A stretch of DNA of 64,000 bases, taken from Planctomycetota bacterium (GTDB lineage: Bacteria; Planctomycetota; UBA1135; UBA2386). Each line of letters opens with the position of its first letter. Within the stretch, counting starts at the first letter, position 1. The stretch is taken from contig JAHBXX010000029.1 of the NCBI GenBank assembly GCA_019636245.1, positions 1 to 64,000 of the forward strand, written 5' to 3'. Shown piece by piece: positions 1 to 64,000 of the stretch. The notes below the pieces were generated by a model. It had not been told where the DNA came from, searched no databases, and saw only the letters and a list, made by a program, of their open reading frames with translations. The position numbers were made by a program, and so were the translations under genes.

Positions 1-294
1 CGCTCGCGCCGAGGACCTCTACTCCGGCTCAACGTGCTGCGGCTCGAGCTGCCGCCGCTGCGCGACCGCGGCGACGACATCGTGCTGCTGGCGCGCCGTT
101 TCCTCCACGACGCGTCGGCCGCCGCCGGCCGCCGGCTCGAGTTGTCGCCGGCCGCCGAGGCGTCGCTGCGCGCGGCGCGCTGGCCGGGCAACGTCCGGCA
201 GCTGCAGAACGAGATGCAGCGGCTGGCGGCGCTGTGCGACGGCCCGGCCGTGGAACCACGCGACCTGTCGCCGGACGTGCGCGGCCGCCCTTGA
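1..294 (+). pseudogene. 3' end of a sigma-54-dependent activator (AAA+), with apparent frameshift
   Basis: Only the end of the gene lies in the window. The translation from base 31 carries the end of the sigma-54 activator AAA+ module: LNVLRLELPPLRDRGDDI followed by the sensor-2 region RWPGNVRQLQNEM. Just upstream, bases 11-22 encode EDLY, which in this family runs straight into (Y/S)RLNV, but here in a different frame: one base, probably a C in the run at 23-25, is missing. The protein ends at 294 without a Fis-type helix-turn-helix, so DNA binding would have to lie elsewhere or be absent. The family opens sigma-54 promoters by ATP hydrolysis. The break could be real decay or a sequence error at a contig end. 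Confidence 0.75.
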
Positions 295-303
295 GCCGCG
301 CCG

Positions 304-3300
304 TCAGCGGCACAGCGCGCGCGCGATGGCGCGGCCCGGCCGTCCGAGGTCCAGCAGCAGCGTCGTGAGCCCGGGGCACGCGCGCCACAGCTCGACGGGC
401 CGCAGGTCGGCCGGATCCGCGCGACCCTCGGCGACCGCCGCGTCGTAACGGCGGAACATCTCGCGACCTCGCCGGCGCAGCACGCGCCATCGGCGCCACC
501 ACGGGGTCGTGCGCAGCTCGGCGAGCAGGTCGATCTGGTGCGCGGCGAGGCGCACGCCGCGGTGGGCGTCGAGCGGCATCTCGCAGAGTGCGCGCGCCGC
601 GTCGAACCGGCCGGCCGCGAGTTCCGCGTCGGCGAGGAAGCGGCGATGCCACCAGAACGAGTGGTCGTGCGGCACGCGTTCGAGCGCGTGGCGGCAGACG
701 CGGACCATGTCGTCGAACCGCCGCAGCGTCAGCAGCGCGTCGGCGAGGTTCGCCAGCATCCAGCCCTGCACGTCCGGGCGCCGCCAGTCGGCGCCGAACA
801 GCCGCACGATCTCGCGCGATCCCGCCTCGTCCTTCGGCAGCGCGAACAGGTAGTCGCCCATCGCGCCGGTGTCGCGCACGGGGCCGCGCACGTGCTCGCG
901 GACCCAGCTCGACGTCCCCGGCGCCCCGGAGCGCTGCCGCACGTCGGCCAGCACGGCCGCGGCGAGCACGTCGCCGCGGTCCGGCCCGGCGGCCGCGTGC
1001 AGCGCCGTGAGACCGCTCCAGAACGAAGCGAAGTCGCCGCGACCCGCCAGGATCCGCAGGTGGTTGCGCGCGACCGGACCGGTCGGATCCGCACCTGCGG
1101 CGAGTGCCTTCACGGTCTCGTCGTGTGCGGCGCGGTCGTGGCGTCGAAGCAGCGCGTCGACTTCGGCCAGACTGGTGCCGTCGGCCTCCGGGTCGCCGAG
1201 CAGCCGCGCGAACGCCGAGCGCGCGAGGTCGCGGCGGCGCTGGCGGGCCGCCGCCTTCGCGACGAAGACCGCGCGCCGGAACGGCAGCGACGCCGGATCC
1301 GCGTGGTCGGGGAGGAGGTCCCAGATGCGCTGCGGCCGGCCCTGCTCGAGCGCCAGTTCGCACAGCGTATCGCGCGCCCAGTGGTAGCCGGGATCGAGCT
1401 CGAGCGCCCGCTCGAGCGCGTGCACCGCGGCCTCCCGGTCGCCGCGGCGCCGGAACGCGGTCGACGCGTAGGCGAACAGCACCGCGTCGTCGCGCAGCGC
1501 CGACGGCGGCTTGCCGTGCAGATCGAGCACGTCGGCGTGCCGGCCCTCCTCCTCGCACCATTCGAGGTAGCGCAGCCAGCCCTCGCGGAAGTCGGCGTGG
1601 CGCGCCAGCAGGGCGCGGAGTTGCTGCCGCGCCTCGACGATGCGGCCGGACGTGCGCTCGATCTCCGCGCGCTGCAGGAGGAGCCTCGGCTCGTCGCCGA
1701 GCAGCGCACGGCCTTCGTCGATGGCGGCCCGCGCCTCGTCGAAGCGCTTGAGTTCGACGAGCGCGCCGACCAGCCGGTCTCGCAGCGCGCCGAGGCGCGG
1801 CGACAGCGCGAGACCCCGCCGCAGCGCCGCGACGCGCTCGTCGTGCCGGACCAGCGCGGCGAGCACGTCCGCGTGCAGGTCGTGCCCGGCCGGCCAGCGT
1901 GGATTGGCGGCGACGAGCTGCTCGGCCACCGCGAGCGCCTCGCCGTGCCGGTCCAGTTCGACGAGCCAGCGGGCCCGCGTGCGGAACGCCCAGACGTAGC
2001 CGCGGTCGAGTTCGCAGGCACGCGCGACGGATGCCAGCGCGCGGTCGCGCGCGCCGAGCCGCCACGCCGCGTCGGCGACCATGCCGTGCAGCACCGCGTA
2101 ACCGGGCACACGCGCGATACCGCGTTCGAAGACGGCCATCGCCTTCTGCAGCTGGCCCTCGCCATCGAGCGACTCGCCGAGTTCGACGTAGGCCTGCGCG
2201 CACGTCGGATCGCGCTCGAGCAGTTGCTCGAGGACCTTGCGCTCCTCGGCGCGGCGATTGCCTGCGCGCAGGCACGCGGCGTGGCGCAGCCGGTGGCCCG
2301 TGAGCCACGGTTGCCGTTCGACGAGTGCCGCCGCGAGCGGCAGCGCCGCGGCCGGCGCCAGCGCGAGTTCGAACTCGCAGCGAGCGACGGCTGCCGCGGG
2401 GCTGCTCGGGAAGTCGCGCTCGAGGCGGTCCAGGAACGCGCGGAACTCGTCGGGCGGAACCGCGCGCGCGACGTCGCGGAGCGTGTCGAGGGTCAGCGGC
2501 TCCGGCGGCACGGGCCGGGCCGCGACGAACTCCATGGCTGCGCGCACGTCCGCGGCGGCCTGCGCCGGGTCGGGGGCCCAATCGACCAGCCGGCGCAGCG
2601 CCGTGCCGTTCTCGGGCGACAGCTCGAACGCGCGGCGGGCGGCGGCGCGGGCCGCTGCGACGTCGCCGGCGGCGTGTTCGCAGGCCGCGACGTCGGCCCA
2701 CAGCGCGCTGGACTCGGGCAGCGACTGCTGCAGTTCGGTCAGCAGCGGACGGGCGGCCGGCAGGTCGCCGGTGTACAGCAGGTGACGGGCGAGCCGGCCG
2801 CGCAGCCAGTGTTCGTGCGGATGCTCCGCGACGAGCCGCCGCAGCAGCGCCCGTTCGCGGCCGCGGTCCTCCACGCGTTCGTAGAACTCGGCGACCGCGA
2901 CCATCAGCGGCGGGCTCTCGCCGTGTTCCGCGACGATCGCATCCGCGGCGGCGAGTGCTGTCGCTGCGCCCTCGTGCTCGAGCAGGTGTTCGAGGCGGAG
3001 GCGGGAAGCGACGGCGTGCCACGGGTCGATGCGCACGCACTCGTCGAGCGCCGCCAGCGCAGCCGCGTGGTCGCCGCGCGAGCGCGCTGCCGCGTGCCGC
3101 GACATCGCGCGGGCGACCGGATGCCAGCCCGGGGCATCGAGCAACTCCAGAGCCCGGGCGTGCTCGTGCTGCCCGAGCAGCAGATCGAACAGCTGCTGCC
3201 GCTCGGCGGCGCCGTCGTTGCGCTGCAGCGCCGCGCTCAGCACGGCGATCGCCTCGCCCGGCCGGTGCAGCGTCGCGAGCGACTGCGCGAGCGTCGCCGC

Positions 3301-5331
3301 CGGGGCGGGCGACTTGCCGCCGAGCCGGTCGCACCGCTCCCGCAGGAACTCGAGCCCCGCTGCGGCCCTCCCGAGGTCGTGCAACGCCCAGAAGTACGAC
3401 GAGGCGAGCCACTCGTCGTGCGGAGCCATCGCGGTGGCGATCCGGAACACGTCGGCCGCCTCTTCGCGCCGGTTCTCGTCCCACGACATCGCGGCGCAGC
3501 GATGCCAGGACCGCGCGTCGCGACCCAGGTGGCGCAACGCGCGCCGCATGGTCCTGATCGCGGCGGGGCGCAGCCGCGCGTCGCCGCGCCACTGGTCGGC
3601 CAGCAGGCGGCGCAGGAACGGCGACGGCGAGCGTGGGGCCCACTGCTCCAGCAGCTGCCGCGCTTCCTGCCAGCGGTTCTGGTTCTGCAGTTCGATCGCG
3701 TAGTGGTACTGCCAGTACGGATCGTCGGGCGCCGCCGCGTGCGCCTCGCGCCAGAGTTCGAGCAGGCGCCGCCGATCGCCGCGTTCGCCGGACACGCGGA
3801 CTTCGACGTCGAAGCGCAACGGCGACCGCGGCAGCGCGAGCAGTGCGGCGATGCGGCGGTCCGCGTCGGCGTGGCGGTGCGCACGCCAGTCGATCTGCAC
3901 GTGCAGCCACTCCATCGTCGCCTCCTCGAGCGGCAGCGGCGGCGCCGGGTGTGCGGCGGCGACCTCGCGCGGCAACAGCAGCGCGCATTCGCCGCCGCGC
4001 TTCGTGAGCCCTTCGAGCCAGGACGTCGGGACCTCGCGGCGGAAGTTGCCGGTCGAGTCGCGCAGCAGGAAGGTGTCGAGCACCCGGTCGTGGCCGATCA
4101 CGGCCTGCCGGTGCCCCGACGTCTCGAACCGGGTCGTGACCGCGAACGGGAGTCCGAGGTCGAGCAGCGTGCGGGCCACCTCGGCGTCGAACTGGAAGAA
4201 CCTGATCTCGAGCCCGCGTTCGCGCGCCCACGCCAGTTCGTCGTGGCTCGCGGTGCCGTCGTAGGTGATCTGCGCGGCGATCTCGCGCTGCTCGACGTGC
4301 ACGCCGAACGTGCGCAGCAGCGCGGACATCGTCGCCGGGGAGCAGGTCATGTGGTCCTGGCGCACGAACGGCACCTGGAGCACCGTGCGGTGGCGCGGCC
4401 TCGGTCCCGGCACCGCCAGGTGTTCGCGCAGCCGCCGTGCGTGGTCGGCGCCGGCGGGGCCGGCGGCCTCCGCGTGCACGAGCGCAGCCGCGTCGTCGCC
4501 GAGCTCGCGGCACGTGCGCACGAGCGCGATCCGCCACACGATGCGTGCGCGTCGTTCGTGCACCGGCTGCTGCAGCAGCGAGGTCCAGACGTCGCGCGCG
4601 GTCCGCGGGTCGCCGGCCTCGAGGCAGCGGCTCGCGAACGTGCCTTCGAGGTGCGGGCTCTGCATCGTGCCGCGCAGGGCCGCGATGCGCTCGTCTGCCT
4701 CCGGCGCGTCGATCTCGTGCAGCAGCCAGCACTCCTGCAGGCGCGGCAGGGGCGCTTCGGGCGCACTCGCGATCGCCGCGCGGCAGGCCGCCAGCGCCTC
4801 GGCAGTGCGGTCCGCCAGCTGCAGCGCCCAGGCGGCCTCGACTTCCGTGCGCATGCGGTCCGGGAAGCGCGCGCGGGCCTCGTCGATCAGGCCGAACGCG
4901 GTGGGATGGTCGTGCAGTTCGGAGTGCACGCGCACGCGGGCGAGCAGCCAGGCCAGCTCCTCGTCGCCGTCGGCCGGCCGCGGCACGGTGCCGCGCTGGG
5001 CCGACCAGGCGTCGAACAGCCGGCCGGCGCGCAACAGGTCGAGCACGTGCACGGTGTGCGCGACGAGGCGCCCGCCGTGGCGGCGCAGGATCGTGCGCCC
5101 GAGCCACCGACGGCGCGTGTCGAGCCCGAGCCGCAGCGAGGTCTCGTGCAGCCACAGCAGGTCCGGCAGTTCGCCGCGCGCCATGAGCTCGGGCAGCAGC
5201 GGCTGGCAACGCAGCCACGCGTCGAGCCACTGGCCGCGCGACGCGGCGGACAGGGACTCGGTTGGCAGGGACGGGTTCGTCACGGTCGGCCGCGGGTTCG
5301 TCGGCGAAACGTAGCGTTGCCGGCGGGCCAC
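304..5331 (-). CDS. Giant TPR-repeat protein with embedded C39-like peptidase domain
   Basis: This 1675-residue protein is almost entirely helical tetratricopeptide-type repeats, rich in A/L/R/E with many repeated 'P..A.A...L....' units. Around residues 313-445 it is interrupted by a papain-fold domain like peptidase C39 (the bacteriocin-leader peptidase family). The visible candidate triad is Cys330 in HMTCSP, His407 in SGHRQ and an Asp in LLRDS about 20 residues later. No signal peptide or membrane segment is obvious, so it may be cytoplasmic, or the true start may lie elsewhere. The start chosen is the most upstream in-frame ATG before the divergent radical SAM gene; a start about 20 codons later is possible. 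Substrate unknown. TPR scaffolds with C39-like domains are known in planctomycetes and myxobacteria; the role here is inferred only from domains. Confidence 0.85.
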   Translation of the reverse strand: MARRQRYVSPTNPRPTVTNPSLPTESLSAASRGQWLDAWLRCQPLLPELMARGELPDLLWLHETSLRLGLDTRRRWLGRTILRRHGGRLVAHTVHVLDLLRAGRLFDAWSAQRGTVPRPADGDEELAWLLARVRVHSELHDHPTAFGLIDEARARFPDRMRTEVEAAWALQLADRTAEALAACRAAIASAPEAPLPRLQECWLLHEIDAPEADERIAALRGTMQSPHLEGTFASRCLEAGDPRTARDVWTSLLQQPVHERRARIVWRIALVRTCRELGDDAAALVHAEAAGPAGADHARRLREHLAVPGPRPRHRTVLQVPFVRQDHMTCSPATMSALLRTFGVHVEQREIAAQITYDGTASHDELAWARERGLEIRFFQFDAEVARTLLDLGLPFAVTTRFETSGHRQAVIGHDRVLDTFLLRDSTGNFRREVPTSWLEGLTKRGGECALLLPREVAAAHPAPPLPLEEATMEWLHVQIDWRAHRHADADRRIAALLALPRSPLRFDVEVRVSGERGDRRRLLELWREAHAAAPDDPYWQYHYAIELQNQNRWQEARQLLEQWAPRSPSPFLRRLLADQWRGDARLRPAAIRTMRRALRHLGRDARSWHRCAAMSWDENRREEAADVFRIATAMAPHDEWLASSYFWALHDLGRAAAGLEFLRERCDRLGGKSPAPAATLAQSLATLHRPGEAIAVLSAALQRNDGAAERQQLFDLLLGQHEHARALELLDAPGWHPVARAMSRHAAARSRGDHAAALAALDECVRIDPWHAVASRLRLEHLLEHEGAATALAAADAIVAEHGESPPLMVAVAEFYERVEDRGRERALLRRLVAEHPHEHWLRGRLARHLLYTGDLPAARPLLTELQQSLPESSALWADVAACEHAAGDVAAARAAARRAFELSPENGTALRRLVDWAPDPAQAAADVRAAMEFVAARPVPPEPLTLDTLRDVARAVPPDEFRAFLDRLERDFPSSPAAAVARCEFELALAPAAALPLAAALVERQPWLTGHRLRHAACLRAGNRRAEERKVLEQLLERDPTCAQAYVELGESLDGEGQLQKAMAVFERGIARVPGYAVLHGMVADAAWRLGARDRALASVARACELDRGYVWAFRTRARWLVELDRHGEALAVAEQLVAANPRWPAGHDLHADVLAALVRHDERVAALRRGLALSPRLGALRDRLVGALVELKRFDEARAAIDEGRALLGDEPRLLLQRAEIERTSGRIVEARQQLRALLARHADFREGWLRYLEWCEEEGRHADVLDLHGKPPSALRDDAVLFAYASTAFRRRGDREAAVHALERALELDPGYHWARDTLCELALEQGRPQRIWDLLPDHADPASLPFRRAVFVAKAAARQRRRDLARSAFARLLGDPEADGTSLAEVDALLRRHDRAAHDETVKALAAGADPTGPVARNHLRILAGRGDFASFWSGLTALHAAAGPDRGDVLAAAVLADVRQRSGAPGTSSWVREHVRGPVRDTGAMGDYLFALPKDEAGSREIVRLFGADWRRPDVQGWMLANLADALLTLRRFDDMVRVCRHALERVPHDHSFWWHRRFLADAELAAGRFDAARALCEMPLDAHRGVRLAAHQIDLLAELRTTPWWRRWRVLRRRGREMFRRYDAAVAEGRADPADLRPVELWRACPGLTTLLLDLGRPGRAIARALCR

Positions 5332-5372
5332 GGAAGCGCCTGCGCCGCCTCGCGCACGCCGGTGCGGCCCGC

Positions 5373-5378
5373 CATGAT
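5373..5378 (+). promoter_or_regulatory. -10-like CATGAT, 6 nt before the radical SAM start
   Basis: The hexamer differs from TATGAT by one base and lies exactly 6 nt before the ATG at 5385. A transcript from it would start at or next to the start codon. It fits the pattern seen before several genes in this window. No clear -35 element. Confidence 0.35.
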
Positions 5379-5384
5379 GGCCGC

Positions 5385-6200
5385 ATGCCCGAGATCGTGC
5401 TCGCGACGCTGAACGCGAAGTGGATCCACGCCTCGTTCGGCCTGCGGTGCCTGCGCGCGAACCTCGCCGAGCTGCGCGAGCGCAGCTCGCTCCTCGAGTT
5501 CGAGATCGCGCAGCGGCCCGCCGACGTCGCCGAGGCGATCCTCGCGGCCGGGCCGCGCATCGTCGGGCTCGGCGTCTACGTCTGGAACGCGGGGCCGTCG
5601 CTGCAGGTCGTGCGCGTGCTCAAGCGCGTGCGACCCGACGTCTGCATCGTGCTCGGCGGCCCCGAGGTCAGCCACGAGACCGAAGCGCAGCCGATCTGCG
5701 CGCTCGCGGACCACGTCGTGCGCGGCGAGGCCGACCTCGCGTTCGCGGACCTGTGCCGTCGCGTGCTAGCCGGCGAACCCGGTGTCCCGCGGGTCCTCGA
5801 TGCGCCGCTGCCGCACTTCGCGCAGCTGCGCCAGCCGTACGCGGAGTACACGGACGAAGACGTCGCACACCGGATCGTCTACGTCGAGAGCTCGCGCGGC
5901 TGCCCGTTCACGTGCGAGTTCTGCCTGTCGGCGCTCGACGTGCCCGTGCGCAAGGCGGAACAGGCGCCGTTCCTGGCCGAGATGCAGCGCCTGCTCGACC
6001 GCGGCGTGCGGCACTTCAAGTTCGTCGACCGCACGTTCAACCTCGGCATCGCGGAGGCGGCCGCGATCCTGCGCTTCTTCCGCGAACGCTGGCGGCCGGG
6101 CCTGTTCGTGCACTTCGAGCTGATCCCCGACCGCCTGCCGGAGCTGCTGCGAGTGAGGTGGGCAGCGGGCGCGCGGACTTCTGCGAGCATGGGGAGGTGA
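5385..6200 (+). pseudogene. 3'-truncated B12-binding-type radical SAM protein
   Basis: Residues 1-140 form a B12-binding-type Rossmann domain (opening LATLNAKWIHASFGLR, as in the B12-binding/DUF4080 radical SAM group). The [4Fe-4S]-binding motif CPFTCEFC (CX3CX2C) is at residues 173-180, followed by the start of the radical SAM barrel. Family similarity stops near base 6150, after FELIPDRLPELLR. The last 15 or so residues read out of a mobile-element remnant into a stop at 6200. About half the usual length, including the rest of the barrel and the C-terminal domain, is missing, so the product is very unlikely to be functional. The upstream promoter and start look intact, so the loss may be recent. 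Confidence 0.8.
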
Positions 6201-6940
6201 CGGATCGCTGTGTGGCGCAGCTGGTGGCGGCGATCCGGGTGCGGGTGGTGCGGTATCTGCGGCGGCTGGGCAAGTGGACGGACGATGGCGAAGGTGACGT
6301 AGCGGATGGTGACACCGACCTGCTGCAGGAGCTGGGCGCGGCAGCGGTGCAGGGCCGCACGGCGCTGGGCGAACGGGCCGGCGAACGCGACGTGCGCGTG
6401 GGCCGCGGCAGCCGCAGCGAGCCGTTCGTGAAGGGTCCGCTGTGTGCGGACGTGGACGGCTTCTCGCTGCATGCGGCGGTGTGGGTGGCGGCGCGGGATC
6501 GGGAGCGGCTGGAGAAGCTGTGCCGTTATGCGGGCCGGCCGGCGATCGCGGAGTCGCGGCTGCGGCTGCTGCCGGATGGGCGGGTGGCGTACTCGCTGAA
6601 GAAGACGTGGCGGGACGGCACGAGCCACGTGGTGCTCACGCCGCAGGTGCTGATGGAACGGCTGTGCGCGCTGGTGCCGCGGCCGAAGAAGCACCTGGTG
6701 ACGTACCGCGGCGTGCTGGCACCGGCGGCGGGCTTGCGGCCGCGGGTGGTGCCGAGGATGGAGGAGGGAGAAGGGGAAGGCGTTGGCTGTCGGCACGGTG
6801 AGTGTGAGGTGCTGCACGATCCGCTCGCGGCGCAGCCGGAGGTCGTGACCCGCGACCAGCTGCATGCGCGCTTCCGCGGCCCGGCCATCCTGATCAGGGC
6901 CACGTTCCCCGGCGGCCGGGCAGTGATGCCCGGCCGCTGA
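6197..6940 (+). mobile_element. IS91-family (IS801/IS1294-like) transposase remnant
   Basis: In the frame beginning at 6197 the translation matches the C-terminal half of the Y2 (HUH-type) transposases of IS91-family elements: GRTALGERAG, then DGFSLHAAVWVAARDRERLEKLCRY, the RLLPDGRVAYSLKKTWRDGT stretch and PRPKKHLVTYRGVLAP. The N-terminal zinc finger and the catalytic HUH/tyrosine region are absent. After about 6770 family similarity fades and the usual terminal CxxC zinc motif is not found, so both ends are lost. The fragment directly abuts the truncated radical SAM gene. IS91-type elements transpose by rolling circle and often carry or fuse flanking DNA, which fits the clean junction. Confidence 0.75.
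6912..6937 (+). repeat. Perfect 11-bp inverted repeat with GTGA loop
   Basis: GCGGCCGGGCA and its exact complement are separated by GTGA, a GNRA-type tetraloop in RNA. The hairpin ends immediately before the TGA of the transposase remnant, and GAAC follows at 6939-6942. No T-tract follows, so it is not a classical terminator. It could be the terminal hairpin of the IS91-type element, whose right end is reported to sit next to GAAC or CAAG, or an ordinary transcript-end hairpin. Confidence 0.5.
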
Positions 6941-7487
6941 ACACGCGTCGCGCGGCGGCCGCCTTCACGTTGCCGTCTGCACCGTCGCGTCGACTCTGGC
7001 ACCTCGTCGTGAAGCTCGCGCCGCTGCCAAGGCGATCGCCGCCAGCGACGATGCGGTCATGGCGGTGGTCTGGGGTCGGTGCTCCTCCCAGCGGCGGGCA
7101 GCGGGTCCACCGTGCGGTCGCTGGAACAACTCGGCTGACAACTGCCGGTCGGCGAACCGGAGCAGCAACGAGCCTGGCAAGCACAGCACCAACCTGGGCT
7201 TGCGGCCCGCTCTCGCCGCCCGCTCCGCTGCCGCTCTGCGTCGTCGGAACCGGGGGACGCTCAGGTGTGATGGCGCGGTCGTCACCGGAACGACGGCCAC
7301 CAGGCCACGGGCTGGTGGTGGTGGAGCACCGCCGCGAACGCTCGGGGCGGCCATCTCCACGGCGCGCGCGGTCCTTGGTCTCCGGAGAGCGTCGCGAGGC
7401 GATGGCTGCGAGACACGCGTTCGGTTGTGTCGGGGACTCGCTTCGCCGAGAGTTCGTGGTCGCGGGCCGTTGCCCGTTCCCGCCGGC
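6941..7487. other. Gene-free stretch after the transposase remnant
   Basis: About 550 bases with no reading frame on either strand that looks like a real protein; the open frames are rich in Arg/Ser/Pro as expected from shadow frames. It lies between the IS91 remnant and an unknown gene and may be debris from the same rearrangement. Confidence 0.5.
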
Positions 7488-8336
7488 ATGACGAACGTCG
7501 ATCCAGAGCTTCGCTGCGGTCCGTGGCGCTGGCGGTCGACGCCGTCGAGCAACCGCGGCCGCACTGGCTTCGCCGACGTGCAGCTCTGGCACGACCCACT
7601 GCCGCTGCCGGTGCTCGACGTCACCGACGGGGCGTGGGCGCTCGACGCCCCGGCGTTCGCGGCCGATGGCGCGCAGCTGCAGTTCGACGTCGTCGCCTTG
7701 GCGAACAAGGCGCGGTTCCGTGTCACCCTCGACCTCGCGGCCGGTTGCTGGCGTTCGCCGGGGGAACTGCGCGGGCTGCCGGTGGCGGTGTTGCAGCAGC
7801 GCTACGGCAGTTCGCAAGCGATCGCGGCGTGGCCGGTCGTGCCGCCGGCGCCGGTCGTGCCGGCGCGCGCGCCGGAACGCGAGGCGGCGCCGTCCGGCGA
7901 CGCGGCGGCGCCCGTGCACGAAGACGTGGTGGCGCCGGCGCCGGCGCCGGCGCCGGCACCGGCGCCGGCGGCAACGCCGGCTGCCGAGCCACTGGCGGGC
8001 GAAGTGCTGCCACCGCCCGCCGTCACGCCGGATGACCGCTGGCGGTTCGAGTTCGCATGGGCTCCTGCGTACGAACAGGACGCGTCGGGCCGGCGTCGCT
8101 CCTACTGCCACTTCGTGCTGCACGACACGCATGCGGCGGCAGCGTTCGACTCGCGGACCACCGGCGACCTGTGCTGGCCGGCCGGGCGCTGGCTGCGCCT
8201 CGTGCGTGGGCCGGGTGCTGCGACCTGGTTGGTCGTCGACGTGCAGCGGGGCGTGTTCTGGCTGGAGAACTTCCGCGAGCCGCTCGGGCCGGAGCGACCT
8301 CTCGCCGAACTGGTCGCGACGCTGCGCTCGGGCTGA
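7488..8336 (+). CDS. Unknown protein with Ala-Pro linker
   Basis: I do not recognise this 282-residue protein. The start chosen is the ATG opening MTNVDPELRCGPWRW; upstream sequence in the same frame looks like noise. Two globular parts are visible. Residues 1-110 contain VQLWHDPLPLPVLDV and a DVVALANKARFRVTLDLAAG stretch that looks like beta strands. The C-terminal part, about residues 180-282, is rich in Trp and aromatic residues (RWRFEFAWAPAYEQD, CHFVLHD, TWLVVDV). They are joined by a 60-70 residue linker rich in Ala and Pro, including a run of AP dipeptides. No signal peptide or membrane helix. It is followed 56 bp downstream by an ABC-F gene on the same strand. Confidence 0.6.
   Translation: MTNVDPELRCGPWRWRSTPSSNRGRTGFADVQLWHDPLPLPVLDVTDGAWALDAPAFAADGAQLQFDVVALANKARFRVTLDLAAGCWRSPGELRGLPVAVLQQRYGSSQAIAAWPVVPPAPVVPARAPEREAAPSGDAAAPVHEDVVAPAPAPAPAPAPAATPAAEPLAGEVLPPPAVTPDDRWRFEFAWAPAYEQDASGRRRSYCHFVLHDTHAAAAFDSRTTGDLCWPAGRWLRLVRGPGAATWLVVDVQRGVFWLENFREPLGPERPLAELVATLRSG
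7932..7971 (+). repeat. GCGCCG hexanucleotide tandem repeat
   Basis: About 6.5 tandem copies of a GCGCCG-type hexamer with one interruption (GCACCG). It encodes the alternating Ala-Pro run of the linker in the surrounding gene. Six-base units keep the frame when copy number changes, so the linker length is probably variable between strains. Confidence 0.8.
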
Positions 8337-8377
8337 TCGGCGGGCGTCGCCGTGGCCGCGCGCCGCCCCGATCTGCA

Positions 8378-8383
8378 TACTCT
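8378..8383 (+). promoter_or_regulatory. -10-like TACTCT, 9 nt before the ABC-F start
   Basis: TAnnnT hexamer with a 9-nt gap to the ATG at 8393. It would give a nearly leaderless transcript for the ABC-F gene. No recognisable -35 element. Confidence 0.4.
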
Positions 8384-8392
8384 TCGCCCCCC

Positions 8393-10357
<1,965 letters not shown>

Positions 10358-10638
10358 CTCGTCGCCGCGGCGCGGGCCTGCGCGCAGTCGCTTCCCGGCT
10401 TTGCATGGGGGACCTCGTCCTCCTCCGCTGCTCTTCGCTTCGCGAGGTGCTGCGATGATCGCGACGGGGCCATGGCCGGGTCGTCTCGTGTGGCTCGACC
10501 TGAGGACGACCGTCGGTGCCAAGGCGCACCAGTTCTGGGGTCGATGCGGACCGAGGCGACCGGGGCGATGTTCGCGCTTCTCCAGCCGAACGCGACCGGC
10601 AGGCCGTGCTGAGCGGATCGGCTACGAGCGAGGCGTGC
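10358..10638. other. Intergenic region, nothing recognised
   Basis: Stretch between the ABC-F stop and the promoter of the small lipoprotein gene. No coding frame with protein-like composition on either strand and no long hairpin noticed. Confidence 0.5.
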
Positions 10639-10663
10639 TACCATCCTTCGCGTCGCCAAGGAG
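10639..10663 (+). promoter_or_regulatory. -10-like TACCAT plus AAGGAG ribosome-binding site
   Basis: TACCAT at 10639-10644 matches TAnnnT. AAGGAG at 10658-10663 is a strong Shine-Dalgarno sequence 5 nt before the ATG at 10669. This gene therefore looks conventionally led, unlike the leaderless candidates elsewhere in the window. Confidence 0.5.
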
Positions 10664-10668
10664 TCCCC

Positions 10669-11043
10669 ATGAAGCTGCCCGCGTTGTTGTTCCTCTCCTG
10701 CGCCGCATGGCTCGCCGGCTGCAGCAGCACCCGGCCCACGACCTACGAGCAGCGGCTCGACACCGTCGCCAGCGACTACGAACGTGACCTCGCACGCGTG
10801 CGTCGCACGCTCGATCGGGTCCGGCCGCAGGTGTCGTCGACGCCGACGACGCCGCGCGAGCAGCAGCTCGCCACCGCCGTTCGCCGCGCGGACATGGCGC
10901 TCGAACTCGCCGTCGCCGCGATCGAGCGGGCGCGCGCCGAGTCGAGTGGCGAGCAGATGCGGCGCGTGGCCGCCTACAGCCAGCTGGCGCTCGAGCACGC
11001 GAACGAGGCCAACGCGTTCGCCGAGCCGGCCGGCGGTTCGTGA
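10669..11043 (+). CDS. Small lipoprotein, helical, unknown function
   Basis: A 124-residue protein with a signal peptide ending in a lipobox (LAGC, Cys18), so it is predicted to be lipid-anchored. The mature part is a single long helical region rich in Arg, Ala and Glu (RLDTVASDYERDLARVRRTLDR; RADMALELAVAAIERARAES), possibly coiled coil. It resembles small periplasmic DUF4398/Lpp-like helical lipoproteins only in general character. The start is supported by the strong ribosome-binding site. Immediately after its stop lies a fragment of an unrelated propeller-protein gene, so the 3' boundary region is rearranged. Confidence 0.75.
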   Translation: MKLPALLFLSCAAWLAGCSSTRPTTYEQRLDTVASDYERDLARVRRTLDRVRPQVSSTPTTPREQQLATAVRRADMALELAVAAIERARAESSGEQMRRVAAYSQLALEHANEANAFAEPAGGS

Positions 11044-11056
11044 AGCCGGCGCTGCT

Positions 11057-11177
11057 GCCGCCGATCGTCGGCGTCACGTTCTACCACCAGATGGTCCCGA
11101 TCGAGGTCGACCCGTTCCTGGCCTTCCAGGCCATCACCGCGGGCAACGGCCTGCAGCTGACGGCCGGGATCTCCTGA
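11057..11177 (+). pseudogene. Orphan 3' end of a propeller-protein gene (121-bp near-identical repeat of 13612-13732)
   Basis: These bases repeat the last 121 bases of the downstream propeller gene with only a few substitutions, including the in-frame stop. The frame reads PPIVGVTFYHQMVPIEVD...NGLQLTAGIS, against PPIVGVTFYHQMIPIEVD...NGLQLTAGIF downstream. There is no start and nothing upstream of it in the family. It starts 13 bases after the lipoprotein stop. The simplest reading is that a tandem paralogue lost all but its tail. Confidence 0.85.
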
Positions 11178-11236
11178 TCCGCGTGCCCGGCACTTCCAAG
11201 TCCCGCTCCCCGTCGACAGTCCTGCTCCGGAGTCCC

Positions 11237-13732
11237 ATGCCCTCTCACCGCCTCGCTGCCGTCACCGCTCTCGTCTTCGCCGCGTCCTGGACTGCACCGG
11301 CGCTCTGCCAGTGCCAGACGCCCTGGCTGCCCGGCACCGGGATCCCCGGCGTCAACGGCACCGTGTGGGCCTCGATCGCGTGGGATCCCGACGGTGCAGG
11401 CCCGGCGTCCCAGCTGCTCGTGATCGCCGGCGAGTTCACGTTCGCGGCCACGACGACGGCGCTCCGCATCGCGGCCTACGATCCAACGACGGGCTCCTGG
11501 TCGCCGCTCGGCACCGGCATGAACAACACGGTGCGCGCGCTCGCCGTGCGGCCCAACGGGAATCTCGTCGCCGGCGGTGCCTTCACCGTGGCGGGCGGCG
11601 TGTCCGCCAACCGCGTCGCCGAGTGGGACGGCACGACGTGGGCGGCGCTCGGTTCCGGCATCGGCCTGCAGGTCAACGCGCTGCACACGCTGGCCAACGG
11701 GGAACTCGTCGCCGGCGGCGAGTTCCTGACCGCCGGCGGCGCTCCGGCCAATCGCGTCGCCAAGTGGGACGGCGCCGCATGGGCGGCCTTGGGCACCGGC
11801 GTCGACAACGCGGTCTACACGGTCGGCTCCCTCGACAACGGCGACATCGTCGTCGGCGGGATCTTCCTGAACGCCGGCGGCAACCCGGCGAACCGCATCG
11901 CCCGCTGGGACGGCGTGTCGTGGCTGCCGCTCGCCGCCGGCCTGCCCAACACGCCGCGGGCCATGGTCCGGCTGCCGAACGGCAACCTGGCCGTCGGCGG
12001 CACGATGGTCCCCTACGACAACATCGCGACCTGGAACGGGGTCGCGTGGCAGAGCCTGGGAACCGGAGTCAGCAGCACGGTCTACGCGCTCACCCTGATG
12101 CCCAACGGCGACCTGCTCGCCGGCGGTCAGTTCACTTCGGCCGGCGGCGGTCTTGCATCGCGCGTCGCGCGGTGGAACGGGGCCAGCTGGTCGGCCCTCG
12201 GCACCGGCGTCAACAACACCGTCTACACGCTGGCGGCGATGCCCAATGGCGAAGCCTACGCCGGCGGCCTGTTGACGCAGGCGGGCGGTCTCCCCGCGAG
12301 CGGCGTGGCCCGCTGGACTGGCGCCGCGTGGCAGGCAACGGGCTCCGGCACCGATGGAGCGATCACGGACCTCGCGGTGCTGCCCAACGGCGACGCGGTC
12401 GTGGTCGGCGGCTTCACCATGATCCAGGACTTCGCCACCAACCGCATCGCGCGGTGGAACGGAGCCTTCTGGCAGTCCCTGGGCACCGGCGCCAACGGCA
12501 ATGTGTTTGCGGTGGCCGCAGCAGCGAACGGCGACGTGCTCGTCGGCGGCGCGTTCGGCAGCGTCGGCGGTGTTCCGGCGAGCAGCATCGCCCGGTGGAA
12601 CGGTGCGAACTGGCAGGCGCTCGGCTCCGGGCTGAACAACACCGCGCGCGCCATCGCCGTGATGCCGAACGGCGATGTCGTCGCGGGTGGCAACTTCACG
12701 ATGGCCGGCGGCGCCCCGGCGAACTACGTGGCCCGCTGGGACGGGGCCGCGTGGAACCCTCTGGGCCTCGGCGTGAGCAACGTCGTCGACAGCCTGGCGG
12801 TCCTGCCCAACGGGGACCTCGTGGCCGCTGGCTTCTTCACGACCGCCGGCGGCGCTGCGGCCAACTACATCGCCCGCTGGGACGGCACCACCTGGCATCC
12901 GTTCGGTTCCGGCGCCAGCAACCCGGTCGGTGCGCTGCTCGCGAGTCCGACCGGCGACCTGATCGTCGCCGGCAATTTCACCTCGGTCGCCGGCGTCGCC
13001 GCCAACCGCATCGCCCGCTGGGACGGCGTCGCATGGCACCCGTTCGGCTCCGGCGCCAACGCCGACGTCGCGGCGCTCGCGCTGCTGCCCGACGGCGACC
13101 TCATCGCCGGTGGACATTTCACGACGATCGGCGGCGTGGCCGCGAACTGCATTGCGCGCTGGAACGGTGCGTCATGGGTGGCGATGGGCTCCGGGTTCGA
13201 CAATGGCGTGAGTGCGCTGGGCATGCGGCCGAACGGCGAGCTGCTCGCCGGCGGGCTGTTCCGCCTCGTCGACGGCAACCCCTCCGCCTACGTCGCCCGC
13301 GCGACGTCCACCTGCCCCGCCACGGCGTCGATCCATGGCGTCGGCTGCCCGAGCAGCGGCGGCAGCAACACGCTGTCGGTGACGTCGCTGCCGTGGGCCG
13401 ACAGCACGTTCCGCGCCACGGGCACCGGCCTGCCGGGCCTCGCCTTCGTGCTCGCCGTCACCAGCGTCACGCCGGTCGTGCCGCCGTTCCCGCTGGCACT
13501 GGTGCTGACCGAGGCGCAGCCGGGCTGCAACCTGCTCGTCAACCCCGACATCGTCGAGACGTTGTTCACGACCACCGGCACGGCGCAGTCGCAGCTCTAC
13601 CTGCCGAACACGCCGCCGATCGTCGGCGTCACGTTCTACCACCAGATGATCCCGATCGAGGTCGACCCGTTCCTGGCCTTCCAGGCCATCACCGCGACCA
13701 ACGGCCTGCAGCTGACGGCCGGGATCTTCTGA
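11237..13732 (+). CDS. Secreted 14-repeat beta-propeller protein with shared C-terminal module
   Basis: An 831-residue secreted protein. The first 25 or so residues are a signal peptide (AAVTALVFAASWTAPALC). About residues 45-690 form 14 tandem repeats of about 47 residues with consensus 'LPNGDLVAGGxFTxAGGxxANRIARWDGxxWxxLGxG'. Fourteen blades suggests two seven-bladed propellers. From the TCPATAS motif onward is a Cys-containing beta-rich C-terminal domain of about 140 residues ending TATNGLQLTAGIF, a tail shared in type with other secreted proteins here. The start has CCGGAG 5 nt upstream. Function is not evident; a cell-surface binding or adhesion role is a guess. It is flanked on both sides by fragments of paralogues. 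Confidence 0.88.
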   Translation: MPSHRLAAVTALVFAASWTAPALCQCQTPWLPGTGIPGVNGTVWASIAWDPDGAGPASQLLVIAGEFTFAATTTALRIAAYDPTTGSWSPLGTGMNNTVRALAVRPNGNLVAGGAFTVAGGVSANRVAEWDGTTWAALGSGIGLQVNALHTLANGELVAGGEFLTAGGAPANRVAKWDGAAWAALGTGVDNAVYTVGSLDNGDIVVGGIFLNAGGNPANRIARWDGVSWLPLAAGLPNTPRAMVRLPNGNLAVGGTMVPYDNIATWNGVAWQSLGTGVSSTVYALTLMPNGDLLAGGQFTSAGGGLASRVARWNGASWSALGTGVNNTVYTLAAMPNGEAYAGGLLTQAGGLPASGVARWTGAAWQATGSGTDGAITDLAVLPNGDAVVVGGFTMIQDFATNRIARWNGAFWQSLGTGANGNVFAVAAAANGDVLVGGAFGSVGGVPASSIARWNGANWQALGSGLNNTARAIAVMPNGDVVAGGNFTMAGGAPANYVARWDGAAWNPLGLGVSNVVDSLAVLPNGDLVAAGFFTTAGGAAANYIARWDGTTWHPFGSGASNPVGALLASPTGDLIVAGNFTSVAGVAANRIARWDGVAWHPFGSGANADVAALALLPDGDLIAGGHFTTIGGVAANCIARWNGASWVAMGSGFDNGVSALGMRPNGELLAGGLFRLVDGNPSAYVARATSTCPATASIHGVGCPSSGGSNTLSVTSLPWADSTFRATGTGLPGLAFVLAVTSVTPVVPPFPLALVLTEAQPGCNLLVNPDIVETLFTTTGTAQSQLYLPNTPPIVGVTFYHQMIPIEVDPFLAFQAITATNGLQLTAGIF
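11420..13300 (+). repeat. Tandem array of about 141-bp coding repeats (14 units)
   Basis: Fourteen diverged in-frame repeats encode propeller blades. Unit boundaries recur at TGGGACGGC/TGGAACGG (WDG/WNG). One unit near 12000 is shorter. The repetition makes the region prone to unequal recombination, which may explain the fragments nearby. Confidence 0.8.
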
Positions 13733-13833
13733 CGCCGCCGCTCAGTGCTGGCCCGTCGCCGGCGCCGGCAGCAACGGCGGCCCGCCCTACTACGTGCCTG
13801 CCGTGACCCTTTGGTGGCTCGAGTGCTCCGGCG

Positions 13834-14190
13834 GTGCCGTTCGCGCCAGGCTCGTTCGGCACGGTCGACTGTCTCTCCGAAGCGCCGACGGGCGAGTTGC
13901 TGATCGCCTACGGCGGCATCCGCAGCCGGGACGGTACGACCCTGCAGCACTACGCCTGGCCCGCGCCCACGCCGAAGGTGATGGCGTGGACCTTGGCCGG
14001 GCAGCTCATCGCCGCCGGCACCTTCACGAACATCGGCGGCCTCCCGATGAACCGCATCGTGCGCTGGGACGGTGTCGCGTGGTCCCAGCTCGGTTCCGGA
14101 ATGAACCCGGACGTCGTGAACGTGGCCGCGCTGCCCGATGGGGACCTCGTCGGGGCCTGGGTCTTCGGCGACGCAGCCGGGGCTTCCCGC
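13834..14190 (+). pseudogene. Fragment of another propeller paralogue
   Basis: The frame from 13834 contains two family blades: GELLIAYGG, GQLIAAGTFTNIGGLPMNRIVRWDGVAWSQLGSGM and then ALPDGDLVGAW. No signal peptide and no C-terminal module are present. Upstream, in another frame, a remnant-like stretch reads to about 13800. After about 14190 the frame becomes meaningless and runs into the 3' end of the opposing chrA gene. It is an internal piece truncated at both ends. Confidence 0.75.
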
Positions 14191-14273
14191 CCGCCCGAGA
14201 GACTGGCTGGTGCCGCCATGCGGCGACGGACGGAGCGAAGCGGCCCGCCCGGGCAAGGCCAGCTCGGGTTGGG

Positions 14274-15485
14274 TCAGAACCAGACGGCACCGAGCAGCGC
14301 GCAGGCGCCGGCCAGCGCCCAGCCGGGGACGCGTCCGGTCAGCAACCCGGCCAGGCCAGCCGCCGCCACGAGGGCCGTGCGCCCGTCGCTGATGCCGGCC
14401 GTGCCAACCGGATGGAACAGGGCTGCGAGCAGCAGGCCCACGACGGCCGCGTTGGCCCCGCGCAGGGCCGCCTGCGCGCCCGGCCGCCGCCGCAGCCCGT
14501 GCCAGGATCGCAGCGTCCCGGCGACCAGCAGGAGCGCGGGCAGGAAGATGGCCGCCAGCGCCCACAAACCGCCGGCCACGCCGTCCGGTCCGTGGTTCGT
14601 CACTGCGCCCAGGTAGGCGCTGAAGGTGAACAGCGGCCCTGGCACCGCCTGCGCCGCGCCGTAGCCGGCGAGGAACATGTCGTGCGACACCCAGCCCGGC
14701 GTCACGACCTCGCGTTCCAGCAGCGGCAGGACCACGTGTCCGCCGCCAAAGACCATCGCGCCCGCGCGGTAGAACCGGTCGAGAACGTCCAGCGCCGGGA
14801 GGTTCGTCCGACGCGCCAAGGCCGGGAGGACGAGGAGCAGCGCGAAGAAGAGGGCCAGGCAGATCGTGGCAACGTGGCCGGGCGGGCGGGCGGGGGCGGA
14901 TTCGACGGCGTTCCGCTCTTCCGGGTTGGCGCCGTTGGCCGGGAGGACGGGCTTCCGGCCCAGCCAGCCGAAGGCTGCTCCCGCGGCGATCACGGCGAGC
15001 TGCGTCCACGCGAAGGGCAGCAGCAGCAGCAGGGCGGCGCACAGGCCCGCCAGCACCGAACGGGCCGGGTCGGGACAGAGCAGGCGCCACATGGTCCACA
15101 CGGCGTGCGCGACCACGGCGACGGCCGCGACCTTCAGGCCGCGGAGCCAGCCGGCCCCGGCGAGATCGTCCAGCGACATCACGCCGTAGGCGAAGCCGAG
15201 CATCAGCGCCGCCGCCGGCAGCGTGAACCCGAGCCAGGCCGCCAGTCCGCCGGCCCAGCCGCGCAGGGTGAAGCCGATGCCGAAGCCCGCCTGGCTGCTC
15301 GCCGGGCCGGGCAGGAACTGGCACAGCGCCACGAGGTCGGCGTAGTGCGCTTCGTCGAGCCAGCGGCGCCTCACCACGTACTCGGCGCGGAAGTAGGCCA
15401 GATGCGCCACGGGACCTCCGAACGCGGTGCAGCCGAGCCGCAGCGCGACGAGGAAGATCTCTGCGACGGAGGGCCGGGACGGCAT
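14274..15485 (-). CDS. chrA: Chromate transporter ChrA (two-domain)
   Basis: A 403-residue inner-membrane protein with two homologous ChrA domains, the usual long-chain form. The first domain shows FGGPVAHLAYF and LPGPASSQAGFGIG; the second shows FGGGHVVLPLLEREVV and AVPGPLFTFSAYLGA. About 10-12 hydrophobic segments are visible. The family exports chromate, probably by proton-driven exchange. The start chosen is MPSRPSVAEIFLVALRLG, where the family begins; an in-frame upstream extension is Arg-rich and unlikely. Its 3' end touches a decayed propeller gene. No regulator such as ChrB is adjacent, so a chromate role is inferred from the family only. Confidence 0.9.
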   Translation of the reverse strand: MPSRPSVAEIFLVALRLGCTAFGGPVAHLAYFRAEYVVRRRWLDEAHYADLVALCQFLPGPASSQAGFGIGFTLRGWAGGLAAWLGFTLPAAALMLGFAYGVMSLDDLAGAGWLRGLKVAAVAVVAHAVWTMWRLLCPDPARSVLAGLCAALLLLLPFAWTQLAVIAAGAAFGWLGRKPVLPANGANPEERNAVESAPARPPGHVATICLALFFALLLVLPALARRTNLPALDVLDRFYRAGAMVFGGGHVVLPLLEREVVTPGWVSHDMFLAGYGAAQAVPGPLFTFSAYLGAVTNHGPDGVAGGLWALAAIFLPALLLVAGTLRSWHGLRRRPGAQAALRGANAAVVGLLLAALFHPVGTAGISDGRTALVAAAGLAGLLTGRVPGWALAGACALLGAVWF

Positions 15486-15851
15486 CGCCGGCAGCCAAGC
15501 AGCGGGCCGCCGTTCGCGCACGCCTTTGTTCGCGACGATCTCCCGCTGCCGGCGGCGCATCCCATGGGTGGCTGGCGAAGACCTGCCGGCCCGCCGGCCG
15601 AGCGGCGATCGCGGGATGGCCCGACGACCCCAGCCAGCGGATCGGCACCGTGGGATCGTCGTGCGGGCGGGAGGGGGGCGCTGCCGGCTGGCGGTGGGCG
15701 CCGCAGGCGGCGTCATGGGCAGGACGCCACGCCGGGGTGGGGGTGGCCGGGCGTTGGCGCGCTGACGGATGTCGAAGATCGAGGCTGCGGGGGTTCCGGG
15801 TGGTCCCGGGCACAGGTTGAATCACCGCCACGCCCCCCGAGCCCCGATGCC
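15486..15851. other. Divergent intergenic region, chrA / tricorn protease
   Basis: About 365 bases between divergent starts. It should hold both promoters, but no TAnnnT box lies close to either start and I see no operator-like palindrome or protein-like frame. Confidence 0.45.
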
Positions 15852-18800
15852 ATGCGCCACGCCTCGATCCCGTTCCTGCTCGCCGTCTCGGTCGCCCTGC
15901 CCGCACAGGAGCGCGACATCGTGCTGCCCCGAGCGCCCCGCGTGTCGCCCGACGGTGCCCAGGTCGCGTTCGCCTGGCAAGGCGACCTCTGGGTCGCGCC
16001 GACCAGCGGCGGCGACGCACTGCGCGTCACGTCGCACCCGGGCGACGACGACCAGCCGGCCTGGAGCCCCGACGGCCGCACGCTGGCCTTCGTCAGCGAC
16101 CGCGTCGGCGGCAGCCAGGTGTTCGTCGGCGCGGCGGCGCCCGGCGCCGCGGCGGCGCCGCGGCAGGTGACCTTCGAGAGCGGCCCGAAGGCGCTGCTCG
16201 GCTTCACGCCCGACGGCGAGGGCCTGCTGGTGGCGATGCCCGGCGACGCGCACTTCCACGGCGGCGAGTCGCGGCGACTCTGGCGGATCGACATCGCCGG
16301 CGCGCAGCCGAAGCGCCTGCTGCTCGACGCCGGCTTCAACACGGCGGCGCTGGCGCCGGACGGCAAGCGCCTGCTGTTCACGCGCGGCCGCGCGCAGTGG
16401 TGGCGCAAGGGTTACGTCGGTGCCGCGGCCGAGCAGGTCTGGCTCGCCGACCTCGGCGTCGAGCCGCCGGTGCTGACGCGCCTGTCGCAGGACCGGCCCG
16501 GCTTCCAGAACACGAGCGAGGCGTCGCCGGTGTGGGCGCCGGACGGGGCCGGTTACTACTTCGTCGGCGATCCCGACGGCACGTTCGACGTCTGGTACCG
16601 GCGTCTCGACGGCAGCGGCCTGCGGCGCATCACCGATGTGTTGCGGAGCGACGGCAGCGACGACGGGGTCGTCGCGCCGAGCCTGTCGGCCGACGGGCGC
16701 ACGTTGGTGGTTCGGCGGCGGTTCGGCCTCCTGCGCGTCGACACCGCCGCGGCGACGGCGGCGCCGATCGCGTTGCTCGCGACCGGCGATGCCCAGTCCC
16801 TGCGCCACGAGCGCCGCACCGAGAAGACCGCCAGCGACGTGGCGTGGACGCGCGACGGCAAGCAGATGGCGTTCGTCGCCGGCGAGGACGTCTACGTGAT
16901 GGACCGCGTGCTCAGGGAGCCGGTGCGCGTCACCGCCACGCCGCACCGCGAACGCGACCTCGTGTTCTCGCCCGACGGCAAGAGCCTCTGGTTCACCAGC
17001 GACGCCGGCGGCGAGGTCGACGTGCACCGCGTCGCCTGCCCGCGCGAGGACGGCATCTGGTGGCTGGGCAGCGAATTCGCGGTCACGGCGGTGACCGCCG
17101 ACCGCGCCGTCGAGGGCGACCTGCGCTGGAGCCCGAAGGGCGATCGGCTCGCCTTCGCCCGCGACAACGACCTCTGGGTCATGGACGCGGACGGCGGCAA
17201 TGCGCACCTCGTGGTGAAGACCTGGTCGGGCGTGGACTTCGACTGGTCGCCGGACGGCAGGTGGCTGGTCTGGGCGACGCAGGACGACGACTCCAACAGC
17301 GACGTCTGGCTGGCCCCGATCGACGGCAGCCGGCCGCCGTTCCATCTGTCGCGCCATCCGGGCCGCGACGCCGAGCCGCGGTGGTCGCCGGACGGCACGC
17401 GGATCGCGTTCGTCGGCCAGCGCGAGGATCGCGAACGCGACGTCTTCTACGTGAACCTGACCAAGGGCGTCGAGGAGAAGACCGGCCGCGACCGCAAGCT
17501 CGAGGAGGCGCTCGAGGCGATGAAGAAGAAGCCGGCCGGCAGCCGCGGCGACGGCGCGGCGACGGCGAACGGTCCGCGCGGCCGGCGCCGCGGCGGCGAG
17601 CCGGCGACCGAGCCGCAGCCGGAGCCGCAGGCCCCGGTCGGCGAGCCGGTCGCGGCCGACGACAAGCCGGGGGATCCGGCACCCGAGAAGCCGGCGGCCA
17701 GGCCGGGCGTCGAGGTCGCGATCGACTTCGACGGCATCCTCGACCGCGTGCACCGGATCCGCCTCGCCAACTCGGCCGAGAGCGGCCTGCTGTGGTCGCC
17801 GGACGGCAAGAAGCTGGGCTTCCAGGCCACCGTCGACAACGAGGCCGGCTTCCACGTCGTCGAGTTCCCCGAGGTCGGCAAGCCCAAGCGCCTGGCGCGC
17901 CAGGGTCTGTCGCGCGCGGTCTGGCTCGAGGCCGACAACCAGATCGTCGGTCTCGCTGCCGGTGCGCCGCCGCCGGCCGAGGTCGAGCCGCCGACGCCGC
18001 CGGGCGTGCCGCCGCGCCCGCGCGGTGCGGCCGGCGCCGGCGGCGTACCGGCGGCGTTGAACGCCCGCGGCGAGATCGAGCGGTTCGAGTTCGCGGCGCG
18101 ACAGGTCCGCGACTGGGGCGCTCTGCGCGAAGTCGCGTTCGACCAGGGCTGGCGGGCGATGCGCGACCGCTTCTACGACGAGCGTCTCAACCACCGCGAT
18201 TGGGACGCGGTGCGCACGAAGTACCGCGCGGTCGCCGCGGCCTGCCTCGGCCGGGCCGAGTGGAACGACCTGATGAACCTGATGCTGGGCGAGCTGAACG
18301 CGTCGCACATGGGTCACAGCGGCGGCGCCGAGCCGCTGCCGCAGCTCGCCAACGCGCCGGCATGGACGCCCACGACCTGGCAGCTCGGCCTGCGCTTCGC
18401 GACACCGGGGCCGCAGGGCCTGCCGGTACGTTCCGTGATCCCGGGCAGCCCGTGCGCGCAGGCGAAGAGCCGCGTCGAACCCGGCGAGACGCTGGTCGCC
18501 GTGGACGGTCGCGCCCTCGACGGCAGCGTCGACCTCGATCGGCTGCTGACGCTCGACGAGGTGCGCGACGTCGAGCTGACGGTGCGCGATGTCGCCGGCG
18601 GCGAACGCAGGATCGTCGTGCGGCCGGTCGCGTCCGTCGCCGGCCTGCTCTACGAGGAGTACGTCCAGGCGACGCGCAGCGCGGTCGAGGCCGCGTCGGG
18701 CGGGCGGCTCGGCTACCTGCACATCCGCAGCATGGACATGCGCAGCGTGCAGCAGATGGAGGAGGACCTCTACGCCGCCGGCGCCGGCAAGGACGGCCTG

Positions 18801-19349
18801 ATCGTCGACGTGCGCTGGAACGGCGGCGGCAACACGGCCGACCACGTGCTGACGATGCTGACGCAGCCACGGCACGCGGTCACGCGTTCGCGCGGCAGCG
18901 GCGACGGCTACCCGGTCGATCGCAAGGTCTACGCCAGCTGGAGCAAGCCGATCGTGCTGATGTGCAACGAGTACTCGTTCAGCAACGCCGAGATCCTGGC
19001 GCACGCGGTCAAGCAGGCCGGTCGCGGGCGACTCGTCGGCATGCGCACCGGCGGGGGCGTCATCAGCACCGGCTCGCAGTCGCTCGCCGACGGCAGCGTC
19101 GTGCGCATGCCGACGCGCGGCTGGTACCTGGTGACCACGGGCGAGGACATGGAGCTGAACGGATGCCTGCCGGACGTCGCGCTCTGGAATGCGCCGAACG
19201 CCAGCGACGCGCAGCTCGCCGCAGCGATCGACGCGCTGCGGCAGGACGTGGCGGCGGCACAGGCGCGCGGCGTCGTCGAGCCGGTGCCGGCCAGCGTCAA
19301 GCGCGCCCAGCTGCGCAACGGCGACGGCGCCACCGGCCAGGATCGCTGA
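15852..19349 (+). CDS. Tricorn-type protease: propeller, PDZ, S41 peptidase
   Basis: An 1165-residue secreted protein with a short signal peptide ending near LPAQE. Residues 25-620 are repeated TolB/PD40-type blades (SPDGAQVAFAW, WSPDGRTLAFV, WSPKGDRLAFARDNDLWVM), forming the gating propellers. A charged Pro/Ala/Glu insert of about 70 residues sits near 560-630. A PDZ domain is near 850-930 (VIPGSPCAQAKSRVEPGETLVAVDG). The S41 catalytic domain starts near 950 (LGYLHIRSMDM, GLIVDVRWNGGGNT) with the probable nucleophile Ser1044 in NEYSFSNAEI and GMRTGGGVIST after it. It probably degrades peptides in the periplasm or cell envelope. The start is the ATG directly before the signal peptide. Confidence 0.9.
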   Translation: MRHASIPFLLAVSVALPAQERDIVLPRAPRVSPDGAQVAFAWQGDLWVAPTSGGDALRVTSHPGDDDQPAWSPDGRTLAFVSDRVGGSQVFVGAAAPGAAAAPRQVTFESGPKALLGFTPDGEGLLVAMPGDAHFHGGESRRLWRIDIAGAQPKRLLLDAGFNTAALAPDGKRLLFTRGRAQWWRKGYVGAAAEQVWLADLGVEPPVLTRLSQDRPGFQNTSEASPVWAPDGAGYYFVGDPDGTFDVWYRRLDGSGLRRITDVLRSDGSDDGVVAPSLSADGRTLVVRRRFGLLRVDTAAATAAPIALLATGDAQSLRHERRTEKTASDVAWTRDGKQMAFVAGEDVYVMDRVLREPVRVTATPHRERDLVFSPDGKSLWFTSDAGGEVDVHRVACPREDGIWWLGSEFAVTAVTADRAVEGDLRWSPKGDRLAFARDNDLWVMDADGGNAHLVVKTWSGVDFDWSPDGRWLVWATQDDDSNSDVWLAPIDGSRPPFHLSRHPGRDAEPRWSPDGTRIAFVGQREDRERDVFYVNLTKGVEEKTGRDRKLEEALEAMKKKPAGSRGDGAATANGPRGRRRGGEPATEPQPEPQAPVGEPVAADDKPGDPAPEKPAARPGVEVAIDFDGILDRVHRIRLANSAESGLLWSPDGKKLGFQATVDNEAGFHVVEFPEVGKPKRLARQGLSRAVWLEADNQIVGLAAGAPPPAEVEPPTPPGVPPRPRGAAGAGGVPAALNARGEIERFEFAARQVRDWGALREVAFDQGWRAMRDRFYDERLNHRDWDAVRTKYRAVAAACLGRAEWNDLMNLMLGELNASHMGHSGGAEPLPQLANAPAWTPTTWQLGLRFATPGPQGLPVRSVIPGSPCAQAKSRVEPGETLVAVDGRALDGSVDLDRLLTLDEVRDVELTVRDVAGGERRIVVRPVASVAGLLYEEYVQATRSAVEAASGGRLGYLHIRSMDMRSVQQMEEDLYAAGAGKDGLIVDVRWNGGGNTADHVLTMLTQPRHAVTRSRGSGDGYPVDRKVYASWSKPIVLMCNEYSFSNAEILAHAVKQAGRGRLVGMRTGGGVISTGSQSLADGSVVRMPTRGWYLVTTGEDMELNGCLPDVALWNAPNASDAQLAAAIDALRQDVAAAQARGVVEPVPASVKRAQLRNGDGATGQDR

Positions 19350-19789
19350 GCCCGTCGAGCGCGCGGCGCCCGGCCGGGGCCCCGCGGCAGCCGTGACGCC
19401 CGTTCGGGCCACGGCGGAACCGCGCGGCCCAGCCACGCTCGGCGTCGACGTCGACGGCCGCGGTGCGGACGCAGGTCATCGCCGCAGACCGGGCGGGCCC
19501 TGGCGTTCGATCCGTGCAACGAGGAGATCGTGCAGGCACCGGTGGCCGGTCGGCGTGAGGTGACCGTCCGGCGGGAAGTAGATGGCCGCTGGCTGCCGTG
19601 CGTTCGCCGTGAGTGGCGCGCGGGTTGGAACCAGTCCGGCGGCTCAGCCTGGGCTCGCTGCACGAACGTCCCCCCACTCGGCCTGCACCAACCGGGGCGG
19701 CACCGTGCTCTCCGGCTGCCGCCGCTGCCACGTCGTGACGGTCTCCCGCAGCTGGCGACGATCCAGCCGATGCGGATGCCGGGGCACTG
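19350..19789. other. Intergenic region, nothing recognised
   Basis: About 440 bases after the protease stop. A GC-rich self-complementary stretch lies just after the stop (near 19368-19388) and could end transcription. No convincing frame otherwise. Confidence 0.4.
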
Positions 19790-19795
19790 TAGCAT
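19790..19795 (+). promoter_or_regulatory. -10-like TAGCAT, 7 nt before a truncated secreted gene
   Basis: A TAnnnT hexamer ends 7 nt before the ATG at 19803, the same geometry as other leaderless candidates here. It supports the idea that the short frame downstream is the head of a real gene. Confidence 0.4.
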
Positions 19796-19802
19796 CGTGG
19801 CG

Positions 19803-19916
19803 ATGGGCCGGAGTCTCACTGCGTTGCTGTTCGCCGCCGGTGTCGGCCTCGCGCAGGAGCCGGACGTTGTGGCCGCAAGTGCGCTCCGCGGCGGAGGCGC
19901 TACAGAGCACCGATAG
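19803..19916 (+). pseudogene. 5' stub of a secreted-protein gene
   Basis: A 37-codon frame encodes a good signal peptide (MGRSLTALLFAAGVGLAQEP) with an apparent signal-peptidase site after GLAQ, then about 15 residues, then a stop. From about 19897 the sequence is the 3' end of the opposing propeller gene, with 17 bases of overlap in annotation. A promoter-like box sits in front. It looks like a gene cut off by rearrangement; what it encoded cannot be told. Confidence 0.5.
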
Positions 19917-22302
19917 TCAGCGCCAGCGCGTTGCTGCTGGTGAGGCGCACGATGCCGAGGCTACCCAACTCGACGCCAACGGCCTGCGTGCGGATGGCCA
20001 AGCCTATGGCACTCGGCTCGTTCGGTACCGGCCACGCCGCCGTGGCATGGCCGGCGATCGGCACGAGCAAGGTGCTGAAGTCGGGCTGGAGGAACAGCGA
20101 GCAACCGGGGGCGCCGCCGGGCAGTGGCTGCACTGCCGGCAGCAGCCCGAATGCCTGTACTGCCAGCGAGTTGAGCGTCATGCCGGCGACCGTCGCCCGG
20201 AAGGTGCCGCCGATCCATGCGCTGCTGTTCGCCTGCAGCGTGACTGGTCCGGCACCACCCGTGCACCCTGCACCGATCGACGCCGCGGTGGCCGGGCAGG
20301 TTGGCATCGCCTGCGCGAAACCGACCGACACGGCGTTGCCCCCGACCGTCTGGAATGTACCGCCCAGGAACAGTTCGCCGCGCTTCGACGACAGCACCTG
20401 CGTAGCGACGCCGCCTTCGACCTGGCCGAACGACTCCCAGCCCGCGCCGCGCAGCCGGTAGACCGCGCTGGCAAGCCCGCCCCCGTAGGCGGCCGGCCCA
20501 TTGCAACCGACCAGACCGCCGTCCGGAAGCTCCCGGATCGCGCCGGCGTTGATCATCGGCACCGCCGACCACACGCTACCGTCCCAGCGCTGCAGACTGA
20601 TGCCGCCGACGAGCAGCGAGTCGTCGGAGAGCCTGGTTAGGCGGTTCACGACCGTGGGTGCGCCGGCCACCGTCGCAAGCGCGCCGTTCGACCAGAGCAG
20701 GAGGCCTGTGGTGCCCGGCGGATAGCCGTAGAAGGTGCCGCCGATGGCAAGGCTGTCGTCGGCGAGGGCAGCAATCGAAAGCACCCACGCGCCGCCGGCA
20801 AATGGCACCGGTTGCCACTGCAGGCCGTCGAACCGATGCAGGCCCAACGGGCTCGAGGAGGCCGCGAAGATGCTGCCGTGCGTGGTCACCGCGAGAGCGG
20901 AGGGGAGGGTGGCGAGACCGGCACCGAGCGTCGACCAGTGCTGGCCGTCGAAGCGCGCTACGCGCTGCGCCGGGGCCCCGCCGGCCTGGGCGAACAGGCC
21001 GGCGACGACGAAGCCGTCGCCGGGCAACGCCGCCAGCGCACGCACCTCGCCATCGACGCCGGGACCGATTGCCGACCACGACGTGCCGTTCCAGCGTGCA
21101 AGGTTGTTCGCCGCGACGCCGCGGAAGGTCGAGAAGCGCCCGCCGACGACGACGTCGCCGTTGCTGAGTTCGACGATCGCCTGCACGATGGGCGGCGGCG
21201 TGGTGCCGCCGAGCGACTGCCAGGCGACTCCGTCGTAGCGACTCGCGGCATGGGTGTTCGGCCACGGCGTGGTCGGGTTCGCGCCGACGATCACCCGGCC
21301 CGCGCCGTCCTCGGCCAGGGTGAGGATGTTCCCGGGAGCGCCGGCGACGGGCGACCAGGCGGTGCCGTTCCAGCGCGCGAGACTCGGCTGAGTCGCGTTC
21401 GACGCGCCGCCGATCCACAGCTCACCGTTGCTTGCGGCGAGGAGGCAGCACGTGGTGCCGCCGACCGGCTTCGGCAGCAGCTGCATCGTCGCGGTCGCAG
21501 CGTGCCAGATGGCGACTTCGCCGGGCACGGAGCCGACACTGAAGCTGCCGAACAGGGCGAGGTTGCCGTTGGCGAGCGTGACGACGCGCGTCACGACCGG
21601 GTATGCGACGGCATCGAGGCCGGGGACGTGCCGCCAGGTCACGCCGTCATAGCGCTGCAGGCCGTAAGTGCCGCTGCTCGACGCTGCGCTGACGAGTTGG
21701 CCGGCGGCGACGATGTCACCGTTCGGCATCGAAGCGAGCGCGCGCACGGCGTCGCCGACGAATCCTGTGCCGATCGACGACCAGGCGCTGCCGTCCCACC
21801 GCGCGATCCGGTCAGCCGGCACGCCTCCTGCCGCGGCGAACACGCCGCCCGCCACCAGGTCGCCGTTGGGCAGGGCCAGCAACGAGAGCACGCTGCCGGC
21901 GATGCCGGAGCCGAGTGGCGCCCACGACACGCCATTCCAGCGCGCGATGGCGTTGGCCGGGACCCCGCCGGCGGAAGAGAACATGCCGGCCGCGACCAGG
22001 TCGCCGTTCGGCATCCGGACGATGGCGTTGATCTGGTTGTTGAAGCCGCCGCCGATGCCATGCCAGGTCGTGCCATCCCAGCGCGCGAGGTGGTTGACGA
22101 CCGCGCCGTCGGCGACGCGGAAGTTGCCGCCGGCGATCACATCGCCGTTCGGCAACGCAAGGGCACACGAGACCGGCCCGTCGGGGCCGGAGGCCGGGGA
22201 TCCAGGAAGCCAGTTCCAGCCGCACTGGGCTGCTGCCATGGCGGGCAGGGCTGCGAGGAGGGTGCAGGAGCGGACAACAGAACGCAGCGTGGATGGAAAC
22301 AT
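19900..22302 (-). CDS. Secreted 14-repeat beta-propeller protein, second full-length paralogue
   Basis: An 800-residue relative of the gene at 11237-13732. A signal peptide (LLAALPAMAAAQC) is followed by about 14 blades, more diverged than in the other copy (LPNGDVIAGGNFRVADG; MPNGDLVAAGMFSSAGGVPANAIARWNG; LPDGGLVGCNG). The last half blade runs into TCPATAASIGAGC and a C-terminal module ending SSNALALTIGAL. Clear SD: GGAGGC 8 nt before the ATG. Several blades lack the GG.F..AGG core, suggesting relaxed constraint or specialised loops. Function unknown; extracellular by signal peptide. The 3' end cuts into the stub of another secreted gene. Confidence 0.87.
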   Translation of the reverse strand: MFPSTLRSVVRSCTLLAALPAMAAAQCGWNWLPGSPASGPDGPVSCALALPNGDVIAGGNFRVADGAVVNHLARWDGTTWHGIGGGFNNQINAIVRMPNGDLVAAGMFSSAGGVPANAIARWNGVSWAPLGSGIAGSVLSLLALPNGDLVAGGVFAAAGGVPADRIARWDGSAWSSIGTGFVGDAVRALASMPNGDIVAAGQLVSAASSSGTYGLQRYDGVTWRHVPGLDAVAYPVVTRVVTLANGNLALFGSFSVGSVPGEVAIWHAATATMQLLPKPVGGTTCCLLAASNGELWIGGASNATQPSLARWNGTAWSPVAGAPGNILTLAEDGAGRVIVGANPTTPWPNTHAASRYDGVAWQSLGGTTPPPIVQAIVELSNGDVVVGGRFSTFRGVAANNLARWNGTSWSAIGPGVDGEVRALAALPGDGFVVAGLFAQAGGAPAQRVARFDGQHWSTLGAGLATLPSALAVTTHGSIFAASSSPLGLHRFDGLQWQPVPFAGGAWVLSIAALADDSLAIGGTFYGYPPGTTGLLLWSNGALATVAGAPTVVNRLTRLSDDSLLVGGISLQRWDGSVWSAVPMINAGAIRELPDGGLVGCNGPAAYGGGLASAVYRLRGAGWESFGQVEGGVATQVLSSKRGELFLGGTFQTVGGNAVSVGFAQAMPTCPATAASIGAGCTGGAGPVTLQANSSAWIGGTFRATVAGMTLNSLAVQAFGLLPAVQPLPGGAPGCSLFLQPDFSTLLVPIAGHATAAWPVPNEPSAIGLAIRTQAVGVELGSLGIVRLTSSNALALTIGAL

Positions 22303-22374
22303 GTATGGCCGCCTCCAGGCGACGGATGGGGTGACAAGACCCCCGGAGGCGACGACCGGCGGTCCACGAGCGAT

Positions 22375-23178
22375 TTAGCCAGGGCCGGTGGCGCAGTAAC
22401 CGTCCATGCGCTTGCCAGTGCGGCTGTGGCAGGATGGCGTCGTCGTGCCCATGCCGCCGACGAGGTGGAACGCCAACACCGGCGACGGCGGCGGCGGGAA
22501 CGGCTGCGGGCCGTGCGGGTCCTCGACGTACAGGTCGACGTCGTAGGCGTTGTTGCTGCCCATCGTGTTCAGCGCGTAGAAGCGGCCGTCCGGAAGCGTC
22601 GCCAGCACGCGCGGCGCCTTGACCGCGTCGTTGATGCTGCCGGCGACCGGAGGCGCCTGCAGAATCGTCGCGCCGCCGACCAGGGCGACGCCGGGAACGG
22701 TGACGAGCTGCACCTGGCTGCGTCCGTGCAGCGCGACGCGCGCCTCCGTGCCGCCCGGCAGGAACGCGATGTCGACGGGCTCGTCGCCGACGAACACAGT
22801 GCGCTCGAGCGTCGCGGTCACGTTCGTCGTCGTGCCGATGGTCGCCAGAGTCACGACGCTGACCGAGTCGCCGAGGAAGTTGCACACGTACAGGCGCCCG
22901 TCGGCGGCGTTCCAGCGCAGCGTGACCGGCGACAGCCCGACGGCGACGCGCGTGACGAACGTGTGGGGGACCGAGCCAGTGTAGAGCTCGATGGAGTTGT
23001 CGGGCGTGTTGCATGCGACGACGTAGCTCGCCGACGCCGCGCCGTTCTGCACGTAGGCGATGGTGATCGGCCTGACTTGCGGCTCCTCGAAGTTGACGAA
23101 CTCGCCCTGCGCTCGCAGCGTCGTCGCAAGCGCCAGCGCCAGCCATCCGGCAGCTGGGAGGGAAGAGGGGATGTGCAT
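22375..23178 (-). CDS. Secreted YVTN-type beta-propeller protein, probably short at the C-terminus
   Basis: A 267-residue protein with a signal peptide (GWLALALATTLRAQ). The mature part has surface-layer/YVTN-like propeller repeats: ACNTPDNSIELYTG, LRWNAADGRLYVCNFLGDSVSVV, VFVGDEPVDIAFLPGGTEARVAL. The start is set by MHIPSSLPAAGW with GGAG 8 nt upstream. The tail after VLAFHLVGG is unlike a propeller blade, and the protein is short for a seven-blade fold, so a frameshift or 3' loss is likely. It stops 72 bp before the start of the downstream propeller gene on the same strand, so the two may be co-transcribed. Confidence 0.7.
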   Translation of the reverse strand: MHIPSSLPAAGWLALALATTLRAQGEFVNFEEPQVRPITIAYVQNGAASASYVVACNTPDNSIELYTGSVPHTFVTRVAVGLSPVTLRWNAADGRLYVCNFLGDSVSVVTLATIGTTTNVTATLERTVFVGDEPVDIAFLPGGTEARVALHGRSQVQLVTVPGVALVGGATILQAPPVAGSINDAVKAPRVLATLPDGRFYALNTMGSNNAYDVDLYVEDPHGPQPFPPPPSPVLAFHLVGGMGTTTPSCHSRTGKRMDGYCATGPG

Positions 23179-23447
23179 GGGTGAGTCTCCGGGTCGAGGA
23201 ACCGCGGCACGCAACCATCGCCCGCTCCGGGTCTGGTGCGCCGCGACGCGGTCGTGTCCGCGCAACCCCGCGCGGTTTGCGGAATCCGCGGAGCCGCAGG
23301 CAGCCCGCACACGACGCGCATCCCCCCCGTCGCACAGGCGGCAACGACCCCTCGGCGCGCTTGCGAGCGAGGTCCTCCCTGGGCTCCCCGCGCCGTTGCC
23401 CCGGGCGGTCCGTGGTGAGGCCTGGGGCGGCCCGTGCCAGGGGTGCC

Positions 23448-23730
23448 ATGCGCGTCATGCGTCCACGCTTCGCGTCCGGCGTCGTTCCGTTGCGGCTCGC
23501 GGGCGGCCTCGCGGCCCAGGAGGAGCGGCCCCCCGTCTCGATCGCGGCACGTTCGCGGAACCGTGGCACCCCGTGGTGCCGAAGGACGACGAGCCCGCTT
23601 GGCAGGGGATCCCGTGGCACGGCGCGTGCGCGGCGGGCGTCGTGCGGGCGCATACGATCGATCTCCCGGTCCTGCCAGGGGCGATGAACGGGCACCCGCT
23701 CGCGTGCACTGGCCACAACGCTGTGGCGCC
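23448..23730 (+). pseudogene. Degenerate secreted thioredoxin-like gene fragment
   Basis: The frame from the ATG at 23448 starts like a short secreted protein (PLRLAGGLAAQEERPP) but then loses sense. From about 23545 another frame reads FAEPWHPVV, DEPAWQGIPWHGACAAGV and AMNGHPLACT. I recall the pattern 'W..IPW....G...A......MxGHPLGCT' from planctomycete thioredoxin-like proteins. At least one frameshift separates the halves and the fragment ends soon after. This is the only protein-like content in the 700-base gap between neighbouring genes. Confidence 0.4.
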
Positions 23731-23870
23731 AGACCGGCGGCCTGTTCGGTGACGGAGGTGCAGACGCTGGCCGCGCGATTCCTGCCGGTCGCCGACGAGG
23801 CCGGAGCGCGAGCCTCGCGCCGGGGCCGGAGACGGCGCTCGACCGGTGAACGCCCACCCCGCGCGTCTGG

Positions 23871-23876
23871 TAGCGT
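23871..23876 (+). promoter_or_regulatory. -10-like TAGCGT exactly 6 nt before a start codon
   Basis: With the usual 6-nt gap from -10 to +1, transcription would begin on the A of the ATG at 23883. This is one of the clearest leaderless-transcript candidates in the window. Confidence 0.45.
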
Positions 23877-23882
23877 GCGGCG

Positions 23883-24551
23883 ATGATCCCCCGCGAGCTG
23901 CTTGCGACCGCGCGCATGCCGGGCAACACCGGCGAACTGCGCTGCTACCGCCACGACGGCGACTTCGCGATCTGGATCGGCGGTACGGAGCTGATGAGCA
24001 GCCCCGTGCACGGGTCCGAAGAGCAGATGGCCGAGCTGGCGTTCGAGCGCCTCGGCCCGCGCCCGGGATCGCAGGTGCTCGTCGGCGGCCTGGGGATGGG
24101 TTTCACGCTCGCGCGAACGCTGGCGCTCGTCGACGCCACGGCGGTCGTCGAGGTAGCCGAGCTGGTGCCGGCCGTCGTCGAATGGAACCGCGAGCTGATC
24201 GGGCACTGCGCGGGCCATCCGCTGCGCGACGAGCGTGTGCGGTTGTTCGTCGGCGACGTGCGTGAGCGGATCACCGGCAAGGGTGCGTACGACGTCGTGT
24301 TGCTCGATGTCGACAACGGTCCCGAGGGGCTGTCGCGGCGCGCCAACGACGCCATCTACGACGATCGGAGCCTCGTCGCGCTGCGCGCGAGCTTGCGGGC
24401 GGGCGGCGTGCTCGCCGTGTGGTCGTCGGCCGACGACCCGCGCTTCGCGGGCAGGCTGCGCCGCGCGAACTTCGACGTCGAGACGCACCACGTTCGCGCG
24501 CGGCGTACGAAGGGTCCCCGCCGCACGATCTGGATCGCCGCGCGGGAGTGA
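23883..24551 (+). CDS. Spermidine synthase-like methyltransferase-fold protein
   Basis: A 222-residue soluble protein of the spermidine synthase / SAM-dependent methyltransferase fold. The nucleotide-binding loop is VLVGGLGMGFTLART (about residues 66-80). It is followed by the acidic strand-2 end VVEVAELVPAVVEW, then VRLFVGDVRE and the motif DVVLLDVDNGPEGLS where the substrate-binding Asp lies. Authentic spermidine synthases carry an N-terminal beta domain and a Tyr/Gln-rich lid, mostly missing here, so the substrate may be another amine or the enzyme may be a methyltransferase. No polyamine genes are adjacent. The start is fixed by the close upstream promoter-like box. Confidence 0.8.
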   Translation: MIPRELLATARMPGNTGELRCYRHDGDFAIWIGGTELMSSPVHGSEEQMAELAFERLGPRPGSQVLVGGLGMGFTLARTLALVDATAVVEVAELVPAVVEWNRELIGHCAGHPLRDERVRLFVGDVRERITGKGAYDVVLLDVDNGPEGLSRRANDAIYDDRSLVALRASLRAGGVLAVWSSADDPRFAGRLRRANFDVETHHVRARRTKGPRRTIWIAARE

Positions 24552-24738
24552 TCTGGTCGCGCCGGCAGCGGTCGTCTTGCGGCTCGACTGGGCCGGGGCG
24601 ACGAGGGGGATGCCGTCGCGCACCTCGACCATGCGCCGTGGTGGCGGACGAGGACCCCGGCGGCGTGCAACCGGGTTGACGGCGGGCGCAGGGCGGCGCC
24701 GGGCGCCCGCCGTCCGCAGGCGGCTGCAGGCCGCCCGG

Positions 24739-26976
24739 TCAGAGGCCGAGCAGCAGCACGAGGCCGTTCGACGCGACGAGGCCGAACGGCGTCAGCGGCG
24801 GGTTGTAGGTGACCGCCTGGCCGACGACCTCGAGGCCGACCAGCGAGGTGGCGTTGGGGATCGTCTGCGGGACCTGCTGCGTGCTGCCCGGGCTGGCGAA
24901 CAGCACGGTCTCGGGTGCGAGCAGGTGCGCGTAGCAGCCGGGCATGCCGAGGCCGGTCAGGTCCACCGGTGGCACCGCCCGCTGCAGCGACCACAGCAGC
25001 GCGCCCCAGCCGGTGTTGGCCGGGATGCCGGCGATCCGCCACTGGTAGGTCGTGCCGATCACGGGGTTGGCGCTGAGGTCGAGCGAGAGGCCGTCGAACG
25101 GCGCGGCGCAGAGCTGCTGCGGCGACGACAGGGCCACGGAGAGGTCGGTGCTGCCCGGGTCCGTGCCGTTGCCGCCGGGGCTCCAGCCGACCATCGTCGC
25201 GAACGACGAGGACGCGATCGACGGCCACACGAGGTGCACCGTCCCGTTCGGGAACAACTGGATCTGGAACGTGCTGGTGCCCGGGCCGGCGATGAACGGC
25301 ACGTTGTTCCAGGTCAGGATCGCGCGCGTCGGGCTGGCGTCGTACCAGACGTTCGCCGCCGACGCGGCATTCGGCGCGAACAGCGACCAGGCGACGGCCC
25401 AGCGCGGTTGGCCCTGCAGCAACAGCAGCGCGGACGGGGCGAGTTGCATCGGATTCGGCGTGCCCGGTGACACGTAGCCGGGCGAGCACACCTGCAGTTG
25501 CGTCGTCGAGCCGCCGGGGTAGGGCAGCGGGAACGGCAGCGTCACGTTGGTCTGCTGCGACAGGCCGAGGCCCAGGTTGGTGCCAGCGGCGGGCACGAAC
25601 GCGACCGGCGCGCCGGTGACGGTGTAGGCGCCGTTGTCCAGCGTCAGCGTCATCGAGCCGCCGTTGAGGTCGAACTGGCCGCTGTTCGGGAACAGCTGGT
25701 AGGCCGTGCCCGTGCATTGGCCGCAGGGAGCGCCGACCGGCGTCCTGTTGGCGAAGGCGAGGTTGCTCGGCACCGTCGTCGGCACCTGCACCGCCAGGGC
25801 CCCCGGGCCCGGCAGCGCCTGGTCGAGCGTCATCGAGCCGGCGCCGGGCGGGATCGAGCAGTCGAACCAGCAGTTGTAGATCGTGTTCCACTGCTGCCGG
25901 TTGTTCGCCGTGGCGAGGAAGGCCAGTTCGGTGGCGGACAGCGACACCGTCCAGTCGTTCAGCGGGTTGGCGTCGATGTCGCGGAAGCCGGCGTTCTGGA
26001 CGATCGCGCCCGGCGCCAGCGGCACGCGGAACGATGCGGCGCCGCGGTGGTTGTCGATGTTGTGGATCGCGTACTCGTAGTGGTAGAGGCCGCCGACCGG
26101 GCCGGTCACCTTGACGGCGACGAGGAAGCGGCCGTCGTCGCCGCCGTTGCCGGCTTCGCTCCAGGTCGCGCCCGTCCAACGCGTCAACACCGAACCGAGT
26201 GCCGACGGGCCGGTCATGGCCGGCGCCCAGGAACTGCCGGTGCCGGTGATCGATGCCTGCCGGTGCATCAGGTTGTTGCCGCGGTTGCCGACCGGCTCGC
26301 CCTGCACGACGGCTTGCACCTGGCCGTAGTAGGTCGCGCCCGCGAGCAGCTCCGGCTCCTGCACGATCATGCGGTTCTTCACCGAATCGAAGGCCGACAC
26401 CTGCGTGAAGGTGAGCGAGCGCACCGAGTCGGTCGCCGCCGGACCGCTGACCGCCGGATCCCCGCGGTCGAAGTAGCTGCCCTGCGGGTTCCAGGTGCCG
26501 AGCCAGGGGTTGATCTCGTCGGTCGGCCCGAGGTTGATCTGGCTCGCGTTGGTGCCGCTCCCGTAGGTGTCGGAGCAGCCGACGTAGAAGAACGACCCGC
26601 CGCCGCTGTTGCACGGCGCGCAGGGCCCCGACGAGAAGTTGTAGGCGGTCGGCGAGTACTTCGCGAAGCTGAAGCCGCTGACCTGCACCATGCGGCCGCC
26701 GCTCTCGCGCGCCAGCAGGAAGGCGATGCGCGGATACTGATCGACCATGACGCCGCCGACCTGCGATTGCCACGGCAGGTTCACGGTGCCGCTGTTGCAC
26801 CACGAGTGGCCGACCATGAAGCCGGCTTCGCCGTTCGGGTAGGCGGCGCCGCGGCGGCCGTAGTAGCCGAGGTCGGTCACCTCGTACATCTGGATGTCGA
26901 GGCCGGGTACGGCGTTGGACTGGGCGAGCACGGGCGCTGCAGCGAGCAGCAGGATCGCGAAGGTCGTGGTCCGCAT
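24739..26976 (-). CDS. Large secreted protein with shared C-terminal module
   Basis: A 745-residue secreted protein; signal peptide at 1-19 (TTTFAILLLAAAPVLAQ). The body has no family I can name. It contains beta-rich stretches, HYEYAIHNIDNHRG near the middle, a paired-Cys motif CGQC (GAPCGQCTGTAYQLF), and ends with GMPGCYAHLLAPE followed by a tail reading IPNATSLVGLEVVGQ and ASNGLVLLLGL. That tail is of the same type as in the two 14-blade propellers. The start is at MRTTTFA, where the signal peptide begins. It is the first of a run of minus-strand secreted genes. Extracellular or cell-surface location is likely; the role is unknown. Confidence 0.8.
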   Translation of the reverse strand: MRTTTFAILLLAAAPVLAQSNAVPGLDIQMYEVTDLGYYGRRGAAYPNGEAGFMVGHSWCNSGTVNLPWQSQVGGVMVDQYPRIAFLLARESGGRMVQVSGFSFAKYSPTAYNFSSGPCAPCNSGGGSFFYVGCSDTYGSGTNASQINLGPTDEINPWLGTWNPQGSYFDRGDPAVSGPAATDSVRSLTFTQVSAFDSVKNRMIVQEPELLAGATYYGQVQAVVQGEPVGNRGNNLMHRQASITGTGSSWAPAMTGPSALGSVLTRWTGATWSEAGNGGDDGRFLVAVKVTGPVGGLYHYEYAIHNIDNHRGAASFRVPLAPGAIVQNAGFRDIDANPLNDWTVSLSATELAFLATANNRQQWNTIYNCWFDCSIPPGAGSMTLDQALPGPGALAVQVPTTVPSNLAFANRTPVGAPCGQCTGTAYQLFPNSGQFDLNGGSMTLTLDNGAYTVTGAPVAFVPAAGTNLGLGLSQQTNVTLPFPLPYPGGSTTQLQVCSPGYVSPGTPNPMQLAPSALLLLQGQPRWAVAWSLFAPNAASAANVWYDASPTRAILTWNNVPFIAGPGTSTFQIQLFPNGTVHLVWPSIASSSFATMVGWSPGGNGTDPGSTDLSVALSSPQQLCAAPFDGLSLDLSANPVIGTTYQWRIAGIPANTGWGALLWSLQRAVPPVDLTGLGMPGCYAHLLAPETVLFASPGSTQQVPQTIPNATSLVGLEVVGQAVTYNPPLTPFGLVASNGLVLLLGL

Positions 26977-27250
26977 GATGTCGTAGAGGGAAGGGGCCGA
27001 GGGACGAAGCGCCGAGGTTACCGGGTCGCGTTCGCAGGGTGGCACGGGATCGCCGGCGATCGGAAATCGGCAGTCGGGAGGACTGCCCGGCGCCGGTGGC
27101 TGGATGGGGTGCACGCGAGCTGGCCGGGCAGCGGCCGGGCGGACCGATCCGCCGAACCACGCCGACTGGCGGCCGCGCGATCGGCCTGCCTGGGCGGCGC
27201 CACGCGCGCAACCCGGCCCGCGCGGAGCGGCGACCGGGCTCCGCGACCCG
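26977..27250. other. Intergenic region between secreted-protein genes
   Basis: About 270 bases between the stop of one minus-strand gene and the start of the next. No protein-like frame, hairpin or promoter box was noticed. Confidence 0.4.
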
Positions 27251-28705
27251 TCAGGGCAGCAGCTGCAGCGGCACCGGGTTGCTGGCGTGCGTGAGGCCGA
27301 GGCCGGCGTCGAGGCCGAACGCGACGTGGTGCATGGTCAGGCCGGCGAGGCCGTTCAGCACCGCGGCGGGCCAGACCACCTGCGCCAGGGCGGTGCCGCC
27401 GGGCGGCAGGACGCCGAGCGTGCCGACGAGGAACGGCGAGTTCGGGTTGTTCAGCGTGAAGTCGGTGTAGACGTCGGGATTCAGCGCGATGGCGAAGCCG
27501 CCCAGGGAGAAGCCCGGCGCCCAGCCCGACAACGAGCCGAGGATCAGGTAGAGGTCGCCGGCCAGCGCGGGGCCGGGATGGAAGTCGAGCTGCTGCACCC
27601 CGCCTTGGGCCACCGACAGCGTGGTGCCATCGGCGGAGAGCGAGTTGGCCGGGCCGATCGGCCCGACGACGAACAACGTGCTGCCGACGCTGCCGCCGAG
27701 GCCCGGCGGACCGTAGCTGCCGAGGATCTGGCCCGCGCCGGCCGCGCCGCGCGCGAACGCGCGCCAGACGTCGTTGCCGCCGTCGAGCAGCAGGGCGCGG
27801 TCGGTCAGCGGGCTGTAGGCGACGACGTCGCAGTTGATGTCGCCGTAGTAGGGACCGGTGGTCGCGAACGGCGTGATCTGCGCCGTGGCTGGATCGATCT
27901 CCAGGATCCGCGGCATGGCGCCGAACCCGTTGCCGAACACACCCAGCACCAGCCTACCGTCCGGCCCGTAGCTGAACCCGGTCGGGCGCTCGTCGGCGTT
28001 GGCGATGCCGGCGACGTCGTATTCGGCGCAGACCGCCGGCGCGCGCAGCGCGGTGCCGTCGGCGGTCAGCGGCAGCTTGCGGATCGACACGTCGAACGAC
28101 GGCGCGCCGCAGTCGGGCACCGCGTTGTCGCCGGCCAGCGCCAGGAACAGCGCGTTCTCGCCCGGTTCGTAGATCATGGCGCGGATCGGGTCGGCCGAAG
28201 CGAACGAGACGCCGCCGTGCAGCAGCCACGGCTGCGCGCCGCCGACGTCGAGCAGTTCGTGCTGCTGGCCGGCGGCGTCGACGTAGTAGACCTTCTGCAC
28301 GTCGGGGTGCCCGGCGCCGGCCTTGTAGCCGTAGATCTTGCCGTCGCCGCGGGGGGCGAGGCGCACCAGGTACTGGCTGCTGATCGTCGTCCAGGTGCCG
28401 GCGGCGTCGATCGCGTGCAGGGCGGGGTTGGTCGTCGCCGCGAGCGAGCAGTAGGCGACGATGCGATCGCGGAACGGGTCGTAGGCCGCGCTCGCCTGGT
28501 AGACACCGTTGCTGGTGAACGCGACCAGCGGCGTGTCGGCACCGGTGAACGGATCGATGCGCGCGATGCCCGGGTAGGGGATGCCCGAGGCCGGCACGTG
28601 GTAGGGGCTCATCATGTACATCGCGCCGGCCTCGAACTGTGCTTGCGCAAGGGCGGACGCGGCGACGGACAGGACGGCGAGGGGCAACAGGCGGGATGGG
28701 TGCAT
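27251..28705 (-). CDS. Secreted propeller-like protein with planctomycete-type C-terminal domain
   Basis: A 484-residue protein with a signal peptide (LLPLAVLSVAASALAQ). Residues 25-350 look like an irregular beta-propeller: repeated segments such as YPGIARIDPFTGADT, AYDPFRDRIVAY, GFSYGPDGRLVLGVFGNG, VVAYSPLTDRALLLDGG. From about 365 comes a separate C-terminal domain (GVQQLDFHPGPALAGDLYLILGSLSG, then PNSPFLVGTLG) ending THASNPVPLQLLP. This resembles, more distantly, the C-terminal module of its neighbours. It lies 75 bp after the kinase gene on the same strand. Ligand unknown. Confidence 0.8.
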   Translation of the reverse strand: MHPSRLLPLAVLSVAASALAQAQFEAGAMYMMSPYHVPASGIPYPGIARIDPFTGADTPLVAFTSNGVYQASAAYDPFRDRIVAYCSLAATTNPALHAIDAAGTWTTISSQYLVRLAPRGDGKIYGYKAGAGHPDVQKVYYVDAAGQQHELLDVGGAQPWLLHGGVSFASADPIRAMIYEPGENALFLALAGDNAVPDCGAPSFDVSIRKLPLTADGTALRAPAVCAEYDVAGIANADERPTGFSYGPDGRLVLGVFGNGFGAMPRILEIDPATAQITPFATTGPYYGDINCDVVAYSPLTDRALLLDGGNDVWRAFARGAAGAGQILGSYGPPGLGGSVGSTLFVVGPIGPANSLSADGTTLSVAQGGVQQLDFHPGPALAGDLYLILGSLSGWAPGFSLGGFAIALNPDVYTDFTLNNPNSPFLVGTLGVLPPGGTALAQVVWPAAVLNGLAGLTMHHVAFGLDAGLGLTHASNPVPLQLLP

Positions 28706-28780
28706 GCGGGGGACTCCGGGTCGGTTGCCCGGACGAACCCCGGATGCACGCGGCCGTGACGCGCGGGCCGGCGGTTCCTG

Positions 28781-31720
28781 CTAGCGGCCGGCCCTGGCCT
28801 CGGCGTTGGCGCGCATCCGGTCGACGATCGGGCCGAACCCGGCCATGCCGCGCACTTCGGCGAACCACGCACTGGTCGCCAGGAACTCGTGGTCCGGACA
28901 GCCGAGGTCGGCGGCGCGCTGCAGCAGGTCGAGGCAGCGCCGGCGTCGCTCGTCGAGGCACCGGTCGCGGTCGGCCGCCGGCAGCGCCTGGTCGGCGCGC
29001 AGGTGGAAGCAGACGTTGGCCAGCAGCATGCCCGCGATGCGCTGCGTCTGGGCGTCGTCCGGCCGCATCGCGGCCATGCGTTCGGCGGCGTCGGCCATCG
29101 CCGCGTGGTCGCGCTGTTCGCCGGCGATCCGCGCGAGGTAGTTCCACGCGTTGGCCGCGATCACCGGCCAGCGCGGGTCGTCGGGCGCGTCGGCGCGGAT
29201 CTCGTCGAGCAGCTGGATCGCCTGGTGGAACGTCGCCGCGGCGCCGCTGAAGTCGCGTGCCTCGAGGCGCATCGCGCCCAGGTTGCTCAGCGAGGTCGCC
29301 AGGTTGCCGCGTCCCGACACGGTGCCGCCATCGACCGCGACCAGCCGGCGCAGCGTCGCGATCGCTTCGCCGTAGAGCGTCTGCGCTTCGTCACGCCGAT
29401 CCGGCAGGCGCTGCAGCGTGAACGCCAGGGTGTTCAGCGTGCCGGCCCGCACGGTCAGCGCGTTGGCGTGCTGCGGCAGTTCGGCCAGCAGCGCGTCGAT
29501 CGCGGCGAGGCTGCGCCGCGCCGCTGCTTCGGCGCCGGCGGCATCCCCGGCCTGGCGCAGCAGTTTCGCCGTCACATCGTGCACGCGTGCGACGGCGACC
29601 CGCTCGATCGACGACAGCGTCGTCGGGTCCGGCGCCGCGCCGAGGGCCAAGGCCGCCTCGGCGGCCTCCCGGGCCGACGCGTAGTCGCCGGATTGGTGGT
29701 GCAGGCAGGCCGCGTCGGCGGCAGCGGCGAGCACCATCTCGCGCAGCGACGGCGACGTCGCGTCGTTCGCCTCGGCGGCTTGCCACAGCGCGCGGATCTC
29801 CCGCTGGACGGCTGCGGCATCGGCGTAGCGCTCGAGCAGCGCGTCCGTCGTGCCGGCGACCCGCAGGTACTCGACGAGCTTGGCGATCGCGGCGGGATCG
29901 GCGGGGGCCTCCTCGACGAGCCGCTGCTGCAGCGCGATGGCCTCGGCGATCGCCGCGCGGGCGTCGGCGCGGTCGCCGAGCTGGACCATGGTGCCAGCGA
30001 GCATGGCGATGGCGTCGGCCAGCGCATGCCGCGCCGCCGGTGACTCGCCCTCGGTGGCCAGCCGGGAGCGAGCCAGCGCCACGGCCCGCTCGGCCTCGGT
30101 CCGCGCCTGCTCCAGCAGCCCGAGCTCGAGGTCGACGCGGGCCAGCTCGACGGCCGACTCGGCGGCCTGCGCGAGCAGTTCCGGATCGCCGGTGGCCTCG
30201 GCGAGGAAGCGGGCGTGGAAGGCACGCGCCGCGGCGAGCAGGTCGCGGCGCAGCTCCTGCATGTGCGGCACGTCGCGCAGTTCCTCGCTGCCGACGCGCG
30301 TCAGCAGCGTCTGCACGGCGGCGCGGGCGTGGTCGCGGTGCCGTCTGGCCTCCGCGGTGGCGCGGTGCGCCGCGTCGCGTTGCTCTTCCGCCACGCCCAG
30401 GGCCGCGCGGATCGACGCGTTGGCGGCGCGCTGCTGCAGCCAGAACGCCGTCGGCGCGACCACCAGCAACAGCACCGCCGCCGCCGCCGCGACCGCCGTC
30501 GCGGGACGTCGCTGCGCCCAGCGCCGGAGCACCAGGGGCAGCGTCGCCGGCCTGGCCTGCACCGGTCGTCGTTCGAGCAGGTTGTCGAGGTCGGCCGCGA
30601 ACGCGCGCATCGTCGCGTAGCGCGCGGCGCGTTCGGGCGCCATCGCCGTGCGGCAGACCAGCTCCGTCTCACGGGACACGGCCGGGTTCCGGACCCGCAG
30701 CGCCGGCGGGTGCGCGGCCCGCACGTTCTCCCGGGTGCGCTCCGCCGACTCGGCGGCGTAGGGGGAATGCAGGGTCAGCAGTTCGCACAACGTGACGCCG
30801 AGCGACCACACGTCGGTGCGGGCATCCAGTTCCTCGCCGCGGACCTGCTCGGGCGACATGTAGGCCGGGCTGCCGAGCTGGCCCTGGGTCAGTCGCGCCG
30901 AGCCGTCGCTGAGCGCCAACCCGAAGTCGAGCAGCAGGGCGCGGCCATCCGGCGTGACGACCACGTTCGACGGCTTGACGTCGCGGTGCAGCACGCCGCG
31001 TTCGTGGGCGTGCACCAGGGCGTCGGCGACGGCGCGCGCGAGCCGCAGGCTGGCCGCCGACCAGCCGCCGAGGAACAGCGGCGGCCGGGTCGCCGACGTC
31101 GCGGATCCGCCGGCGCCGCCGGCGCTGCGCCGTGACGCGGCGATGCGCAGCACGGTCTGCTCGAGGTCGGCGCCGGTCAGCGCGGCGGGCGGGCGATCCT
31201 GCACCGCTTCGAGCACCTGGTCGAGCGGGGCGCCGTCGACCAGTTCCATCGCCAGCCACGGCAGGCCGGCGGTCTCGCCGGCGTCGTAGACCGGCACGAT
31301 GCCGGGGTGCTGCAGCCGCGCGATGGCGTTCACTTCGCGGGCGAAGCGCTCGCGCGCGCCGGCGAAGCAGAGCTGCTCCGGCCGGACCAGCTTCAGCGCG
31401 ACGCGGCGGCCAAGGGACGCCTGCTCGGCGGCGTAGACCATGCCCATGCCGCCGCTGCCGATGCGGTGCAGCGGCCGGTAGTCGCCGAGCCGCTCGGGCA
31501 GGCCGGCTGTCTCGGCGCCGCCTTGCGCGGCGGCGAGGAAGCCGAGGTCGGCGAGCCGTCGCGCATGCGCGCGCAGTCGCGCGGCATGGCCGGGGTGTTC
31601 GGCGCAGGCGGCTTCGATGGCGCTGTCGCCATGGCGTTCCATCGCCTGCAGCAGGTCGACGAGCACGTCCTCGAACGGACGGGCTGCACCGGCATCGGCA
31701 GCAGGAGAAGGGTCGGGCAT
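28781..31720 (-). CDS. Ser/Thr protein kinase with C-terminal TPR domain
   Basis: A 979-residue membrane-anchored Hanks-type kinase. The kinase domain spans about residues 79-375: glycine loop IGSGGMGMVY, Lys110 in VALKLV, catalytic Asp247 in HRDVKPSN, DFGLA, and activation-segment GSPAYMSPEQ. An unusual Gly/Ala/Ser-rich insert (about 185-215) separates the hinge and the catalytic loop. A single membrane helix near 400-425 (AVAAAAAVLLLVVAPTAFWL) is followed by TPR-like helices to the C-terminus, presumably outside the cytoplasm. It is divergent from an ECF sigma factor gene only 53 bp away, a common planctomycete arrangement in which kinase and sigma factor form one signalling unit. The signal is unknown. 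Confidence 0.92.
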   Translation of the reverse strand: MPDPSPAADAGAARPFEDVLVDLLQAMERHGDSAIEAACAEHPGHAARLRAHARRLADLGFLAAAQGGAETAGLPERLGDYRPLHRIGSGGMGMVYAAEQASLGRRVALKLVRPEQLCFAGARERFAREVNAIARLQHPGIVPVYDAGETAGLPWLAMELVDGAPLDQVLEAVQDRPPAALTGADLEQTVLRIAASRRSAGGAGGSATSATRPPLFLGGWSAASLRLARAVADALVHAHERGVLHRDVKPSNVVVTPDGRALLLDFGLALSDGSARLTQGQLGSPAYMSPEQVRGEELDARTDVWSLGVTLCELLTLHSPYAAESAERTRENVRAAHPPALRVRNPAVSRETELVCRTAMAPERAARYATMRAFAADLDNLLERRPVQARPATLPLVLRRWAQRRPATAVAAAAAVLLLVVAPTAFWLQQRAANASIRAALGVAEEQRDAAHRATAEARRHRDHARAAVQTLLTRVGSEELRDVPHMQELRRDLLAAARAFHARFLAEATGDPELLAQAAESAVELARVDLELGLLEQARTEAERAVALARSRLATEGESPAARHALADAIAMLAGTMVQLGDRADARAAIAEAIALQQRLVEEAPADPAAIAKLVEYLRVAGTTDALLERYADAAAVQREIRALWQAAEANDATSPSLREMVLAAAADAACLHHQSGDYASAREAAEAALALGAAPDPTTLSSIERVAVARVHDVTAKLLRQAGDAAGAEAAARRSLAAIDALLAELPQHANALTVRAGTLNTLAFTLQRLPDRRDEAQTLYGEAIATLRRLVAVDGGTVSGRGNLATSLSNLGAMRLEARDFSGAAATFHQAIQLLDEIRADAPDDPRWPVIAANAWNYLARIAGEQRDHAAMADAAERMAAMRPDDAQTQRIAGMLLANVCFHLRADQALPAADRDRCLDERRRRCLDLLQRAADLGCPDHEFLATSAWFAEVRGMAGFGPIVDRMRANAEARAGR

Positions 31721-31751
31721 GCGTGCGGTCGGCGGCGCGGGAACGGCGTGG

Positions 31752-31757
31752 TAATCT
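31752..31757 (+). promoter_or_regulatory. -10-like TAATCT in the kinase/ECF intergenic gap
   Basis: A TAnnnT hexamer 16 nt before the GTG start of the ECF gene gives a leader of about 10 nt. The gap between the divergent genes is only 53 bp, so both promoters must share it. Confidence 0.4.
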
Positions 31758-31773
31758 CCGGACCCGAGCCGCC

Positions 31774-32388
31774 GTGACGACGATCCTACAGCTGGCCGAG
31801 CGTGCCGCGCAGGGCGACCGGGCCGCCATCGACCGGCTGCTCGAACTGCACCTGCCGGCGGTGCGCGCGTTCGTGCGCGCCCACATGACCCGCCAGCTGC
31901 GCGCCCGGGAGTCCGCGTCGGACATCGTGCAGTCCGTCTGCCGGGAGCTGCTGACGCACCAGGAGCGGTTCCGGCACCCCAGCGAGGGGGCGTTCGCCGC
32001 CTGGCTGTTCACCACCGCCCGGCGCAAGGTCCAGAACCGCATCCGCGACCTCGCGCGGCAGAAGCGCGACGCCGGCCGCGAACAGCCGCTCGGCGAAGGC
32101 GGCCCGGACGTCGCCGCGCTCGGCTCCGCGTATGCGCGGTTCTCGAGCCCGAGCCAGGGCCTGATGCGGCGCGAGGAGCTCGAACGCCTGGAGCTGGCGC
32201 TCGAGCAGCTCTCGCCGGAGCACCGCGAGGTGCTGACGCTGGCGCACCTCGCCGGTCTGTCGCGGGCCGAGATCGCCGCGCAGATGGGCCGCAACGAGGA
32301 GGCGGTGCGGTCGATGCTCTACCGGGCGATGGCGAAGCTGTCGCTGCTGCTGGAGGCGGAGCCGGAACATCCCCTGCCGGGGGCCTGA
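31774..32388 (+). CDS. ECF-type RNA polymerase sigma factor
   Basis: A 204-residue sigma-70 family protein. Region 2 is about residues 20-100 (DRLLELHLPAVRAFVRAHM, ASDIVQSVCRELL, FAAWLFTTARRKVQNRIRD). Region 4 is about 140-195 (LEQLSPEHREVLTLAHLAGLSRAEIAAQMG, a helix-turn-helix that reads the -35 element). The start is the GTG giving VTTILQLAERA; no ATG lies close. No anti-sigma gene is next to it. The divergent kinase-TPR gene is the likely partner and might phosphorylate or sense for it, by analogy with planctomycete ECF groups linked to kinases. Confidence 0.92.
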   Translation: MTTILQLAERAAQGDRAAIDRLLELHLPAVRAFVRAHMTRQLRARESASDIVQSVCRELLTHQERFRHPSEGAFAAWLFTTARRKVQNRIRDLARQKRDAGREQPLGEGGPDVAALGSAYARFSSPSQGLMRREELERLELALEQLSPEHREVLTLAHLAGLSRAEIAAQMGRNEEAVRSMLYRAMAKLSLLLEAEPEHPLPGA

Positions 32389-32440
32389 CCTGCCGCCGCG
32401 GCCGTGACGCGGGCGTCGGCAGCGCCATTCCCCCGGCCGG

Positions 32441-33574
32441 TCAAGGACGCACCCAGGCGCTGCCGACCTGGACGTAGAGCACCGTGTCCTCGGGTCCGAA
32501 GGCGACGTCGAGACCGACGTGGATGCCGTACTCGCGCGCAATCTCGTAGCGCAGACCGATGCCGCCGGCGGTCGCCTGCGCGCCGCCGCTGAGCCGATCG
32601 AGATCGCTCCATGCCGCGCCGACGCCCGCGAAGCCGACGGCGCTGATCCGGCCCCAGAACTGCCAGCGCAGCTCCGCCTCGACGGACGCGATCGCCTCGC
32701 CCTGGTAGCGCAACAACGGCACGCCGCGCAGCGGCACGAACGGCTGCAGGTAGAACGGCGCGCCGCCGAACGTGGCCGCGGCATCGCCACGCAGCCCCAG
32801 GAACAGCCGTTCGGCGAGCGGCGTGAAGTGCATGCCGAGCAGGTAGGCGCGCTGGAACTCCTCGTCGCCGCCCAGGGCCGGACCGAACAGGCCGAGCGTC
32901 GCCTCGAAGTAGCTGCCCGTGGTCGGCGTGAACATGTTGTCGCGCGAGTCGTAGGTCACCGACGGCGTCAGCGCGGCGATCGTGGAGGAGCGGTCGAACG
33001 ACGGCAGCCCGGGGCTGCCCGCCGGGGCGTCGAACGACACGTCGACGCGAGCGACGCCGTAGCCGAGGCCTATCCACCACGGGGAATCGGCCAGGCGGTA
33101 CCTCGCTTCCAGGCTGACGCCGAGCGGGTCGAGGTTGTAGCGCAGCGGGCGCCGGTCGAGGGTCGGGTCCTCGCCGAGGCCGTGGAAGTCGAGGTTGGCG
33201 GCGCCGTCGACCAGGAACACGCGCGTCTGCAGGCGGTCGTCGAGCCAGTAGCGCAGGTCGCCGGCCGCCAGCGCACGGGAACCGTTCTCGGTCGCGGCCC
33301 CGCCGAGCATCGTGATGTCGGGGCGGCCGTGGCCGCCCTTGGCGTCGCCGAGCGGCCGGCTGAGGAAGGCCAGGCCGCCGGCGGCGCCGTAGCCGACGGC
33401 CGGTTCGGTGATCGGCATCACGACCGGCAGGAAGCCGTACTTCTCCTTCAGGAAGTCGCTGATGTCGAACCAGTCGTCGTCGCCTGCGTTCCGGGGCGGG
33501 GCCGCGACCTGGGCCAGCAGCGTCGGGCCGGCCGCCACGGCCAGGACCATCGCGCATCCACGGGCTAGGGGCAT
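32441..33574 (-). CDS. Outer-membrane beta-barrel protein, BamA/Omp85-like surface antigen
   Basis: A 377-residue protein with a signal peptide (AMVLAVAAGPTLLAQ). The body is alternating beta-strand sequence (AVGYGAAGGLAFLSRP, GVSLEARYRLADSPWWIGLGYG, TPSVTYDSRDNMFTPTTGSYFEA, FLGLRGDAAATFG). It ends with a strand of the outer-membrane type (TVLYVQVGSAWVRP). The motif TYDSRDNMFTPTTG is characteristic of the D15/BamA barrel. POTRA domains are absent, so it is not BamA itself but a single-barrel relative of the patatin-associated or generic surface-antigen class. This implies a diderm envelope. It is convergent with the upstream ECF gene. Confidence 0.82.
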   Translation of the reverse strand: MPLARGCAMVLAVAAGPTLLAQVAAPPRNAGDDDWFDISDFLKEKYGFLPVVMPITEPAVGYGAAGGLAFLSRPLGDAKGGHGRPDITMLGGAATENGSRALAAGDLRYWLDDRLQTRVFLVDGAANLDFHGLGEDPTLDRRPLRYNLDPLGVSLEARYRLADSPWWIGLGYGVARVDVSFDAPAGSPGLPSFDRSSTIAALTPSVTYDSRDNMFTPTTGSYFEATLGLFGPALGGDEEFQRAYLLGMHFTPLAERLFLGLRGDAAATFGGAPFYLQPFVPLRGVPLLRYQGEAIASVEAELRWQFWGRISAVGFAGVGAAWSDLDRLSGGAQATAGGIGLRYEIAREYGIHVGLDVAFGPEDTVLYVQVGSAWVRP

Positions 33575-33693
33575 CGGCGCGCATCCTGGTCGGCGAGGGG
33601 GGGCGGCGCAAGGATTGCAGGCGCGGCGCCGCCCGGCGTGCAGGCCGGCGGAAATCGTGGCGGCGCCCGCCCCGTATCCGCGCCCTGACCGGC

Positions 33694-34863
33694 ATGATCG
33701 CGCGCCCCCTGGCCCTGCTCCTCGCCGCCTTGGTCCTGCTGCCGGGCTGCAACAACCGCCGCAACCGGTCCGACCTGCCCGTCCTGGTGGCCGCCAGCGT
33801 GCTCGGCGGCGGCCGCGTGGCGCTGGACCCGCTGGCGGCGACCGCGGTGCTCGGCGCCCTGCTGCTGCAGAACACGCTGCCGGCGGGCACCGCCGACGGC
33901 GACATCCGGTTCCAGATCGAGGCGCCCCCCGGCGTCGGGGTGGCCGAGGACGAGGTCTTCCTGGCGCCCGGCCAGCAACGCAGCATCCCCGTGTTGACGA
34001 CGACGGTCACCCAGGCGGTGTTGCTCCTGACCGTCGTGGCGACCTACGTGCGCGGCGGGCTGGAGCGCCAGTTCCCTATCGAATGGCGCAACGCCGCGGC
34101 CAACAGCAGCGCCCTGGCGCTGGTGGAACTGCTGGCGCAGACGCAGCTGGCGGCGCTCTGGTTCACCAACTTCTTCCTGGCCGCCACAGGCTTGCCGACG
34201 CGCAACAGCAACCCGGCGGTGCCGGAGCGGATCCCGGCCGCGGCGCAGGAGATCCGGTCCTATGGCGCGCTGCTGGTGCTGCTGACCCTGGTGCAACTGC
34301 AGGCGGCGTTCAGCGGGCCCTTCGCCTTCGACGGCACGGACGGCGTGCCGACCTTCCCGATCGGCGACGGCCCCGAGGGCTTCACGGTCGCCGCCGACCC
34401 CGCCGCCGACCTGGCGGCCGGCGAGCACTGCCTGTTCTGGCTGTCGACCGAGGCGGCGATCCCGCTCGCCGATCCGACGCAGCGGTTCCAGTATGCCTTC
34501 GTCGTCGACACCGACACCGCCCCGGGCAACAACTTCGTGCCGGCGACGTCCTTCCCCGACGACTTCTTCGGCGGCACCGACCGCTGGTACGAACTCGACT
34601 ACGATCCGAGCAACGGCTGGCGCCTGCGCTGTCGGGTGGTGGGCCTCGGCAACTCGATCACCACGGTGCCGAGTGCCGCGCGCGCGATCCTCAGCGGCGA
34701 CACCCTGCTACTGGTCGTGCCGCGCAGCGAGTTCGTGGTCGCGAACCCGCCGTTCCGGGCCACGACCTTCGCGCACCTCGGCGACTTCGGCCAGAACCCG
34801 CCGTTCACCTGGTCGGGCGACCCGACGCCGCCGGTGGCGGCCGGGCTGCAGAGCTGGCAGTGA
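33694..34863 (+). CDS. Lipoprotein of unknown function
   Basis: A 389-residue protein with a signal peptide and lipobox LLPGC (Cys19). The mature part has no family I recognise. It is rich in hydrophobic beta or short helical stretches (QAVLLLTVVATYV; LALVELLAQTQLAALWF) and has an aromatic, acidic C-terminal half (YAFVVDTDTAPGN, RWYELDYDPSNGWRLRCRVVG). Short hydrophobic runs could be mistaken for membrane helices but are interrupted. It is divergent from the beta-barrel gene (about 120 bp between starts) and followed 131 bp later by an ECF/kinase pair. Envelope location by lipobox. Confidence 0.72.
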   Translation: MIARPLALLLAALVLLPGCNNRRNRSDLPVLVAASVLGGGRVALDPLAATAVLGALLLQNTLPAGTADGDIRFQIEAPPGVGVAEDEVFLAPGQQRSIPVLTTTVTQAVLLLTVVATYVRGGLERQFPIEWRNAAANSSALALVELLAQTQLAALWFTNFFLAATGLPTRNSNPAVPERIPAAAQEIRSYGALLVLLTLVQLQAAFSGPFAFDGTDGVPTFPIGDGPEGFTVAADPAADLAAGEHCLFWLSTEAAIPLADPTQRFQYAFVVDTDTAPGNNFVPATSFPDDFFGGTDRWYELDYDPSNGWRLRCRVVGLGNSITTVPSAARAILSGDTLLLVVPRSEFVVANPPFRATTFAHLGDFGQNPPFTWSGDPTPPVAAGLQSWQ

Positions 34864-34981
34864 CCGGCGTCCGGCGGCTCGGCCGGCCCCGTGGCCGCCT
34901 TGCCACGGCGCCGTGGGCAAGCGGCTGCCGCGATGGCGCTCGCCGGCGGAACCGATCGCCCAGACCAGGTCGACGCCATGG

Positions 34982-34987
34982 CAGAAT
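34982..34987 (+). promoter_or_regulatory. -10-like CAGAAT, 7 nt before the ECF start
   Basis: The hexamer differs from TAGAAT at the first base, is preceded by TG two bases upstream (extended -10 character) and is 7 nt from the ATG at 34995. It would give an essentially leaderless ECF mRNA. Confidence 0.35.
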
Positions 34988-34994
34988 GCCGGCC

Positions 34995-35573
34995 ATGGGG
35001 CCGCCCGCACGGGACGCCACGACCCGCCTGCTGCGGCGGTTGGCCGACGGCGATCCGACCGCCGCCGACGACCTGCTGCCGCTGGTCTACCAGGAGCTGC
35101 ACCGGCTGGCGCAGCGCCACATGCAGGGCGAGCGGCGCAACCACACGCTGCAGGCGACGGCCTTGCTGCACGAGGCGTGGCTGCGGCTCGTCGAGCCGGG
35201 CAACGACTACGCCGACCGCGGCCACTTCCTTCGCGTCGCCAGCAAGGCGATGCGGCACGTACTGGTCGACCACGCGCGGGCGCGCGCGGCGCAGAAGCGC
35301 GGCGGCGATCGGCGCGCCGACCTCGACGGCGAGGCGCTCGCCGCCATCGACCACGCGACCAGCCTGCTCGCCGTCGACGAGACGCTCGGTCGCCTGCAGG
35401 CCGTCGACCTGCAGCTGGCCCAGATCGTCGAACTGCGCTTCTTCGGCGGCCTCGACAATGCGGCGATCGCGGCGGCGCTCGGCCTGTCGCTGCGCAGCGT
35501 CGAGCGTGGCTGGCGCCTGGCGCGCGCGTTCGTGCTGCGCGATCTCGACGCGAAGCCGCCTGGAGGTCGCTGA
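34995..35573 (+). CDS. ECF sigma factor of the planctomycete/acidobacterial kinase-linked type
   Basis: A 192-residue sigma factor. Region 2 includes DDLLPLVYQELHRLAQRHM, the motif NHTLQATALLHEAWLRL and HFLRVASKAMRHVLVDHARARAAQKRGG. Region 4 is LQLAQIVELRFFGGLDNAAIAAALGLSLRSVERGW. The combination is typical of the ECF subgroup (TIGR02999-like) that sits beside kinase-TPR genes in planctomycetes, and differs clearly from the ECF factor at 31774. The stop overlaps the start of the kinase gene (TGATG), indicating translational coupling and a fixed stoichiometric relation. Confidence 0.92.
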   Translation: MGPPARDATTRLLRRLADGDPTAADDLLPLVYQELHRLAQRHMQGERRNHTLQATALLHEAWLRLVEPGNDYADRGHFLRVASKAMRHVLVDHARARAAQKRGGDRRADLDGEALAAIDHATSLLAVDETLGRLQAVDLQLAQIVELRFFGGLDNAAIAAALGLSLRSVERGWRLARAFVLRDLDAKPPGGR

Positions 35574-38122
35574 TGGCGACCGACTTCGGCCGCGTCCGGG
35601 CGCTGTTCGAGGCCGCGCTCGACGAGCCGGCGGCGGCGCGCAGCGAGTTCCTGCGCCGGAGCTGCGGCGGTGACGAGGCGCTGCGCGGCGAGGTCGAACA
35701 GCTGCTCGTGCTCGACGCCAGCTCGTCGCCGACCGCGCGCGTGCTCGACACCGGCGCCGATGGCCTGCTGCACACCTGCGATCCGTTGCTCGAGGTCTCG
35801 GTCGGCGGCTTCCGGCTGCGGTCGGTGCTCGGCAGCGGCGGCATGGGCACGGTCTACCTCGCCGACCAGCTCGAACCGCCGCGCCAGGTCGCGCTGAAGG
35901 TGCTGTCGCTCGGCCTCGGCGGGCCGGAGGCCGTGGCGCGCTTCCGCTTCGAGGCCGAACTGCTCGGGCGACTGCGCCATGCGGGCATCGCCCAGATCCA
36001 CGCCGCCGGCGTGCAGCGCAGCGGTGCGCTCGACCTGCCGTGGTTCGCGCTCGAACTGGTCGTCGGCGCGCGCGATCTGGTCGCCCATGCCGCCGAGCAT
36101 GCGCTCGATCTGCGGGGGCGCCTCCGGCTGCTGCTGCAGCTCTGCGACGCCGTCGGGCACGGCCACCGGCACGGCGTCGTGCACCGCGACCTCAAGCCGC
36201 AGAACGTGCTGGTCGACGCCGAGGGCCGCGTCAAGGTGATCGACTTCGGCATCGCCCGCAGCACCCATGGCGGCCCCGGGCCGGCCACCGCGCTCGGCCA
36301 CCTGGTCGGCACGCTGGCCTACATGAGTCCCGAGCAGCTCGTCGGCGGTCCCGTCGACCACCGCAGCGACATCTGGGCGCTCGGCGTCGTGGCGTTCGAG
36401 CTGATCGCCGGCCGCCGGCCGTTCGCGGCCGACGGCGCGCCGCCGTGGCAGGTCGCCGAGCGCCTGCGTTCGACGCCGCCGCTGCGCCTGACCGCCGCCG
36501 TGCCGGATGCGCCGCCGGACCTCGAGGCCGTGCTCGCCAAGGCGCTGCGCGGCGAACCGGGCGATCGCTACGAGTCGGTCGCCGCGTTCGCCGCCGACCT
36601 GGGGGCGGTGCTCGACAGCCGGCCGGTCGCGGCCCGGCCGCCGAGCCTCGGCCACCGCCTCCGCCTGCTCGCGCGGCGCCGCCGCGGCCTGGTGCTGGCG
36701 CTGGCGGCGCTCGCCGCGACCATCGCGACCGCGGTGGCCGTGCTCGCGATCCAGAACGCGGCCCTGCGGCGCCAGACCCGCCAGGCGGAGCGGGTGGCTC
36801 GCTTCGCCCGCGAGTTCCTGTTCGAGGCCGATCCCGTGCGCGAGCGCGGCATCGACTACACCGTGCGCGAGGCGCTCGACGTCGCCGCGCGCGAACTCGA
36901 CGGCGAGCGCTTCCCCGAGCCCGTCGTCGAGGCCGAACTGCGTCTCCTGGTCGGCGAGGCCTACCGCAGCCTGTCGGCGCCGGCGGCGGCCCTGCCGCAG
37001 CTCGACCGCGCGGCCGGGCTGTTCCGGGCCACGCTCGGCGACGGGGCCGCGCGCGCCCTGCAGGCCGAGATCTCGCGCGCCGGGGTGCGCTGCGATCTCG
37101 GCGACCATGCGGGTGCCGAGGCGGCACTCGCCGACGTCGTGCGCCGTGCGACCGCGGCCCTGCCCGCCGACGACCCCGTGCTGCTGCAGGCCCTGCACGA
37201 GCAGGCGTTCGTCTGGCGCGCCGCCGGCCGGCTGCAGGATGCCGAGCGGCGCTACCGCGACCTCGCCGCGGCGCGCGAACGCACGCTCGGGCCCTCGGCG
37301 TCCGGCACGGTCGCGACGCTGCACAACCTCGGCACGCTGCTGCTCGCGATGCAGCGGCCGGACGAGGCCCACGCGGTGCTGCGCGACTGCCTCGACCGCG
37401 CCACGGCCGGCGGCGAAGGCCGCCTCTCGACGTGGCAGATCGCCGACAACCTCGCCGAGGCGCTGCGCGACCTGGGGCGGCTCGACGAGGCGATCGCCGC
37501 CCACCGCACGGCGATGGCCGACTGCGCGCGGCTGCTCGGGCCGGACCACGCGCTGACGCTCGGCTGCGGCTACCACCTGCTGAAGGCGCTGCACCGCCGC
37601 GGCGATCGTGCCGAGTTCGCGGCCCTGGCCGGCGAGCTGCTGCCGCGCTGCGAACGCACGTTCGGGCCCGAGCATCGCCGCACCATGGACATGCTCACCG
37701 CGGTGGCCATCGCCCGCCAGCAGGCCGGCGACGCCACCGGCGCCTGCGCCGACTTCGGCCGCGCCTTCGCGACCCAGCGCCGGCAGCTCGGCGCCGCGCA
37801 TCCCGACACGTTCACGGCCGGCCACAACCTCGCCGCCGCGCAACTGGCCGCCGGCGCGTTCGCCGACGCCCTCGCGACGGGCACGGCGCTCGTCGAGGTC
37901 CTGCCCGACGCGACCGACCTGCTGCCCGGCGTGGCCGGCTGCTCGCAGCTCCTGTTCGCCGAGGCGCTGGCGGGCCTGGGCGACGAACGCGCCGACGCGG
38001 CGGCGGGTCTGGCCCTCGAACGGCTGCAGACCGAACTGCCCGCCGGCCATCCCCTGCGCCAGCGGGCGGAGCAGCTGGTCGGCCGGCTCGCCGCCGCGCG
38101 CGGCGGTGGGGCGGGGCGGTGA
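35573..38122 (+). CDS. Ser/Thr protein kinase with C-terminal TPR domain, coupled to an ECF factor
   Basis: An 849-residue membrane kinase. A short helical N-terminus (FEAALDEPAAARSEFLRRSC, seen in kinases of this type) precedes the kinase domain at about 80-360: GSGGMGTVY, Lys109 in VALKVL, Asp206 in HRDLKPQN, DFGIA, GTLAYMSPEQ. A membrane helix near 375-400 (GLVLALAALAATIATAVAVLAI) leads to a TPR region (LHNLGTLLLAMQRPDEA; HNLAAAQLAAGAFADAL). Start: GGAGG 6 nt upstream, overlapping the ECF stop. Together with the sigma factor it makes a two-gene signalling operon. Output genes and signal are not identifiable. Confidence 0.93.
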   Translation: MATDFGRVRALFEAALDEPAAARSEFLRRSCGGDEALRGEVEQLLVLDASSSPTARVLDTGADGLLHTCDPLLEVSVGGFRLRSVLGSGGMGTVYLADQLEPPRQVALKVLSLGLGGPEAVARFRFEAELLGRLRHAGIAQIHAAGVQRSGALDLPWFALELVVGARDLVAHAAEHALDLRGRLRLLLQLCDAVGHGHRHGVVHRDLKPQNVLVDAEGRVKVIDFGIARSTHGGPGPATALGHLVGTLAYMSPEQLVGGPVDHRSDIWALGVVAFELIAGRRPFAADGAPPWQVAERLRSTPPLRLTAAVPDAPPDLEAVLAKALRGEPGDRYESVAAFAADLGAVLDSRPVAARPPSLGHRLRLLARRRRGLVLALAALAATIATAVAVLAIQNAALRRQTRQAERVARFAREFLFEADPVRERGIDYTVREALDVAARELDGERFPEPVVEAELRLLVGEAYRSLSAPAAALPQLDRAAGLFRATLGDGAARALQAEISRAGVRCDLGDHAGAEAALADVVRRATAALPADDPVLLQALHEQAFVWRAAGRLQDAERRYRDLAAARERTLGPSASGTVATLHNLGTLLLAMQRPDEAHAVLRDCLDRATAGGEGRLSTWQIADNLAEALRDLGRLDEAIAAHRTAMADCARLLGPDHALTLGCGYHLLKALHRRGDRAEFAALAGELLPRCERTFGPEHRRTMDMLTAVAIARQQAGDATGACADFGRAFATQRRQLGAAHPDTFTAGHNLAAAQLAAGAFADALATGTALVEVLPDATDLLPGVAGCSQLLFAEALAGLGDERADAAAGLALERLQTELPAGHPLRQRAEQLVGRLAAARGGGAGR

Positions 38123-38141
38123 AGCGCGGCCACGCGGATGG

Positions 38142-38161
38142 CGTGGGCGGCTAGGCCCACG
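38142..38161. terminator. Short hairpin between convergent kinase and nuclease genes
   Basis: CGTGGGC and its exact complement GCCCACG flank a 6-nt loop, 20 nt after the kinase stop and before the convergent gene's stop. No T-tract, so any terminator role is weakly supported. Confidence 0.3.
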
Positions 38162-38279
38162 ACCACCAGGGCGACACCGAGCCGAGGCAGGCCCCTGGTT
38201 CGTGTTCCTGGCCGTGCCGGCGCGCGGCACCAGACAACGGTCCTGGCCAGCGCGTGCCCGGCGCCGGCCGTCCGTCGTG

Positions 38280-40013
38280 CTAGCGGCGCTCGCCGCGCCG
38301 CGCGGGCCGCCGCTCCGGGCCTGGCTCGACCACCTTGCCGACCAGGAGGCGTGGGGCTTCCCTGGCCATCGCCACGCAGGTGTGCACCAGCCGGGCCAGC
38401 GGCGCCGGCACGCCCTCGGGCCCACGGTCGGCCACCGAGTGCACGAGGTTCAGCGCCAGGAATGGCTTCGACCGCCGTTGCACCGCCTTCGCGATCGCCC
38501 GCGCGGCGCCGACCCGCTGCCCGGCGGGCAGCCCGGCGGTTCGCAGGATCGTCTCGGCGTGGCCGTGCACCCAGAAGCAGTGCTCGATGTCGCGCTGGCG
38601 CAGGATCGTCAGGTGCGCCGCCTCGTGGCCGCGGCGCAGGAAGCTGCGGGCGGCGGCGGCGTAGCGCTCGCCGGCGTCATCGCCATCGGCGAGCAGGTGC
38701 CAGCCGATGCCGAATTCGCGCGCCGTGCGGACCAGCGGCTCGAGGCCGCACTGGGCGAACGCGACGCAGCAGACCCCTTCGCGGGCGAGGTCGTAGCCGA
38801 GCACGTTGGCGACCTGCGGCAGGATCCAGAATTCGGACTCGCCCTCCACGAGCAGCCAGACCCGCGCGAACATCGCCACCCCGCGGACGAGCCGCAGGTG
38901 GTAGCCGACCCGGCGCAGGCTCTCGCGCGACAGCGTGCGTTCCCGCAGCGCCGTCGTCACGACGACGCCCTGGTGCCTGACCAGCCGACGGACCTGCGAC
39001 AGCGGCAGCGTCGCCAGCAGTTCGCCGGAGTGTGTGGTCACGATCTTCTGCCAGCGGATGCGGTCGAGCAGCCGCGCGGTCGCGGCGAGCGCCATCGGGT
39101 GCAGGTGGGCCTCGGGGTCCTCGATCACCCACAGCGGCTGCCCGCCCGGGGGCAGACCGTCGGGCAGCTGGCGCAGCACGGCCGCCACCAGCAGCAGCGT
39201 GGCCAGTTGGTTGGATTCGGGTCCGCGTTCTTCGGCGGCCGACCGTCCGGCGGCGGTGCCCTGCGCCCCGGAGTCGCCGAGGATCTCGAGCACGGCGCCG
39301 TGCAGGGCGGTGGCGGCCGGGCCGACGTGGTCCGGCCGCAGCGCCAGCAGTTCGCGCGCCGCCGTTGCTCCCTCCCGCAGCGTGCCGAGGGGGTCGTCGG
39401 CATCGCCGGCGAGCAACCGGTCGGCCGCGGCGACGATGCGGACCGCGAGTGCGGCGACCGCGGGCGAGGGGCCGGCCGCGCGTGCGCCGTCCGGCTGCAC
39501 CCGTCCGGGCGACGGACCGTGGCCAGGCCGGTCGACGCGCCCCGCGAACGCACCGCCGCGGACGCGGAGCAAGGGGCACTGGGCGCGCACGTGCGCGACC
39601 ACCGCGCGGCTGCGAGCGCGGTCGAGGCCCTCGATCTCCAAGGTGGGGGCGACGCGACGCTGCGCCGCCGCCGGCGTCGCCGTGGCCACGAGCACGAGCC
39701 GCCGCGGCCGGCCGGCGGCGGCTGGCGCCACCGCGCGCAGCGGCCGGTGCCAGGGCGCCGACCACTCGCCGGGGCGGCGCTCCTCGAACACCAGCGCGAT
39801 GCGCACCGGCGCGGCCCGCGCGGCTGGCGGCTCGCCGCGATGGACGTCGGCGGAGCACAACCGTGCATCGCCGTCCAGCGCCAGCTCCAGCGCGCGCAGC
39901 AGGCTCGTGGCGCCGCAGCCGTTCTCGCCGATCAGGGCGGTGGTGGCGTCGAAGCGCACGCTGGCGTGCCCGATCGCCCGCAGGTTCTCGACGTGCAGCT
40001 CGCTCAGGAACAA
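38280..40013 (-). CDS. OLD-family ATP-dependent nuclease-like protein with altered Walker A
   Basis: About 577 residues. An ABC/SMC-type ATPase head starts LFLSELHVENLRAIG and has the P-loop GENGCGATS, where the usual Lys is Ala (codon GCC). The Walker B region is LWVIEDPEAHLHP with VTTHSGEL following. A C-terminal TOPRIM domain begins VWLLVEGESEFWILP and has the LLADGDDAG acidic motif, as in OLD and YbjD-like nucleases. These act on DNA, often in phage defence or repair. There is no good ATG; the TTG at 40013 fits the domain start and overlaps the LOG gene stop by 10 bp, suggesting coupling. Loss of the P-loop Lys should impair ATP hydrolysis, so nuclease activity may be ATP-independent or lost. 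Confidence 0.78.
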   Translation of the reverse strand: MFLSELHVENLRAIGHASVRFDATTALIGENGCGATSLLRALELALDGDARLCSADVHRGEPPAARAAPVRIALVFEERRPGEWSAPWHRPLRAVAPAAAGRPRRLVLVATATPAAAQRRVAPTLEIEGLDRARSRAVVAHVRAQCPLLRVRGGAFAGRVDRPGHGPSPGRVQPDGARAAGPSPAVAALAVRIVAAADRLLAGDADDPLGTLREGATAARELLALRPDHVGPAATALHGAVLEILGDSGAQGTAAGRSAAEERGPESNQLATLLLVAAVLRQLPDGLPPGGQPLWVIEDPEAHLHPMALAATARLLDRIRWQKIVTTHSGELLATLPLSQVRRLVRHQGVVVTTALRERTLSRESLRRVGYHLRLVRGVAMFARVWLLVEGESEFWILPQVANVLGYDLAREGVCCVAFAQCGLEPLVRTAREFGIGWHLLADGDDAGERYAAAARSFLRRGHEAAHLTILRQRDIEHCFWVHGHAETILRTAGLPAGQRVGAARAIAKAVQRRSKPFLALNLVHSVADRGPEGVPAPLARLVHTCVAMAREAPRLLVGKVVEPGPERRPARRGERR

Positions 40014-40774
40014 GGATCGCCCCCGCGGTGGCCGTCCCGGCCGCCTGCCTCGCCAGCCCGAGCCCGCTGCCACGCGGCGTGGCTGGCGCGCAGGATCTCG
40101 ATGGCCTCGCGAGCGCCCGCGACGCAGCGCGGGATGTCGAGGTCCGCCGGCGACGCCAGCTCGAAGCCAGGCCGCAGCATGGCGCCGCGATGCCAGTCGA
40201 TCAGGCCCTGCCACATCGGTCCGACCAGGACCAGCGGCGCCGCGAGCTTGCGCACCTGCAACAGCTGCCAGATCGTCATCGTCTCCAGCACCGTGCCGAT
40301 GCCGCCCGGGACGACGACGAACGCGTCGGAGACGAGCACGAAATGGTGCAGACGGGTGAAGAAGGTGCGGTGCTCGAAGGCATTGCCGACGAACGGATTG
40401 ACATCCTGCTCGAACGGCAGCGCGATGCGGATGCCGACCGAACGCCGGGCATCGTCGCCGGCCACCTGGGCGGCGCCTTCGTTCGCCGCCTGCATCAGGC
40501 CGGGGCCGCCGCCGGTGACGATCGTGCAGCCCATGCGCGTCAGCTCGGCCGCCATGTCGCGCACCGCGCCGTAGACCCACTGGTCCTGGTCGACGCGCGC
40601 CGAGCCGAAGATCGAGACGCGGTAGCCCTCGCGCCGTGAGGGTCGCAGGCGGGTCAGGTCGTTGACGACGTCCCACAGGCCGAGAACGGCCTTCGCGAGC
40701 ACGTCCACCGTGCGTTGTTGGTCCTGCAGGTCGACGAAGTCGGCGTCCTCGGGGGCGGGCTGGGGTCCGGTCAT
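40004..40774 (-). CDS. LOG-family protein (putative nucleotide phosphoribohydrolase)
   Basis: A 256-residue soluble Rossmann-fold protein. Family motifs are VSIFGSARV, VTGGGPGLMQAANEGA and PGGIGTVLETMTIWQ, the last matching the PGGxGTxxE catalytic signature of LOG enzymes, which cleave nucleoside 5'-monophosphates to free base and ribose phosphate. Family members were often annotated lysine decarboxylase without evidence. It sits 31 bp after dcuA and overlaps the OLD-like gene, so it is likely transcribed with aspA-dcuA. LOG-like folds also occur as nucleotide sensors or effectors in defence systems, which makes the nuclease neighbour noteworthy; that link is inference. Confidence 0.85.
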   Translation of the reverse strand: MTGPQPAPEDADFVDLQDQQRTVDVLAKAVLGLWDVVNDLTRLRPSRREGYRVSIFGSARVDQDQWVYGAVRDMAAELTRMGCTIVTGGGPGLMQAANEGAAQVAGDDARRSVGIRIALPFEQDVNPFVGNAFEHRTFFTRLHHFVLVSDAFVVVPGGIGTVLETMTIWQLLQVRKLAAPLVLVGPMWQGLIDWHRGAMLRPGFELASPADLDIPRCVAGAREAIEILRASHAAWQRARAGEAGGRDGHRGGDPCS

Positions 40775-40805
40775 GGGGGGCTCGGATGCTGGAGTGGGGG
40801 CCGGA

Positions 40806-42133
40806 TCAGGCGATCGTGCGCGCGAGCAGCGAGCCGGTGACCAGCGCCACGCCGGTCGCGACCAGCCCGGGTCGCATGAAGCTGTGGTCGACGACGAACC
40901 GGCCGAGCTTCGTCGTGCCGGTGCGATCGAAGGCCACCGCCGCGACCAACGTGGCGTAGGTCGGCAGGAAGAAGTAGCCGTTCACCGCCGGGAAGTAGGC
41001 GACGAGCATCTTCGGCGCGATGCCGAGGGCCAATCCGACCGGCATCAGGGCGGCGACGGTGGAAGCCTGGCTGAACAACAGCACCGACAGCCCGAACAGC
41101 GCGACCGCGAACACCCACGGTGCCGCCTGCACGACTTCGCTCAGGCCGTCGACGATCTGCTGCTGGTTGCCCTGGTAGAAGCACGAGCCGAGCCAGCCGA
41201 GCCCGAGCACCGAGATCACGGCCACCATGCCCGCGACGCCGACCGGCGAGCGGATCGTCGCGTCCGGCTTCGCCCCGCAGAACAGCATCATCAGCCCGGA
41301 CGCGCTGTACATCATGAACTGGATGATCTGCGGCATGCCGAGCGCCCGCGACTGGGCGTCGGGGTCCTGGCTGACCGGGAAGGTCGGCCGCAGCTGGGGC
41401 AGCATGCCGAACATCACGATCAGGCCGGCGGCGAGCAGGAACAGGGACACCGCGCCGATCGCGTTGCGGCGGGCCCGGCCCTCGAGCTTCGGCATCGGCG
41501 CCGGGGGGTCGACGAGTCCCGCGGCGAGCCGGGCCGCGTAGTCCGGGTCCTGGTCGAGTTCCGGACCGCGCCGGTAGACGGACAGCGCGCCGGCGAGCAC
41601 GCCGAGCAGCGTCGATGGCACGCAGACGAGCAGGATCGTGCCGAGTTCGATGCCGTACGCGCTCAGCAGCGCCACCATCGCCGCGGTCGCGGCGGACAGG
41701 GGGCTCGCGGTGATCGCGGCCTGGCTGGCGATCACGCTGATCGACAGCGGGCGTTCGGGCCGGATCCCGGCCTTGCGGGACACCTCGGCGATGACCGGCA
41801 GGATCGAGTAGGCGACGTGGCCGGTGCCGGCGCAGAACGTGAACGCATAGGACACCAGGGGCCCGACGAAGGTGATCTGGCGCGGCCGGGCGCGCAGCAG
41901 CCGTTCGGCGACCGTGACCAGCAGGTCCATGCCGCCCGCCGCCTGCATCGTCGCCGCGGCGATCACCACCGCGAGGATGATCGCCAGCACCTCGCCAGGC
42001 GGGCCGGCGGGTGGCAGCCCGAACCCGAACACCAGCACGGCGAGGCCGATGCCGGCCATCGTGCCGAGGCCGACGCCGCCGATGCGGGCGCCGAGGAAAA
42101 TCACCGCCAGGACGACCGCGAACTGCGCCCAGA

Positions 42134-42137
<4 letters not shown>
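40806..42137 (-). CDS. dcuA: Anaerobic C4-dicarboxylate transporter, DcuA/DcuB family
   Basis: A 443-residue inner-membrane protein with about 10-12 hydrophobic helices. Family features include FTFCAGTGHVAYSILPVIAE, RPERPLSISVIASQAAITASPLSAATAA and LLPVGLA-like segments near the end. Members exchange fumarate, malate or aspartate for succinate, chiefly under oxygen limitation. Its ATG overlaps the aspA stop (ATGA), as in the well-known aspA-dcuA pairing of enterobacteria, which makes aspartate/fumarate exchange the likely job. DcuA and DcuB cannot be separated by eye, so the symbol is provisional. Confidence 0.85.
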
Positions 42138-43600
<1,463 letters not shown>

Positions 43601-43918
43601 GGAGACGCTCGTGGGGTTGTGCGGCGCGGTCGCGGCGCATGTTAGCTGGGTGGCAGGGCTCGCGGAATCTGGAATGGGTGCGAGGGTGGGTGGGCCTGGC
43701 GTCGAAGGCGCGAGTGCACCGGCGCCGATGGCCACGGCGATGGCCCCGCCGACGGCCACGGCGGGTGACGCGCGCCTGCCCGTCGCGTACCGTATGTCGT
43801 CGGTCTGCAGGACCGGTTCCTCGCCACCGCCCATGCTGATGACGTCACGGTTGTCCCTCGTCGCTCGTGCCGCCCCTGGCGTCACCACCCTCGCGCCCTC
43901 GCCGGCGCCGTCGATCCG
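43601..43918. other. Divergent aspA / pfk intergenic region
   Basis: About 320 bases between divergent starts. On the minus strand TAACAT (43639-43644) is a TAnnnT box 38 nt before the aspA start, giving a leader of about 30 nt. No box close to the pfk start is visible. No protein-like frame. Confidence 0.45.
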
Positions 43919-45010
43919 ATGAGCGCCACCGCGAGGCGCATCGGCGTCGTCACCGGCGGCGGCGATTGCCCGGGCCTCAATGCCGTGATCCGCGCCGTCG
44001 CCAAGTCCGCCGCGCGGCGGGGCTGGGAGGCGATCGGCGTGCTCGGCGGCTACGAGGGACTGCTCGAGCCGCGCCGGACGCTGCCACTCGATCCCCGGGC
44101 GATCGGCGGTCTGCTGGTCCGCGGCGGGACCATCCTCGGTACTGCCAACCGCGGCAGGTTCTCGGCCAAGACGGGACATGGCGACCAACGGCAGCTGCCG
44201 GTCGAGTTGCTGCAGGGCGTCGCCGACGGCATGCGGGAGCTCGGCCTGTCGGCGCTCGTCTCCATCGGCGGCGACGGCTCGCTGACGATCGCGCAGCAGA
44301 TGCACGCGTTCGGCATCCCGATCGTCGGGGTGCCGAAGACGATCGACAACGACCTCGCCGGCACGCTGATGACGTTCGGCTTCGATTCCGCGGTCGCCTG
44401 CGCCACGGACGCGCTCGACCGGCTGCACACGACCGCCGAGAGCCACGACCGGGTCATGGTGCTCGAGGTGATGGGGCGCTACGCGGGGTGGATCGCGCTC
44501 TATGCCGCGATCGCTGGCGGCGCCGACGTCGTGCTGATACCCGAGATCCCGTTCGTCTGGGAGCGCGTGGTCGCCAAGATCGCCGAGCGCGAGAGCCAGG
44601 GCCGCAAGTTCACGCTCGTCGTCGCTGCCGAAGGAGCTGTCGTCCAGGGCGGCTCCTTCGTCACGCGGGCCGGGCAGGAGGCGAACCGCGAAGCGCACCT
44701 CGGCGGCATCGGCGCGGTCGTCGCCGCCGAGCTGCAGCAGCGCACCGGCAAGGAGACGCGGGTCTGCGTGCTCGGCCACCTGCAGCGCGGCGGCGGGCCG
44801 ACGACCTTCGACCGCCTGCTGTGCTCGGTGTTCGGGGCGACGGCCGTGGAGCTGATCGCCGATGGGCGGTTCGGCAAGATGGTGGCTTGGACTGGCGACC
44901 AGGTGGGGGCGATCGACATCCACGAGGCGGTGGGCCGACTCAAGACCGTGCCGCTGGATGGCAACCTTGTGCGCACCGCGCGCTCTCTCGGCATCGCCTT
45001 CGGCGATTGA
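43919..45010 (+). CDS. pfkA: 6-phosphofructokinase, ATP-type of the PKTIDND group
   Basis: A 363-residue glycolytic enzyme phosphorylating fructose 6-phosphate. Motifs are TGGGDCPGLNAVIR, the phosphoryl-donor site SIGGDGSLT, VPKTIDNDLAGT and VMGRYAGWIA, then LGHLQRGGGPT near the fructose-phosphate site. GGDGS (not GGDDT) points to ATP as donor, while PKTIDND (Lys instead of the Gly of E. coli PfkA) places it in the mixed 'group III' enzymes, which include both ATP and pyrophosphate users. These usually lack the E. coli type of allostery. No ribosome-binding site or box is obvious upstream of the ATG. Confidence 0.92.
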   Translation: MSATARRIGVVTGGGDCPGLNAVIRAVAKSAARRGWEAIGVLGGYEGLLEPRRTLPLDPRAIGGLLVRGGTILGTANRGRFSAKTGHGDQRQLPVELLQGVADGMRELGLSALVSIGGDGSLTIAQQMHAFGIPIVGVPKTIDNDLAGTLMTFGFDSAVACATDALDRLHTTAESHDRVMVLEVMGRYAGWIALYAAIAGGADVVLIPEIPFVWERVVAKIAERESQGRKFTLVVAAEGAVVQGGSFVTRAGQEANREAHLGGIGAVVAAELQQRTGKETRVCVLGHLQRGGGPTTFDRLLCSVFGATAVELIADGRFGKMVAWTGDQVGAIDIHEAVGRLKTVPLDGNLVRTARSLGIAFGD

Positions 45011-45014
45011 GGGA

Positions 45015-45070
45015 ACGGATGGCGAGAATGGACCTCCCCGGGGCGGGTGAGGTGCGTTCGCGCCATCCGT
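45015..45070. repeat. Palindromic intergenic element, copy 1
   Basis: A long imperfect hairpin, starting 4 nt after the pfk stop, between the convergent pfk and GNAT genes. The outer 10 bp pair perfectly (ACGGATGGCG with CGCCATCCGT) and the arms continue with few mismatches to a GC-rich centre. The left arm is 21/22 identical to the complement of the right arm of the second copy at 47671-47746. Here it could also end transcription from both sides. Confidence 0.7.
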
Positions 45071-45080
45071 CTTGCCGCTC

Positions 45081-46085
45081 TCAGCTCCGCGCGGCCGCCT
45101 GGTCGACCACGGCTGCCCCTTGGGCGCGCGGCAGCGCCGGCCGGCAGAACAGCCAGCGCCGCGCGCGCGACTTGCCGAGCGCGGCCGCCAGCTCCGCCTC
45201 GAACGCGAACGCGTCGCGCCGGAAGCCGCAGCGTTCGGCCACGCGCGCCGACGCGGAGTGGTCGGCGCGGATCCAGGCCTCGATCACGTCGACGTCGTGC
45301 GCGGCGAAGCTGCGGGCGAGGAACGTCGGCAGGATGCGGCTCATCCAGCCCTTGCCCCAGTGCTCTTCGGCGAGCCAGTAGGCGACTTCGGCGGCGCGCC
45401 TGCCGGCGAACGGCTCGTGGAAGCGCAGCAGGCACTGGCCGACCGGCTCGCCGTCGTGCAACACCGCGAGCGCCTCCTGGTGCGCACCGATCTGGCCGAG
45501 TTCGATCAGCGTGCGAGCCGTCTCGTCGGTCAGCGGCTGCGGGTAGCTCTCGGGCAGGTACTCCCACAGCCTGGGGTTGTCGAGCATCGCGCGGTACAGC
45601 GGCGCATCGGCCGGGGTCCACGGCCGGAAGGAGAACTCGCCGTCTCCTGCCTTCGACAGCGGGCCGTGCGCGAACGCCGCCATCAGCGCCAGGTGGAACT
45701 GGTTGGCGGCCCTGACGCCGTGGCGGGCGTGGAACGCCGCCACCAGCGGCGCGAGCTCGCGGACGTCGGTGCGTTCGTTCCACTTCGCCAGCAGCCGGCG
45801 GGCGTCCTGCTCGGGCGACGCGGCAGGCGCCGCATCCACAGCACGACCACCGGCGGTCGCCTGGGCATCGTCGGTGCAGGAACTCGGCACCCAGCCCAGC
45901 TGCGCGCAGTCGTAGGCGAGCTCGATCGCGTGCTGGCGACACCAGGCGAGCTCCTCGGCATCCAGTGGCCCCTGCCAACGCGATCGGCGCAGATCGAGCG
46001 TGCGCCCGCTCGGCAAGCGTACGGCGGCGGCGCCGGTGGAGTGGACGATTCCTGTCGACTGGTGGTGTTCGAGCGGGAAAGACAT
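45081..46085 (-). CDS. GNAT-family N-acetyltransferase with N-terminal extension
   Basis: A 334-residue protein. The C-terminal 180 residues form a GNAT domain of the RimJ/RimL type: FRPWTPADAPLYRAMLDNPRLWEYLPE, then AEVAYWLAEEHWGKGWMSRILPTFLARSFAAHDVDVIEAWI, where the acetyl-CoA loop is HWGKGW, and SARVAERCGFRRDAF. The N-terminal 150 residues are not recognised; they include a Trp/Cys-containing segment (LAWCRQHAIELAYDCAQLGW) and a helical part. The start has AGGAG 6 nt upstream, which decides it over longer in-frame options. Substrate unknown. Convergent with pfk across the palindromic repeat. Confidence 0.82.
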   Translation of the reverse strand: MSFPLEHHQSTGIVHSTGAAAVRLPSGRTLDLRRSRWQGPLDAEELAWCRQHAIELAYDCAQLGWVPSSCTDDAQATAGGRAVDAAPAASPEQDARRLLAKWNERTDVRELAPLVAAFHARHGVRAANQFHLALMAAFAHGPLSKAGDGEFSFRPWTPADAPLYRAMLDNPRLWEYLPESYPQPLTDETARTLIELGQIGAHQEALAVLHDGEPVGQCLLRFHEPFAGRRAAEVAYWLAEEHWGKGWMSRILPTFLARSFAAHDVDVIEAWIRADHSASARVAERCGFRRDAFAFEAELAAALGKSRARRWLFCRPALPRAQGAAVVDQAAARS

Positions 46086-46357
46086 CGGCTGCTCCTCGCG
46101 AGTCGTTGTCCAGGTGGAAGTGGTGGGTCGTGGGCGTCGGCGACGGAACTCCCGGCTCGCCCGCAGGCAACCGGATCGGGATGGTGATCCGACTGCCCTG
46201 GCAAACCGATGCGGTGCTGCCGGGGACTGAGGCGGGGATCCCAGCCAGGGTCCGGCAAGCCCCGAGTCTAGCCCGGTCCGCGCGACTGTCAGCGGGGGGG
46301 AGCCATCCTTCGGTGAGGATTCACGGAGCCGGGTGCCGACCCGTCGCCTCGATCGCC

Positions 46358-47578
46358 CTACGGCACCACGGACCCATCGAGTGCGCTGCCGAGCAGGAGT
46401 TCCTGCGCCCGCGTCCAACCGAACGCCTGCAACGCGATGTCGATCCCGGCCAGCGCCGGATCAGGCGGCAGGGCGATCGGCACCGCGAGCCGTCGTTCGG
46501 CCCCGACGAGGCCGCTGCCGAGCACGAAGGCCGTCGCCGGGTCGAGGCGCAGCCCGCCGAACGGCGTCGGCAGCGGTGGCCCGAGCGCGGCGAGCGCGGC
46601 GCCGATCCCCCCGGGCCCCGGTTCGAAACCGGCCGAGGCCATCGTGGTCGTGCCGACGCGGAAGGCGCGATCGATCCAGGTCTGCGCGGCGGCGAACTCC
46701 TGCTGCAGCGACACCAGTCGCGGGTCGGTGAGCACCGGCGGGCCGAGCACCTGGTCGAGGGCTTGGGCCGACAGGCCGAGCGCGTGCTGCAGGAAGCCGA
46801 GCGCTACGGCGGCACTGCGCTCGAAGACGGCAGTGTCCGCGCCGCTGCTGACGAACAGGCCGGCGAGATTGGTGTGGTTCGCGCTGCCGTCCAGCAGGCA
46901 GTAGGCCTTCAGGTCCGCGTAACCGGTCAGCGACTGGTAGAAGGGTGCGGCGTTGCTCCCCGGCGGAGTCACGGTGTCGCCGGCGCCGGCGACCAGGCCG
47001 ATGGGCACGGCCACCAGCGCGCCGTTGCCCGCGCGCGGGGGCACGGGTGCGATCGCGAAGCCGGCGCGGTAGCCGGGGTTGTCGGCCAGCACGTTGGCGA
47101 CGTTGCCGCCGCCCATCGAGTGGCCGGCGAGCACGGTGCGCTGGAGGTCGAACGCGCCCTGGAACGGCCCCGTGGCGAGGTTCGCTGCCTGCAGCGCGGC
47201 GAACTGGGCCCTGCCGTCGCGTTCCTGGCCGATGTTGTCGAACTGCGCCGTGTTGCCGAGCACGACCACGACGCCCTGCCGCGCCCAGGCGTTGCCGAGC
47301 GCCTCGTAGCTGTTGCCGAGCAGCGCGAAGCCGTGCAGGAACACGATCACGGGCCAGCCGCCTGCCTGCGGCAGGATCGGCGTGCCGGTGCCCGCGGCCA
47401 GGGACGGGTAGAGCACCCTGGCGGCGAGGCTCGCGCTGCCCTGCCCAGTGGGGTTCGGCCACGCCACGTCGCGGCGGCCGACCAGGTAGGGCGCCTGAGC
47501 GGAGACGGCGGCGAGCACGGTGGTGACGATCGCGGCGAACGGCGCCGCAGCGGCGGGTCGGAGCATGGCGCGGATCAT
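46358..47578 (-). CDS. Secreted alpha/beta hydrolase, cutinase/polyester-hydrolase-like
   Basis: A 406-residue secreted enzyme; signal peptide about 1-28 (AAIVTTVLAAVSAQ). Catalytic features are all visible: oxyanion/strand region PVIVFLHGFALLGNSYEALGN, nucleophile Ser154 in GHSMGGG, Asp201 in AGAGDTVTPP and His235 in GSANHTNL. The order and spacing match the dienelactone/cutinase-type hydrolases that include polyester and PET hydrolases (which have G-x-SMGGG). After residue about 270 a C-terminal beta domain of the shared secreted-protein type follows (LAVPIALPPDPALAGIDIALQ). Substrate is a guess: esters or polyesters outside the cell. An alternative start 4 codons downstream is possible. 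Confidence 0.82.
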   Translation of the reverse strand: MIRAMLRPAAAAPFAAIVTTVLAAVSAQAPYLVGRRDVAWPNPTGQGSASLAARVLYPSLAAGTGTPILPQAGGWPVIVFLHGFALLGNSYEALGNAWARQGVVVVLGNTAQFDNIGQERDGRAQFAALQAANLATGPFQGAFDLQRTVLAGHSMGGGNVANVLADNPGYRAGFAIAPVPPRAGNGALVAVPIGLVAGAGDTVTPPGSNAAPFYQSLTGYADLKAYCLLDGSANHTNLAGLFVSSGADTAVFERSAAVALGFLQHALGLSAQALDQVLGPPVLTDPRLVSLQQEFAAAQTWIDRAFRVGTTTMASAGFEPGPGGIGAALAALGPPLPTPFGGLRLDPATAFVLGSGLVGAERRLAVPIALPPDPALAGIDIALQAFGWTRAQELLLGSALDGSVVP

Positions 47579-47670
47579 CCCCGAGGCTCCCGCGGCTGGA
47601 CAACGTCCACCCGGCCAAGCCGGGGACCATGGGCGGCGTCGACTCCGCGAACCGGTGCGCGCCGGCACCC

Positions 47671-47746
47671 AGAACGGATGGCAGGAATGCACCTGGCCTG
47701 TCCGCAGGGATGGAATCGCAGGGGGTCCATTCTTGCCATCCGTTCT
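47671..47746. repeat. Palindromic intergenic element, copy 2
   Basis: Two arms of 24 nt (47671-47694 and 47723-47746) are complementary at 21 positions, the outer 13 perfectly (AGAACGGATGGCA). The 28-nt centre is partly self-complementary. It lies between the divergent starts of the hydrolase and haloperoxidase-like genes, so it cannot be a simple terminator here. Sequence matches copy 1 closely. Confidence 0.7.
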
Positions 47747-47850
47747 CTCGGCCCGGATCCGAGGCCGTTGCGCGTGTCGTGCCCGGCGATGCCGCTTGCC
47801 TCCCAGGGGTGTGCCAGTAGGGTCAGCAACGGCGCAGCGCAGACGAAATC

Positions 47851-49413
47851 ATGCAAGCACCCTCCCTCGCGCCCCTCCGGGGCACCATCGCGTTCGTGCT
47901 GCTGGCCGCCTGCACCGGGGCTCCCGCCAACCTCGCCACGTTCGCCGGCCAGCCGCTCGGCCGGCTGACGCTCGATCCGCAGTACCTGCATTACGCGCAC
48001 GCGACGCGCGACGGTTCGCCGGTCTATCCGGAGCATCCGGCGGCGACCGCCGCCTACCGCTGGCTCGACATCCTGCAGGAGACCACCGCGCGCGACGTCG
48101 ATCGGGTCGGCGCCCGGCCGACGATCATCTCGCGGCAGATGGCGATCCCGATGACGGCGATGTACGACGCCTGGGCCGCCTACGACGAGCGCGCCGTGGG
48201 CACCCGGCTCGGCGGGACGCTGCGGCGGCCACCGGCCGAACGCACGCAGGCCAACCGCGAGAAGGCGATCGCGTACGCGGTCTACAGGACGCTTCTCCAT
48301 GTGTTCCCGGACGAGGTCGACTACGTGCGGGCGGCGATGCGCGGCATGGGCCACGATCCCGACGACGAGAGCCGGGACCCGGCGCAACCGGCGGGCGTCG
48401 GCAACCTGGTCGCCGAGGCGCTGATCGCCTACCGCCGCAGCGACGGCGCCAACCAGCACGGCGACATGCCCGGCAGCAGCGGCGAGCCCTACGCCGACTA
48501 CACCGGCTACGCGCCGAGGAACTCGCCGGACCACCTCGTCGACCCCGATCGCTGGCAGCCGAAGGTGTTCACCTCTCCGGACGGGCGCAAGTTCGCGCCG
48601 GGAGGGCTGACGCCGCACTGGGGCCGGGTGAAGACCTTCGCGCTCGACTCGAGCGACCAGTTCCGCCCCGGCCCGCAGCCCAAGGTCGGTGACCCGCGGC
48701 TCAAGGCCGAACTCGACGAGGTCCTCCGCTACCACGCCAGCCTGACGCCGATGCAGAAGGCGATCGTCGAGTTCATGCGCGACGGGCCGCGCTCGACCGG
48801 CCAGAGCGGCCACTGGTTGCGCTTCGCGCAGGACCTGTCGCGCCGGGACCGCTACGACCTCGAGCAGGACGTCAAGCTGTTCTTCTGCGTCGCCAACGTG
48901 TGCATGGACACGTTCATCGCCTGCTGGGAGGCCAAGTACGTCTACGACAGTTCGCGGCCGATGACCCTGGTCAGGCACTTCTACGCCGGGCAGGTGATCC
49001 CGGGCTGGCTCGGCTACGGCAAGGGCGTGGGCATGGTGCGGGCAGAGGACTGGATCAACTACTCGCCGGCCTACTTCCTGTGCCCGCCGTTCCCCGCCTA
49101 TCCGTCGGGCCACAGCACCGTCAGCGGCGGCGCCTCGACGATCCTGCGGCTCTTCTCCGGCTCGGACTGGTTCGGTTTCCTGGCGCCCCGGGTGCCGGGG
49201 TCGATCACGCACGAGCCGATGGACGAGCCGGTGCTGATCGAGCTGCCCACGTTCACCGCGACGGCCGAGATGGCCGGCATCTCGCGGGTCATGGGGGGCT
49301 ACCACATCCAGGCCGACAACATCGCCGCGCTGGAGCTCGGACGGAGGGTCGCGAACTTCTCCTGGCCGCGCTACCAAGCCTACTTCGACGGGACGGCGGG
49401 CGTCCGGGACTGA
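47851..49413 (+). CDS. Vanadium-dependent haloperoxidase-like lipoprotein (PAP2 superfamily)
   Basis: A 520-residue protein with a signal peptide and lipobox LLAAC (Cys21), so lipid-anchored in the envelope. The C-terminal half carries the vanadate/phosphate-binding signature of haloperoxidases and PAP2 phosphatases: AKYVYDSSRPMT, FPAYPSGHST (catalytic His421) and SRVMGGYHIQADN. The overall length and the long helical N-terminal part fit vanadium haloperoxidases rather than short acid phosphatases. Halide preference cannot be read by eye, and phosphatase activity is possible. Start fixed by the signal peptide. A TAGGGT box lies 27 nt upstream (47818-47823). Confidence 0.82.
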   Translation: MQAPSLAPLRGTIAFVLLAACTGAPANLATFAGQPLGRLTLDPQYLHYAHATRDGSPVYPEHPAATAAYRWLDILQETTARDVDRVGARPTIISRQMAIPMTAMYDAWAAYDERAVGTRLGGTLRRPPAERTQANREKAIAYAVYRTLLHVFPDEVDYVRAAMRGMGHDPDDESRDPAQPAGVGNLVAEALIAYRRSDGANQHGDMPGSSGEPYADYTGYAPRNSPDHLVDPDRWQPKVFTSPDGRKFAPGGLTPHWGRVKTFALDSSDQFRPGPQPKVGDPRLKAELDEVLRYHASLTPMQKAIVEFMRDGPRSTGQSGHWLRFAQDLSRRDRYDLEQDVKLFFCVANVCMDTFIACWEAKYVYDSSRPMTLVRHFYAGQVIPGWLGYGKGVGMVRAEDWINYSPAYFLCPPFPAYPSGHSTVSGGASTILRLFSGSDWFGFLAPRVPGSITHEPMDEPVLIELPTFTATAEMAGISRVMGGYHIQADNIAALELGRRVANFSWPRYQAYFDGTAGVRD

Positions 49414-49467
49414 GCGTGGTACCGCGGTAGCCCCCGAGGCGATCCGTGCCTTCCGCAGTGCCGGCGC

Positions 49468-49473
49468 TATGGT
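49468..49473 (+). promoter_or_regulatory. -10-like TATGGT, 9 nt before the MFS start
   Basis: A TAnnnT hexamer with a 9-nt gap to the ATG at 49483. The gap to the preceding gene is 69 bp, so an own promoter here is plausible even though the genes are co-directional. Confidence 0.4.
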
Positions 49474-49482
49474 TCGCCGCCG

Positions 49483-50787
49483 ATGCAACCTACCGCTGCG
49501 CCGCGCCCGGCCCCGCCCGCCGGTTACCGCTGGCTGGTGCTGCTCGCGTGCAGCATCGCGATGTTCGGCAATTACTACGCGTTCGACGCGCTGTATCCGG
49601 TCACCGACGCGCTGCAGAAGGAGTTGGGCTTCAGCGGCGCCGAGATCGGGCTGCTCGACACCGCCTACAACGTCGCCGCCCTGCTGACCCTGATCGCCGG
49701 CGGCGTGCTGATCGACCGCCTCGGCACGGCGCGCGCGGTGCTGCTGTTCGCCGGCATCGGCGCGCTCGGCACGCTGGGCATCGCTGTGCTGCCGGCGCTG
49801 CTGCCCGGCGCGCCCGCCCTGGCGATGGCGTGCGGACGGTTCGTGCTGGGCGTCGGCGCCGAGCTGTTCATCGTCGCGGGCACAACGGTGGTGGGCCGCT
49901 GGTTCAAGGCGAAGGAGATCTCGTTCGCGCTGGCGCTCCAGCTGCTGATCGCGCGCCTCGGCTCGTACGCGGCCGACGTCTCGCCGAGCGTCGCCCCCGG
50001 TCTGTTCGAGAGCTGGCAGCCGCCGTTGCTGGTCGCCGCTGCGTTCGGCCTCGGCTGGTTCGCCTTCGCGGCGCTCTACGCCGGACTCGAGGGCCGCGCG
50101 ATGCGCCGCTACGGCGTCGTGCAGGCGGCGGCCGACAAGCTCGTGCTCGCCGACCTGGTGCGCTTCCCGAAGTCGTACTGGTTGGTCGTCGGCATCTGCG
50201 TCGCGTTCTACGCCACGATCTTCCCGTTCCGCACGTTCGCCAACCTGTACCTGATCGAGGCCCATGGCGAGTCGCCGGCGCGCGCCGGCGACCTGAAGTC
50301 CTGGCTGCCGCTGTTCTCGATGATCGGCATGCCGTTGTTCGGTCTGCTGGCCGATCGCATCGGTCGCCGCGTCAGCATGATGCTGCTCGGCTCGGCGCTG
50401 CTGGTGCCGCCGTTCCTGCTGATGGGCTACACGCGGCTGCCGCTCGAGGCGTCGATGGCGCTGCTCGGCATCGCCTTCGCGCTGGTGCCGGCGGTGCTGT
50501 GGCCGGCGGTGACCTACCTGGTCGCCGAATCGCGGCTCGGTTCGGCCTACGCGATGATGACGTTCTGCCAGCAGGTGGGCTGGATGGGCATGAGCGCCGG
50601 GCTCGGCGTGGCGAAGGACGTCGCGGGAGCGAGCGCGAGCAACCCAGGCGGCTGGCAGCCGTTCCTGTGGCTGCTCACCGGGCTGAGTTCGCTCGGGCTC
50701 GTCTGCGCGGTGCTGTTGTGGCTGACCGAACGCGGGCCGCACGGGCACGGGCTGGATCGCCGCAAGCCGAACGCCGCCGGCGGCTGA
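49483..50787 (+). CDS. Major facilitator superfamily transporter
   Basis: A 434-residue inner-membrane protein with about 12 hydrophobic helices. The loop 2-3 motif is present as GGVLIDRLGTARAVLL, and a second domain copy as FGLLADRIGRRVSMMLL. Helix 1 region is WLVLLACSIAMFGNYYAFDALYPV. MFS proteins move small solutes by uniport or with protons; the closest look is to the oxalate/nitrate-type or sugar-phosphate group, but the substrate cannot be assigned. A short His/Gly tail follows helix 12. It ends 30 bp before the convergent beta-lactamase-like gene. Confidence 0.87.
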   Translation: MQPTAAPRPAPPAGYRWLVLLACSIAMFGNYYAFDALYPVTDALQKELGFSGAEIGLLDTAYNVAALLTLIAGGVLIDRLGTARAVLLFAGIGALGTLGIAVLPALLPGAPALAMACGRFVLGVGAELFIVAGTTVVGRWFKAKEISFALALQLLIARLGSYAADVSPSVAPGLFESWQPPLLVAAAFGLGWFAFAALYAGLEGRAMRRYGVVQAAADKLVLADLVRFPKSYWLVVGICVAFYATIFPFRTFANLYLIEAHGESPARAGDLKSWLPLFSMIGMPLFGLLADRIGRRVSMMLLGSALLVPPFLLMGYTRLPLEASMALLGIAFALVPAVLWPAVTYLVAESRLGSAYAMMTFCQQVGWMGMSAGLGVAKDVAGASASNPGGWQPFLWLLTGLSSLGLVCAVLLWLTERGPHGHGLDRRKPNAAGG

Positions 50788-50817
50788 GCCGCGCGATGGC
50801 GCGGCGGGCGGCGGCGT

Positions 50818-51900
50818 TCAGCGCGGCAGGGCCAGCGCCGCGAGCTCGCGCGCCAGGGGAGCCAGTCGCACTCCCTCGAGGTTGCACAGCAGCACGACCA
50901 CGACGCCGTCGTCGGGCAGCATGTGCAGCACCGTGCTGACGCGCGACTGCGCGCCGCCGTGTCCGACCGTGCGCCGGCCGTCCTGTCGGCCGGTGGTGAA
51001 CCCGAGGCCGTAGTCGGTCCTGGTGCCGTCGCGCAGCGCCTGCGGCGCGAACATCGCCTCGACCGTCCGTGCCGGCACCAGCTTGCCGGCCAGCAGCGCC
51101 TGCGCGAAGCGAACCAGGTCGGGCGCCGATGCACACAGCCCGCCGCCACCCTGCTTGTAGCTGGCGTCCATCAGCGCGCTGTTGCGCAGCTCGCCGTCGC
51201 GGCGCACGTAGCCCTGCGCGCGACCGCGGACGAGGCGCTCGAGGTCGTCGTCCTGCAGCGTCGGCGCCGCGCACGGTCCGGCGATGCGCTCGCGCACGAC
51301 CGCCGCGAACGGCTGCTGCGCCACCGCCTCGATCACCGCCGCGGCGAGGTTGAAGCCGTAGGTGCTGTAGAGGAACTTCGTGCCCGGCTCGTGCCGCAGC
51401 GGGTCGGCGGCGAAGCGTTCGAGCGCCTCGGTCTGGTTGCGGTAGCGCCGCGTGCTCTCCGCCTCGCCCTGGTAGTGGCGCACGCCGCCCTGGTGCGCCA
51501 GCAGCTGCCGCGTCGTCACCGGCCATTCCCTGGCCGGCCACGCCGGCACGAGCGTTGCGACGTCGGCGTCGAGGTCGAGCTCGCCGGTCGCCGCGCACTG
51601 CATCGCCAGCACCGCCGTGATCGGCTTGCTGATCGACGCCAGGCGGTAGACGGTCGCCGCGGTCGCCGGCACGTCGTTCTCGAGGTCGGCGAGGCCGAAG
51701 CCGCGCGCGAACGCGATCTCGCCGTCGCAGCCGATCGCGCAGGACAGGCCGGGGATGCCGTCGGCGGTCCGGCGTGCCTCGATCGCCGCGGCGACCGCGG
51801 TCGCCCATGGTGGTTCCTGCGCGAGCAACGGCGACGCCGTGGCCAGGACGGCCGACAGGGCGGCGAGGAGCAGGGGACCGGTTGGCGGAGGCTGGCTCAT
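50818..51900 (-). CDS. Serine beta-lactamase-like protein (class C / S12 peptidase family)
   Basis: A 360-residue secreted protein; signal peptide about 1-28 (LLLAALSAVLATASPLLAQ). The S12 active-site motifs are present: Ser89-x-x-Lys92 in LASISKPIT, the Tyr motif FLYSTYGFN (usual Y-S/A-N) and the third motif VGHGGAQSR. Family members include D-aminopeptidases, esterases and class C beta-lactamases. The motif set and soil-type context do not show an antibiotic role, so an esterase or peptidase is equally likely. Start at MSQPPPTGPLLLAAL; TAGCCT (minus strand, 51917-51922) lies 16 nt upstream. Confidence 0.85.
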   Translation of the reverse strand: MSQPPPTGPLLLAALSAVLATASPLLAQEPPWATAVAAAIEARRTADGIPGLSCAIGCDGEIAFARGFGLADLENDVPATAATVYRLASISKPITAVLAMQCAATGELDLDADVATLVPAWPAREWPVTTRQLLAHQGGVRHYQGEAESTRRYRNQTEALERFAADPLRHEPGTKFLYSTYGFNLAAAVIEAVAQQPFAAVVRERIAGPCAAPTLQDDDLERLVRGRAQGYVRRDGELRNSALMDASYKQGGGGLCASAPDLVRFAQALLAGKLVPARTVEAMFAPQALRDGTRTDYGLGFTTGRQDGRRTVGHGGAQSRVSTVLHMLPDDGVVVVLLCNLEGVRLAPLARELAALALPR

Positions 51901-52189
51901 GCTTGGACCGCGGAGGAGGCTATCCGGTCGGGGCGCCGGCGGCGCGTCCGCGGCGCGGTCTGGCACGCCCGGCGACTGCGTCGTCAGCGTGCGCGGCGAC
52001 GGCCATGCCGGAGACGCGCGGCCCACCGTGCGCGGCGGTGGCGGCGAGGTGGTGCGGGTCGAGCCGCGGTGAGCACCACCGATGATCGATGTCCGCGTCG
52101 AACCGAGCACCGGACCAGCCGATCCGAGCCGACGGCCACCGGGGCTGCGACCGCGGGAAAGCGCGATTCTCACCCCGGCGGTTCCCCCC

Positions 52190-52195
52190 TACCAT
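52190..52195 (+). promoter_or_regulatory. -10-like TACCAT, 9 nt before the antiporter start; TTCTCA 17 nt upstream
   Basis: A TAnnnT box with TTCTCA at 52167-52172, a weak -35 at 17-nt spacing. It would produce a leader of about 3 nt before the ATG at 52205. Confidence 0.45.
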
Positions 52196-52204
52196 CCTGC
52201 GGCG

Positions 52205-53617
52205 ATGAGCGCCCGCGCCCGGATCCTGGTCGGCTACACCCTGATGCTCGTCGTCGCCTCGGGGGGCTACCTGCTCATCCGGGAACAGGGGCAAGGCCTC
52301 GTGCCATCCGGCGATGCGGCCCCGCTGACTGCTCCGGTGGGCACCTCCGCATCCAACTCGCTCGCGCACGTGCTGCTGGCGCTCGCCGCGATCACGCTGG
52401 CGGCCCGTGGCTGCGGCGCTTTGTTCCAGCGGTGGCTGGGGCAGCCGCCGGTCATCGGTGAGATCGTCGCCGGCCTCGCCCTCGGACCATCGCTACTGGG
52501 TGCCATCGCCCCGACCGTGCAGCAGTGGATCCTGCCGGCCGAGGCGGCGCCGTTCCTCGGCATGATCGCCAAGGTCGGCGTCGTGCTGTTCATGTTCCTG
52601 GTCGGCCTCGACGTCGACTTGCGCACGCTTCGCCGCAGCAGCCACGCCACGCTGGTGATCTCGCATGCGAGCATCGTCGTGCCGTTCCTCGGCGGCGCCG
52701 CGCTCTCCCTGGTGCTGTATCCGCTCTACGCGACTGCCGACGTCGGCTTCACGGTGTTCTCGTTGTTCCTCGGCGTCGCCATGTCGGTCACGGCCTTCCC
52801 GGTGCTTGCGCGCATCCTGTCCGACCGCCGCGTGCAGCGGACGCGGATCGGCACGATGGCGCTCGCCTGCGCCGCCGTCGACGACGCCACGGCGTGGACG
52901 CTGCTCGCGTTCGTCGCCGGTGTCGCCACCGCGAAGACGGCCGGCGTGCTGTGGGTGGTGGTCGCCGTGGTCGGCTTCGCGGTCGCGATGTTCACTCTGA
53001 TGGGGCCTCTGCTCCGCCGTCTGGCGGACCAGGAGGAGCGCCGGGAGACGCCGTTGTCGCACGCCATGCTGGCGGCTGTGTTCGTGGCGTTGCTGGTGTG
53101 CGGCGCCATCACCGAGTTCATCGGCATCCACGCGTTGTTCGGCTCGTTCCTGTTCGGCGTGGTGATGCGGCACGAAGGCCGGCTCGCCGACCAGGTCCGC
53201 GCGCGCACCGAGGATCTCGTCGTCGTGCTGCTGCTGCCGGCGTTCTTCGCCTACACCGGCATGCGCACGGAGATTGGCCTGCTGCACAGCGGCGGCGATT
53301 GGCTGGCGGCACTGGCCGTCATCGCTGTCGCGACCATCGGCAAGTTCGGCGGCTCGTACGCGGCAGGTCGCCTGGTGGGCCTCGGAGGGCGCGAGGCGAG
53401 TGCGATCGGCGTGCTGCTGAACACGCGCGGATTGATGGAACTGGTCGTGCTCAACGTGGGCCTGGAGATGCGGATCATCTCGCCGACGGTGTTCGCGATG
53501 TTCGTGGCGATGGCGCTGGTGACGACGTTCGCCACGGCGCCGCTGCTGCGACTCGTCATGGGGCGCCGGGGGTTCGCCAGCGACCCGATTGCGCCAGCCG
53601 ACGGCCTGCGCACCTGA
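52205..53617 (+). CDS. Cation:proton antiporter, CPA2/KefB-like
   Basis: A 470-residue inner-membrane protein with about 13 helices, matching the Na+/H+ exchanger fold. It has GQPPVIGEIVAGLALGPSLLG, VLFMFLVGLDVDL, VAMSVTAFPVLARIL and AVDDATAWTLLAFV, the last holding the paired Asp ion site typical of CPA2. The C-terminal TrkA-N or TrkA-C regulatory domains found in KefB/KefC are missing; the protein stops after the membrane part. It probably handles K+ or Na+ homeostasis. The N-terminus has an extra hydrophobic segment (LVGYTLMLVVASGGYLLI) before the family core. Confidence 0.88.
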   Translation: MSARARILVGYTLMLVVASGGYLLIREQGQGLVPSGDAAPLTAPVGTSASNSLAHVLLALAAITLAARGCGALFQRWLGQPPVIGEIVAGLALGPSLLGAIAPTVQQWILPAEAAPFLGMIAKVGVVLFMFLVGLDVDLRTLRRSSHATLVISHASIVVPFLGGAALSLVLYPLYATADVGFTVFSLFLGVAMSVTAFPVLARILSDRRVQRTRIGTMALACAAVDDATAWTLLAFVAGVATAKTAGVLWVVVAVVGFAVAMFTLMGPLLRRLADQEERRETPLSHAMLAAVFVALLVCGAITEFIGIHALFGSFLFGVVMRHEGRLADQVRARTEDLVVVLLLPAFFAYTGMRTEIGLLHSGGDWLAALAVIAVATIGKFGGSYAAGRLVGLGGREASAIGVLLNTRGLMELVVLNVGLEMRIISPTVFAMFVAMALVTTFATAPLLRLVMGRRGFASDPIAPADGLRT

Positions 53618-53986
53618 CGGCCGAGATCCCGAACGGACACGGCGGCGGGCCGGAGAGGTCCGGGGGGTTCCAGGCTGCCACCTGCGCATGGCCCCGGAGA
53701 TCGTGGCGAGCCTGCTGATCACCGCGGCACGGCGCAGTCGACACCGTTCTTGCCCGGCACGCCGCACCTGCTCGGTGGGACTCCTTCCACCAGTTGGTGC
53801 CGATCGAGCGATGGGTGGGGGGAATCGTGGCGATCCATGCCACGAATGCGCTCGCCGAGCGCCCAGAGCCACGCTTCCGGCACGCACACCGGAGAGCACG
53901 ATTCCATCGATGGCGACGGCCGATGGCGTCCGCACCGCGCCGGATCTCGTCGGCGCGTTCGAGCGCCGGGCGGGGCGCCCGCGGCC
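53618..53986. other. Gap with a decayed propeller-gene tail
   Basis: About 370 bases between convergent genes. Apart from the fragment noted separately at 53770-53860, no protein-like frame or clear terminator was seen. Confidence 0.45.
53770..53860 (+). pseudogene. Remnant of the shared C-terminal module
   Basis: In the frame of 53785 the translation FHQLVPIERWVGGIVAIHATNALA aligns with the tail of the 14-blade protein (YHQMIPIEVDPFLAFQAITATNGLQ). The frame then becomes Arg/His-rich nonsense. Upstream the module is frameshifted (LPGTPHLLG). It shows a third site, 40 kb away, where a member of this family has decayed. Confidence 0.5.
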
Positions 53987-54985
53987 TCAGAGGTGCGGCA
54001 GCGGGGAACGCGTGATGTCGTACTGCAGCACCGCGTCGTGGTAGAGACGGGACACGCGGGCCGTGGCGCCACGCTCCTTGAGCGTGGCCGCGTCGCGCGG
54101 CGGCGACAGCAGGTCGGCTTCGATCAGGTCGATCAGCGAGCGCGCCTGCTCGTCCAGGTGCCGGCGCCACATGCGCAGCGCCGGCAGCGCCGGTTCGCCG
54201 AGGCGGTACAGACCATGCGCGGCCAGCATGGCATCGCCCACGATCCGGTTCGACTCGAGGTGTCCGACCAGTTGCGCGACGATCGACGGCACGTCGTCCC
54301 GGGCGGCGGCCGGCGCCAGGGCGAAGGCTGCGTAGACGCGCTGCTGGCGGTCGTCCGACCGGAGCGCCGCGCGCAGCGCCGGCGACGCGGCGGCGGCGTG
54401 TGGCAGCAGGAACTGCAGGCTCGTCGCTCGCAGCGGCTGCGCGAAGGTGCCGATGTCGTCGACCTGGACGTCGCTGCGCAGCGACTCGGTCGACACCTCG
54501 AACAGCGCCTGGGACGGCAGGGCCCTTTCGAGGTCGCAGCGCGCGCGCAGGACCATGCCCGCGTAGATGCGCTGTTGCAGGTCGTGCGAGCGCAGCGAGT
54601 CCTCGAGCGCCGGAATGCGACCTGGCGGGAGATCGAGCAGTGCGCCCATTGCACGGTGCGCGTTCCAGGGCACGTTGTCGTCGCGCAGGTCGAGCACCAA
54701 GGCGTCGATCCGCGGGTCGACCACGATCGGGTCCGGCGCCGCGCCGGGCTCGCCGGCCGCGATCTGCGTGCGCGCCGGCGCTGCCTCGATGCCGACCGTC
54801 CACGGGTTCGCGACCGCGGGCACGACGGGCTCGTTCGCCGCGGCCCTGGCGACCGCGTCGAAGGTGGCCGCCAGCGGCACGTCGCCGACCTGGGCCGCGA
54901 ACACCAGTCCGCAGCCAACGCACGCCGCCACGAGGGCGCCCGTCGCCGTTCGTCGCTTCGCCACCCGTCGCTGCGCCCCCGCCAT
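53987..54985 (-). CDS. HEAT-like repeat protein with N-terminal membrane anchor
   Basis: A 332-residue protein. A basic start (AKRRTATG) and one hydrophobic segment (ALVAACVGCGLVFAAQV) suggest a membrane anchor or signal. The rest is alpha-helical repeats of HEAT/PBS type: VPWNAHRAMGALLDL, IPALEDSLRSHDLQQRIYAG, SPALRAALRSDDRQQRVYAAFALAP. A TAnnnT box (TAGACT on the minus strand, 54992-54997) ends exactly 6 nt before the start, so it may also be made from a leaderless mRNA. Last gene of a minus-strand cluster beginning with a metal-type response regulator; a role in envelope stress or metal response is guilt by association only. Confidence 0.68.
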   Translation of the reverse strand: MAGAQRRVAKRRTATGALVAACVGCGLVFAAQVGDVPLAATFDAVARAAANEPVVPAVANPWTVGIEAAPARTQIAAGEPGAAPDPIVVDPRIDALVLDLRDDNVPWNAHRAMGALLDLPPGRIPALEDSLRSHDLQQRIYAGMVLRARCDLERALPSQALFEVSTESLRSDVQVDDIGTFAQPLRATSLQFLLPHAAAASPALRAALRSDDRQQRVYAAFALAPAAARDDVPSIVAQLVGHLESNRIVGDAMLAAHGLYRLGEPALPALRMWRRHLDEQARSLIDLIEADLLSPPRDAATLKERGATARVSRLYHDAVLQYDITRSPLPHL

Positions 54986-55056
54986 GGCGGCAGTCTACGC
55001 GCCGTCCCGCCGGGTTTCCGCCCGGAGCACGAGGGCCGTCCGGTCGCCGGCGGGCG

Positions 55057-56481
55057 TCACCGGAGCCGTCGGCGTTCGAGCAACCCTGCTTCCTGCAGGC
55101 GCGAGCCGTCGCCGAGCCTGGCCGAGGCATAGGTCGAGCTGGCGCTGGCGCGCGCTGCCCACTGCGACCCCTGCGGCCCCAGCAGTTCCACGGCGTCGAT
55201 CTCGTTCCAGCCCGGGGCGCGCTCGGTGTCGAGGACCAGCCGGATCGTGCGCACCGGGAACCCGGTCGGCGCGAACGGGATCCACAGCGGCGAGCCCTGG
55301 CCGTTCGCCGTGCCGCGCCACACCGACACCCAGGGGCCGTCGTCGCCGCGAGCGAGCACCTCGGCGCAGGCGCCCGGGGCGTTGACCTCGAAGATGCGGA
55401 CGGCGTGCGCCGGCATCGGCCGGGCGTAGGTCAGCTGGAGCCACTGCAGGCCCCCCTGCGGCTCGCGCGGCGCCCACGCGTTCGGATCGTCGCGCTTGGG
55501 GTCGGCGTTCGGGGCGCCGGTCGCCTGCTTCGGGCCCCAGCCCGGCGCGCCGTCGCCGGCGCTGCCCAGGGCCGCGAGCACCTCGGCATCGCCTTCCGTG
55601 CGGCGCCACTCGCGGGTGAACGCGTCGAACTCGGGCTCGTCGAAGTCGTGGGTGCGTCTGGCCGCCGCGAGGCGCACGGGCTGGTCGCCCGCCGCCGCGA
55701 GGCGCACGACCTCGAGCGCCGCCTGGGGGTCGGCGCCGTCCAGCCAGCGCAGCAGCAGGAGCCGCAGCGGGTCGTTCGTGGCGCGCGCGTACAGCCGCAG
55801 CAGGGCGGCGTTGGCGCCTTCGCCGGCGAGCTTCACCACGAGCGCCATCGCGCGCTCGAGGGGGAGCGGCCCCTGCAGGAACGGCAGCGCGGCCTCGAGG
55901 CCGGGCAGCGCCCCGACCGCGGCGGTCCGGTCGAGGGCGTCGAGGGCCGCGAGCGCCAGTTCGTCCGGAGCCGGCGGGCGCAGGGCATGCAGCAGCGCGT
56001 CGCGCACCTCCGGCAGGTCTTCGAAGCGGCGCTTGCCGAGCATCGCCACCAGGGCGAGCCGCAGCGCCATCGGCCGCCCGCCATCGCGCACCAGCCGGGC
56101 GATCGGCGACACGAGTTCGACCACCCAGGCCTCGACGGCGAGGCGGAAGTACTCGGAGCCGCTCGGATCGACCAGGAACGACGCCACGTACTGGTCGAGA
56201 TGCCAGTGCGGGTCGCCCTGCACGGCGTCGGCGCCGGTGGGGCCCGGACCGGCCGCGGCGGCCTGGCTGCGCTCGGGCAGGGCGAGCCTCGGGCCCTGCT
56301 CGAGTGCCTCGAGCCGGCGGGTCAGGTCGTCGGTCCGTTCGCGCAGCCGTGCCAGTTCGGTGGCGGTCGCCGCTTCGCCGGGGTCGGGCGCGAGCGCGGG
56401 CGGTGCTCCGAGCCACGGCAGGGCCAGCACGCCGGCGGCCAGCACGGCGAACGCGACGGGCCAGACGAGCGACGGCTTCAC
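55057..56481 (-). CDS. Membrane-anchored HEAT-repeat protein with discoidin-like C-terminal domain
   Basis: A 474-residue protein starting with GTG (GGAGGA 5 nt upstream). An N-terminal membrane helix (VWPVAFAVLAAGVLALPWLG) is followed by a short coiled coil (ATELARLRERTDDLTRRLEALE). HEAT-like repeats span about 95-280 (GGRPMALRLALVAMLGKRRFEDLPEVRDALLHAL). The C-terminal 150 residues look like a discoidin/F5-8C-type beta domain (WGPKQATGAPNADPKRDD, LQWLQLTYARPMPAHAVRIFEV, VRTIRLVLDTERAPGWNEIDAVELLG). Such domains bind carbohydrate or lipid surfaces. Directly follows the sensor kinase by 49 bp; co-transcription is likely. Confidence 0.78.
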   Translation of the reverse strand: MKPSLVWPVAFAVLAAGVLALPWLGAPPALAPDPGEAATATELARLRERTDDLTRRLEALEQGPRLALPERSQAAAAGPGPTGADAVQGDPHWHLDQYVASFLVDPSGSEYFRLAVEAWVVELVSPIARLVRDGGRPMALRLALVAMLGKRRFEDLPEVRDALLHALRPPAPDELALAALDALDRTAAVGALPGLEAALPFLQGPLPLERAMALVVKLAGEGANAALLRLYARATNDPLRLLLLRWLDGADPQAALEVVRLAAAGDQPVRLAAARRTHDFDEPEFDAFTREWRRTEGDAEVLAALGSAGDGAPGWGPKQATGAPNADPKRDDPNAWAPREPQGGLQWLQLTYARPMPAHAVRIFEVNAPGACAEVLARGDDGPWVSVWRGTANGQGSPLWIPFAPTGFPVRTIRLVLDTERAPGWNEIDAVELLGPQGSQWAARASASSTYASARLGDGSRLQEAGLLERRRLR

Positions 56482-56530
56482 GGCGGTCCTCCGACCGCGA
56501 GTCTACTGTCCGTGGGCTGCGCAGTCTGGG

Positions 56531-57973
56531 TCACGCGAACCGCAACCGCACCCGGCAGCCCTGGCCGGGCCGACTGTCGATGCGCACGCCACCGCCGTGC
56601 AGGCGCATGATCGAACGCACGATCGACAGGCCGATGCCCAGCCCGGTGCGGGGCGCGTTCGTGGCGCGCACCTGTGGTGTCGAGTAGGCCCCGTCGAAGA
56701 CGTGCGGCAACCGGTCCTCGGCGATGCCGCAGCCGGTGTCGGCGACCTCGATCTCGGCCTGACCGTCGACGATCCGGGTGGTCACGGTGATGCGCCCGCC
56801 GCGCGGCGTGAACGCGAGCGAGTTGTCCAGCAGGTTGCTGAGGGCGCGCTGCACCATCGGGCGGTCGATCGGCACCGACGGCGTCGCTTCGTCCACCGCG
56901 ACCAGCTCGATGCCGGCGTCGGTCGCGAGCGGTTCGTAGAACTCGATCAACCCGTGCACGATGCCGACGAGGTCGCGAGGGACCATGGCCGCTCGTGTGC
57001 CGGGTCGCTCGGCGTGGGCCAGGAACAGCAGGCCCTCGATGATGTGCGACAGGGTCTGCGCCTCGTCGCGCGCGGAACGCAGCACCTCGGCGAGGTCGCT
57101 GTCGGGCGCCAGCAGCGCGTTCTCGATCTCCCCGCACAGGTTGTTGATCGGCGTGCGCAGCTCGTGGGCGAGGTGCGCGCCGAAGTTGCGCAGCCGGTCG
57201 AACGCGTCCTCGAGCCGTCCCAGCAGCTCGTTGAACGACTCGACCAGCGGTCGCAGTTCCTCGACCAGGTCGGCATCCGCCACCCGTGCGTGCAGCGAGG
57301 CGGCGTCGATGCCGCGGATGCGTTCCGCCACCGCGGCGATCGGCGCGATCGCGCGGCGGGCCATCCACTGGCCGAACACCGCACTCAGCAGCAGGCCGGG
57401 GACCGTGACGCCCAGCAGGATGTTGCGGTAGCGATCCTGCAGCACGTCGTCGGCGGCCCGGTCCAACGCCAGCTGCACGACGGCCTCGTCGCCGCCGATT
57501 GCGGTCGACTTCAGGTTGACGGCCAGGAGCCGGAACCGACGCCCCTCGCTGCGCAGGTCCAGCCCGCGCAGGTCCGCGACGTCGGGTTCGGCCGGGGCCG
57601 GGAATCGCTGCATCGACAGCCCCGGTGGCATGCCCGGGGTCTCGATCAGGACGGCGCCGCCGTCGTCGACGATCCTGATCAGGATGCGGCGTGCCCCCAG
57701 GCGCTTGCGGTTGTCGTCGAGTGCCAGCAGCGCCTGCCGAGGATCGCGCTGCGGCTGCAGCAGCAGCGCGTCGACGAGCAGCGCGTTCTCGCGCAGCAGG
57801 ACGTCGTCCTCGCGGTCGAGGTCGAGCACCAGTTCGCGATAGACGATCAGGACGGCGACGAGCAGCACCAGCGAGGCGATCGTCGTGTAGAGCGCCGTCA
57901 GCCGCAGCACGAGCGTGCGGCCGCGCGCCGGTCGCGCGGTGGCCGCCGCGTCAGGCCCGGTCTTCGAGGACAT
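56531..57973 (-). CDS. Heavy-metal-type sensor histidine kinase (CusS-like)
   Basis: A 480-residue inner-membrane sensor. Two membrane helices (ALYTTIASLVLLVAVLIVY and ILLGVTVPGLLLSAVFG) flank a periplasmic sensor of about 150 residues, then HAMP, dimerisation helix with His270 in FGAHLAHELRTPINNL, and the ATPase domain with SNLLDNSLAF, VADTGCGI and GLGIGLSIVRSIMRLHGG. The layout and sequence around His270 match the heavy-metal sensor group that controls Cus/Czc efflux. It overlaps the response regulator by 23 bp. The divergent RND efflux operon is the likely target; which metal is unknown. Confidence 0.9.
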   Translation of the reverse strand: MSSKTGPDAAATARPARGRTLVLRLTALYTTIASLVLLVAVLIVYRELVLDLDREDDVLLRENALLVDALLLQPQRDPRQALLALDDNRKRLGARRILIRIVDDGGAVLIETPGMPPGLSMQRFPAPAEPDVADLRGLDLRSEGRRFRLLAVNLKSTAIGGDEAVVQLALDRAADDVLQDRYRNILLGVTVPGLLLSAVFGQWMARRAIAPIAAVAERIRGIDAASLHARVADADLVEELRPLVESFNELLGRLEDAFDRLRNFGAHLAHELRTPINNLCGEIENALLAPDSDLAEVLRSARDEAQTLSHIIEGLLFLAHAERPGTRAAMVPRDLVGIVHGLIEFYEPLATDAGIELVAVDEATPSVPIDRPMVQRALSNLLDNSLAFTPRGGRITVTTRIVDGQAEIEVADTGCGIAEDRLPHVFDGAYSTPQVRATNAPRTGLGIGLSIVRSIMRLHGGGVRIDSRPGQGCRVRLRFA

Positions 57974-58625
57974 AGCCGATGCCGCGCACGGTGTGGATCA
58001 GGCGCTTGTCGAACGGGGCGTCCACCTTGGCGCGCAGGCGACCGATGTGGACGTCGACGACGTTGGTCTCCGAGTCGTAGTACATGTCCCAGACCCGCTC
58101 GGCGATCAGGGTCCGGCTCAGCACTTCGCCGCGATGCCTGGCCAGCAGGCTCAGCAGCGCGAACTCCTTGGGCGTCAGGGCGAGGTCGACGCCGCCGCGC
58201 ACGGCGCGGTGGCGCGCAGGCACGATCTCCAGGTCGGCGATGACGAGTCGTTCCGGCTTCAGCTGCGCGCCGCGGCGGAAGATCGCGCGCAAGCGGGCCA
58301 CGAGTTCGCTGATCGCGAACGGCTTGACCAGGTAGTCGTCGGCGCCGATCTCGAAGCCGCGCACGCGGTCCTCGAGTTCGCCGCGGGCGGTCAGGAACAG
58401 CGCCGGGGTCGTGACCTGCCGGCTGCGCAGATCGGCCAGCAGGCTGAAGCCGTCCCGCTCGGGCAGCATGACGTCGAGCACGAACGCGTCGTAGTGGCCG
58501 GCGAGGGCGAGGCTCAGGGCCGAGTTGCCGTCGGCGGCCACGTCGACGACGAAGCCGTGCTGCGCCAGCCCCTTGCTGACGAAGCTGGCGGTCTTGGCGG
58601 AGTCCTCGGCGACGAGCACCTTCAT
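57951..58625 (-). CDS. OmpR-family response regulator (CusR/CopR-like)
   Basis: A 224-residue regulator. Receiver domain: acidic pair at E7/D8, phospho-acceptor Asp51 in FVLDVMLPERDG, Thr in LFLTARGE, Lys in DDYLVKPF. Winged-helix DNA-binding domain from about 130: LALTPKEFALLSLLARHRGEVLSR, VDVHIGRLRAKVD, IHTVRGIGYVLED. Close in style to CusR/CopR regulators of metal efflux. First gene of its cluster, divergent from the TolC-RND operon across a 180-bp gap where its operator is expected. A TACATT box (minus strand, 58636-58641) is 10 nt before the start. Confidence 0.92.
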   Translation of the reverse strand: MKVLVAEDSAKTASFVSKGLAQHGFVVDVAADGNSALSLALAGHYDAFVLDVMLPERDGFSLLADLRSRQVTTPALFLTARGELEDRVRGFEIGADDYLVKPFAISELVARLRAIFRRGAQLKPERLVIADLEIVPARHRAVRGGVDLALTPKEFALLSLLARHRGEVLSRTLIAERVWDMYYDSETNVVDVHIGRLRAKVDAPFDKRLIHTVRGIGYVLEDRA

Positions 58626-58808
58626 GGGGCGGCCGAATGTAGCGCTGGCCGGGATGGCGAGAACCGCGGTCCGCCGCCGTCGTCGCCCGGACGGCGTGCG
58701 CCGCCGGCGGCCCGAAGATGACGGCAGCATGAACGCCGGGTGACAAGTCGCCCTGGGCACGGTCTTGCCGCGTGCGCGTTCGGCCAGCGTGGACTAGGGG
58801 GAGTCGCC
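58626..58808. promoter_or_regulatory. Shared regulatory region, two-component genes / efflux operon
   Basis: Gap between divergent regulator and efflux genes. It contains TACATT for the regulator (minus strand). TAGGGG with a GGGGGAG purine run lies just before the efflux ATG and may serve as ribosome-binding site. A self-complementary stretch (CGGACGGCG / CGCCGGCGG area near 58690) is possible but no clear CusR-type palindrome was found. Confidence 0.4.
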
Positions 58809-60173
58809 ATGTCCTCGTTCCGCGCGATCGTCGCACGCCGGCCCGCGCCGTGGCCGGTCGCCCTGGCGCTGTGGGCCCTGGCCGGCTGCCGCGCCGCGCC
58901 TCCGGATCCTAGGGCGGAGGCCCTGATCGGGGACGCGCTGGGCATGGCGGCAGCCGTGACCTTCCAGGTCGAGGCCAGGCCGGTCGACGAGGTGCCGCTG
59001 GCCGATGACGTGCTGACGCTGGCGGCGGCGACGCAGCGCGCCGTGCAGACGGATCCGGGCCTGCAGGCCGCCCTGGCCCAGGTGCGCGTCGCGCTCGCGG
59101 ATGCCGAACAGGCCCGCCTGCTGCCGAACCCGATCCTGAGCCTGGAGATCGGCTGGTTCGCCGGCTCGCCGTGGATCAACGCCGGGGCGGAGCAGGACCT
59201 GGTGACCGCCTTGCTCAGCGGTCGACGGGCAAGCGCCGCCGACCACCGTCTGCGCGCCGCCACCGCGACGGCCGTCCGGGCGGCGCTCGATCTCGTGCAG
59301 GAGCTGCAGGCCGGCTACGTCGACGTCCAGGCCAGCGACGCGCTGGTGCCCTTGCTCCAGCAGCGCCTCGAACTCGCCGAGCAGGTGCTCCAGCTGACGC
59401 GGGAGCGCGCCGCCGCCGGCGACGTCGCCGAGATCGACGTCACCACCCTCGAGGCGGCGCGGCTCGACGTGCAGCTCGAGCTCGACCTGGCCGAGCGGGA
59501 GCAGCGCCAGCGACGGTTGCGGCTGGCGCGCCTGCTCGGCGAACCGAACGGGAGCGGACTCTGGCGGCTCGAGCCGCTGCACCCGGTTCCCGATGTCGAC
59601 GAGGAGGAGGGCCGCCAGGTGCAGCTCGCCCTGGACCGCCGCCCGGAGGTGCTCGAGCTGCGCTGGGAGCTCGCGGCCCTCGGGGACGAGGCCGCGATCG
59701 CCGGCTGGACGGTGCTCGCCGGCGACGGGGTCGGCGTGTCGATGCAGAAGCAGCAGGGCGAGACCGCCTACGGCCCCACGATCGGCCTGCCGTTGCCGCT
59801 GTTCGACACCGGCGCCGTGCGCGTGCGGCGGGCCGAGATGGTGCGCGCCGGCGCGCGGCACGAGCTGCTCGCGCTGCAGCGCCGCATCGTCGAGGAGGTC
59901 CGGGCCGCGCGCGCCAACCTGCGCGCCACCCGCGCCTACGAGGCGCGGCTGGTGCGGGAACTGCTGCCCCGGCTGCGCGAGCGGCGCAGCAGCGCCGAGA
60001 TCGCCTACAGCAGCGGGCAGACCGACGTGACGCCGTTGCTGCTGGCCGAGGACGACCTGCGCAACGCCGAGGTCAAGGCAGTCCTCTATCGCCAGCAGGC
60101 CGCCACCGCGCTGCTCGAACTTCGGCGCGCGGTCGCCGGTTCCGAGCGCGACCCGCGCGGCGTCGGTTCCTGA
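58809..60173 (+). CDS. Outer-membrane efflux lipoprotein, TolC/CusC family
   Basis: A 454-residue protein with signal peptide and lipobox LAGC (Cys27), as in lipoprotein members such as CusC/OprM. It shows two similar halves with long coiled-coil helices (ALAQVRVALADAEQARLLPNP..., LQQRLELAEQVLQLTRERAAAGDVAEIDVTTLEAARLDVQLELDLAE) and the second-half repeat (IVEEVRAARANLRATRAYEARL, SSAEIAYSSGQTDVTPLLLAEDDL), which is typical for this trimeric outer-membrane channel. First gene of an operon continuing with adaptor and pump. Start is the ATG before the signal peptide, with a GGGGGAG run 6 nt upstream. Confidence 0.9.
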   Translation: MSSFRAIVARRPAPWPVALALWALAGCRAAPPDPRAEALIGDALGMAAAVTFQVEARPVDEVPLADDVLTLAAATQRAVQTDPGLQAALAQVRVALADAEQARLLPNPILSLEIGWFAGSPWINAGAEQDLVTALLSGRRASAADHRLRAATATAVRAALDLVQELQAGYVDVQASDALVPLLQQRLELAEQVLQLTRERAAAGDVAEIDVTTLEAARLDVQLELDLAEREQRQRRLRLARLLGEPNGSGLWRLEPLHPVPDVDEEEGRQVQLALDRRPEVLELRWELAALGDEAAIAGWTVLAGDGVGVSMQKQQGETAYGPTIGLPLPLFDTGAVRVRRAEMVRAGARHELLALQRRIVEEVRAARANLRATRAYEARLVRELLPRLRERRSSAEIAYSSGQTDVTPLLLAEDDLRNAEVKAVLYRQQAATALLELRRAVAGSERDPRGVGS

Positions 60174-60287
60174 CCGGACCGCGAGCGACCGACCATGCCG
60201 CGCACGACCACCCCTGCCGTCGAACGCCCTCCGCGCGCCGCGTCGTCGGCGCCTGTCCCCCGATCCGCAACTGCCAGGAAATCGCCG

Positions 60288-61400
60288 ATGCGAATGCTCC
60301 TCCTGCCCCTGCTGCTGGCCGCGGCCTGCAGCCGTTCCGTATCCGTTGCCGACGAGACGGCCGCGATCCTGGCCGACGCGCACGGCGTCACCCTGGCCAG
60401 GAACGCGCCGCAGTGGCACTACGTCGAGCTCGGCGTCGCCGCGGCCCAGGATCCGCTGCCGCCGCTGCCGGCGCCCGGGCGGGTCGAACTCGATCCGAAG
60501 CGCACCGCGGCGGTCGGCGTCCCGCTGCCCGGTCGCGTGGAGTCCGTCCTGGTGCGGCTCGGCGCCAAGGTCGAGCGCGGCGACCGGCTGTTCTCGGTGC
60601 GCAGCGCCGCGTTCGCCGAACTGGACCGCGAGGTCGCCGTCGCCCGGGCGCAGCTGGCCCTGCGCCAGCGGTCGGCGCAGCGCGTGCGCACGCTGTTCGA
60701 ACGCAAGGCGGCGGCGCAGAAGGACGTGCTCGTCGCCGAGGCCGAGCTCCAGGAGGCCGAGCTGGTGTGCAAGGCCGCCGAGTCGAAGCAGCGCAGCCTC
60801 GCGGTCGCGCCCGACGGCGACAACCTGTTCTGGGTGTGCGCGGCGCGGGCGGGGGCGGTGGTCGAGGTGGACCTCTTTCCGGGCCAGGAGGTCGGGCCGG
60901 AGCGCGACCGTCCGCTGCTGCGCCTCTCCGACCTCGACGAAGTGCTGGTCGTCGCCGACGTGAGCGAAGGCGACGTGCGCGACGTCGCCATGGGCCAGCA
61001 GGTCGGCATCCGTTCGCGGTGCGGCGAGTGCGAGCACCTCGGCATGGTCGAGTGGGTCAGCGAGTTCGTGGAGCCCCGCCGTCGCACCGTGGAGGTCTGG
61101 GTGCGGGTGCCCAACCGGGAGCGCCACCTGCGGCCGAACGGTTTCGTCGAGGTGACCTTCGCCGCCGCCGCTGGCGAACCCGTCGTCGCGGTGCCCGACG
61201 CCGCCGTGGTGACGCAGGGCACCCAGACCGTGGTCTTCGTCGCCACCTCGGCCGATCGGCTCGAACCACGACCGGTGCATGCCGGTCGCCGGCGGGACGG
61301 CAGGGTCGAGATCCGCCACGGCCTCGAGCCGGGGACCAGCTACGTCGCGCGCGGGGCGCTGCTGCTGCTCAACGCCGTGGACCTCGCCGCCGACAGCTGA
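60288..61400 (+). CDS. Membrane-fusion adaptor of a metal-type RND pump
   Basis: A 370-residue periplasmic adaptor. A short signal peptide with Cys14 (LLLAAAC) may give lipidation, but the box AAAC is weak. It has the usual order: barrel (GRVELDPKRTAAVGVPLPGRVESVLVRLGAKVERGD), helical hairpin (AAFAELDREVAVARAQLALRQRSAQRVRTLFERKAAAQKDVLVAEAELQEAELV), lipoyl half and C-terminal beta domain. A CGEC pair at 245-248 is unusual for adaptors and could bind metal. CAGGAA 7 nt before the ATG fixes the start over a longer in-frame option. It is followed 6 bp later by the pump gene. Confidence 0.87.
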   Translation: MRMLLLPLLLAAACSRSVSVADETAAILADAHGVTLARNAPQWHYVELGVAAAQDPLPPLPAPGRVELDPKRTAAVGVPLPGRVESVLVRLGAKVERGDRLFSVRSAAFAELDREVAVARAQLALRQRSAQRVRTLFERKAAAQKDVLVAEAELQEAELVCKAAESKQRSLAVAPDGDNLFWVCAARAGAVVEVDLFPGQEVGPERDRPLLRLSDLDEVLVVADVSEGDVRDVAMGQQVGIRSRCGECEHLGMVEWVSEFVEPRRRTVEVWVRVPNRERHLRPNGFVEVTFAAAAGEPVVAVPDAAVVTQGTQTVVFVATSADRLEPRPVHAGRRRDGRVEIRHGLEPGTSYVARGALLLLNAVDLAADS

Positions 61401-61406
61401 GCGGCC

Positions 61407-64000
61407 ATGTTCGAGCACCTCGTCGAGTTCAGCCTGCGCAATCGCCTGGCGGTCCTGTTCTTCGCCGCCGTGGTCGCCCTGGCCGGGTGGGTCAGCTTCC
61501 GGGGCCTCACCATCGAGGCGTTCCCCGATCCGACCGACACCCAGGTCAACGTCATCACCCTCTTCGACGGGCAACCCACCGAGGAGGTGGAGCGGCAGAT
61601 CGGCCTGCCGCTCGAACGTGCCCTCAACGGCACCCCGAACATGACGCGGCTGCGGAACCTGTCGATGTTCGGCCTGTCGATGCTGACGCTGACCTTCCGC
61701 GACGGCACCGACGGGCTGTGGGCGCGCCAGCAGGTGCTGGAACGGCTGCTCGGCGTCGACCTGCCCGAGGGGGTCAAGCCCGAACTCGGCCCCTACGCGA
61801 CGCCGATCGGCGAGGTCTACCGCTACACCCTCACGGGCGCCAAGGGCGACCCGATGCGGCTGCGCACGCTGCAGGACTGGGTCGTGCGGCCGGGCCTCAT
61901 GCGCGTGAACGGCGTCGCCGACGTCGTCAGCTACGGCGGCCTCGTCCGCGTCATCCAGGTCGAGCCCCAGCCGCAGGCCCTCGCCGACATGGGGCTGACC
62001 CTGCAGGACCTCGAGGAGGCGGTCCGGCGCGGCTCGCAGAACGCCTCCGGCGGGGTGCTCGAACGCGGCAGCGAGCAGTTCGTGATCCGCAGCGAGGGCC
62101 TGTTCCGGTCGCTCGACGACATCCGCGACATCGGCGTGACCGAGCGGGATGGAACGCCCGTGTTCGTGCGCAACGTCGCCGAGGTCACCGAGAGCTGGGC
62201 GCCCCGGCAGGGCGTGGTCAGCCGAGGCCGCGACCAGGACGCCGTCGAGGGCATCGTGCTGATGCGCCGCGGCGAGAACCCCTCGGTCGTGCTCGGACGG
62301 CTCAAGGAGCAGCTGACCCGCATCAATGCCCAGCTCGCCGCCGACGACGCCTGCGTGTCGCCCTTCTACGACCGGCGGGAACTGGTCGATGCGACGCTGC
62401 AGACGGTCGGTCGCAACCTGACCGAGGGCGCGTTGCTGGTGCTGCTGGTGCTGTTCGTGTTCCTGCTCGACGTGCGTGCCGCGCTGATCGTCTGCACGTT
62501 GATCCCGCTGTCGCTGGCGGTCGCGTTCATCTACCTCGCGCAGCGCGGCATGTCCGCCAACCTGCTGTCGATGGGCGCCGTCGACTTCGGCATCATCGTC
62601 GACGGCGGCGTGGTCATCGTCGAGGCGATCCTGGCCGGACTGGCCCTTGGGCACCATGACGACGCCTCGCGCCAGGACGCGATCCGCCGGTCGGCGACCG
62701 CGGTCGTGCGGCCGACGGTGTTCGCGATGCTGATCATCATCGCCGCCTACATCCCGATCTTCATGCTCGAGCAGGTCGAGGGGCGCATCTTCGCGCCGAT
62801 GGCGAACACCGTCGCCGCCGCGCTCGCCGGCGCGCTGCTGTTCTCGGTCACGCTGGTGCCGGTGCTGGCGTCGTTCGCGTACCGCAAGCCGTTGCACCAC
62901 CGCGAGTCGCCGGTGCTGGCGTTCGCGCAGCGGATCTACGCGCCGGTGCTGCGCTTCGCCCTGGCGTGGCCGAGGTCGGTCGTCGCCGGCGCCACCGCGC
63001 TGCTGGTCGCCACCGGGGTCCTGGGCGCCCGCCTCGGCAGCGAGTTCCTGCCGGAGCTCAACGAGGGGGCGCTCTACATGACGTTCACCCTGCCGTCGAA
63101 CGTGTCGCTGTCCGAGGGGCGCCGCCTGACGCCGAAGATCGGCGCGCGCATCGCCGCCCAGCCGCAGGTCGAGGACGTGCTCAGCCAGCTCGGGCGGCCC
63201 GAGGACGGCACCGACGCGACGCTGACCAACAACCTCGAGTTCTTCGTCAAGCTGAAGCCGGCGAGCGAGTGGCCACCGGAGACCCCGACGCTCGGAGCCG
63301 TGATCGCCACGCTGCGCGACAGCATCGACGAGATCCCGGGTCTGGAGGTGAACTTCAGCCAGCCGATCCGCGACAACGTCAACGAGAGCATCAGCGGGCA
63401 GTTCGGCCAGATCGCCGTCAAGCTCTACGGCGACGACCTCGTGGCGCTGCAGCAGCAGGCCGAGCGCGTGAAGGCGGTGATCGCGACGGTGCCCGGCGTC
63501 GCCGATCTGGGCATCGTCAAGAGCGGCGAGGTGCCGCAGTTGCAGGTGGCGCCCGACCGCGTGGCCTTGGCGCGCCATGGCATGGCGCTGGGCGAGTTCC
63601 AGCACGTGTTCCAGACCGCGGTCGGCGGGCGACCGGTCGAGGAGTACTGGGAAGGCGAGCGCAGGTTCGACGTGGTGCTCCGCCTGCCGGCCACCGAGCG
63701 GGACGATCTGGAGAAGCTGCGCAAGCTGCGCGTCGCGGTGCCGGGCGGCGTGACGGTGCCGCTGGAGTCGCTGGCGGCCATCGAGACCGGGGTCGGGCGT
63801 GCTTCGATCAACCGCGAGAACGGGCGGCGCTACATCGGCATCCGCATGAACGTGCGCGACCGCGACCTCGGCAGCTTCGTCGCCGAGGCCAGGGCCAGGG
63901 TCGCGGAGCGCGCGCCGCTGCCCCCCGACCAGAGCATCGAATGGGGCGGCGAGTTCGAGAACAAGGAGCGGGCCATGAACAGGCTGCTGCAGGTCGTGCC
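61407..64000 (+). CDS. Heavy-metal efflux RND pump, CusA/CzcA type (3' end outside window)
   Basis: The first 864 codons of an inner-membrane pump that normally has about 1030-1050. Motifs: EAFPDPTDTQVNVIT at the start of the periplasmic domain, GRDQDAVEGIVLMRRGENPSVV, and helix 4 VDFGIIVDGGVVIVEA with Asp393 and Asp399, the same 6-residue spacing as the essential proton-relay Asp pair in CzcA/CusA. Second-half repeat FLPELNEGALYMTFTLP follows. This places it in the heavy-metal (HME) RND class that exports Cu/Ag or Co/Zn/Cd, but the metal is not decided by the visible part. It takes substrate with the adaptor and channel encoded upstream. Confidence 0.93.
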   Translation, partial: MFEHLVEFSLRNRLAVLFFAAVVALAGWVSFRGLTIEAFPDPTDTQVNVITLFDGQPTEEVERQIGLPLERALNGTPNMTRLRNLSMFGLSMLTLTFRDGTDGLWARQQVLERLLGVDLPEGVKPELGPYATPIGEVYRYTLTGAKGDPMRLRTLQDWVVRPGLMRVNGVADVVSYGGLVRVIQVEPQPQALADMGLTLQDLEEAVRRGSQNASGGVLERGSEQFVIRSEGLFRSLDDIRDIGVTERDGTPVFVRNVAEVTESWAPRQGVVSRGRDQDAVEGIVLMRRGENPSVVLGRLKEQLTRINAQLAADDACVSPFYDRRELVDATLQTVGRNLTEGALLVLLVLFVFLLDVRAALIVCTLIPLSLAVAFIYLAQRGMSANLLSMGAVDFGIIVDGGVVIVEAILAGLALGHHDDASRQDAIRRSATAVVRPTVFAMLIIIAAYIPIFMLEQVEGRIFAPMANTVAAALAGALLFSVTLVPVLASFAYRKPLHHRESPVLAFAQRIYAPVLRFALAWPRSVVAGATALLVATGVLGARLGSEFLPELNEGALYMTFTLPSNVSLSEGRRLTPKIGARIAAQPQVEDVLSQLGRPEDGTDATLTNNLEFFVKLKPASEWPPETPTLGAVIATLRDSIDEIPGLEVNFSQPIRDNVNESISGQFGQIAVKLYGDDLVALQQQAERVKAVIATVPGVADLGIVKSGEVPQLQVAPDRVALARHGMALGEFQHVFQTAVGGRPVEEYWEGERRFDVVLRLPATERDDLEKLRKLRVAVPGGVTVPLESLAAIETGVGRASINRENGRRYIGIRMNVRDRDLGSFVAEARARVAERAPLPPDQSIEWGGEFENKERAMNRLLQVV

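Follow-up and report, generated by a model that had tools for sequence, protein, structure and literature searches.

A solitary gene for giant TPR proteins with an internal papain-like, C39-type domain in several bacterial phyla

The window analysed here is a stretch of 64,000 nucleotides from a Planctomycetota bacterium, and near its beginning lies a gene for a very long TPR protein. The first-pass annotation had placed a papain-like domain of C39 type inside this protein, apart from any transporter, and had suggested a scaffold that captures and cuts a specific partner. The locus thus raises the question of what a C39-type domain does in the middle of a giant helical solenoid, and whether such a partner is encoded beside it.

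Reading frame, predicted fold and active site

An ORF of 1675 codons, ending at nt 304, was confirmed with the length first reported for it and assigned to the minus strand, which had been left unstated (Table 1). Other ORFs of 1624 and 1843 aa, antisense and in other frames, overlap it; a frame-shadow artefact was discarded because the 1675-aa frame has homologues, the homologue search having covered that frame. Along the protein, about 300 aa of TPR are followed by the C39/papain-like domain and then by about 1200 aa of TPR. Residues 318-426 matched the Pfam family PF13529 (Peptidase_C39_2) with 30.1 bits (cut-off 24), with TPR families on either side. Assignment to the TPR proteins follows from TPR Pfam models above cut-off and from the helical solenoid of the predicted models. 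No transporter domain was found in the 1675-aa protein, where the Pfam matches above cut-off were PF13529 and TPR families and the models showed helical repeats; an NCBIfam scan of the same protein gave sub-cut-off matches alone, mostly to TPR models.

Table 1. Features of the giant gene and its product (nucleotide positions in the window).
Feature	Position	Strand	Basis
Whole ORF, TPR - C39-like - TPR, 1675 aa, GTG start	304-5331	-	homologues of similar length
N-terminal TPR solenoid, residues 26-307	4411-5256	-	all-helical hairpins in predicted model
C39/papain-like domain, residues 311-460	3952-4401	-	PF13529; fold match to PeiR, ComA, PCAT
Gln325 codon, presumed oxyanion-hole Gln	4357-4359	-	conserved 84/84
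Cys330 codon, presumed nucleophile	4342-4344	-	conserved 84/84; aligned to ComA Cys17
His407 codon	4111-4113	-	conserved 84/84; aligned to ComA His96
Asp425 codon, presumed third catalytic residue	4057-4059	-	80 Asp and 4 Glu of 84
C-terminal TPR solenoid, residues 465-1600	532-3939	-	predicted models; length nearly fixed, 88/91 frames
C-terminal tail, residues 1601-1675	307-531	-	charge/Trp and hydrophobicity counts

The AlphaFold model of residues 26-1200, computed from 63 sequences (the window and related loci; model number = residue - 25), reached a mean pLDDT of 90.5 and a pTM of 0.88 and consisted of helical hairpins everywhere except at residues 311-460, while the model of residues 496-1675 was all helical (pLDDT 85.7, pTM 0.72). 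In the predicted structure, Cys330 forms the N-terminus of a helix (model 305-315), His407 lies at the beginning of a strand and Asp425 directly after the next strand (model 395-399). The structure prediction proposed as a check by the first-pass annotation was run, and it returned a papain fold that superposed by VIA-align on PeiR (8z4h; Z 17.5, rmsd 2.0 A over 135 residues), on ComA (3k8u; Z 16.7, rmsd 2.2 A over 132 residues) and on the PCAT peptidase (6mpz; Z 16.4, rmsd 2.4 A over 133 residues). Profile alignment paired Cys330 and His407, whose numbering proved correct, with ComA Cys17 and His96, which we take to be the catalytic residues of ComA. The role given to Gln325 is presumed from papain-like enzymes.

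The catalytic set is conserved across phyla in the 84 full-length rows aligned, with Gln, Cys and His invariant; conservation peaks at residues 326-425, yet conserved positions span the whole chain. When the whole model was searched with Foldseek, the best matches were eukaryotic TPR scaffolds (IFT-A, Ski3 and the TPRs of OGT), and the top 50 held helical-repeat scaffolds only, the papain matches having come from the VIA list. As judged from the model, the likeness to IFT-A, Ski3 and OGT is a resemblance of repeats only. The domain itself is papain-like by its predicted fold and conserved active-site residues, and it probably cuts protein.

A family of near-constant length

With a 290-aa query (E<=1e-5), matches appeared in 45 of the 392 Planctomycetota genomes searched, a count that includes the window's genome. 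Among the 49 matches, 28 fell in open frames measuring 1447-2159 aa and four in apparently truncated frames; the remaining 17 mostly represent a form about 700 aa long. When 84,980 species genomes were scanned with a pattern-based method, 127 relatives emerged, and the best 80 of these were retained. In total 121 loci were examined, with 91 full-length frames and 30 that were contig-end cuts or the shorter form; the 91 frames reduce to 84 non-redundant rows, window included, because some of the 121 loci are one genome fetched twice. According to the record titles, the relatives come from Planctomycetota, Acidobacteriota, Verrucomicrobiota (Chthoniobacter flavus), Myxococcota (Myxococcus, Minicystis) and Pseudomonadota (Pseudomonas, Cupriavidus, Burkholderia, Caldimonas, Pelomonas), with one Acaryochloris bin and one Gemmatimonadota bin, the latter holding a 538-aa frame that is not full length. 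Full-length relatives thus span six phyla as labelled, titles of metagenome bins being possibly misleading. From the start of the domain to the end of the frame, 88 of the 91 full-length frames measure 1334-1474 aa. The giant TPR-C39-TPR proteins are a family and not an oddity of this genome.

Presence is patchy, the gene being missing from most genomes examined. A quick tree grouped the sequences by phylum (10 changes for six groups, with a minimum possible of 5 and a shuffled mean of 32.8), and inheritance is not strictly vertical. No relative was found on plasmids with the first 675 residues as query, nor in viral contigs by an alignment-based search, and a full-text search of open-licence papers brought up no such protein in the titles and opening parts of the abstracts.

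In the tree the window protein joined one other sequence (L037), both on long branches, that of the window amounting to 1.82 changes per column. The window protein also lacks several residues kept in at least 80% of the family, such as the Trp at positions 51, 161 and 1491 (Ala, Arg and Met, respectively). Because of the long branch, the missing residues and high dN/dS values (see below), lineage-specific decay or change of the window protein is possible, though its ORF and catalytic residues are intact.

Within the C-terminal TPRs, all 84 rows share Arg666 and Pro770, and 80 of them share Pro677; these three residues may contact the peptidase domain. The second TPR-C39-TPR form, of about 700 aa, was seen in Planctomycetota (L068, L069, L070, L071, L072, L074, L075 and L076); its motif is mostly CAPNTLANVL, and it co-occurs with the giant in three genomes (G120, G151 and G215).

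Constraint differs along the chain. Among the eight close pairs computed, dN/dS was lower in the C39 domain than in the C-terminal TPRs in seven (0.00-0.23 vs 0.07-0.62), the exception being L084/L085 (0.076 vs 0.067), and lower than in the N-terminal TPRs in six, with the opposite in two. When the window was paired with six relatives from the same family, values were 0.24-0.57 for C39, 0.61-0.94 for the N-terminal and 0.55-0.72 for the C-terminal TPRs, with C39 below the C-terminal TPRs in 6/6; for this GC-rich genome the absolute figures are untrustworthy, since the control genes beside the window's giant gave 0.16-0.33 (radical SAM gene, 3 of 10 loci with the start found) and 0.33-0.68 (regulator end, 5/5). 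The C39 domain thus appears mostly more constrained than the C-terminal TPRs, as would be expected if the chemistry were fixed and recognition varied. The pair formed by P. otitidis (L160) and its congener L169 gave 0.62 for the fast-diverging C-terminal TPR array and 0.23 for the constrained C39 domain.

The ends of the protein bear on its location. None of the 91 frames had a strongly hydrophobic N-terminal stretch, the frames having been cut 310 residues before the domain, where the starts are unproven; a cytosolic location is suggested by this lack of a hydrophobic N-terminus. At the other end, eight of the 91 frames look transmembrane-like, some apparently as a hairpin, and these are from Verrucomicrobiota, Myxococcota (Minicystis and its tree neighbours), Acaryochloris and Planctomycetota. 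With three of the 84 frames set aside (L039 and L099, which run to a contig end, and L048, with a frameshifted-looking tail), the last 40 residues carried a net charge of at least +4 in 70 of 81 tails (6.5% of body 40-mers), and 51 of these 81 tails also had at least two Trp (2.3% of body 40-mers). Because most tails of the relatives are cationic and often Trp-rich, and eight ends are transmembrane-like, we propose a cytosolic peptidase tethered to the inner membrane, in which the tail would act as an inner-face membrane anchor; contact with nucleic acid or the ribosome is a possible alternative. The window's own tail shows the feature poorly: a W/R patch lies near residues 1605-1620, the last 40 residues have a net charge of +3 and one Trp, and in the Arg-rich body many stretches pass the same test. 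Among eight of the ~700-aa proteins inspected, none had a strongly cationic Trp tail and six tails were acidic.

A solitary gene between intact flanks

No neighbour family was common to more than 7 of the 121 loci, a second cluster of neighbours (nine loci, median 1710 aa) having been taken as shadow frames or the giant itself. A scan of the 140 proteins that neighbour the gene at 26 loci found no Pfam family in more than three and no defence model matched by more than two. An operon partner was dropped as a candidate, no neighbour being conserved across loci; a conserved transporter or defence island did not turn up either.

The gene was also seen to come and go alone. Within the genus of P. 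otitidis it is present in 4 of 18 genomes, and in 14/14 congeners without it, 89-117 bp separate the flanks; when three of these were compared with the carrier L169, the difference of about 5.2 kb was the giant gene. In the window, the flanks are the end of a regulator gene (1-285) and a B12/radical SAM gene (5374-6151). Ten genomes of the window's lineage were searched with the right flank. The two flanks are separated by 11 bp in G416 (a member of the window's genus), 15 bp in G434, 63 bp in G423 and 396 bp in G125, whereas in G443 and G444 they enclose the giant. For G426, G429 and G435 the stretch read did not include the left flank, and in G417 the match was in a repeat only; G423, G429, G426 and G435 carry the giant at other genomic places. 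Empty sites thus occur within the window's own genus and family, and may reflect either gain or loss of the gene.

The specific partner suggested by the first-pass annotation does not find support in that wording, given neighbour families at no more than 7/121 loci and a gene that comes and goes alone between intact flanks. With no shared neighbour and this lone presence or absence, any substrate must therefore be encoded elsewhere.

Some further features of these loci were recorded. In P. otitidis a 4.1-kb block (L160:2187-6317) lies one gene upstream of the giant and is missing in 14/14 gene-minus congeners; since the other three carriers lack it too, its presence is not tied to that of the giant. 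The DUF4080-type B12/radical SAM gene of the window (5385-6940, plus strand) looks truncated near 6150, similarity to relatives ending at about 6151, and is followed in frame 5420-6940 by a fragment of a Y2_Tnp transposase, which we take to be IS91-type; window positions 6211-6801 are multi-copy in some relatives. The window's genome (4.64 Mb, 89 contigs) has two other PF13529 places, one of them above cut-off with its pieces summed. Both are small stand-alone C39-like ORFs, of 356 and 389 aa (L002 on G000:C9 and L004 on G000:C18), and the ORF adjoining the one on G000:C18 presumably resembles an N-formylglutamate amidohydrolase.

Proposed function and comparison with known systems

Our preferred reading, to which we give a probability of about one half, is that of a stand-alone cysteine peptidase of papain/C39 fold, made by a single gene, set mid-chain in some 1500 residues of TPR solenoid, cytosolic, docked by its tail and acting on a substrate encoded elsewhere. 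Sequence and models bear out the fold, the catalytic residues, the conserved length and layout and the lone gene; catalysis, substrate and docking are proposed. The protein would stay in the cytosol, its cationic Trp-rich C-terminal tail docking on the inner face of the cytoplasmic membrane, with a transmembrane segment or hairpin taking the place of the tail in some lineages. The TPR superhelix would bind an extended stretch of its substrate, the product of a gene elsewhere in the genome, and present it to Cys330, which would cleave it through the usual thiol-imidazolate mechanism.

Clan CA folds support acyl-transfer, deamidation and amide chemistries, and the domain could instead be a non-peptidase (an acyltransferase, deamidase or amidase) acting on a small molecule or a protein side chain. 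The top papain-like match by Z is indeed an isopeptidase, PeiR, and TPRs scaffolding an enzyme recall OGT, but the domain retains the Gln, Cys, His and Asp of C39 peptidases and we regard this reading as unlikely. Invariance of the catalytic residues across large divergence, with the conservation peak on the domain, weighs against a scaffold with a vestigial peptidase-like fold, an improbable reading that the whole-model structure matches, all to scaffolds, would suit. A leader peptidase that serves a secretion or bacteriocin-like system while working apart from its exporter would account for the fold, equal to that of the ComA and PCAT peptidase domains; we hold it to be very improbable, since the window's genome has no PF03412 match above cut-off and the protein has neither a transporter domain nor a shared neighbour. 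Small ORFs resembling double-glycine leaders numbered zero in the window, as in the reversed-sequence control, so that this test is weak.

By analogy with the caspase-like TPR proteases, the gene might also encode a single-gene anti-phage or conflict effector, whose solenoid would sense an invader protein and whose peptidase would kill the cell or cut the invader. Such a role would fit the patchy presence of a lone gene (as in the P. otitidis genus) and a TPR array whose evolution mostly outpaces that of the catalytic domain. Against it stand a single and weak PADLOC match of the protein (PrimPol, E 0.018, within the TPRs), the scarcity of defence models among the neighbours, the absence of relatives from the viral contigs and plasmids searched, and a fixed length with end-to-end conservation across phyla that would be unlike most sensors; we find this reading unlikely as well. 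Assignment to a known defence system in PADLOC was dropped, the PrimPol match being weak and defence neighbours showing no enrichment at the 26 loci.

A protein of about 1660 residues with near-constant length and an invariant active site, found from Planctomycetota to Pseudomonas yet in a minority of the genomes examined, makes a clean target. Its substrate should be directly findable, because there is one gene with no partners in sight, the hosts include named ones (Pseudomonas otitidis, Myxococcus, Cupriavidus gilardii and Chthoniobacter flavus), and gene-minus congeners offer the empty site.

As to known families, the curated PF13529 cut-off was reached by the window protein and by four more (three giants and one ~700-aa form; 33.8-47 bits); PF13529 is a domain family, and its model does not extend to placement within a conserved, giant TPR solenoid. 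The ~700-aa Planctomycetota proteins share the N-terminal region of about 300 aa and the C39 motifs, and the single one that was scanned matched TPR families and PF13529; they differ from the giants in their short C-terminal part. With the C39 domains of ABC exporters (ComA and PCAT) the fold (2.2-2.4 A) and the Cys/His pair are shared, whereas the giant has no transporter, its domain is internal and PF03412 scored 12.2 bits against a cut-off of 22; an exporter-type leader peptidase was discarded on the sub-cut-off PF03412 score and the lack of a transporter fusion. Members of the PA2778 family likewise join a C39-type domain to TPR-like repeats. Similarity to this family (NF033920) is weak, with 51.3 bits for the window protein and 53.9-63.9 for four relatives; membership was dropped, as all five proteins scanned missed the cut-off of 150 bits. 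P. otitidis and P. indica do have matches that exceed it, but these sit in short frames of their own, of 285 and 357 aa, encoded in addition to the giant.

Separase and TPR-CHAT are also peptidases attached to a long helical solenoid. Their peptidases are caspase-like, of clan CD, while the domain of the giant superposes on papain-like C39 peptidases, so that the likeness is one of analogy only. Along this analogy, and with more doubt than belief, one may picture the giants as previously undescribed, cross-phylum "solenoid-caged" proteases, in which a TPR superhelix of fixed length, docked at the inner membrane by its C-terminus and bearing the papain-like peptidase mid-chain, would deliver a regulated cut to a core-genome or invader substrate with no dedicated partner gene, as a bacterial, papain-fold counterpart of separase in the way it works.
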